A stretch of 29,529 nt of DNA from a virus. This document shows, one piece after another, positions 1 to 29,529 of this stretch; position 1 is the first letter of the stretch, and each line of letters begins with the position of its first letter. The notes beneath the pieces were generated by a model. It was given only the letters and a program-made list of their open reading frames with translations, searched no databases and had not been told where the DNA came from. A program made the translations under genes and the position numbers. Where the stretch lies: the IMG/VR virus record IMGVR_UViG_3300034957_000020, positions 1 through 29,529 of that record; one strand, written 5' to 3'.

Positions 1-263
1 CACCGTTCCGTGCCGAGGCTGTTGGCCGCGTCCCCAACCGCGTTGCACGCGGCCGCGCTGCGCGTCCAGGGCCCGGCCGCCGGCCGTTCGGGGAGCTTGG
101 CTCCGGGGCGGCGCATGTACCAGCGGATGAACTCGCGTACGACGGCGGCGCGGGGGCTGCGGCCGGTGGGGTGCTGGGTCTTGGCGGCGCCTTCGAAGGG
201 CCCCCACTCGTCGTCGGGGATCCGCATCTGGCGTGGCTTGTCGTACTCCGTGTCCTCGGGCAT
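1..263 (-). CDS. Ribbon-helix-helix-like DNA-binding protein, partial (3' end outside window)
   Basis: This leftward frame opens with ATG at 263-261 and stays open to the window edge (87 codons seen). The N-terminus has a short basic strand-like segment (residues 11-16, RQMRIP), then an acidic helix start (DDEWGPF, 17-23). A second helix follows at residues 36-50 (SPRAAVVREFIRWYM). This strand-helix-helix layout is that of small ribbon-helix-helix regulators; RHH assignment is inference from pattern. A promoter with TTGTAG at -35 and TACCGT at -10 ends six bases before the ATG, so the mRNA is probably leaderless. Three palindromes lie immediately upstream, which fits an autoregulator that also controls the divergent operon at 380. 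The C-terminal half is not visible, so an extra domain cannot be excluded. Confidence 0.65.
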   Translation of the reverse strand, partial: MPEDTEYDKPRQMRIPDDEWGPFEGAAKTQHPTGRSPRAAVVREFIRWYMRRPGAKLPERPAAGPWTRSAAACNAVGDAANSLGTER

Positions 264-269
264 GTGGGT

Positions 270-298
270 ACGGTACCGCCCCGGATTCGTAGCTACAA
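270..298 (-). promoter_or_regulatory. Leaderless promoter of the leftward RHH-like gene
   Basis: Read on the minus strand, TTGTAG (298-293) and TACCGT (275-270) are separated by 17 bp, and the ATG begins after six more bases (269-264). There is no Shine-Dalgarno sequence. The -35 hexamer lies inside the leftmost GTAGCTAC palindrome, so a protein bound there should block this promoter. Confidence 0.6.
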
Positions 299-356
299 GT
301 TTCTCAGCAAACCCCTTGTTTTGTAGCTACAAGAGGCGTAGCTTTGTAGCTACAAG
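286..356. repeat. Three palindromic operator-like repeats (consensus TTTGTAGCTACAAG)
   Basis: Copies lie at 286-299 (TTCGTAGCTACAAG), 320-333 and 343-356 (both TTTGTAGCTACAAG). The core GTAGCTAC is a perfect palindrome and the ideal form CTTGTAGCTACAAG is self-complementary over 14 bp. Centres are 34 and 23 bp apart. A partial copy (GTAGCT, 338-343) lies between the last two. The copies overlap the -35 of the leftward promoter and the spacer and start-site region of the rightward one, as expected of operators. The local A+T content is far above the surroundings. Confidence 0.75.
316..344 (+). promoter_or_regulatory. Promoter of the rightward operon starting at 380
   Basis: TTGTTT (316-321) and TAGCTT (339-344) are separated by 17 bp, close to the consensus for the main vegetative sigma factor of Streptomyces (TTGnnn and TAnnnT). 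One palindrome fills the spacer and another covers the predicted start site near 351, so the promoter should be repressible by whatever binds the GTAGCTAC repeats. Confidence 0.6.
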
Positions 357-379
357 GAAGCCGCACCGAGGGGGACCCG

Positions 380-715
380 ATGAACGCCACCGCCACCCAC
401 ACCCACTGCCTCCGCTGCGGCCGCCACCTCACCAACGCCCACAGCACCGCCACCGGTTACGGTCCCACCTGCGCCCGCAAGATCCGCACCGCCAATGTCG
501 ACACCGCCGACTACAAGGCCCACCAGGTCGACAGCGCCCGCGAGCTGATCACCGACGGCGCGATCATCCCCCTCCGCTCCGTCGTCTTCCTCACCGTCTC
601 CACCGACGGCACCGAGACCTACCGCAGCGCCCCCACCGGCTGCACCTGCCCCGCCGGACTCAAGGGAGGACGCTGCTACCACCAGCTCGCCGCCCGCATG
701 CTGCTCGCCGCCTGA
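380..715 (+). CDS. DUF6011-like small zinc protein with C-terminal SWIM-type motif
   Basis: The 111-residue product begins with a CxxC pair (C10, C13) and a third cysteine in GYGPTC (C31). This is the spacing of the DUF6011 family: CxxCGR, then a serine-rich turn, then GxGPxC. The C-terminus has CTC (C88, C90) followed eight residues later by CYH (C99, H101), which is the CxC-n-CxH pattern of SWIM zinc-binding motifs. Two metal sites are therefore likely. SWIM motifs commonly bind nucleic acid or protein; the role of this protein is unknown. A purine-rich GAGGGGGA lies before the ATG. It is the first gene of an operon that follows the triple palindrome and is probably controlled by it. Confidence 0.75.
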   Translation: MNATATHTHCLRCGRHLTNAHSTATGYGPTCARKIRTANVDTADYKAHQVDSARELITDGAIIPLRSVVFLTVSTDGTETYRSAPTGCTCPAGLKGGRCYHQLAARMLLAA

Positions 716-752
716 CGGCGCAGGCCCCCAACCACACGCCACAGGAGAAGAC

Positions 753-929
753 ATGCTCAACGTGCGCGTCTACGAATACCTGAACGACGAAGACACCGCG
801 ACGATCAGCGGGACGATCACCGCCGTGGGCGGCCGGTACGACGACATCAAGGCCATCCAGTGGGACGACGGGGCCAAGTCCCACGTGGCGGAGCACTGGC
901 GCGGCATCACCTGGGAGTACGAGGACTGA
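753..929 (+). CDS. Small acidic hypothetical protein (58 aa)
   Basis: The ATG at 753 follows an AGGAG-type ribosome site (ACAGGAGAAG, 741-750). The 58-residue product is acidic and rich in aromatic residues, with segments such as VRVYEYLNDEDTATISG and ITWEYED that suggest a small beta-rich fold. It lies 37 bp after the zinc protein and just before a strong terminator, so it closes the short left-hand operon. I do not recognise the family, and nothing in the sequence points to a reaction. GC-rich third positions and the ribosome site support it as a real gene. Confidence 0.65.
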   Translation: MLNVRVYEYLNDEDTATISGTITAVGGRYDDIKAIQWDDGAKSHVAEHWRGITWEYED

Positions 930-953
930 ATCACCCCGCCGCCTGACACACGA

Positions 954-989
954 AGGGCCCGTCCCGGATCCGCAACCGGGACGGGCCCT
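954..989 (+). terminator. Hairpin terminator between left operon and terminase genes
   Basis: AGGGCCCGTCCCGG (954-967) and CCGGGACGGGCCCT (976-989) form a perfect 14-bp stem around the 8-base loop ATCCGCAA. There is no T-tract, which is usual in high-GC actinobacteria. It separates the regulatory operon from the packaging and head module. Confidence 0.85.
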
Positions 990-1008
990 CTCACATGCAC
1001 CTCGCCGC

Positions 1009-1014
1009 TAACAT
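1009..1014 (+). promoter_or_regulatory. -10 element of a probable leaderless promoter before terS
   Basis: TAACAT ends six bases before the ATG at 1021, and no Shine-Dalgarno sequence is present. Transcription from the usual distance would begin at or next to the A of the start codon. No good -35 hexamer is seen, and the expected place overlaps the terminator stem, so an activator or phage factor may be needed. Confidence 0.4.
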
Positions 1015-1020
1015 CAAATC

Positions 1021-1560
1021 ATGACGACCGTCAAGAATCCATCACACAGCGAGGAGGACCCCATCCACGGGGTCCGCTCCTCCGGCGATGGTCGTTACAT
1101 CCGCACCGACGACAGCGTCCGCCGCGACGCCCAAGCCGCCGGCCTCCGCTCCCAGGGCAAGACCTTCCAGCAGATCGCCGACACCCTCGGCTACTCCGAC
1201 AAGGGCAGCGCATGGCGCGGCATCCAACGCGCCCGCCGCGACGCCGTCATCGAGCCCGTCACCCGGCTCATCGAGGTGGAGGCGGCCGAGCTCGACGAGC
1301 TGTACGCGCGCGCCCTGGAGATCCTCGACCGGCACCACATCACCGTGCAGCAGGGCCGTGTGGTCACGATGCTCGACGTCGACAGCGGCCGCGAGGTACC
1401 GATCCCCGACGACGGGCCGAAGCTCCAGGCCCTCCAAGTCGCCCTGAAGATCCGCGAGTCCTACCGCAAGCTGCGCGGCCTCGACGCCGAGAAGAAGATC
1501 AACGTGTCCGGCGGTGTCCGGTACGAGATCGTCGGCATCGATCCCGCCGACCTCACATGA
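1021..1560 (+). CDS. terS: Terminase small subunit
   Basis: The 179-residue product has a helix-turn-helix near residues 41-71 (KTFQQIADTLGYSDKGSAWR), as in small terminase subunits that recognise the packaging site. A long acidic helical region follows (about 78-108), the likely oligomerisation part. The position directly before the large terminase gene with an ATGA overlap supports the call. The family is too diverse for a motif alone to prove it. TerS selects the viral concatemer and passes it to the motor subunit in the host cytoplasm. The start has no ribosome site but follows a TAACAT box by six bases, so a leaderless message is likely. It is the first gene of the late region. Confidence 0.8.
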   Translation: MTTVKNPSHSEEDPIHGVRSSGDGRYIRTDDSVRRDAQAAGLRSQGKTFQQIADTLGYSDKGSAWRGIQRARRDAVIEPVTRLIEVEAAELDELYARALEILDRHHITVQQGRVVTMLDVDSGREVPIPDDGPKLQALQVALKIRESYRKLRGLDAEKKINVSGGVRYEIVGIDPADLT

Positions 1561-2963
1561 CCACCGCCACCGGCGACACCCCGACCGTCGTCCGCTACGA
1601 ACCCCGCGGTGCAGCAGCCCAGTTGTTCAAGGCGCGGGACTCCGAAGTCGTCATGGCCGGGCCAGCAGGCACTGGCAAGAGCCTCGCATCGTTGTTCCGC
1701 GTACATCTGGCGGCGCTCCACAACCCTGGCATCCGGTGCATGATCGTCCGCAAGACGGCCGTGTCGCTCGGCTCAACCACCCTCGTCACGTACGAGAAGA
1801 AGGTAGCGAAGGCCGCACTGAGCGCCGGGATCGTGTCCTGGTTCGGCGGGTCGACCCGCGAGGCCGCGTGCTATCGGTACTCCAACGGGTCCGTGATCGT
1901 GGTCGGCGGCATGGACAAGCCCGACAAGATCCTGTCGGCGGACTACGACTTGGTGTTCTGCGACGAGGCGACCGAGTTCACCGAGACGGACTGGGAGACG
2001 ATCTCCACCCGGCTCCGCAACGGCGTGCTGTCGTGGCAGCAGCAGATCGCGGCATGCAACCCCGCGCACCCCACGCACTGGCTGAAGCAGCGCTGCGACC
2101 GGAGCCAGGCCCGGATGCTGATCTCGCGGCACAAGGACAACCCGGCGTACATGAACGCCGACGGATCCGTCACGCGGGCCGGGCGGGACTACTTCGCCAA
2201 GCTCGACGGCCTCACCGGCGTGCGCAAAGCGCGGCTGCGGGACGGTACTTGGGCGGCGGCCGAAGGGCTGATCTACGAGGGGTGGGACGATGCCGTCCAC
2301 CTCGTCGACCCGCTGCCGATCCCTGATGAGTGGACGCGGTGGATGTCGGTGGACTTCGGGTTCACGAACCCGTTCGTCTGCCAGTGGTGGGCCCAAGACG
2401 GCGACGGCCGCCTGTACTTGTACCGGGAGATCTACCGCACCAAGACCCTCGTCGAGGACCACGCGAAACGCATCCTGCGTCTTGTGCGCCGCTGCTCCGA
2501 GTGCTGCGACTCGAAGGCTTCCGGCCACGACTGCCACACCTGCGAGGCGTGCGTACTGGAGTGGACCGAGCCCAAGCCGCGCGCGATCTACGCCGACCAC
2601 GACGCCGAGGACCGCGCCACGCTGGAGCGGCATCTTGGCCTGTCGACCGTTGCCGCGAAGAAGTCCGTCAGCGATGGACTCCAGGCCGTGCAGGCCCGGT
2701 TGAAGGCGGCGGGCGACGGCAGGCCCCGCCTGTTCGTGATGCGCGGCGCGCTCGTCCAGGTCGACCGCGCCCTGGAGGCGGCGTCGCTCCCGACGTGCAC
2801 GGAGGAGGAGGTGACGGGCTACGTGTGGGCGGTGAAGCCCGGGAACGCTGGCGGGCTGAAGGAGGCGCCGGTGAAGGAGAACGATCACGGGATGGATGCG
2901 CTCCGGTACACGGTCGCGGGGTGCGATCTGGTGGGGCGTCCTCAGATGAGGTGGGTGGGATGA
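1557..2963 (+). CDS. terL: Terminase large subunit (packaging ATPase and nuclease)
   Basis: The 468-residue motor protein pumps DNA into proheads and cuts the concatemer. Walker A is GPAGTGKS at residues 35-42. Walker B is YDLVFCDE at 130-137, with D136/E137 acidic. The C-terminal RNase H-like nuclease shows the expected acidic residues: D266 in MSVDFG, D347/D349 in YADHD and D447 in HGMD. The ATG at 1557 overlaps the terS stop as ATGA. The frame stays open upstream to 1212, but that part only shadows terS. An unusual cysteine cluster lies between nuclease motifs (C313, C316, C317, C326, C329, C332 plus H324 and H327), resembling a zinc-binding insertion. The stop overlaps the next gene. Confidence 0.95.
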   Translation: MTTATGDTPTVVRYEPRGAAAQLFKARDSEVVMAGPAGTGKSLASLFRVHLAALHNPGIRCMIVRKTAVSLGSTTLVTYEKKVAKAALSAGIVSWFGGSTREAACYRYSNGSVIVVGGMDKPDKILSADYDLVFCDEATEFTETDWETISTRLRNGVLSWQQQIAACNPAHPTHWLKQRCDRSQARMLISRHKDNPAYMNADGSVTRAGRDYFAKLDGLTGVRKARLRDGTWAAAEGLIYEGWDDAVHLVDPLPIPDEWTRWMSVDFGFTNPFVCQWWAQDGDGRLYLYREIYRTKTLVEDHAKRILRLVRRCSECCDSKASGHDCHTCEACVLEWTEPKPRAIYADHDAEDRATLERHLGLSTVAAKKSVSDGLQAVQARLKAAGDGRPRLFVMRGALVQVDRALEAASLPTCTEEEVTGYVWAVKPGNAGGLKEAPVKENDHGMDALRYTVAGCDLVGRPQMRWVG

Positions 2964-3130
2964 GGCGAGTTACCCCCGCAATGCTGAAGAATTTGCGGCC
3001 AACAGCTACATTGACAGGAGGATTTACGGCGATCACGGCTGGATTCTGGGATCTGTTCGGATCCGGCATCGGTTTGATCACCGGGGGTATCGCGCTCCTC
3101 ACCCTCCAGTGGTGGGTCGACCGCGACTGA
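2960..3130 (+). CDS. Small two-segment membrane protein (56 aa)
   Basis: The start codon overlaps the terL stop (ATGA at 2960-2963). The 56-residue product has a basic N-terminus (MRRVTP) and a glycine-rich hydrophobic stretch around residues 18-49 that could form one or two membrane helices (LTGGFTAITAGFWDLFG and IGLITGGIALLTLQWW). It ends VDRD. Codon use in the first half is unlike the neighbours (TTG, ACA, GGA, AAT and TTT codons in a GC-rich gene set), which hints at a different origin or at selection on the RNA. The family is not recognised. Its place between terminase and portal is unusual for a membrane protein. Confidence 0.65.
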   Translation: MRRVTPAMLKNLRPTATLTGGFTAITAGFWDLFGSGIGLITGGIALLTLQWWVDRD

Positions 3131-3149
3131 CTGACACGGGAGGGACGCG

Positions 3150-4778
3150 GTGGGCAAGACCCTCTTCGGCTCCCTCGCCGACGCCGCCACCGGCCTCCTC
3201 AACCGCACCCCCGTCCCCTACGCCCCCTCCACCGGCCGCGCCGGACTCGGCTCCGGCCTGCTGCGCCCCGCCGGCCAAGAGGCGCAGATGCGCGCCATGG
3301 GCGGCTCGTCCACCCTGTTCGCGATCGTCGACCGGATCATCACCGGCTATTCCGAGGTGAATTGGCGGCTGTACCGCGCCGCGGCGTCCGGCCGGGACGA
3401 GGACCGTGTCGAGGTGACGAGCCATGCGGCCCTCGACCTGTGGAACGCGCCGAACCCCTTCACGACTGGTCCGGCGTTCCGTGAATCTGCGCAGCAGCAC
3501 GAGGAGTTGACCGGCGAGCAGTGGTGGGTGATCGTCCGCGACCCGCGGTTCAGTATCCCGCTGGAGCTGTGGCCGGTCCGCCCCGACCGGATGGAGCCGA
3601 TCCCCGACCCGGCCGACTTCCTCGTCGGCTACCTCTACCGGGGCCCGTCCGGCGAGCGGATCCCGCTCGGTGTCGACGACGTGCTGTTCCTGCGCCGCCC
3701 CAACCCGATCGACCCCTATCGGGGCATGGGCGCGGTGCAGACGATCCTCACTGACCTGGACGCGACGAAGGCGTCGGCCGAGTGGAACCGGGCGTTCTTC
3801 CTCAACAGCGCGGAGCCGGGCGGGATCGTCGAGGTCGACCGGCGCCTGGACGACGAGGAGTTCAACCAGTTCCGCGAGCGGTGGGCCGAGCAGCACCGGG
3901 GCGTGAACAACGCCCACCGGGTCGCCGTGCTGGAGAACGGCCTGAAGTGGATCGACCGCAAGTACTCGATGCGGGACATGCAGTTCACCGAACTCCGCGA
4001 CGTCAACCGGGAGATCATCCGGGAGGCGTTCGGGTTCCCCAAGCCGATCTTGGGCGCGGTCGACGACGTGAACCGCGCGAACGCCGAGGCTGCCGACGCG
4101 GTGTTCGCGCGCTGGCTCCTCAAGCCGCGCCTCAGCCGCACGCGGGAGATCCTCAACACCCGGCTGCTGCCCATGTACGGTGCGACCGCGCAGGGCCTGG
4201 AGTTCGACTACGACAACCCCGTCCCCGAGGACCGCGAGGCCGACGCCAACGTCCTGACGGCCCGCGCGAATGCCGCCCGCACCCTGATCGATGCCGGGTT
4301 GGAGCCCGCCAGCGTCCTGGCAGCCGTGGGGCTGCCCGACATGGCTGCCAGCCCGGCGACCGGCGGGGACGGCACGATCAGCCCGCGTGAGCTCGGCGAC
4401 ATGATCCAGTCGATCTATCTGGGTGTCGGCCGCGTCATCACCTGGGACGAGGGCCGCGCCATCCTCAACCGGGCTGGTGCCGGGCTCAGCCCCGGCGTAC
4501 CCGCCCCCGCGGCACTGGCCCCAGCGCCGGCCGCTGGTCTCCAGGTCGGCCCGGCTCCGGAGCCTGCGGCCATCGAGGCGGCCATGCGGTGGGTGGCGGT
4601 CGCGCACGACGACGAAGACACGTGCGCCCCGTGCCGTGAGAACGACGGCCAGCTCTACCGCAACCGGGCCGCCGCCTACGAGGACTATCCGGGCGGTGCG
4701 GGCTACGTGCACTGCGTGGGCGCCGAGTACGGCAACGACTGCCGGTGCAAGGTCGTCAAGCGGCGGGCCGACTCATGA
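3150..4778 (+). CDS. Portal protein with MuF-like C-terminal cysteine domain
   Basis: A GTG start at 3150 lies five bases after GGGAGGG. The 542-residue product has the HK97-type portal pattern, with early segments such as STLFAIVDRIITGYSEVNW, a middle FREFGFPKPI-like region (IIREAFGFPKPILG) and a helical stem. The portal dodecamer forms the DNA gate at one capsid vertex. After an Ala/Pro-rich linker near residues 445-470, the C-terminus (about 475-542) has C492-x2-C495, H521-C522 and C531-x-C533 with basic residues after. This resembles the end of MuF/head-morphogenesis proteins, which normally form a separate gene. No separate MuF gene is seen, so a fusion is likely. The stop overlaps a tiny reading frame leading into the protease. 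Confidence 0.88.
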   Translation: MGKTLFGSLADAATGLLNRTPVPYAPSTGRAGLGSGLLRPAGQEAQMRAMGGSSTLFAIVDRIITGYSEVNWRLYRAAASGRDEDRVEVTSHAALDLWNAPNPFTTGPAFRESAQQHEELTGEQWWVIVRDPRFSIPLELWPVRPDRMEPIPDPADFLVGYLYRGPSGERIPLGVDDVLFLRRPNPIDPYRGMGAVQTILTDLDATKASAEWNRAFFLNSAEPGGIVEVDRRLDDEEFNQFRERWAEQHRGVNNAHRVAVLENGLKWIDRKYSMRDMQFTELRDVNREIIREAFGFPKPILGAVDDVNRANAEAADAVFARWLLKPRLSRTREILNTRLLPMYGATAQGLEFDYDNPVPEDREADANVLTARANAARTLIDAGLEPASVLAAVGLPDMAASPATGGDGTISPRELGDMIQSIYLGVGRVITWDEGRAILNRAGAGLSPGVPAPAALAPAPAAGLQVGPAPEPAAIEAAMRWVAVAHDDEDTCAPCRENDGQLYRNRAAAYEDYPGGAGYVHCVGAEYGNDCRCKVVKRRADS

Positions 4779-4800
4779 CCACACAGCCCGGAGGTGGCTG

Positions 4801-5814
4801 ATGCCCCCGTTCGTTGAGGCCGTCGCCCGGCCCGAGCAGCCCCGGATCCAGGCGCAGCAGCGCCCGGCCGGGCACCGCTGGTACGAGATCCGCAACGCCG
4901 CCGAGGACGCGGCAGAGCTGCTGATCTACGACGAGATCGGTGGATGGTTCGGCACGTACGCCGACGAGTTCGTCGAGGCGCTCGCCGCGGTGACCGCACC
5001 GAACCTGACGGTGCGGCTCAACTCTCCTGGCGGGTCGGTGTTCGAGGGCATCGCCATCGCCAACGCGCTGCGCTCCCACCCGGCCGACATCACCGTGCAG
5101 GTCGACGGGATCGCCGCGTCGATCGCCTCCGTCATCGCGTTGGCGGGTGACCGGCTGGTGATGATGCCGCACTCGCAACTGATGATCCACGACGCGTCCG
5201 GGGTGTGCCTCGGCAACGCCGCCGACATGGCGCAGATGGCTCAGCTCCTGGAGCAGCAGTCGGACAACCTCGCCGACGTGTACGCCGCGAAGGCCGGCGG
5301 GACGCGGGCCGAGTGGCGGGCGCGGATGCAGGCGGAAACCTGGTACCTCGCTGCCGAGGCCGTCGAGGCGGGCCTGGCCGACGAGGTCGGCCAGCCTCGG
5401 CGCGGCCCCGGTTCGGTGCCGGATGCCTCGGAGATGGCCGCGCGGTGGGACCTGTCGGTGTTCCGGTATGCGGGCCGCGAGAAGGCCCCGGCCCCGGCTG
5501 CTGTGGCCGCAGCGCCGACGGCGTCCATCGAGCCGAACGTCGAGGGCTCTCCGGTCTCCGACGAGGACGTTGCCGCGGTGGCTCGGGCCGTGCTGGCGGC
5601 GGCCGCTCCTGCGGCCGAGGCAGACCCCGAGGAGCAGCGCGTCACCGTGGCCCACGCGGCCACCGTCGAGTCTGCCCCCGACGCGCCAGCCGACGACTGG
5701 GCATCCCTCATCGCCCATCTCAACGCCCCCGACGAGGAACCCGACTGGGCCGCGTCGATCGCCCACCTCACCACCCCCATCCTCACGCCGTCCAGCGCGA
5801 CGACGAATGCCTGA
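4801..5814 (+). CDS. ClpP-type prohead protease with scaffold-like tail
   Basis: GGAGGTGG precedes the ATG at 4801. Residues about 20-205 are a ClpP/crotonase fold: NSPGGS at 74-79, the catalytic serine S107 in DGIAAS, and the catalytic histidine H130 in MIHDASG. In this head operon such enzymes cut the scaffold and the capsid N-terminus during prohead maturation. From about residue 225 to 337 the chain becomes Ala/Pro/Glu-rich and ends with two related segments 16 residues apart (WASLIAHL at W300, WAASIAHL at W316). This tail may act as a built-in scaffold, since no separate scaffold gene lies between protease and capsid. That role is inference. Confidence 0.9.
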   Translation: MPPFVEAVARPEQPRIQAQQRPAGHRWYEIRNAAEDAAELLIYDEIGGWFGTYADEFVEALAAVTAPNLTVRLNSPGGSVFEGIAIANALRSHPADITVQVDGIAASIASVIALAGDRLVMMPHSQLMIHDASGVCLGNAADMAQMAQLLEQQSDNLADVYAAKAGGTRAEWRARMQAETWYLAAEAVEAGLADEVGQPRRGPGSVPDASEMAARWDLSVFRYAGREKAPAPAAVAAAPTASIEPNVEGSPVSDEDVAAVARAVLAAAAPAAEADPEEQRVTVAHAATVESAPDAPADDWASLIAHLNAPDEEPDWAASIAHLTTPILTPSSATTNA

Positions 5815-5827
5815 AGGAGGCAGAGAC

Positions 5828-7201
5828 GTGCCCACCACACCGACCGTCCCGCGCACATCGGACGAGCTGGAGGAGATGCTCCAGGACCCCGCCAAGCGGA
5901 CCGAGATCCTCAAGGACCAGACGAGCCTGAAGGACTTCATCGTCGCCTACGGCCAGGGCCAGCAGGGCGACGGCACCGAGATCAACCGGCAGGTCGCCGA
6001 GGAGACACAGCGCCAGCTCGCCGCGATGCTCCGCGAGCACGGCGCCAAGCCGGACACCGACGAGATGAAGCGGCTGAACCTCGATCCGCAGGCCAAGCGC
6101 GGCAACCAGAACATGCTGACCACGCACCGGCAGGGCACCGCCCACAACCCGGCCGCGCCGGGCGCCGTCCTCGACCAGCACTTCACGAACAACATCGAGT
6201 ACATCAAGACCATTTGGCACAAGTCGCCTGAGGCGAGCGTTGCCGAGAAGCTGTCCGTCCTGCGCAACGCCGCCGGGTCGGTGTCCCCGTCGGACGGCGG
6301 GTTCCTCGTTCCCGAGGTGCTCCGCTCGCAGCTGCTCCAGATCGCCCTGGAGATGTCCGTCGTGCGGCCCCTCGCGACGGTCGTGCCCATGGACAGCGCC
6401 CGCGTCCCCTTCCCGATGATCGACTCCACGTCGAACCAGTCCAGCGTGTTCGGCGGCATGGTCGCCTACTGGGGCGAGGAAGGCGCGGACCTCACCGACT
6501 CCAGCCCGAAGTTCGGCCGCGCCGAGCTCGACGCCAAGAAGCTCACCGGCCTCTCCGCCGTCCCGAACGAGCTGCTCCAGGACTCCATCGTCTCGTTCTC
6601 CGCCCTCATCGAGAACCTGTGGCCGAAGGCCCTGGCGTTCGAGGAGGACGCCAAGTGCATGGCAGGCACCGGCGTGGGTGAGCCGCTCGGTTTCATGGGC
6701 GCCGGCAACACGGCCGCAATCGCCGTGGCGGCCGAGGCCGGGCAGGCGTCGGCAACGATCGTCTACGAGAACATCGTTAAGATGTACGCGCGGATGCTCC
6801 CGTCCTCGCTGTCCAACGCGGTGTGGATCTGCTCCCCCGACGCGATCCCGGAGCTCCTCACGATGGCCCTGTCGGTGGGCACCGGCGGCAACGCCGTGTT
6901 CGTCGTCAACGCCGCCGGGCCCGCGCCGATGAGCATCTTCGGGCGCCCCCTCATCGTCAGCGAGAAGGCCGGCGCTCTCGGCTCCCGCGGCGACATCGTG
7001 TTCGCCGACCTGTCGTACTACCTCGTCGGTGACCGCCAGACCATGACCGCCGACTCGTCGACCGACTACAAGTTCGGGTCGGACAAGACCACGTTCCGGA
7101 TCATCCAGCGTGTGGACGGCCGCCCGTGGCTGAAGTCCGCGATCACCCCGAAGAACGGCGGGAACACCCTGTCGCCGTTCGTCGAGCTGGCAGCTCGCTG
7201 A
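5828..7201 (+). CDS. Major capsid protein, HK97 fold
   Basis: A GTG at 5828 follows the strong site AAGGAGG, which overlaps the protease stop. The frame is open further upstream but only shadows the protease. The 457-residue product has a charged, helical N-terminal part (about 1-140, LEEMLQDPAKRTEIL and so on) that looks like the delta scaffold domain of HK97-type capsids. The shell domain follows, with SPSDGGFLVPEVL, then the P-domain region and MAGTGVGEPLGF, which is a hallmark of the phage_capsid family. The protease next door probably removes the delta domain. It forms the icosahedral shell. The stop overlaps the next start (TGATG). Confidence 0.95.
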   Translation: MPTTPTVPRTSDELEEMLQDPAKRTEILKDQTSLKDFIVAYGQGQQGDGTEINRQVAEETQRQLAAMLREHGAKPDTDEMKRLNLDPQAKRGNQNMLTTHRQGTAHNPAAPGAVLDQHFTNNIEYIKTIWHKSPEASVAEKLSVLRNAAGSVSPSDGGFLVPEVLRSQLLQIALEMSVVRPLATVVPMDSARVPFPMIDSTSNQSSVFGGMVAYWGEEGADLTDSSPKFGRAELDAKKLTGLSAVPNELLQDSIVSFSALIENLWPKALAFEEDAKCMAGTGVGEPLGFMGAGNTAAIAVAAEAGQASATIVYENIVKMYARMLPSSLSNAVWICSPDAIPELLTMALSVGTGGNAVFVVNAAGPAPMSIFGRPLIVSEKAGALGSRGDIVFADLSYYLVGDRQTMTADSSTDYKFGSDKTTFRIIQRVDGRPWLKSAITPKNGGNTLSPFVELAAR

Positions 7202-7488
7202 TGAGCCAGAGGCCGAGTGTCGGACGGATCGTGCTGGTCACGGTTGAGCCGACCACCAACAACGGCGCCGACGTCGCGCCCGCACTCATCACCCGGGTGT
7301 GGTCCGACTCCCTGGTCAACGTACAGGTGTTCCGTGACGCCGGGCACGGTGGACAGGCGGCCACGTCGGTCCCGCTGTACGACGACCGGGCGGCGCTCGA
7401 CGCCGCCAAGGCCGAGCGCGACAACGCCGCCCTCCCGCACGCGCTCGCGCTGACCTACACGGCTGCCTACTGGCCACCCCGCACGTAG
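7201..7488 (+). CDS. Small head-region protein of unknown function (95 aa)
   Basis: The ATG shares one base with the capsid stop (TGATG), so translation is probably coupled to the capsid. The 95-residue product begins with a beta-rich half (RIVLVTVEP ... APALITRVW, NVQVFRD) and ends with an alanine-rich helical part (AALDAAKAERDNAA). It could be a small accessory head protein, but no family motif is recognised. A GC-rich hairpin follows before the next gene. Confidence 0.7.
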   Translation: MSQRPSVGRIVLVTVEPTTNNGADVAPALITRVWSDSLVNVQVFRDAGHGGQAATSVPLYDDRAALDAAKAERDNAALPHALALTYTAAYWPPRT

Positions 7489-7498
7489 CCCCAACCGG

Positions 7499-7528
7499 CC
7501 GGCGGCGGCAGTTACGCCCCGCCGCCGG
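7499..7528 (+). terminator. GC hairpin after the capsid genes, possible partial terminator
   Basis: CCGGCGGCGG (7499-7508) and CCGCCGCCGG (7519-7528) form a perfect 10-bp stem around a 10-base loop. It lies in one of the few real gaps of the late region (7489-7584), after capsid. It may attenuate transcription or stabilise the capsid mRNA end; the sequence does not say which. Confidence 0.5.
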
Positions 7529-7584
7529 TCTCCACCCGGGTCGGCAGTGTCGCCCCGACAAGGCAACAGACGAGAGGAATGACG

Positions 7585-8022
7585 ATGGCTCAGAAGGCGC
7601 TCGGCAGGCTGTTCAACAGCTCTCCTGCCGCAGACGGTAAGTGGATCAATCTGCGGGACGCAGGCGGCGTGAGCTTCCTGTGCTACCTGGCCGGTGCGGC
7701 AGGTGACACCTACACGCTCCAGGAGGCGAAGGACGCGGCCGGTACCGGCGCGCAGAACCTCGCCGTCGTGACCGAGTACTTCACCAACACCGGCGACGGG
7801 TCGGACGCGTGGACCCGGCGGACGCAGGCCGCTGCGGCCACCGTCGTCACGGCCGCCGCGGCCACGCAGAACGCGGCGGTCGTCGAGGTGATGGGGACCA
7901 GCCTCAGCGACACGTACAAGTTCGTGAAGCTCACGTCCACCGGGGCGGGCACGGTCAACGCCGTGACCTCGGACCTGATGACGGGGCGCGCCCCGGCCAA
8001 CCTGCCCGCGATGGGGGTGTGA
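7585..8022 (+). CDS. Probable capsid decoration or minor head protein
   Basis: The start at 7585 is chosen over the ATG at 7579, because GAGAGGA (7572-7578) is correctly spaced only from 7585. The 145-residue product is Ala/Thr/Gly-rich and beta-like (FLCYLAGAAGDTYTLQEAKD, ATVVTAAAATQNAAVVEVMG, YKFVKLTSTGAG). Small beta proteins in this place, after the major capsid gene, are often decoration proteins. No signature was recognised, so the role comes from context. A similar-sized beta protein follows after 3 bp. Confidence 0.55.
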   Translation: MAQKALGRLFNSSPAADGKWINLRDAGGVSFLCYLAGAAGDTYTLQEAKDAAGTGAQNLAVVTEYFTNTGDGSDAWTRRTQAAAATVVTAAAATQNAAVVEVMGTSLSDTYKFVKLTSTGAGTVNAVTSDLMTGRAPANLPAMGV

Positions 8023-8025
8023 CCC

Positions 8026-8484
8026 ATGTCGGCACTCATCTCCGGCGATCAGCTTCGTACCCTGCTCTGCGGCACGCGGGTGGAGAAGGCCTACCCGACC
8101 ATCGCCGTCGAGACGAAGACCCTGTTCAACGTCACCGGCGGGAAGGTGCTCATCACCTCCCTCGTTGGCGAGGTCACCACCGCCATCACCGTGGCCGGCA
8201 CGACCAAGCTCCAGGCCAACCCGACCGTCGGCACGACCGGCGACCTGTGCGCCGCAACCGACCTGGGCACCACCGACACCCCGGCCGGGGACCTGATCAG
8301 CTTTCAGGGCCTGAAGGGCGACAGCATCGTCTTCGGTGTGGGCGCGGCGCCCACGCTGAAGCAGCCGATCGTCGTGTCCGCAGGCACCATCGAGCAGGTC
8401 ACCGCGACTGGCGCCGACGGTGGCATCACCTGGGTCCTGACCTACGTGGCGCTCGACAACGGCGCCGCTGTGACGGCGGCCTGA
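8026..8484 (+). CDS. Small beta-rich structural protein (152 aa)
   Basis: The ATG at 8026 lies three bases after the previous stop, so translation is likely coupled. The 152-residue product is almost wholly beta-strand-like with alternating hydrophobic and Thr/Val residues (LFNVTGGKVLITSLVGEVTT, TTAITVAGTTKL, AAPTLKQPIVVSAGTIEQV). It resembles trimeric beta-sandwich head or spike proteins in composition only. With the preceding gene it probably makes surface components of the capsid. No catalytic motif is visible and the precise family is not recognised. Confidence 0.6.
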   Translation: MSALISGDQLRTLLCGTRVEKAYPTIAVETKTLFNVTGGKVLITSLVGEVTTAITVAGTTKLQANPTVGTTGDLCAATDLGTTDTPAGDLISFQGLKGDSIVFGVGAAPTLKQPIVVSAGTIEQVTATGADGGITWVLTYVALDNGAAVTAA

Positions 8485-8485
8485 C

Positions 8486-9019
8486 ATGGCACTCGTGACC
8501 TGCGGCCCGTGCACCGCCCGCTACCCGGACGATGTCGGCGCGTGCCCGAACTGCGGCTCCACCGCGCAGCAGGCGGCGGGCTCCGTGGTGCCGTCGGTCA
8601 CGGTCGCCTGCCTCACCGACTACTGCCCGGCCCGCGGTGTGGAGCGGCGCATCATGCTGCGCACCGCGGCCCTCGGCGTGCTGGAGCGGCCGACGCTCGT
8701 GTGCGCCTCCTGCCGCTGCCTCCTGCCTGAGCTGACCGAGGACCACGACATGGCGAAGATCACCGTTCACGGCGGCGCGAGCAACGCGTACGCCGAGCCC
8801 ACTGAGGGAGGCGAGGAGTCATCTCCTGGCAGCAGCTCGCCGACATCATCCGAGAAGCCCAAGACCTCGCCCGAGACGAGCGAGACCGTGAGCCCGTTGC
8901 CTGTCCGCACGACGGGGAGCCGCTCAAGACGGGGCCGGACGGCCGCCTCTACTGTCCCTTCGACGGATGGCGACCAGACGGAACCTATGTCGGACTCTGA
9001 CGAGGGCGGGACGCCATGA
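8486..9019 (+). CDS. Zinc-ribbon protein fused to a Ser/Thr-rich tail; possible internal start at 8750
   Basis: The ATG at 8486 follows the previous stop directly. Residues 1-75 carry paired cysteines (CGPC at 6-9, CPNC at 20-23, then C, C and CASC pairs), typical of small zinc ribbons. After ELTEDHD an in-frame ATG at 8750 begins MAKITVHGG, which I recall as the usual N-terminus of a separate small protein in related phages; this comes from memory and was not checked. The part encoded after 8820 is Ser/Pro/Thr-rich (SSPGSSSPTSSEKPKTSPE) and overlaps another reading frame that encodes a more protein-like sequence. So the locus may hold two products in this frame and a third in the overlapping frame. 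The stop overlaps the next ATG (ATGA at 9016-9019). Function is unknown. Confidence 0.65.
   Translation: MALVTCGPCTARYPDDVGACPNCGSTAQQAAGSVVPSVTVACLTDYCPARGVERRIMLRTAALGVLERPTLVCASCRCLLPELTEDHDMAKITVHGGASNAYAEPTEGGEESSPGSSSPTSSEKPKTSPETSETVSPLPVRTTGSRSRRGRTAASTVPSTDGDQTEPMSDSDEGGTP
8818..9000 (+). CDS. Nested, overlapping gene in another frame (CxxDG...C.DGW protein), start uncertain
   Basis: Frame 8818-9000 encodes about 59-60 residues: a helical start (SWQQLADIIREAQDLARDE) and then EPVACPHDGEPLKTGPDG and LYCPFDGWRPDG. The paired ACPxDGxPL and LYCPFDGW form looks like a small treble-clef or ribbon and is familiar to me from Streptomyces phage head genes (memory, unchecked). It lies wholly inside the 8486-9019 gene in the -1 frame. 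No ATG or GTG opens it: the codon at the ideal distance from GGGAGG (8806-8811) is GTC at 8818, followed by ATC at 8821. Options are a GTG-to-GTC change or sequencing error, a rare start codon, or frameshifting from the outer gene. Confidence 0.5.
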   Translation, partial: VISWQQLADIIREAQDLARDERDREPVACPHDGEPLKTGPDGRLYCPFDGWRPDGTYVGL

Positions 9020-9426
9020 GCGTCCTGCGGTCGACTGAGCTGTTCAGGGCCAGCGGCCTGACCATGAACAGCAGCACCGACCACGTCACGGCTGGCATCA
9101 CCAACGCGGTCACCGGCAAGGCCGGGGCGCTGGACATCTCCCGGATCTCCAACGGGCTGCTGATCGTCAACGTCACCGACGCACCGACCGGCACGAATCC
9201 GACGCTCGCGGTCCTATTCGAGGTCCGTGACGCCTTCGGGAACTGGGTGCTCGTCTCGAACCCGTCCGGGATCTCCGGGTCCGCGATCGGCTCGTCCGGG
9301 TTCACCTACGGCAACGTCTCCGGCGGCTATCAGCTCACCGATCTCGGCCGGATCCGCTGGACGGTCGGCGGCACCGGCAGCCCGTCCTTCACCGGGGTGT
9401 CGCTGTCGCTGTACGGCCGCCCGTAA
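9016..9426 (+). CDS. Beta-rich head-region protein of unknown function (136 aa)
   Basis: The ATG overlaps the previous stop (ATGA). The 136-residue product is Gly/Ser/Thr-rich with likely beta strands throughout (GLLIVNVTDAP, LAVLFEVRDAFGNWVLV, RIRWTVGGTG, GVSLSLYGRP). Its design suggests a jelly-roll-like structural protein that could sit on the capsid or at the neck. It is the last gene before the connector module, which starts after a 36-bp gap with its own strong ribosome site. No family is recognised; placing it among virion proteins is an inference from context. Confidence 0.6.
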   Translation: MSVLRSTELFRASGLTMNSSTDHVTAGITNAVTGKAGALDISRISNGLLIVNVTDAPTGTNPTLAVLFEVRDAFGNWVLVSNPSGISGSAIGSSGFTYGNVSGGYQLTDLGRIRWTVGGTGSPSFTGVSLSLYGRP

Positions 9427-9462
9427 CCCCCGCACCACGACTGAGCACGGAGAGGAGGCGAC

Positions 9463-10518
9463 ATGGGCGTCTGGTACGCGACCCGCGAGGATGTGAAGAG
9501 CGCCCTCGACTTCAAGGAGACAGCACGCACCAACGCGGCGGTCGACCGCGCCCTCGAAGCCGCCTCCCGAGCCGTCGAAGGCCTCTGCCACCGCCGGTTC
9601 TACCCGGAGACCGCCACGCGCCTGTGGGACTGGCCCAACGGGCAGTACGCCCGCTCGTGGCGCCTCTGGCTCGACGCGAACGAACTGATCTCGGTGACGG
9701 CCCTGTCGTCGGCCGGCGTCGTCATCCCGTCGACGGCCTATCACCTCGAACCCAACGAGTACGGGCCGCCCTACAACCGGCTGGAACTCGACATCGGCAC
9801 CAGCTCGACGTTCGGCGGGGGCGCCACCCACCAGCGGAACATCTCGATCTCCGGACTGTTCGGGTACCGCAACGACGAGACCGCGCTCGGCGTCACCACC
9901 GAGGCGCTGGACGCGTCGGAGACCGGTGTGGACGTCGATGCCGCCACCTCGGCGGCGGTCGGCGTCGGCAGTCTCCTGCGCCTCGACGGCGAACGGATGA
10001 GCGTGACGGGCCGGTCGATGCTCGACACCGGGCAGACTCTCGGCGCCGGCCTCACGGCTCAAGTCAGCGCGGTGACAGTCCCGGTGGCGAGCGGCGCGGG
10101 ATTCGCGGTCGACGAGGTGGTCCTCATCGACGGCGAGCGCATGCTGATCATCGACATTGCGGGCAACAATCTGATCGTCAAGCGGAGTTGGGACGGCACC
10201 GTCCTCGCCGCACACGCGACCGGCGCCGTTCTCTACGCGCCGCGCTCCCTCACCGTGCAGCGCGCCGTGCTGGGCACGATCGCCTCGACACACACACTCG
10301 GCGCGCCAGTCGTGCAGTGGGACCCGCCCGGCCCGGTCAACCAGCTCACCATCGCCGAGGCGCTGAACACGGTGCTCCAGGAGCAGGCCGGGTGGCTGCG
10401 GATGGCCGGCGGTGCGGGAAACACGGGCGGCAAGGAGGCGACCCTCGCCGCACTCACTGCGCTGCGCGAGCAGGTGTGGAACTCCCACGGCCGCAAGGCC
10501 CGGACGAGGGCGGTGTAG
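9463..10518 (+). CDS. Head-tail connector (head completion) protein with inserted repeat domain
   Basis: GAGGAGG lies four bases before ATG 9463. The N-terminal helices (YATREDVKSALDF, then ALEAASRAVEGLCHRRFYP) and later WP-rich strands match gp6-like connector proteins, which form a ring between portal and tail. The usual members are much shorter than 351 residues. The extra length is an insert at about 145-262 with two related units, each centred on an acidic-GERM motif (LDGERM at 175-179, IDGERM at 223-227) and a strand-rich VKRSWDGT segment. A related unit occurs at the end of the large tail protein at 18780. The C-terminal helix carries MAGGAGNTGGKEATL. Confidence 0.75.
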   Translation: MGVWYATREDVKSALDFKETARTNAAVDRALEAASRAVEGLCHRRFYPETATRLWDWPNGQYARSWRLWLDANELISVTALSSAGVVIPSTAYHLEPNEYGPPYNRLELDIGTSSTFGGGATHQRNISISGLFGYRNDETALGVTTEALDASETGVDVDAATSAAVGVGSLLRLDGERMSVTGRSMLDTGQTLGAGLTAQVSAVTVPVASGAGFAVDEVVLIDGERMLIIDIAGNNLIVKRSWDGTVLAAHATGAVLYAPRSLTVQRAVLGTIASTHTLGAPVVQWDPPGPVNQLTIAEALNTVLQEQAGWLRMAGGAGNTGGKEATLAALTALREQVWNSHGRKARTRAV

Positions 10519-10520
10519 GC

Positions 10521-10922
10521 ATGCCCGGCTTCCGGATCACCGTCAACGCCTCCCGCACCGGGCCCATCCGCGATGGCCGCTTCGCGCGGGCGGCCCGCGA
10601 CTACTCCAACGATGTGCAGTACGCCGTCGCCCTGCACGCCGAGGAGCTCGTGCAGGCGCGCCTCGCCACCGTGCTGAAGCACCCCACCGGCTACTACCAG
10701 TCGCGCATCGGTATCGAGCGCGGTCGGGGCGGCTATGTCGTCACCGACGGCGGCGTCGTGTACGGGCCGTGGCTGGAGGGCACCGGCTCGCGCAACGCCC
10801 CCGTGACGCGCTTCCCCGGCTACGCGACGTTCCGCCGCACCAAGGCCCTGGTGGACCGGGACGCGAACCGCATCGCCAACCAGCTCCTTGACCGCTACCA
10901 GTCGAGGGGGCTGCTGCGATGA
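10521..10922 (+). CDS. Head-tail joining protein, HK97 gp10-like
   Basis: The ATG at 10521 lies two bases after the connector stop. The 133-residue product has a helical core with paired hydrophobics (VQYAVALHAEELVQARLATVL), then a central beta stretch (GYVVTDGGVVYGPWLEGTGS) and a basic C-terminal helix (DRDANRIANQLLDRYQ). The order connector, joining protein, tail terminator is that of HK97-type phages, where gp10-like proteins complete the neck before tail docking. The frame is open upstream only as a shadow of the previous gene. The stop overlaps the next gene by four bases. Confidence 0.7.
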   Translation: MPGFRITVNASRTGPIRDGRFARAARDYSNDVQYAVALHAEELVQARLATVLKHPTGYYQSRIGIERGRGGYVVTDGGVVYGPWLEGTGSRNAPVTRFPGYATFRRTKALVDRDANRIANQLLDRYQSRGLLR

Positions 10923-11374
10923 CCCTGGCCACGAACGCCGTCCTGGACGCCCTCGTCTCGCACGCCTCCTCGCTCGGCCGGTTCGAGCGGGTCAACGAGC
11001 ACGAGCCGAAGAACGCCCCCGGTGCGGGTCTCACCTGCTCGATCTCGGTGGACCGTATTGCCCCGATCAGGGCCAGCGGTCTGGACTCGACGTCGGCGCG
11101 CCTGGCGTTCACCATGCACCTCTTCGCGCCGATGCTGGCCGTGTCCGACGACCTCGTCGACCGGCAGCTGCTGACCGTGCTCGACGAGCTGTTCGCCGCG
11201 TACACGGGTGACTTCACCCTCGGCGGGCTGCTGCGCCACGTGGACGTGCTCGGCGCGTACGGGCCCGGCCTGGAGGCGACGGCCGGCTACCTGAACTCCG
11301 GCGGCAGCGATTTCCGGGTGCTCACCATCACCCTCCCCGTCATCGTCAACGACCTCTGGGAGCAGACAGCATGA
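10919..11374 (+). CDS. Tail terminator protein
   Basis: ATGA overlap with the previous gene. The 151-residue product alternates helices and strands: helix 1 (TNAVLDALVSHASSLGRFE), strands (GLTCSISVDRIAPI, LAFTMHLFAPM), a helix with DDLVDRQLLTVLDELF and closing strands (RVLTITLPVIVND). This is the alpha-beta layout of gpU-type tail terminators, which cap the tail tube and fix its length. Its position directly before the tail tube gene agrees. There is no single diagnostic motif, so the call rests on context and fold pattern. Confidence 0.7.
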   Translation: MTLATNAVLDALVSHASSLGRFERVNEHEPKNAPGAGLTCSISVDRIAPIRASGLDSTSARLAFTMHLFAPMLAVSDDLVDRQLLTVLDELFAAYTGDFTLGGLLRHVDVLGAYGPGLEATAGYLNSGGSDFRVLTITLPVIVNDLWEQTA

Positions 11375-12105
11375 GCAAACAGAGCGGCCTCGGCGACAAC
11401 CTGTACATCGCGGGCTACGACCTGTCCGGCGACATCAACTCCGTGAAGCTGGCGGCACCGACCGGCGTGCAGGACGTCACCGGGATCGACAAGAGCGCCT
11501 TCGAACGGATCGGCCTGGTGCGGGACGGCTCGATCGAGTACAAGGCGTTCTTCAACCCGACGCGCGCGCACCCGCGGCTGTCGCTGCTCCCGACGACGGA
11601 CCAGGTGCTCACGTACTGCCGTGGCACGGCGCTCGGCGGACCGGCCGCGTGCCTGGTCGCCAAGCAGCTCAACTACGACGGCACGCGCGCCGACTCGGGC
11701 GAGTTCTCGTTCGCGGTCAGCGCCGTGTCCAACGGCTACGGCATGGAGTGGGGCAACCAGCTCACCGCCGGGCTGCGTACCGACACGGGCGCGACCAACG
11801 GCACGGGCATCGACACCACCGCGTCGCTCGCGTTCGGCGCGCAGGCCTATCTCCAGGTGACGGCGTTCACCGGGACCGACTGCACGGTGAAGATCCAGGA
11901 CTCGGCGGACAACGTCAGCTTCGCGGACGTCGCCGGACTCGGCTTCACGCAGATCACCGCGGGCCCGGCCTCGGAGCGGATCGCAACCGGCGGTTCGGCG
12001 ACGATCCGCCGGTATCTGCGCGCGGTGACCGTGACGACCGGCGGCTTCTCCTCGATCACGTTCTCCGTGGCGATCAACAAGAACCCCGTGGCGGTGACGT
12101 TCTGA
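11371..12105 (+). CDS. Major tail (tube) protein with C-terminal beta domain
   Basis: The ATGA overlap continues the coupled run. Residues 1-132 carry the tube fold, with VQDVTGIDKSAFERI at 34-46 and RADSGEFSF at 106-114; both motifs recur in the product of 12537. From about 133 to 244 there is an extra Gly/Thr-rich domain with strands such as TDCTVKIQDSADNVSFADV, a composition like Ig-like or carbohydrate-binding decorations on tail tubes. The tube polymerises around the tape measure. The extra domain would face outward. The stop overlaps the next ATG by one base (TGATG). Confidence 0.8.
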   Translation: MSKQSGLGDNLYIAGYDLSGDINSVKLAAPTGVQDVTGIDKSAFERIGLVRDGSIEYKAFFNPTRAHPRLSLLPTTDQVLTYCRGTALGGPAACLVAKQLNYDGTRADSGEFSFAVSAVSNGYGMEWGNQLTAGLRTDTGATNGTGIDTTASLAFGAQAYLQVTAFTGTDCTVKIQDSADNVSFADVAGLGFTQITAGPASERIATGGSATIRRYLRAVTVTTGGFSSITFSVAINKNPVAVTF

Positions 12106-12530
12106 TGTTCCGTATCGAGCCCGCGCACTCCGTCGAGGCGTACCAGACGTACAGCATCGCCACCCCGGCGGACACCTTCGTCAAGGCCGCCTGCGAGCAG
12201 GTCGGCTGCGAGGCCTGGCGCAACGGCTGGGAGTCCGTCATCAACGAGGCCACCGACCTCGGCAAGACGCAGGCCGCGTACATCCGCAGCCGCGCGGGCC
12301 GCACGTTCCGCGAGCAGCGCACCGGTGGCGGCCTCACGGTGTTCCGGTTCGACAGCGGACAGCGCTGCTTCGCCGAGCACCAGACGCGCCCGGAGCTGTA
12401 CGCGGTCCGGGATGGGGACTGGCGGGGCAATCCGACCGGCCGCGTCCGCGACCACTCCCGTCCCGAGGACTGGGTTGAGGACTTCGGCGAGCACCAGCAG
12501 CGCATCGCTGACCAGACAGAGAAGGGATAA
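12105..12530 (+). CDS. Tail-region protein of unknown function (141 aa)
   Basis: The start shares one base with the tail-tube stop, so translation is probably coupled. The 141-residue product is mixed alpha-beta with two close cysteines (ACEQVGCEAW), many arginines (YIRSRAGRTFREQR), a strand with a third cysteine (FRFDSGQRCFAEHQ) and an acidic end (SRPEDWVEDFGEH). It sits between two tail-tube-like genes, a place where small tail accessory proteins occur. I do not recognise the family and assign no function. Confidence 0.6.
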   Translation: MFRIEPAHSVEAYQTYSIATPADTFVKAACEQVGCEAWRNGWESVINEATDLGKTQAAYIRSRAGRTFREQRTGGGLTVFRFDSGQRCFAEHQTRPELYAVRDGDWRGNPTGRVRDHSRPEDWVEDFGEHQQRIADQTEKG

Positions 12531-12536
12531 CCCGCC

Positions 12537-12944
12537 ATGGCGAAGAGCTCCGGCATCGGGTGGACCACGGCGAGCATCGACGATGCCTCCGGGACCCCGC
12601 AGGCCATCCGGAACGATTTCACTCACTTGCAGTTCGCGACGCCGCGCGCGGTGCAGGACATCACGGGCATCGACAAGTCGGCCATGGAGCGGCTGCTGTT
12701 GCTCGCGGACTTCTCGCTCACGCTGAACGGCGTGTTCAACCCGGCGTCGAACATGTCGCACGACGTGTTCAAGACCGTGCCGTCCACGTCGGTGCAGCGC
12801 ACGGTCACGCTCACCGTGAACGGCAAGACGCTGGCCAACGAGTGTCTGTTCACGGACTACCCGCTCACCCGCGCCGACTCCGGTGAGCTCACCTTCGCCG
12901 TGCCCGGTGTCCTGTCCGACGGCACCGTCCCGACCTGGAGCTGA
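12537..12944 (+). CDS. Second tail-tube-like protein, short paralogue
   Basis: The ATG at 12537 follows GAAGGG. The 135-residue product repeats the landmark motifs of the tube protein at 11371: VQDITGIDKSAMER at 39-52, FNP at 67-69 and TRADSGELTFAVPG at 111-124. It lacks the long C-terminal domain. It may be a minor tube protein, a tube initiator or an alternative form without the outer decoration. The two are about one gene apart, which suggests duplication and divergence in an ancestor. The chaperone gene starts one base after the stop codon. Confidence 0.75.
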   Translation: MAKSSGIGWTTASIDDASGTPQAIRNDFTHLQFATPRAVQDITGIDKSAMERLLLLADFSLTLNGVFNPASNMSHDVFKTVPSTSVQRTVTLTVNGKTLANECLFTDYPLTRADSGELTFAVPGVLSDGTVPTWS

Positions 12945-12945
12945 C

Positions 12946-13347
12946 ATGGGATACCGGCACAAGCCCCAGCAGATCGAGGTCAAGTTCGCCGAGGGCCACG
13001 TCTACCACGGCTGCGAGGTCGTGCTGCGCAGGCTCACCCTCGGCGAGTACCTCGACATCACCGGCCTCGGCGACGTCGACGGCCTGACCGTTGCCCACCA
13101 GCTTCGGGGCATGAGCGACAAGCTGATCGCCTGGAACCTTGAGGACGAGCAGGGCAACCCGATCCCGGCCACCGCCGACGCGGTCATCGGCCAGGACTTC
13201 GACCTCATGTCGACGATCCTCGCCGCCTGGCTGGACGCGCTCCGGGGAGGAGTGTCGGCCCCTTTGGAGCAGACCTCGCCCGATGGCGAGCCATCCCTGG
13301 AGGCGTCGATTCCCATGGCCGTCCCGTCCGAAAGCCTCGCGAGCTGA
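12946..13347 (+). CDS. Tail assembly chaperone, short (gpG-like) form
   Basis: The 133-residue product is soluble and alpha-beta: a strand-rich start (KPQQIEVKFAEGHVYHG), then LRRLTLGEYLDITGL, typical of gpG-type chaperones that have a TLGE-like signature before helices. It has no clear ribosome site and starts one base after the previous stop, so it is probably coupled. The gene lies just before the tape measure, the standard place for these chaperones, which coat the tape measure protein during tail assembly. A slippery heptamer at 13260 lets part of the ribosomes move to the -1 frame and make the longer form. Confidence 0.85.
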   Translation: MGYRHKPQQIEVKFAEGHVYHGCEVVLRRLTLGEYLDITGLGDVDGLTVAHQLRGMSDKLIAWNLEDEQGNPIPATADAVIGQDFDLMSTILAAWLDALRGGVSAPLEQTSPDGEPSLEASIPMAVPSESLAS

Positions 13348-13475
13348 TCCACGCGGAGACCGTCCTCGGCCTCTGCCGTCAGTTCCACTGCCTGCCCAGC
13401 CAGCTCCTCGCCGAAGACCCAAGCCTGCTGCGCCTGTTGGAGATCGAAGGCCTCGGCAGCCCACCCACCGAATAG
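12946..13475 (+). CDS. Tail assembly chaperone, -1 frameshift (gpGT-like) product
   Basis: Slippage at CCCTTTG (13260-13266) moves reading into the -1 frame, which is open from before the site to TAG at 13473-13475. The fused product has 107 residues of the short form plus 69 new ones, 176 in total. The new part begins GADLARWRAIPGG and contains the helical segment RELIHAETVLGLCRQFHCLP and then SQLLAEDPSLLRLLEIEGLG, which looks like a true protein domain. Shift products of this kind bind the tape measure and tail tube during assembly. The downstream part has no start codon with a ribosome site of its own, which supports the frameshift. Confidence 0.85.
13260..13266 (+). promoter_or_regulatory. 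Programmed -1 ribosomal frameshift site CCCTTTG
   Basis: The zero frame reads C CCT TTG (X XXY YYZ). After slipping one base back, tRNAs re-pair on CCC and TTT. This is a canonical -1 heptamer, placed in the usual location, about 80 bases before the end of the short chaperone gene. Both frames encode plausible sequence across the overlap 13266-13347. Confidence 0.85.
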
Positions 13476-13489
13476 GGAGGTGAACCCCC

Positions 13490-16003
13490 ATGGCGGACAT
13501 CGTCAGCATCGTCGTCCAGGTCCGCGACGCCACGCAGACCGGCATCGCTGCGGTGAACGCCTCCCTGGAGCGGTTCACCAAGGACGCCGGCGGGATGCGG
13601 GCGGCCGCGCTGAGCCTGGCCCCGGCGTTGATCCCGATCGCGGCGGCTGCGGCCCCGATCGTGGCGACCGCGGGGGCTGCTGCGGTGGCGGTGGGGGCGT
13701 TCGGCGCGGCGGTCATCCCGCAGATCGGGGCGATGTCGGACGCCGCGAAGGCCGAGGAGAAGTACACCGACGCCGTCGACAAGTACGGCAAGTCCAGCAA
13801 GCAGGCGACACAGGCGGAGACCGCCTACCTCAGTCAGGTGCAGAAGCTGCCGCCGGCGACACGGCAGGCTGCGGCGGCGTTGACGATCCTGAAGGACCAG
13901 TACAAGGGCTGGTCCGACTCGCTGGCGGCCGACACGATGCCGGTCGCCATCAAGTCGTTCGCCGTGTTCGGGGCGCTCTTCCCCAAGCTGACACCGCTGG
14001 TGAAGGGTGCGAGCACCGAACTCAACCGCCTGATGACGCTCGCCGCCGGAGGCATCCAGTCCTCCAGCTTCGACCGGTTCATGGATCGGTTCGACACCTT
14101 CGCGTCCGGGTCCCTGAAGAAGGTCACGGACGGCATCGTGCACCTGACCCGGACCCTGGACACCGGGCAGATCAGCAGCGGCATCGGCCAGTTCATGGAG
14201 TACGCCCGGTCCAACGGGCCCGCGGTCGGCGACACCCTGAAGGCGCTCGCTCAGGCTCTCACGCATCTGCTGGTGGCCAGCTCTGACGTGGGTGTGGGGA
14301 TGCTCCAGGTCGTCAACGCCCTGGCGCACCTGGTGGCAGCCGTCCCGACCGGGCTGATCACCACGCTGATGCAGGTGGCGATCGGGATGAAGGCCGTGCG
14401 CCTCGCCGGGGCCGGATTCGGTCTGGCCGTGACCGGCATCGCCGCGCTCCGTGCGGAGATCGTCGCCGTGGCGACAGCGTCGGTCGGCGCGACGGGCGTG
14501 ATGGGCACGCTGCGCGCGGCGGTGGCCGCGCTGTCCACGACGGCGAAGGTCGGCCTTGCGGTGACGGGCATCGGCCTGCTGGTGGCCGCGCTGGTGTCCC
14601 TGTCGAGCGTGGGGAAGTCGGCGCCGCCGGACATCGACCGCATGACCAGCGCGATCGGACAGCTTGGCAGCACCGGCAAGGTCACGGGCGAAGCGGCGCG
14701 GGTGTTCGGCAAGGATCTGGACGGCCTGTCCGAGGCGCTGCGCGGCCTGGCCCGGCCGTCGGGCCTGGATCAGGTGCAGCAGTTCCTCACCTCGCTGGTC
14801 GGCATGGACTCGACGCCGGTCGCGAAGTGGAAGGAAGACCTCGACGCCGCCGACAAGGCCTTGGCCAACCTCGTCAAGGACGGCAAGGCCGACCTCGCGG
14901 CGTCCGCGTTCGACCTCATGGCGAAGAACGCCGAGAAGAACGGGCTGACCGTCGGCGAGCTGGGCAGCAAGCTCGACGACTACAAGTCTGCCCTTGCCGA
15001 TCAGGCCTTCGAGCAGCAGCTCGCAGCCCAGTCGATGGGTCTGTTCGGCGAGCAGGCCCAGCAGGTCAAGGCCAAGCTCGACACCCAGAAGCAGAGCGCC
15101 GACGGGCTGCGCCAGGCGATCCAGGCATTGAACGACGTCAACCGCGCGGGCCTGTCGGGAATGATCGGGTTCGAGGCGGCCATCGACGCCGCCACCAAGG
15201 CCGCGAAGGAGAACGCGGGACAGCTCCACATGACCGGCGGGCAGCTCGATCTGAACAGCGAGAAGTCCCGCAACGCGGCCACCGCGTTGAACGACCTCGC
15301 GGCGAAGACCGACGAGGCCGCGGCGAGCGCCCGCGACTCCGGCCAGTCGTGGGCGCAGGTCAACGAGATCTACGAGCGGGGCCGGCAGCAGCTCATCAAG
15401 AACGCCGAGCAGATGGGCCTCACCAAGCAGCAGGCCGCGGCCCTCGCCAACCAGATCATGGGCACACCGAACAAGACGGCGTTCCTGCGCGGCAACCTTG
15501 AAGATCTCCAAGCGAAGCTCAACAGCGCGAAGGCGCAGTTGGCCAGCGTCCCGCCGTCCAAGCGCGCCGACCTGCTCGCGAACATCTCCGACCTGGAACG
15601 GAAGATCGCAGCGGCGAAGTCCCAGCTGAACAGCCTCGACGGTCGTACCGCGAGCACCTACGTCACCACCTACTACCGCTCCGACGGAGCCTCCTTCCTG
15701 GGCGCCTCCGGCCGGTTCGCGCACGGCGGTGTCGTCGGCGCGGCCGGCGGCGGCCCGCGCTCGCGCCGCACCCTGGTCGGCGAGCACGGGCCGGAGATCG
15801 TGGACCTCGCGCCGGGCTCCCGGGTGCGCTCCAACCCGGACACGCGCCGCATGCTCGCCGGCGGTGGGGGCGGCGGTGCCGCCGTTGTCCACCTGGAGAT
15901 CAACTCGGGTGGGTCGCAGCTCGACGACTTCCTCGTCGAACTACTCCGCAAGGCCGTCCGCGTACGCGGCGGCGACGTCCAACTCGTCCTCGGACAGGGG
16001 TGA
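13490..16003 (+). CDS. Tape measure protein
   Basis: GGGAGGTG precedes ATG 13490. At 837 residues it is among the longest genes in the window and follows the chaperone pair. It starts MADIVSIVVQVRDAT and soon has a long hydrophobic stretch (residues about 38-82, rich in Ala, Val and Ile), with further hydrophobic segments around 280-370. These may act in DNA entry through the host membrane. Long Ala/Gln/Lys helices and coiled coils fill the middle. The Gly-rich C-terminus holds GEHGPEIVDLAPGSRVR, a typical tape-measure ending. Its length suggests a tail of very roughly 125 nm at 1.5 angstrom per residue. The stop overlaps the next GTG. Confidence 0.93.
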   Translation: MADIVSIVVQVRDATQTGIAAVNASLERFTKDAGGMRAAALSLAPALIPIAAAAAPIVATAGAAAVAVGAFGAAVIPQIGAMSDAAKAEEKYTDAVDKYGKSSKQATQAETAYLSQVQKLPPATRQAAAALTILKDQYKGWSDSLAADTMPVAIKSFAVFGALFPKLTPLVKGASTELNRLMTLAAGGIQSSSFDRFMDRFDTFASGSLKKVTDGIVHLTRTLDTGQISSGIGQFMEYARSNGPAVGDTLKALAQALTHLLVASSDVGVGMLQVVNALAHLVAAVPTGLITTLMQVAIGMKAVRLAGAGFGLAVTGIAALRAEIVAVATASVGATGVMGTLRAAVAALSTTAKVGLAVTGIGLLVAALVSLSSVGKSAPPDIDRMTSAIGQLGSTGKVTGEAARVFGKDLDGLSEALRGLARPSGLDQVQQFLTSLVGMDSTPVAKWKEDLDAADKALANLVKDGKADLAASAFDLMAKNAEKNGLTVGELGSKLDDYKSALADQAFEQQLAAQSMGLFGEQAQQVKAKLDTQKQSADGLRQAIQALNDVNRAGLSGMIGFEAAIDAATKAAKENAGQLHMTGGQLDLNSEKSRNAATALNDLAAKTDEAAASARDSGQSWAQVNEIYERGRQQLIKNAEQMGLTKQQAAALANQIMGTPNKTAFLRGNLEDLQAKLNSAKAQLASVPPSKRADLLANISDLERKIAAAKSQLNSLDGRTASTYVTTYYRSDGASFLGASGRFAHGGVVGAAGGGPRSRRTLVGEHGPEIVDLAPGSRVRSNPDTRRMLAGGGGGGAAVVHLEINSGGSQLDDFLVELLRKAVRVRGGDVQLVLGQG

Positions 16004-18780
16004 TCGGCGTGGCCTTCCCACAGACCCCGCTCAGCATCAAGGCCGAGCTCTACCTCAACGGCGCCTGGACCGACATCACCTCCGACGTGTATGCCCGCGA
16101 CCAGATCCGCATCACCCGCGGCCGGGCCGACGAGGGACGCCAGGCCGACGCCGGGCGCTGCGCCCTGACCTTGAACAACCGGCTGGGCAAGTACTCGCCC
16201 CGCAACCCGACGGGCCCCTACTACGGGCAGATCGGCCGGAACACTCCCATCAGGGTGAGCGTCAACACGGGCGTCTCCTATCTCGCCATGACCGGCGGGG
16301 ATCTCTTCGGTGTCGGGGCCAGCACCCCGGACACAGCGGCCCTGGACGTCACGGGCGACATCGACGTCCGCATCGACGCCACGCTGGACAACTGGGTCAC
16401 GGACTCCACCACCGACCTCAGCACCGCCGTTGACCTCTGCGGCAAGGCCACCACGGTCGGCAATCAGAGATCCTGGTTCCTTCAGCAGCGCAACGGAAAG
16501 CTGCATTTCGAGTGGTCGACCGACGGCACGAACGCCATCGAGGTGAACGGCACGCAGTCCCTTCCGGTCCCGCTCAGCCGGCGCCTCGCCGTCCGGGCCA
16601 CGCTGGACGTCAACAACGGGGCGGGCGGCTACACGGTCGCCTTCTACACCGCCCCGACGATCGCGGGGCCGTGGACGCAGCTGGAGCAGATCGTCACTAC
16701 GTCCGGCACCACCAGCATCTTCAACTCGACTGCATCCCTGCGCGCCGGTGAGGGCTCCAACCTTGCGTTCACCAACCCCATTGGAGCCATTCACGCCTTC
16801 GAGCTGCGCAACGGCATCGCCGGGTCCGTGGTGGCGAACCCGGACTTCACCATCCAGACGCCCGGCGCCACCTCGTTCGTCGATGCCGCCGGCCTCACCT
16901 GGACCGTCGGCACCGACACCACGATCAGCAACCGCAAGGTCCGCTTCACGGGTGAAGTGCCCGCGTGGCCCGTCAAGGCGGACGCCAGCGGCCGTGACGT
17001 CTACACCCAGATCGAAGCGGCCGGAATCCTGCGGCGTCTGGGGCAGGGCGCCTCACCGCTCCAGTCTGCGATGCGACGCGAGTTCGGCAACACGGCACGC
17101 ACCAACATCATCGCCTACTGGCCGTGCGAAGACGGGAATTCCGCAACCTCCTTCGCCTCGGCCCACGCCGGTGAATCCTCCATGACCATCACCGGGTCAG
17201 TGAATTCCGCCTCGTACACCGGCTGGCCCGCGTCCGACGCACTCCCCACGTTCAGCAGCGGTGTTTCCGGAGTGCGCGGCAACGTGCCTACCTACGCGGC
17301 AACTGATTACGCCTTCCTGCGGGTCTTCGTGGCTGTACCCAATGCCGTGGCGTCCACACTCCGGCTGATGTCGGTCAATGCCACCGGCACGGCACGCACG
17401 TGGTCGCTGTATCTCGACACCAGCGGCAACCTGACACTGAAGACGTACGACGTCGATCGCGCGGAGATTGCCAGTTCCGCCGTGTTGCTCACAGGTCTCA
17501 ACGGAGTATCACGTCAGCTCGCTCTGGAACTGACCCGCAGCGGATCAGACATCTCCTGGACCGTCATCTCCTTCTGGGTAGACGGCAGCTTCAACAGCAC
17601 GGCGTTCTCCGGCACCGTTACGGGGCGCACCATCGGCATCGTCACCTCGGTTCTCATGGGGGAAGACGGCGGCCTCGACGGCGTCGCGTTCGGCCACATC
17701 GCGGTCGCCAACAGCAACACGGCCTACAGCAACACCGCCAACGCCATGGTCGGTTGGACCGGTGAGACAGGGCCGGCGCGGATCGTGCGGCTCGCCGCAG
17801 AGGAAACCGTGCCGGTCGTGGTGAACCGGGTGGGTGACGAACGCCTCGGCCCTCAGCGCAGCAACACCCTCGTCGCACTGATGCAGGAAGCCGCGGCCAC
17901 GGACCACGGGATTCTCGTCGAGGCCCGCGATTCAGCATCGCTCGCCTACCGCAGCCGAGCCCAGCTCTACAACCAGCCCGTGGCAGCCACCCTCAACTAC
18001 ACGACCAAAGGCAACGTGGCGCCCCCGCTGGAGCCCGTCGACGACGACCAGCAGGTACGTAACGACGTCACGGTCACCCGCACGGGCGGCAGCTGGGGCC
18101 GCTATCAGCAGCTCACCGGCCCCCTGTCGGTGAACGCCCCGCCCAACGGCGTCGGCCGCTACCCGGATGCTCCGTCACTATCGCTGTACGCCGACACGCA
18201 GGCCGTCCAGCACGCCAGCTGGCTGGTCCACCTCGGCACCGTCGACGAGGCCCGCTATCCCGTGGTCAACGTCCGCCTCCAGGCTGCCACGTCCCTGATC
18301 GAGGCGGTGGCCGCGCTGGACTCCGGCAGCCGCTTGCAGATCACCAATCCGTCCAGCAAGTTCCCGCCCGGAACCATCGACCTGCTGGTGCAGGGCTACA
18401 CCGAGGTCCTGGCGCAGTACGCGTGGGAGGTGCAGTTCAACTGCACCCCGGCCAGCCCGTACACGGTCGGCGTGGTCGACGACTCAGTGCTGGGGCGCGC
18501 CGATACGGACGGCTCACAGCTCAGCTCGGGGGTGACGTCGTCCGCGACGTCGATGAGCGTGGCCGTGACCGCGGGCCCGTTGTGGGTGACGACCGCCTCG
18601 AACCCTGGCGAGTTCCCGTTCGACGTGCTCGTCGGCGGCGAGCGGATGACGGTCACAGCGATCAGTGGCGGCAGCAGCCCGCAGACGTTCACCGTCACCC
18701 GTTCGGTGAACGGCGTCGTCAAAGCCCAGACCAGCGGCACCGTTGTGCGGCTGTTCCAGCCAACCGTCGTAGCCCTGTAA
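16000..18780 (+). CDS. Large distal tail / tip protein with lectin-like domains
   Basis: GTGA overlap at 16000 (a second GTG at 16009 is an alternative start). The 926-residue product opens like distal tail proteins (LSIKAELYLNGAWTDIT, DQIRITRGRADEG). Residues about 120-290 resemble a LamG/concanavalin sandwich (ATLDNWV, SWFLQQRNGKLHFEW), and a second such region at about 368-590 starts IIAYWPCEDG. A baseplate-like part follows. The C-terminal ~85 residues hold a VLVGGERMTVT unit (ERM at 881-883) related to the units in the connector at 9463. It probably sits at the tail tip and meets host surface glycans; that role is inferred. Confidence 0.8.
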   Translation: MIGVAFPQTPLSIKAELYLNGAWTDITSDVYARDQIRITRGRADEGRQADAGRCALTLNNRLGKYSPRNPTGPYYGQIGRNTPIRVSVNTGVSYLAMTGGDLFGVGASTPDTAALDVTGDIDVRIDATLDNWVTDSTTDLSTAVDLCGKATTVGNQRSWFLQQRNGKLHFEWSTDGTNAIEVNGTQSLPVPLSRRLAVRATLDVNNGAGGYTVAFYTAPTIAGPWTQLEQIVTTSGTTSIFNSTASLRAGEGSNLAFTNPIGAIHAFELRNGIAGSVVANPDFTIQTPGATSFVDAAGLTWTVGTDTTISNRKVRFTGEVPAWPVKADASGRDVYTQIEAAGILRRLGQGASPLQSAMRREFGNTARTNIIAYWPCEDGNSATSFASAHAGESSMTITGSVNSASYTGWPASDALPTFSSGVSGVRGNVPTYAATDYAFLRVFVAVPNAVASTLRLMSVNATGTARTWSLYLDTSGNLTLKTYDVDRAEIASSAVLLTGLNGVSRQLALELTRSGSDISWTVISFWVDGSFNSTAFSGTVTGRTIGIVTSVLMGEDGGLDGVAFGHIAVANSNTAYSNTANAMVGWTGETGPARIVRLAAEETVPVVVNRVGDERLGPQRSNTLVALMQEAAATDHGILVEARDSASLAYRSRAQLYNQPVAATLNYTTKGNVAPPLEPVDDDQQVRNDVTVTRTGGSWGRYQQLTGPLSVNAPPNGVGRYPDAPSLSLYADTQAVQHASWLVHLGTVDEARYPVVNVRLQAATSLIEAVAALDSGSRLQITNPSSKFPPGTIDLLVQGYTEVLAQYAWEVQFNCTPASPYTVGVVDDSVLGRADTDGSQLSSGVTSSATSMSVAVTAGPLWVTTASNPGEFPFDVLVGGERMTVTAISGGSSPQTFTVTRSVNGVVKAQTSGTVVRLFQPTVVAL

Positions 18781-18790
18781 GGAGGCACCT

Positions 18791-19267
18791 GTGACCGACT
18801 GGCTCGCCGGGATGACCATCACCGCCGCCCGGCTGCTCAACGACGCCGGGCAGTGGACTACCTACACGCCCACGTGGACCAGTTCCGGGGGCGCCGCACC
18901 ATCCCTCGGCAACGGCACGCTGGAGGGCGAGTACTCCCTCAACGGGGACACCTGCACGGCGAGGGTCTCTCTCATCGGCGGCTCTACCACCACCTGGGGC
19001 GGCGGGCAGCATCGTTTCGCGCTGCCGTTCACCGCCGCCAGCCTGGGCAACGCCAACTTCCACTGGACCGGTTCGGCGATCGGGACCGACGCAGGCACCG
19101 CGTACTACCCAGGGGTCAGCCGGATCTTCAGCGGCGGCACGTTCATGATGCCGCTCGGCCCCACGACGTCGACAGGGTCGACGCCCGGCGAGTGGAACGC
19201 TACGAGGCCATTCACCTGGGGAAATGGCGACTATCTCAGCCTGGAAATCACGTACAAGCCTGCATAG
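18791..19267 (+). CDS. Minor tail / receptor-side protein (158 aa)
   Basis: GTG at 18791 lies just after AAGGAGG. The 158-residue product starts with a helix (DWLAGMTITAARLLNDAGQ) and then reads TTYTPTWTSSGGAAPSLGNG, a turn-and-strand pattern that I know from short actinophage tail proteins of the 'YTPTWT' type. The rest is beta-rich with many Thr, Gly and Trp residues (RVSLIGGSTTTWGGGQHRF). It probably sits at the tail tip with the preceding large protein. It is the last virion gene before lysis. No enzymatic residues are seen. Confidence 0.7.
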   Translation: MTDWLAGMTITAARLLNDAGQWTTYTPTWTSSGGAAPSLGNGTLEGEYSLNGDTCTARVSLIGGSTTTWGGGQHRFALPFTAASLGNANFHWTGSAIGTDAGTAYYPGVSRIFSGGTFMMPLGPTTSTGSTPGEWNATRPFTWGNGDYLSLEITYKPA

Positions 19268-19281
19268 GAAGGAGGCGCACG

Positions 19282-20112
19282 ATGCCAACTCCGCAGTGGA
19301 AGCGCCTCGTTGACGAGGTGATGGCCGTCCCCGAGAAGATCTACGAGGGATGGAACAGCACGGACGGCTGGGACAACGACAACGAGTTCGGCCGCGAGTT
19401 CGGCGAGAACGGCGTTGCCTGGTGCGTCATCTTCGACTGGGTGATGTACTCCCGCACCGGGCTGGCCTCGATCGTGCCGAAGGTCGACAACACCGACGTG
19501 TTCTCCAACTGGGCCAAGCAGCGCGGCCAGTGGAGCGAGTACCCCAGCGTCGGGGCGTGGGTCAACTTCGGCGACGGCGCCCACACCGAAATCGTCACGG
19601 GGTTCGACGCCGCCACCGTGTACACCAAGGGCGGCAACTCGGTGAAGGCCGGCAGCACGGACGCCGGCCAGGGCAACGGCGTCTGGTCACACGCCACCGC
19701 CCGCCGCGCCGTACGTGTCACCGGCTACTTCGCGCCCCGCTTCCCGGACGGCTTCTGCCCGCCGACCGCCGACCCCAACGACCCGCGCGGCGGCAGTGCC
19801 GTCACCTCATGGCGCTGGTCGGGCCCTTCACCCATCGAGGAGGACACCATGCCCGAACCCGTAGACCTGTGGGCCTACAAGAACAAGGACGACGAGGCCG
19901 CGGCCCGCAAGGCGTCCGGCGGCAAGACCGGCATCCCCGACGCCTACGGCTACCTCGTCAACACGGCCCGGAAGGTCGACGCCCTCACCGCCACCGGCCT
20001 CACCGACGCACAAGTCCAGGCGATCGCCGACCGCATCGCCACCCACCCCACCCTCGTCAACGCGATCGCCGCGGCCGTCGCCGCGAACATCGCCGGCCGC
20101 CTCGAAAACTAG
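19282..20112 (+). CDS. Endolysin with N-terminal CHAP domain
   Basis: AAGGAGG lies six bases before ATG 19282. Residues about 25-160 form a CHAP amidase/peptidase: the catalytic cysteine is C48 (NGVAWCVIFDW) and the histidine H101 (DGAHTEIVTGFD), with E103 following. N-terminal residues have no signal peptide, so export would need the holin. It cuts peptidoglycan at the end of infection. The linker (about 161-189) is Pro/Gly-rich. The C-terminal 87 residues (MPEPVDLWAYKNKDDE ... AAAVAANIAGRLEN) look like a small helical wall-binding or oligomerising module. An internal ATG with an ideal ribosome site begins exactly at this module. Confidence 0.88.
   Translation: MPTPQWKRLVDEVMAVPEKIYEGWNSTDGWDNDNEFGREFGENGVAWCVIFDWVMYSRTGLASIVPKVDNTDVFSNWAKQRGQWSEYPSVGAWVNFGDGAHTEIVTGFDAATVYTKGGNSVKAGSTDAGQGNGVWSHATARRAVRVTGYFAPRFPDGFCPPTADPNDPRGGSAVTSWRWSGPSPIEEDTMPEPVDLWAYKNKDDEAAARKASGGKTGIPDAYGYLVNTARKVDALTATGLTDAQVQAIADRIATHPTLVNAIAAAVAANIAGRLEN
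19837..19851 (+). promoter_or_regulatory. Internal ribosome site and start inside the endolysin gene
   Basis: GAGGAGG (19837-19843) lies five bases before an in-frame ATG (19849-19851, residue 190). Translation from here would give an 87-residue C-terminal protein ending at the same stop, 20112. The site falls on the boundary between the CHAP part plus linker and the C-terminal module. Confidence 0.6.
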
Positions 20113-20121
20113 GAGCCCGTC

Positions 20122-20448
20122 ATGCAGGTTCAACTCAACAACGCGTACTGGCTGGGCCTCGCGATCAGCGTGGCCCTGCCGGTCCTGGTCGGCCTGGTCA
20201 CCACCCGCATCACCCACGCCGGGATCAAGGCCGTCCTGCTGCTGCTCCTGTCGGCTGCCAACGGCTTCCTCGTCGAGGCGACCGGCCCGCACCCGTCCGG
20301 GTACAGCGTCGGCACCGCAGTCGTCCTGTGGGCCGTCTCCTTCGCCACCGGCGTCCTGTCCCACTTCGGCCTGTGGAAGCCCACCGGGGTCTCCGGCCGG
20401 GCGCAGGACAGCCTTGTGACTGCCGGCTCGCGGCCGTCGGCAGTGTAG
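20122..20448 (+). CDS. Holin
   Basis: AGGAG overlaps the endolysin stop. The 108-residue product has three hydrophobic helices at about 9-27, 34-52 and 63-82, and a basic/polar C-terminus (KPTGVSGRAQDS). Size, three segments and position directly after the endolysin are typical of actinophage holins, which form pores to release or activate the lysin at a set time. No family-specific residue is diagnostic, so the call rests on topology and location. The next membrane gene starts at the base after the stop. Confidence 0.8.
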   Translation: MQVQLNNAYWLGLAISVALPVLVGLVTTRITHAGIKAVLLLLLSAANGFLVEATGPHPSGYSVGTAVVLWAVSFATGVLSHFGLWKPTGVSGRAQDSLVTAGSRPSAV

Positions 20449-20907
20449 ATGCCACGCCGTCTGCTGCGACCCCCGATGCGCCTGCTGCGCCGGCTGGCCC
20501 GGCAGCTGGGCCGCCGCGGCGCGTGTCTGCTGTCCTACGGCATCGTCTGGGCAGTCATCGGCTACGGGCAGCTGATCTCCCCGCAGGTCGACCAGCGCGG
20601 CCTGACGATGCTCCTGAGCGTCATGCCGCTGCATGCCTGGGGCTGGTGCTGGATCGCCGCCGGCGCCGTTGCCGGGGTGTCGGCGTTCGCGAAACAGGGC
20701 TTCGACTGGGCCGGGTTCTTCGCCCTGCCGCTCCTCGCGTTCGCCTGGATGCTGTCCTACCTGGTGGCCTGGTGGCCGCTGGACGTGTTCCCCCGTGGGT
20801 GGGTGGCGGCCGGGGTATACGGCGCGCTCGCCGTCCCGGTGCTCGTGGTGGCCGGATGGTCGGAGCCGCCCCGGCGCAAGAGAGTGGGCCCGCCCTATGA
20901 GTCCTGA
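20449..20907 (+). CDS. Four-helix membrane protein of the lysis cassette
   Basis: ATG 20449 directly follows the holin stop, so translation is probably by re-initiation. The 152-residue product has a very basic N-terminus (residues 3-23 hold ten Arg) and four hydrophobic segments at about 25-42, 61-80, 87-109 and 117-136, then a basic tail (PPRRKR). It is tryptophan-rich. It could be a second holin, an antiholin or a regulator of lysis timing. Its family is not recognised and there is no catalytic motif. Confidence 0.65.
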   Translation: MPRRLLRPPMRLLRRLARQLGRRGACLLSYGIVWAVIGYGQLISPQVDQRGLTMLLSVMPLHAWGWCWIAAGAVAGVSAFAKQGFDWAGFFALPLLAFAWMLSYLVAWWPLDVFPRGWVAAGVYGALAVPVLVVAGWSEPPRRKRVGPPYES

Positions 20908-21253
20908 CGCCATCGCCTCCGTCGTGGCGGCCGTCGCCACCGGCGGATTCGCCGCGTGGGGAGCCCGCTCGGCGCGCCGTACCAAGCGGCAGGAGCGGCG
21001 GGACGACTTCACCGCGGTGACCGACCGGATGGAGCGGGACATCGCCCGCCAGGACCAGCGGATCGACGAGCTGGAGACCGAGTCGGCCGACCAGCGCAAA
21101 CGCCTGTCCGGACAGGAGTACACGATCCGCTACCTGATCACATGGGTGCGGGACCTCGTCGGGTACATCCGCCTCCAGAAGCTGGAGCCCCCGGTGCCCC
21201 GTCAGCCGATGCCTACCGAGGTGCGCCAGTACATGGACGACATCGGCGCGTGA
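20897..21253 (+). CDS. Membrane-anchored coiled-coil protein, possible holin-like or spanin-like lysis factor
   Basis: It overlaps the previous gene by 11 bases. The 118-residue product has one N-terminal membrane helix (residues 2-22, DAIASVVAAVATGGFAAWG), then basic residues (RSARRTKRQERR) and a heptad-rich helix (about 30-72, DRMERDIARQDQRIDELE). The end is Pro-rich. XhlA-type hemolysin-like or Rz-like proteins share this layout of one anchor plus a coiled coil. In a Gram-positive host, it may regulate the holin or span to the wall. It is the last + strand gene of the late run and is followed by hairpins. Confidence 0.65.
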   Translation: MSPDAIASVVAAVATGGFAAWGARSARRTKRQERRDDFTAVTDRMERDIARQDQRIDELETESADQRKRLSGQEYTIRYLITWVRDLVGYIRLQKLEPPVPRQPMPTEVRQYMDDIGA

Positions 21254-21263
21254 GAACTGGAGT

Positions 21264-21290
21264 GCCCGCCAATCGGCGGACGGCGGGGGC
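21264..21290 (+). terminator. Hairpin just after the late operon
   Basis: CCCGCC (21265-21270) pairs with GGCGGG (21282-21287), with flanking G and C residues adding a bulged pair. The T-rich TTCTTG follows at once. This is the nearest thing to a classical intrinsic terminator in the window and it closes the run of coupled + strand genes. Confidence 0.6.
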
Positions 21291-21324
21291 TTCTTGCTGT
21301 CACCATGCGGGCGGGAGCTGGAGC

Positions 21325-21356
21325 AACGCCCGGCCGGTCCCTAACGGCCGGGCGTT
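21325..21356. terminator. Bidirectional hairpin between convergent genes
   Basis: AACGCCCGGCCG (21325-21336) and CGGCCGGGCGTT (21345-21356) pair perfectly over 12 bp around the 8-base loop GTCCCTAA. It lies six bases beyond the stop of the leftward gene at 21363 and after the late operon, so it can stop transcription from both sides (the AA/TT ends give short T-runs either way). Confidence 0.85.
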
Positions 21357-21362
21357 CGTGCG

Positions 21363-21692
21363 TCACGCCTCCAGCACGCCGAGCTCCCTGTCGGGCCGGC
21401 AGTACGGGCACGCCTTGATGCCCTCGGCGAGCGCGGCCAGGGCCTGCACGCGAGTGAGGGCCTTGGGTGCGTAGGCCATGCCACAGTCCCCGAGGTGGAC
21501 GCCGTCGGGGCGGCTGGTCTTGCCAAGTCGCAGGTGGCCGAGGACCCAGTCGGGCACCGGGAGCGGGGTGCGGCGGGCGGCGGCCTCGCGGTGCTCCTCG
21601 GCCTGGATCCAGCCGTCGACCTTCGCCAGCTCCTGGAGGAGGTAGCGGCGCAGGAAGTGCAGCTGCGCGAGCCGCGGCGACAGGTCGGTCAC
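21363..21692 (-). CDS. DUF6233-like protein
   Basis: A GTG start at 21692-21690 overlaps the upstream stop (GTGA), giving 109 residues. The order of motifs matches the Streptomyces DUF6233 type as I know it: an N-terminal helix (LHFLRRYLLQELAKVDGWI), PDWVLGHLRLG, then VHLGDCGMA with cysteine, and at the end ALAALAEGIKACPYCRPDRELG. The three cysteines (one in GDC, two in CPYC) may bind a metal. The function of the family is unknown to me. It is the second gene of a leftward pair, translated after the protein at 21946, and it ends at a bidirectional hairpin. Confidence 0.8.
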   Translation of the reverse strand: MTDLSPRLAQLHFLRRYLLQELAKVDGWIQAEEHREAAARRTPLPVPDWVLGHLRLGKTSRPDGVHLGDCGMAYAPKALTRVQALAALAEGIKACPYCRPDRELGVLEA

Positions 21693-21946
21693 CGGAAGTC
21701 CCGCAGGGTCATCGTGGCCTCGTTCCACCAGTACCAGCCGGTGCGGGTGCCGTCGGGGAGGGCGGGCCACAGGGCGAGATCGTAGGCGCGGCGGCCGTCG
21801 GCGGTGTCGTAGTGGTTCATGGCGACGGCCCGGTAGCGGCGGCCGGTGATCCACAGGTTGAGGGCGACGACCTCGCGGTCGGTGTAGGGGTGCACGGGCG
21901 TGGCAGGGTCCGGGGGTGGGGCCGGGGACGCGTCACGTTCGTGCAT
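21689..21946 (-). CDS. Small hypothetical protein paired with the DUF6233-like gene (85 aa)
   Basis: ATG at 21946-21944 begins seven bases after a TACACT box, so the message is probably leaderless; no ribosome site is present. An upstream TTG at 21991 is in frame but lies upstream of the promoter core. The product has a Pro-rich start (SPAPPPDPATPVHPYT), then a strand-rich core with WITGRRYRAVAMNHYDTAD and DGTRTGWYWWNEATMTLRDF. The tryptophan and tyrosine-rich end suggests a small globular domain. It is co-transcribed with the DUF6233-like gene. I do not recognise the family. Confidence 0.65.
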   Translation of the reverse strand: MHERDASPAPPPDPATPVHPYTDREVVALNLWITGRRYRAVAMNHYDTADGRRAYDLALWPALPDGTRTGWYWWNEATMTLRDFR

Positions 21947-21953
21947 GTGTTCG

Positions 21954-21983
21954 AGTGTAGTGACGTGCGTCGATCCTGGCCAA
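21954..21983 (-). promoter_or_regulatory. Promoter of the leftward DUF6233 pair
   Basis: On the minus strand TTGGCC (21983-21978) and TACACT (21959-21954) are separated by 18 bp. The ATG follows after seven bases (21953-21947), so the transcript would start at or next to the start codon. TTGGCC also occurs as the -35 of the promoter at 24944. Confidence 0.6.
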
Positions 21984-22060
21984 AGGATCAACAGGCACTG
22001 TCAGTGGCTCCGGCTACCGTGGCCTCATCCCATCCGAGCTGCTGGCGCTCCTCGGAACCC

Positions 22061-22088
22061 GCCCCGCCCGAACAGCGACGGGCGGGGC
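22061..22088 (+). terminator. Hairpin before the DUF6221-like gene (terminator or leader structure)
   Basis: GCCCCGCCCG (22061-22070) and CGGGCGGGGC (22079-22088) form a perfect 10-bp stem with the 8-base loop AACAGCGA. It ends 12 bases before the ribosome site of the gene at 22111. With no gene ending just upstream on the + strand, it may act as an attenuator or as a block against read-through rather than an ordinary end. Confidence 0.6.
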
Positions 22089-22110
22089 ACCGCCGCACCT
22101 GGAGGGCAAC

Positions 22111-22509
22111 GTGACCGATGACCTGGCGCAGTTCCTGCGCGACCGGCTCGACGAGGACGAGCAGGCGGCCAGGGCATGCGCGAGTGCCCCGTGGGCGATT
22201 GAGATCCCGCCCATGATCCATGTCAGCGTTCAGGCCCGGCGCGACAAGAAGTGGGCGTGGGGACAACTCGGCTATGTGGCCACGGTGGAGCGCGACGAGG
22301 ATCGCGCCCACATCGCCCGGCACGACCCGGCCCGCGTCCTCGCCGACATCGAAGCCAAGCGCCGGATCATCGCCCTTCACGTCGCTGAGCCCGGACAGCA
22401 TCCTGACTTCTGCGGGCATGACAAGCATGAGCTGCCCTGTCCAACGCTCCGACTGCTCGCGCTGCCCTACGCCGACCACCCGGACTACCGCACCGAATGG
22501 CGCCCCTGA
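22111..22509 (+). CDS. DUF6221-like protein
   Basis: GTG at 22111 follows GGAGGG (22101-22106). The 132-residue product has the pattern I know from DUF6221 proteins of Streptomyces: an N-terminal helix LAQFLRDRLDEDEQAAR, a tryptophan-rich middle, then HIARHDPARVLADIEAKRR, a CG-x-D...CPT pair of cysteines and the ending TLRLLALPYADHPDYRTEW. The family is common on actinomycete chromosomes and mobile elements and has no known activity. Two very small genes follow. A stem-loop just before the ribosome site could control its expression. Confidence 0.85.
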   Translation: MTDDLAQFLRDRLDEDEQAARACASAPWAIEIPPMIHVSVQARRDKKWAWGQLGYVATVERDEDRAHIARHDPARVLADIEAKRRIIALHVAEPGQHPDFCGHDKHELPCPTLRLLALPYADHPDYRTEWRP

Positions 22510-22536
22510 ACCGCCGCCGACCTGCACAATGGCGCC

Positions 22537-22716
22537 ATGACCACCCGCACCGCCCCGGCCCGCCGAGTCACCGCTGCCGTGGCACCCCAGCGCCGCACCC
22601 CGCTCGCCGCCATCGACACCACCAGCACCGAGACCGCCCGGCGCCTCGCCCGCGTCCTCGAACCGGCCAGCACCCGGCGGCCGAGCACCGGCTCCGCGTT
22701 CAACTCCGCCCTGTGA
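22537..22716 (+). CDS. Small basic hypothetical protein (59 aa)
   Basis: ATG at 22537 has no ribosome site but follows CACAAT (22525-22530) by six bases, so it may be leaderless. The 59-residue product is Ala/Arg/Thr-rich and disordered-looking (TTRTAPARRVTAAVAPQRR, then ETARRLARVLEPAS). It may be a small DNA- or protein-binding peptide. Composition alone could arise from chance in GC-rich DNA. The overlap with the next frame (GTGA) supports it as a real gene. Confidence 0.5.
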   Translation: MTTRTAPARRVTAAVAPQRRTPLAAIDTTSTETARRLARVLEPASTRRPSTGSAFNSAL

Positions 22717-22883
22717 ACGGGCTCGTCTCCGCCGCCGCCCGACCCGCCGCAGAACGCGCGGCAGCGGGCCCGCCCCGGCCGCTCAGCCAGCGCGCCATGC
22801 CCTCACCGGTACTGCGCCGCGTCCTCGCCGCCCAGGGCACCGAAACCGTCCCAGGGAAGTCAGCGTTCCAGTCCTCGCTCTAG
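22713..22883 (+). CDS. Small alanine-rich hypothetical protein (56 aa)
   Basis: GTG at 22713 overlaps the previous stop (GTGA). The 56-residue product begins with an Ala/Arg helix (SAAARPAAERAAAGPPRP) followed by MPSPVLRRVLAAQG and a short polar tail. Small proteins with a SPVLRRVLAAQG-like end are familiar to me from Streptomyces mobile regions (memory, unchecked). No function is assigned. The coupled start is the best evidence that it is translated. Confidence 0.45.
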   Translation: MNGLVSAAARPAAERAAAGPPRPLSQRAMPSPVLRRVLAAQGTETVPGKSAFQSSL

Positions 22884-22904
22884 ATCAACCACACCGGGCC
22901 CCAT

Positions 22905-22910
22905 AGGATC
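22905..22910 (+). promoter_or_regulatory. -10 element (TAGGAT) of the HAD hydrolase gene
   Basis: TAGGAT is a close match to the Streptomyces vegetative -10 consensus and ends six bases before the ATG at 22917. No Shine-Dalgarno site is present, so the transcript is likely leaderless. The -35 place (TAGATC, 22882-22887) is a weak match with 17-bp spacing. Confidence 0.55.
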
Positions 22911-22916
22911 CGGGCC

Positions 22917-23582
22917 ATGGCGATTCGAGCAGTGGTCTTTGATGTGGGCGAGTGTCTGGTCGACGAAACCCGCGAGTACGGCACGTGGGCCGACTGGCTT
23001 GGCGTTCCCCGGCACACCTTCGCCGCGATGTTCGGCGCCGTGATCGCCCAAGGCCGGGATTACCGGGACGTCTTCCAGGAGTTCCAACCGGGATTCGACC
23101 TGTACGAGCAGCGCCAAGCCCGAGCGGACGCCGGGCAGCCGGAGCACTTCGACGAGAGCGACCTCTACCCCGACGTGCGGGAGGCCTTCCGCCAGCTACG
23201 CGCCGACGGGCTGTGGCTCGGTATCGCCGGGAACCAGACGGTACGGGCCGGCGGGATCCTGCGGTCGTTGTTCACCGGGGACGTTGACCTGATCGGCACC
23301 TCGGACGACTGGGGCGCCAGCAAGCCCGACATCGCGTTCTTCCACCGGGTCGCCGAGGTCGTCCCGTTCGCCAACGACGAGATTCTGTACGTCGGCGACC
23401 GCGTCGACAACGACCTCCGCCCCGGCGCGCAGGCTGGCATGCACACCGCGCTCATCCACCGCGGGCCGTGGGCGACGATCCAGTGGAACACCGAGGAGGC
23501 CAGGAGTCTGCCGACGATGCGCGTCGACAGGCTCACCGAGCTCCCGGAGTTGATCGCGAAGTTCAACGCGTCAGAGCGCTGA
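22917..23582 (+). CDS. HAD-superfamily hydrolase
   Basis: The 221-residue product has the HAD motifs in order: motif I with nucleophile D9 in VVFDVGECL, motif II N106 in GIAGNQT (Asn in place of Ser/Thr), motif III K136 in ASKPD, and motif IV GDRVDND (D161, D164, D166). A helical cap at about 20-85 sits after motif I. Such enzymes dephosphorylate small molecules; the substrate is unknown. The second Asp of motif I (DxD) is a glycine here, as in haloacid-dehalogenase-like members, so it may not be a typical phosphatase. It faces the XRE/TPR regulator gene and overlaps its 3' end by 20 bp. In a phage it is probably cargo. The start is leaderless. Confidence 0.9.
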   Translation: MAIRAVVFDVGECLVDETREYGTWADWLGVPRHTFAAMFGAVIAQGRDYRDVFQEFQPGFDLYEQRQARADAGQPEHFDESDLYPDVREAFRQLRADGLWLGIAGNQTVRAGGILRSLFTGDVDLIGTSDDWGASKPDIAFFHRVAEVVPFANDEILYVGDRVDNDLRPGAQAGMHTALIHRGPWATIQWNTEEARSLPTMRVDRLTELPELIAKFNASER

Positions 23583-24816
23583 CCGTCGTCATCCATCCGT
23601 ACAGCTTGTCGTCGAGGTCGCGGACGCACTGCTCGTGCTGGTGCGGCGCCAGGGTGCGCCGCACCTCGCGGATGCGGTCCATGCCGGTGGCGTACCACGT
23701 CACCGCCAGTTGATCGAGCGCCAGGCCCGCGTACCGGCAGGCCTCTTCCGGGTTCCCGGCGGCGGCCTCCACCGCGGCGAGGTCGCCGAGGACCACGGTG
23801 CGCTGCTTGTCCGACTCCGGCGGGAGCTCGTCCAGGACCCGGACCAGGGTCTCTCGCGCCTGCGGGAGGTGGCCTGCCGTCAGCTGGGTGTTGCCCTTGA
23901 ATGCGGCCAGCCGTACGGCGCTGAACCAGTCCAGCCACTCCGGTGACGCGTGCTCCGAGCCTGCGGCGAGCACGTCCTCGCCGTGCCCGATCAGGTGCAG
24001 CGCGGTCCGGGTGTTCCCGCACCGTGTCTCGCACTCCGCTTCGACGGCGTCCAGCCAGGCCAGGAGTTCCGCGCTGGCCGGGCCGCGCCGGGCATAGGTC
24101 CGCGCCGCGACCATGCGCTCGACGGCCTTCTCCCGTTCGCCCGCCCATCCTGGGATGAACGCCATGTGCGCAAGGACGCCGGCGCCGAGGAGCGGGTCGT
24201 CGGCTTCTCCCGCCGCCTGGAGCGCACGCAGGAGGGTCGCCTCGGCGTTCTCTGGCTCCCGCAGGTCGAAGAACTCGATCCTGCCTGCGAGGAGGTAGCT
24301 CTCGGCGAGGGCTCCGGCGAGGGCCCGGCGGGTGTCGCCCGCCGTCTCGTTGAGGAGGGCGCAGCCGAGTCGGGCGTGTGCGAGTACGGGCGGGTGCAGC
24401 ACGGCGGGAGCGACGGACCAGTACATGCGGCGATGGGACCGGGTCACTGCGGCGAAGTCTGCGGCGACCGTGGCGGGTTGCAGGGCCGCTTGCGACTGCG
24501 CGGGTACGGCGGCCAAGCTGACACCCGCGAGAGGCCCACCGGCCAGGCCGCGACGCACGGGATCCGGGCGGGCCTCGTCGCGTCCGTCCGGTGGGGTGAA
24601 GCCGAGCCCGTGCATGTCCTGGCCGAGCAGGCGGGTCAGGGCCCGTTGGCAATCGGGATGCGGCCAGGGCGGGTTGGGCGATTCCCACCGCCGTACCTGG
24701 CGCTCGCCGACCGTCAGGCCGAGCGCAGTGAGCGCGTCGGCGAGGGCCTGCTGCGAGTTGTATCCGGCCGCCACGCGAGCGGCTCTCAGTCGGGTGTTGC
24801 CGGCGGGGCGCGGCAC
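23563..24816 (-). CDS. XRE-type regulator with TPR-like C-terminal domain
   Basis: GTG at 24816-24814 follows GGAGGTGA on the minus strand. The 417-residue product has an N-terminal helix-turn-helix (about 20-46: QQALADALTALGL then GERQVRRWE). From about 120 to 400 there are helical repeats with alternating Ala/Leu pairs, such as GCALLNETAGDTRRALAG, ATLLRALQAAGEADDP and VVLGDLAAVEAAAGNPEEA, that look like tetratricopeptide repeats. Actinobacteria have many such HTH plus TPR regulators, often next to effector genes and sensing peptides or signalling partners. It is convergent with the HAD gene. Which genes it controls is unknown. Confidence 0.85.
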   Translation of the reverse strand: MPRPAGNTRLRAARVAAGYNSQQALADALTALGLTVGERQVRRWESPNPPWPHPDCQRALTRLLGQDMHGLGFTPPDGRDEARPDPVRRGLAGGPLAGVSLAAVPAQSQAALQPATVAADFAAVTRSHRRMYWSVAPAVLHPPVLAHARLGCALLNETAGDTRRALAGALAESYLLAGRIEFFDLREPENAEATLLRALQAAGEADDPLLGAGVLAHMAFIPGWAGEREKAVERMVAARTYARRGPASAELLAWLDAVEAECETRCGNTRTALHLIGHGEDVLAAGSEHASPEWLDWFSAVRLAAFKGNTQLTAGHLPQARETLVRVLDELPPESDKQRTVVLGDLAAVEAAAGNPEEACRYAGLALDQLAVTWYATGMDRIREVRRTLAPHQHEQCVRDLDDKLYGWMTTVSALTR

Positions 24817-24943
24817 TGGTCACCTCCGATGCGTGAATGCTCCATCAGTGTCGTCACAGGTCCGGTTGATGGCTAGCTCTCACCCGAATGAGGTCAGAAA
24901 GGTCCGCATTTCCACGGCCGAAAGCCCCTTGAAAGTCCTCGTG

Positions 24944-24972
24944 TTGGCCCGGCCGGGGCCCCAATCTAGTGA
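24944..24972 (+). promoter_or_regulatory. Promoter of the three-gene operon at 25011
   Basis: TTGGCC (24944-24949) and TAGTGA (24967-24972) are separated by 17 bp. The start site would lie near 24979, leaving a short leader with a purine-rich GAGAGGA before the ATG at 25011. It is in the 194-bp gap between this operon and the divergent XRE/TPR gene. Confidence 0.5.
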
Positions 24973-25010
24973 TCCCAGCCAGCCCCGGCGGCAGAGAGGA
25001 GCCGAACGCC

Positions 25011-25433
25011 ATGCACGCCACACGCACAGGACTGCATGCCGCAGACGACTGCGAGCGGCATCGGGCCGGCGTCGACTGGGATGCGGTCCGCGTGCCGCAT
25101 GTCCTCGCCCTCGACACCCTGGACATCTTGGGGCCCCGGTCCGGCGCAGTCATCGACGACGGGCACGTCCTCTACTGGTTCCTGCCTCGCGGCGCGGCCA
25201 ACGATTGGCAGGTCGACGGCACGCACCCTCTGGTTCGAGGCGGATCGCTCACCGTTCCTCCCGCGCGCCGCACTCAGGGCCCCGGCCCCTACTGGCGGAT
25301 CTGCCCCGGTGACAGCGACTGGCTCACGGACCCTGCGGCGTTGCGGGCGGCCATCGAGGACGCCCTCGCCCGCCACCTACAACTCGCCCCCTCACCGATG
25401 CACTCAGCCCATCCGGGACAGGAGTTCCAGTGA
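25011..25433 (+). CDS. Conserved-looking protein of unknown function, first gene of a three-gene operon
   Basis: ATG 25011 lies ten bases after GAGAGGA. The 140-residue product reads DWDAVRVPHVLALDTLDILG, then SGAVIDDGHVLYWFLPRGA, LTVPPARRTQGPGPYWRIC and LTDPAALRAAIEDALARHL. Its pattern (AVR-x-P, GxVIDD...YW..P, PPxR..GPG.YW) resembles small proteins I have seen often near Streptomyces regulators; the family name is not known to me. The next gene encodes a protein with the same sequence of landmarks, so the two look like distant paralogues. The GTG of the next gene overlaps the stop (GTGA). Function is not assigned. Confidence 0.7.
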   Translation: MHATRTGLHAADDCERHRAGVDWDAVRVPHVLALDTLDILGPRSGAVIDDGHVLYWFLPRGAANDWQVDGTHPLVRGGSLTVPPARRTQGPGPYWRICPGDSDWLTDPAALRAAIEDALARHLQLAPSPMHSAHPGQEFQ

Positions 25434-25924
25434 ACGCCGCCACCACCCTCGAAAGAGAAGCAGTCGCCGCCTGGCTCGCCAGCAGCCTCAACAAGCCCGA
25501 GTCTGCTCGGGCCCAGTGGAACACCGGGGCGATCGCCCTGCTCGCCCTGGGGCGCCGGTTCTCCGCAATCCGGTTGAGTGATCAGCTCGTGTACGCGGTC
25601 AGCCGGACTGAGCTCCCGGAGCAGGTGGCACGGGTCCTCGCCGCCGCTCTTCAGGGTCCGGTCATCCACGACCCGCAGGGCCGCCGCTTCTATGCGCTCG
25701 TCCCGCCCACGGAACCCACGGGACACCTCGGCGAACACGCCGCCTACCTCGGCATGGGCACGTTCCTCGGCACACCGCGCGTCGACGACACGGAGCCGTC
25801 CGACGCGACGTTCTGCTACTGGTCGGTGCCCGTGTCTCGGCCCGGTGACGTGTGCGACCCGATCCGGGTGGCCGCGCTCATCGCGGCCGGGACAGCGGAG
25901 CTACGGCGGAGTGCCGAAGCATGA
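25430..25924 (+). CDS. Paralogue-like second gene of the operon (164 aa)
   Basis: GTGA overlap. The 164-residue product starts with a helical part (EREAVAAWLASSLNKPESAR) absent from the first protein. It then shares its order of features: FSAIRLSDQLVYAV, GPVIHDPQGRRFYALVPP, the GTFLGTPRVD strand, CYWSVPVSR and DPIRVAALIAAG at the end. The shared pattern is aliphatic strand, GxVIxD, a YxxxP segment, then YW-x-P, then DP and a helix. The two probably form a heteromeric pair. A link with the N-terminal part of primase-polymerase proteins seems possible but is only an impression. The small cysteine protein at 25921 starts inside its last codons. Confidence 0.65.
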   Translation: MNAATTLEREAVAAWLASSLNKPESARAQWNTGAIALLALGRRFSAIRLSDQLVYAVSRTELPEQVARVLAAALQGPVIHDPQGRRFYALVPPTEPTGHLGEHAAYLGMGTFLGTPRVDDTEPSDATFCYWSVPVSRPGDVCDPIRVAALIAAGTAELRRSAEA

Positions 25925-26100
25925 CCACCACCGTGGTCACGACGGCCTACTTCTCCCCGGAGTGCCGAGTCGCCCATCAGCTGTCCTGGAGCGACGGGCA
26001 CAGGCACTGCCCCGGCCCTCTGGAGCTACGCGAGCGGAAGGCCGAGCCTGCCCTCCACGTGCTGCGCTGCGCGTGCCAGTGCCACCCCCGCAGGGCCTGA
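25921..26100 (+). CDS. Small Cys/His-rich protein (59 aa)
   Basis: ATGA overlap with the preceding gene. The 59-residue product has cysteines and histidines at even spacing: C15, H19 and, after a middle CPG, the ending LRCACQCHPRR. The C-x-C-x-C-H end plus C15/H19 would suit one zinc ion. Such small metal-binding proteins often act as adaptors. As the third gene of the operon it probably works with the two paralogue-like proteins. No function is known to me. A GC-rich hairpin follows within 20 bp. Confidence 0.65.
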   Translation: MTTTVVTTAYFSPECRVAHQLSWSDGHRHCPGPLELRERKAEPALHVLRCACQCHPRRA

Positions 26101-26117
26101 CCGGCCCTCTCCAGACT

Positions 26118-26150
26118 GCCCCAGGGGCGCTCGGCTCCGCCTCCTGGGGC
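26118..26150 (+). terminator. Hairpin after the three-gene operon
   Basis: GCCCCAGG (26118-26125) pairs with CCTGGGGC (26143-26150) around a 17-base loop that can itself fold (GGCG with CGCC). A further long GC stem follows, CCCCGCCCC (26188-26196) with GGGGCGGGG (26226-26234), in the gap before the convergent XRE gene stop at 26251. The 26101-26250 gap holds no gene that I can support. Confidence 0.6.
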
Positions 26151-26250
26151 GGCCGGGCGGCAGCAGGCTCGTCACCTCGCCGCCCCACCCCGCCCCGGCT
26201 GCATGTCCCCCCAGGAGGAGCAGTTGGGGCGGGGCCTTCCCGCCCGTGGG

Positions 26251-26484
26251 TCAGCTCACGAGGTCCGAGAGGGGCACATCGATCGCGTCGGCGATGCGGA
26301 GCAGCAGGCCAAGGCTGGGGTCGGCCATCGCGTACTCGATGCGGTGGATCGTCTTGTGGTCGACGTCGACGCGTTCGGCGAGTGCCATCTGCGTGAGATG
26401 AGCATCGAGGCGACCGGCCCTGATACGGGTGCCGATGGCCCGCCGGCGGGTGAGTACCCATTCGGGCTGCGGATCGGTCGGCAC
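26251..26484 (-). CDS. Small XRE-family repressor
   Basis: The GTG at 26484-26482 gives 77 residues. The helix-turn-helix covers about 31-52 (TQMALAERVDVDHKTIHRIE), followed by the usual PSLGLLLRIADAIDVPLSDLV tail that packs the domain. It has no dimerisation domain beyond this, like many small phage or plasmid repressors. A perfect inverted repeat (TTTACCTG-CT-CAGGTAAA) lies 34 bases upstream and is a likely operator for it. A second palindrome is 42 bases further. It faces away from the gene at 26680, so it may be one side of a switch at the integrase end. Confidence 0.85.
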   Translation of the reverse strand: MPTDPQPEWVLTRRRAIGTRIRAGRLDAHLTQMALAERVDVDHKTIHRIEYAMADPSLGLLLRIADAIDVPLSDLVS

Positions 26485-26517
26485 CCGCCAACGCTCTGAC
26501 GATCTTGTCTTAAAGTC

Positions 26518-26535
26518 TTTACCTGCTCAGGTAAA
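26518..26535. promoter_or_regulatory. Inverted repeat TTTACCTG-CT-CAGGTAAA, probable operator
   Basis: Two perfect 8-bp arms are separated by two bases. On the minus strand it contains TTTACC, from which TAAGAC is spaced 17 bp, a possible promoter of the XRE gene that would overlap the repeat. The region is AT-rich compared with the flanking DNA, as at many operators. Confidence 0.7.
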
Positions 26536-26577
26536 TCTCTGGCTCTCACGTTGGGATGAATTGCCCCATCTTGACCG

Positions 26578-26593
26578 TCACTCGTACGAGTGA
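26578..26593. promoter_or_regulatory. 16-bp perfect palindrome TCACTCGTACGAGTGA
   Basis: The 16 bases are fully self-complementary. TTGACC (26571-26576), a good -35 match, ends one base before it on the + strand, so a regulator bound here would cover a promoter for the gene at 26680. It differs from the repeat at 26518, so it may bind another protein. Confidence 0.65.
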
Positions 26594-26679
26594 GCGAATG
26601 AAAAGTCCTTGTGTCAGGCGCTCGGCTACGCCATGGTGCTGAACTCCCCCCGCGCCGCCCCGACCTCCCAGGTGAAACC

Positions 26680-26886
26680 TTGACCCACCCCTCCGAGCCG
26701 CTGCCGGCGCGGCCGCAGCTCACCCCGCAGCAGCGGAGCCGACTCGCCGGCGCACGCGAAGATCTGGCCACCGCGCGCACCACCGATCTCCTCTCGCTCA
26801 CCCCGGCGTCAACCATCCTCCTCATCGAGCGCCTCCGTAGCCGCCTCGACGACATGATCAGACTCATCAACGAGACGCACACGTAA
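26680..26886 (+). CDS. Small helical protein of unknown function (68 aa)
   Basis: The probable start is TTG at 26680, four bases after AGGTGA. An in-frame GTG at 26611 would add 23 residues but has no ribosome site. The product begins THPSEPLPARPQLTPQQ and then has two amphipathic helices (RSRLAGAREDLATARTT and TILLIERLRSRLDDMIRLI) that could form a coiled coil. It lies between the palindromes and the integrase, where excisionase-like or small regulatory proteins are common. No DNA-binding motif is clear, so the role is open. Confidence 0.5.
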   Translation: MTHPSEPLPARPQLTPQQRSRLAGAREDLATARTTDLLSLTPASTILLIERLRSRLDDMIRLINETHT

Positions 26887-26897
26887 CACCGCAGGTC

Positions 26898-26987
26898 ACA
26901 ACGGTTGCATCTGGCCCCCGTGCAACCAGACAACGGCGGTGATCGCTGCCCGCTACCCATCTATCCAGCAACACTTTCCGGGGAAAG
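26898..26987. repeat. Cluster of small repeats upstream of integrase, candidate attP
   Basis: GGTTGCA (26903-26909) and TGCAACC (26921-26927) are inverted arms, flanked by a direct repeat ACAACGG (26898-26904 and 26930-26936). CTTTCC-GG-GGAAAG (26974-26987) is a second inverted repeat. Serine-integrase attP sites are often about 50 bp with imperfect inverted arms and lie beside the integrase gene, so this 138-bp gap is the best place for one. The exact core cannot be read from one sequence. Confidence 0.35.
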
Positions 26988-27012
26988 CCGTACATGCATA
27001 GATGGCTTGCCC

Positions 27013-27018
27013 TACCGT
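27013..27018 (+). promoter_or_regulatory. -10 element (TACCGT) of the integrase gene
   Basis: TACCGT ends six bases before ATG 27025. The same hexamer at the same distance precedes the leftward gene at 263. There is no ribosome site, so the integrase mRNA is probably leaderless. The -35 place (GTACAT) is a weak match. Confidence 0.45.
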
Positions 27019-27024
27019 CAACTC

Positions 27025-28554
27025 ATGCCGATCGCCCCGGAATACCTCCATCTGATCTACCAAGGGCCCTTCACCTGTTACCTCTACGGCCGCAACAGCC
27101 GCGACCCGCGCAAGAAGGGCCGGTCGGTCGGCGACCAGCTGCACGAGGGCCGCACCCTCGCCGACACCTTCAAGTGGCCCGTCCTGGAGGAGTTCAAGGA
27201 CACGGGCATCTCGGCCACCCGGCACGCGAAGAAGGTCCGCGACGACTTCGAGTTGATGCTCGACGGGATCCGCGAGCAGAAGGTACGGCTCGTCGTCGCC
27301 TACGAGGCATCCCGCTACTACCGCGACCTTGAGGCCTACGTCCGCCTGCGCAACGCATGCCACCAGGCAGGGGTGTTGCTCTGCTACAACGGGCAGGTCT
27401 ACGACCTCAGCAAGAGCGCGGACCGCAAGGTGACCGCACAGGACGCCGTCCAGGCCGAGAGCGAAGGCGAGGACATCCGGGACCGGAACCTCCGCACGGT
27501 ACGCCTCACCGCAGAGCGGGGCGGGCCCCACGGGCCGTTGCCGGACGGGTACAAGCGCCGGTACGACCCCGACACCGGCGAACTCATCGGCCAGTACATC
27601 GACCCGGAGCGCGTCGACATCATCAAAGGGATCTGGGAGCACGCCGCGGCCGGCCTTTCGATCGCCAGCAAGCGGAAGGAGCTTCGGGCGCGCGGCATCC
27701 TGACCCACCACGGCAAGCCGTTCCAGGACGCTCACATCCGCTACATCCTCCGCAATCCCGCGTACATGGGCCTCCGCCAGTTCCAGGGCAAGATCCTCGG
27801 AGATGCCCTGTGGGACGGAATGATCAGCGAGGAGACGTTCAACACCGTGCAGGCGATCCTCGACGAGCCGGGTCGTGCATTCTCCGACGAGACCGCCCCG
27901 AGCCACCTGCTGTCGGGCATCGGCCTGTGCGGCGAGCACGGTGGTATCGCCACGCTGAGGCCACATCTCAACCGCGGTACGCCGTCGCTGCAATGCGGTG
28001 AGAAGTTCGATACCACGATCAAGGAAGCCACGCTCAACGCGTACGTCGAGGAGGCGATCATCACGTACCTGGCTTCCGAGAAAGCGCGGGCCGCCCTGCA
28101 CCCGCAGGCCGACGACCAGGAACAGCGCCTGGCCCTGTCCCGCCTCACGGCGCTCAACGCCCAACTGAACGAATCCCGCGCCGCCGCCACGCGGGTGGGG
28201 CCCAACGGGCTCATGGAGCTGAGCGTGGCCTCTCTCTCCGCCATCGAGGCATCCCTCCTGCCCCAGATCACGGCTGCCGAAGAGGCGGCGCGGCCAAGCA
28301 ATTTGCCGGACTTTCTCCTCGACCTCGCGGGCAACCCTCAGGCTGAGGCTGCGTGGTACGGGCTGCACATCACGCAGCGCCGCTTCGTCCTGCGGAAGAT
28401 CGTGACAGTGCGACTGTTCAAAGCCCGCGTCCGGGGGGTCCGGAGGATCGAGCCGGGGCGGATCACGCTGTCCTTCATCGGCGAGGCCGGGTTCAGGGCC
28501 GCCCCGCTCCGCCATCGCGGACGTCATCCTGCTGAGCCTCGCGCTGCCGAGTAG
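27025..28554 (+). CDS. int: Large serine recombinase (integrase)
   Basis: The 509-residue product inserts the phage into the host chromosome. The catalytic serine is S25 in YGRNSRD, followed by RSVGDQ (33-38); both are hallmarks of the resolvase-type domain, as are DTGISA and YEASRYYRDLE (93-103). A recombinase domain follows (GPLPDGYKRRYD, FQDAHIRYILRNPAYMG). The zinc ribbon after LLSGIGLCG is irregular: C302, H305 and C324 can be seen but the fourth ligand is not evident. A coiled-coil stretch of about 355-430 is expected for synapsis control. ATG 27025 is chosen over the in-frame TTG at 26905 because it follows a -10 box and matches the usual N-terminal length. Its 3' end overlaps the convergent gene by 62 bp. 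Confidence 0.93.
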   Translation: MPIAPEYLHLIYQGPFTCYLYGRNSRDPRKKGRSVGDQLHEGRTLADTFKWPVLEEFKDTGISATRHAKKVRDDFELMLDGIREQKVRLVVAYEASRYYRDLEAYVRLRNACHQAGVLLCYNGQVYDLSKSADRKVTAQDAVQAESEGEDIRDRNLRTVRLTAERGGPHGPLPDGYKRRYDPDTGELIGQYIDPERVDIIKGIWEHAAAGLSIASKRKELRARGILTHHGKPFQDAHIRYILRNPAYMGLRQFQGKILGDALWDGMISEETFNTVQAILDEPGRAFSDETAPSHLLSGIGLCGEHGGIATLRPHLNRGTPSLQCGEKFDTTIKEATLNAYVEEAIITYLASEKARAALHPQADDQEQRLALSRLTALNAQLNESRAAATRVGPNGLMELSVASLSAIEASLLPQITAAEEAARPSNLPDFLLDLAGNPQAEAAWYGLHITQRRFVLRKIVTVRLFKARVRGVRRIEPGRITLSFIGEAGFRAAPLRHRGRHPAEPRAAE

Positions 28555-29050
28555 GGGCAGGCATGGAAATGATCTTGGCGTGGCCCGCCGGTTCCGGCCG
28601 GTCCTCCAGCAGGCCGCCCGCAATCAGCTTCACGGCGGTCTCCAGCGACTCGCAGATGAGCCGTGTCCGTTCCTCCTCGAACTGCTCCCTCAGCGCCGCT
28701 CGTGCCGCCTTGAGGTGGGCGAGGTTCTGTTCACGCTCGATGGCGCCGTCGCGCAGGACCCGTTGGCGTTCCATCTCCAGCGCGGCCAGGCCCGCCACGT
28801 AGCGGACGCGCTCGTCGTCAGCGTTACTGATGGCTCGCGCGAGAGCCTCGCGCTCCGACTGCGTGTCGATGATCCAGCCGCGGATCGAGAGCAGCGCCGC
28901 CAGGAGCAGCGCGATTGTCAGGAGGCAGGAGCCTGCCACTGTCCGGGCAAGGTCGTCAGTGAGTGTCCCGTACCCGGCTATGCCGAGGCCGGTGATGAGT
29001 GATGCAGCGGCTGCGATGTTGGCGCTTCTGGCGCTGACGGTGTGGTGCAT
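28493..29050 (-). CDS. Membrane protein with long coiled coil (185 aa)
   Basis: ATG 29050-29048 follows GGGGGT on the minus strand. Two hydrophobic helices (about 11-29 and 36-57) are followed by a long charged helix from about 62 to 140 (SEREALARAISNADDERVR, MERQRVLRDGAIEREQNL) with heptad-like spacing. The end is Pro/Arg-rich. It lies between the integrase and the repressor, in the lysogenic block, and may be transcribed with the repressor from the right. Membrane proteins at this place often act in superinfection exclusion, but that is only a guess here. No family is recognised. Confidence 0.7.
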   Translation of the reverse strand: MHHTVSARSANIAAAASLITGLGIAGYGTLTDDLARTVAGSCLLTIALLLAALLSIRGWIIDTQSEREALARAISNADDERVRYVAGLAALEMERQRVLRDGAIEREQNLAHLKAARAALREQFEEERTRLICESLETAVKLIAGGLLEDRPEPAGHAKIISMPAPTRQREAQQDDVRDGGAGRP

Positions 29051-29061
29051 GTTGACCCCCG

Positions 29062-29526
29062 CTACATCTGGGCTGCGGTACCCCCGCTGTCTGAGGCGGC
29101 CTCGGCGTCGGTGTTTTGCAGCCGGCGGAGTCGTTCGATCGTCCCGAAGAGCATTTCTCTTGCGATCGGATCGAAAATGCCAAGGGCATCTGCCGCTTCC
29201 GTAGGGGTAATTGAACGCGAGCCTACCCCTGTTGCTCCGGTTTCGGACGGGGTTGATAGGGACTGGGGCGAGATAAGGCCTGCTTCGATGAACAGGTCGC
29301 GTACGTCGAGGCCGACGGCCTTGGCGATGGGCTCGAAGAACTTGGGGCTGGGCAGGACTTCGCCCTTGAGCATCCGGCCGACGCCGCTCTCGGACATGCC
29401 GACCTCGCGCGCGAGGGCGGCCTTGCCTCCCCCTCGCGGGCTGTCGATGTCGTACCTGCCAGTCCGGCGTACCGCGTCGGCGATGAGCCTGCCGAAGCGC
29501 TGCCGAACCGTCTCCTCAGTCTTCAT
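29062..29526 (-). CDS. XRE-type repressor, probable immunity repressor
   Basis: The 154-residue frame starts at ATG 29526-29524; the ribosome site lies beyond the window. The helix-turn-helix is at about 35-60 (KAALAREVGMSESGVGRML), preceded by a helical start (RQRFGRLIADAVRRTG) and followed by FFEPIAKAVGLDVRDLFIEAGLI, the usual ending of an XRE domain. The C-terminal third (about 90-154) is Ser/Thr-rich and then helical, which may serve for oligomerisation. Lying next to the integrase on the far strand, it is the best candidate for the protein that keeps the lysogen silent. It has no visible RecA-type cleavage site. Confidence 0.8.
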   Translation of the reverse strand: MKTEETVRQRFGRLIADAVRRTGRYDIDSPRGGGKAALAREVGMSESGVGRMLKGEVLPSPKFFEPIAKAVGLDVRDLFIEAGLISPQSLSTPSETGATGVGSRSITPTEAADALGIFDPIAREMLFGTIERLRRLQNTDAEAASDSGGTAAQM

Positions 29527-29529
29527 GTG

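Follow-up and report, generated by a model that had tools for sequence, protein, structure and literature searches.

The 29,529-nucleotide stretch of DNA analysed here (the window), taken from an IMG/VR virus record, belongs to an HK97-type phage. Comparison with homologous loci indicates that positions 8821-9000 are a real and conserved phage gene, which lies out of frame within the 3' half of an outer gene and at which ribosomes would start at an AUC codon. We put the probability of this reading at about 0.88. The outer/inner gene pair is preceded by a capsid gene (PF05065, E 2e-50) and followed by a gene for a head-tail adaptor (phrog_442, E 2e-10). From stop to stop, the inner frame extends over 8806-9000, and it contains no ATG, GTG or TTG codon. 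The features of the gene pair are compiled in Table 1.

Table 1. Location of the outer gene, the inner gene and the associated signals in the window.
Feature	Positions	Strand	Basis
Outer open reading frame, 177 aa	8486..9019	+	Open reading frame; layout repeated in homologues
Overprinted tail of the outer protein, about SPGSSSPTSSEKPKTSPETSETVSPLPVRTTGSRSRRGRTAASTVPSTDGDQTEPMSDSDEGGTP	8824..9019	+	Order-promoting residues 1.3% versus 11.9% expected
Shine-Dalgarno (SD) site of the inner gene, GAGGGAGG	8804..8811	+	Anti-SD duplex energy; 9 nt before ATC
Putative inner start codon ATC	8821..8823	+	ATC/GTG pattern in overlapping versus non-overlapping relatives
Inner gene, 59 aa, (M)SWQQLADIIREAQDLARDERDREPVACPHDGEPLKTGPDGRLYCPFDGWRPDGTYVGL, stop TGA 8998-9000	8821..9000	+	Homologue scans; wholly within the outer gene, -1 frame

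Homologues and properties of the two proteins

A query with the single inner protein matched 30 viral loci, while an alignment-based scan confirmed 526 relatives, the best 80 of which were kept. A second query alignment was headed by a non-overlapping member, which offsets the bias towards the nearest kin of the window, and further homologues were drawn from Streptomyces, Prauserella and other genomes. Removal of duplicates left 118 distinct homologues. The set comprises 104 loci in which the inner gene overlaps the outer gene, 11 non-overlapping loci, L184, which looks like a Rieske protein and was left aside, and L047 and L052, which are without a clear start of their own. An inner homologue was present in 2 of the 396 genomes of an Actinomycetota-wide sample, and a search of plasmids gave zero matches. 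Among 50,697 public phage records, the only relative was found in Streptomyces phage Dagobah, where gene 15 (QMP84393.1) is annotated as a separate, ATG-started hypothetical gene. The original prediction, made from the window alone, had described a compact ACPHDG...LYCPFDGW protein in a nested -1 frame, with GGGAGG six bases before 8818 and the codons GTC and ATC following. The coordinates and the site are correct, and the protein represents a conserved small phage family. Its impression that both frames were familiar from other Streptomyces phages is borne out by IMG/VR contigs and by prophages of Streptomyces, but among public phages it extends to Dagobah only, which has the non-overlapping form.

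Members of the inner family share the signature [SA]W.QL.DI...(helix)...ACPxDGEPL..GPDG.L[YF]CP.DGWRPDG. The AlphaFold model of the inner protein (pLDDT 85.6, pTM 0.48) displays an N-terminal helix followed by Cys-bearing C-terminal loops, and a fold search with this model yielded zero PDB matches at E < 1. The C-terminal half (window 8899-8985, ACPHDG...CPFDGWRPDG) resembles the Rieske loops CPHxG...CPxHGWRxDG, except that the second ligand His is replaced by Asp. A sequence search of the PDB returned a weak match to Rieske oxygenase loops and nothing else, and the match to the Rieske Pfam family (E 0.052) stayed under the cut-off. Assignment as a Rieske [2Fe-2S] protein was rejected, since in most members the second His of the ligand pattern Cys-x-His...Cys-x-x-His is an Asp. 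Weak Rieske-like matches also came up in the search of Streptomyces genomes, and at least one of them (L184) looks like a Rieske protein. Judging by the position of the inner gene, with capsid genes on one side and head-tail connector genes on the other, its product may be a small accessory protein of the head or of assembly. A Sporichthyaceae MAG (L052, 1214-2647) carries the inner domain as an in-frame C-terminal extension of a long protein that appears to be structural, and this fusion may point to a role of the domain in the virion.

The outer protein consists of a Cys-rich, zinc-ribbon-like N-terminal part, a conserved K-I-T-x-H-G-G motif and a disordered tail composed of Ser, Thr, Pro, Lys and Arg. 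Its N-terminal part is modular. An extra Cys-containing segment (like VTVACLTDYCPARGVERRIMLRTAALGVLERPTLVCASC) is located between the first Cys motif and KITVHGG in the window (8486-8750) and in L053, L032, L004 and L008, and is missing from other relatives. The tail also varies in length, ending 34 codons into the overlap in L014, L054, L063, L065, L072, L088, L104 and L115; in this short-tail group the inner gene continues and retains its start (ATC or GTG).

Start codon and Shine-Dalgarno site of the inner gene

Codons 8818 and 8821 of the window are GTC and ATC. At the position of the latter, in the same relative frame, ATC was found in 101 of the 104 overlapping homologues and GTG in 3 (L055, L088 and L097), whereas all 11 non-overlapping homologues, Dagobah gene 15 among them, start with ATG or GTG; as the overlapping loci are related and not independent samples, such contrasts are descriptive. 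ATC is kept in 64 of 65 clusters (< 85% nt identity). The coincidence of ATC or GTG in overlapping and ATG or GTG in non-overlapping members at one position places the start at 8821 and not at 8818. The codon that precedes ATC varies among the overlapping relatives (CGT 35, GTC 32, GCC 28, others 9), and GTC at 8818 was rejected as inner start for this reason. Of the options that had been considered for this gene, a rare start is thus supported, and family-wide, but it would be the ATC at 8821. The alignment that had been proposed to search for GTG or ATG at 8818 revealed these codons at the position of 8821, while 8818 varies freely. Loss of a GTG start in this particular copy is excluded by the presence of ATC throughout the family.

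Canonical starts (ATG, GTG or TTG) were absent from the 24 codons downstream of ATC in all 104 loci. Upstream, 84 of the 101 ATC loci have none in the open inner frame, and an in-frame stop is situated three codons or fewer before the inner start in 64 of the 104. Extra codons between ATC and the conserved Trp are present in L008, L028, L085, L087, L093, L101 and L166. In these loci ATC adjoins the SD sequence and the Trp is displaced; because it stays by the SD despite the inserted codons, ATC behaves as a start codon and not as a conserved isoleucine. L055, one of the GTG loci, sits inside an ATC clade of a tree calculated from the connector gene. This nested position makes it look like a natural reversion, by which the ATC codon itself became a canonical start again. 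According to these comparisons, the inner gene almost certainly starts at ATC.

The GGGAGG sequence (8806-8811) ends nine bases upstream of 8821, and 9 nt is the commonest spacing between SD and start among the relatives. Its predicted duplex with the anti-SD sequence amounts to -14.1 kcal/mol in the window. Overlapping relatives (n=104) reach a mean of -15.2 kcal/mol, compared with -6.2 for the canonically started, non-overlapping relatives and -4.6 for random 22-mers of the window. The SD sequence is written into outer codons for Glu-Gly-Gly(-Glu), and the A of ATC is the mostly silent wobble base of an outer codon. An A is found there in 101 of 104 loci against a background of 6.5%. When the outer codon ending in this A encodes Val, it is GTA in 36 of 36 cases (5% at other places in the outer gene); TCA is used for Ser in 33 of 33 (3% elsewhere) and CCA for Pro in 28 of 30 (3% elsewhere). 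The outer amino acid at this site varies among relatives while the wobble base remains A. A similar bias was seen within the SD sequence, where outer Gly is GGT in 45 of 66 cases (12% elsewhere) and outer Ser is AGT in 17 of 17 (5% elsewhere). Judged from this codon usage, the SD wobble bases are likewise under selection.

Constraint on both reading frames and alternative explanations

A profile built from non-overlapping relatives only gave real inner proteins 93.1 bits (minimum 62.4), compared with 8.6 bits (maximum 39.5) for recodings that preserve the outer protein. In the opposite comparison, order-promoting residues made up 1.3% of the outer tail (61 relatives) and 11.9% of the tail in recodings that preserve the inner protein; in the +1 frame of non-overlapping relatives they account for 12.1%. 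Codon choice in the inner gene differs accordingly between the two forms. The ratio of CTC to CTG for Leu is 493:17 in overlapping and 12:26 in non-overlapping members, and that of GTC to GTG for Val is 170:2 and 6:9, respectively. An NTG codon of the inner frame would turn the overlapping outer codon into one for Cys or Trp, or into a stop. The outer frame remains open in 59% of the inner-preserving recodings, and its openness is weak evidence for that reason. By these measures, which are descriptive since the loci are related, both frames are under selection, as expected for an overprinted pair. This agrees with the conserved dual coding that had been predicted, as homologues of the inner frame exist and both frames are constrained.

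The -1 relation of the frames, the lack of a canonical start and an SD-like element upstream would also be expected for a programmed -1 frameshift, by which the outer gene would give rise to a fusion of zinc ribbon and inner domain, with the SD-like element stimulating the shift as in dnaX. We consider such a frameshift, which the original prediction had offered as an option, improbable. With respect to ALTERNATIVES, it would have to occur without a conserved slippery site, since an X_XXY_YYZ heptamer exists in 3 of the 104 loci and the Z_ZZN tetramers in 40 of the 104 have no common motif. Pseudoknot-free folding of 34 loci gave no stimulatory structure downstream; the RNA was less stable than mononucleotide shuffles (mean MFE -23.6 versus -26.0). 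Moreover, the shift would be confined to about three codons in the 64 loci with a nearby upstream stop, relatives carry GTG or ATG at the very same codon, and in loci with inserted codons the ATC keeps its place next to the SD.

Absence of a canonical start from 101 of 104 copies might alternatively mark the inner frame as an untranslated relic, deprived of its start by the extension of the outer gene. This is very unlikely given that the inner protein (median pairwise identity 61%) is conserved far beyond the level forced by the outer frame, as seen in the profile scores, and that ATC and SD are conserved at sites synonymous in the outer frame. Equally doubtful is the converse explanation, in which the inner gene alone matters and a high-GC +1 frame yields the long outer tail as a side effect. 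The proportion of recodings that leave the outer frame open by chance is in its favour, but the scarcity of order-promoting residues, an inner codon choice far from that of non-overlapping relatives and the continuation of the outer frame from a conserved upstream domain all argue against it. Selection on two overlapping genes, the inner one with an AUC start, therefore remains the best explanation.

Probable origin of the overlap and comparison with known systems

In five non-overlapping arrangements (L006, L113, L026, L150 and L168), the inner gene is preceded by an outer-gene relative, as recognized by zinc-ribbon-like Cys motifs and/or KITxHGG, and this relative ends before or at the inner start. 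The outer relatives of L006, L150 and L168 end in a SAP domain (PF02037, above the Pfam cut-off), whereas in overlapping forms its place is taken by a basic and disordered Ser/Pro tail. In L026, the outer stop (TGA) and the inner start (GTG) are interlocked in a GTGA sequence, and the frame relation is the same as in the overlap. The older layout was probably an outer gene ending in a SAP domain or in a GTGA overlap, followed by a canonically started inner gene, and the layout of the window, with a disordered tail over the inner gene and an AUC start, is likely the derived state. Conversion of a GTG(A) or ATG(A) start-stop overlap into ATC(A) would delete the outer stop and the canonical inner start at once, after which the outer protein would have gained its disordered tail by overprinting the inner gene. 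Restoration of ATG would recreate the outer stop if the next codon is AGC, and would otherwise put Cys or Trp in place of a conserved Ser. ATC may persist because ATG would damage the outer protein in one of these ways. About five changes between overlapping and non-overlapping states are needed on the connector-gene tree, which resolves more than a tree of the inner protein with its too few columns, and phage genes recombine; a single-step origin is thus a simplification.

We infer that the inner gene is translated with formyl-Met at AUC. The strong SD would place the 30S subunit on the codon at 8821, and initiator tRNA would pair with its A and U while the third base is mismatched, as at Streptomyces infC. 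Compared with the outer protein, little inner protein would presumably be made, and IF3 would limit its output. As a general trend, third-base mismatches of the AUC kind initiate poorly in vitro (PMC10158994), so very little inner protein might be made.

With its ATC start codon, Streptomyces infC is a rare well-characterised case of a non-canonical start, while sigR has a GTC start and is repressed by IF3 (PMC5472188). The infC start region reads GGAGG(A/C).. followed by ATC AGC in 8 of 8 host genomes (seven from the Streptomyces searches, one from Prauserella). It is closely resembled by the phage inner start, which is often ATC AGC TGG after GGAGGTGAGGACGT. Both have the same ATC codon, GGAGG close upstream and often the same next codon, but infC is cellular, un-nested and autoregulated by its own product. 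The sigR gene resembles the inner gene in that a non-canonical start is conserved in the same host genus, lowering sigR output; it differs in having GTC instead of ATC, in encoding a cellular regulator, and in that a second frame imposing the codon was not reported there (PMC5472188). Dagobah gene 15 encodes a homologous small protein at the same place in the head-gene block, but has its own ATG in an ATGA overlap with the preceding gene and is un-nested. Overprinted nested phage genes are a general class, known for example from phiX174. The present pair shares with them the coding of two selected proteins by one stretch in different frames, and differs in that the younger frame appears to be the outer one and that the inner start is ATC family-wide.

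The infC parallel raises a further, tentative possibility, which we regard as rather unlikely, namely that the AUC start is a reader of IF3 activity that ties a head-region protein to the host initiation machinery. Retention of the codon would then serve regulation, and the exclusion of ATG by the outer frame would be only part of the reason. Inner output would go up when free IF3 drops, maybe late in infection with ribosomes busy.

In the open-licence literature, we found neither the inner gene nor the outer/inner overlap described, and no phage gene reported to start at ATC. To our knowledge, very few natural genes have a conserved AUC start. Gene callers limited to ATG, GTG and TTG cannot find the inner gene in its overlapping form, which constitutes a systematic blind spot. 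The phage family comprises over 100 sequenced loci, including natural versions with GTG in place of ATC, and can be compared with relatives that lack the overlap and with an ATC-using host gene, infC. Two questions thereby become testable, namely the protein yield of an AUC start behind a strong SD in Streptomyces, and the route by which a stop/start overlap develops into full overprinting.
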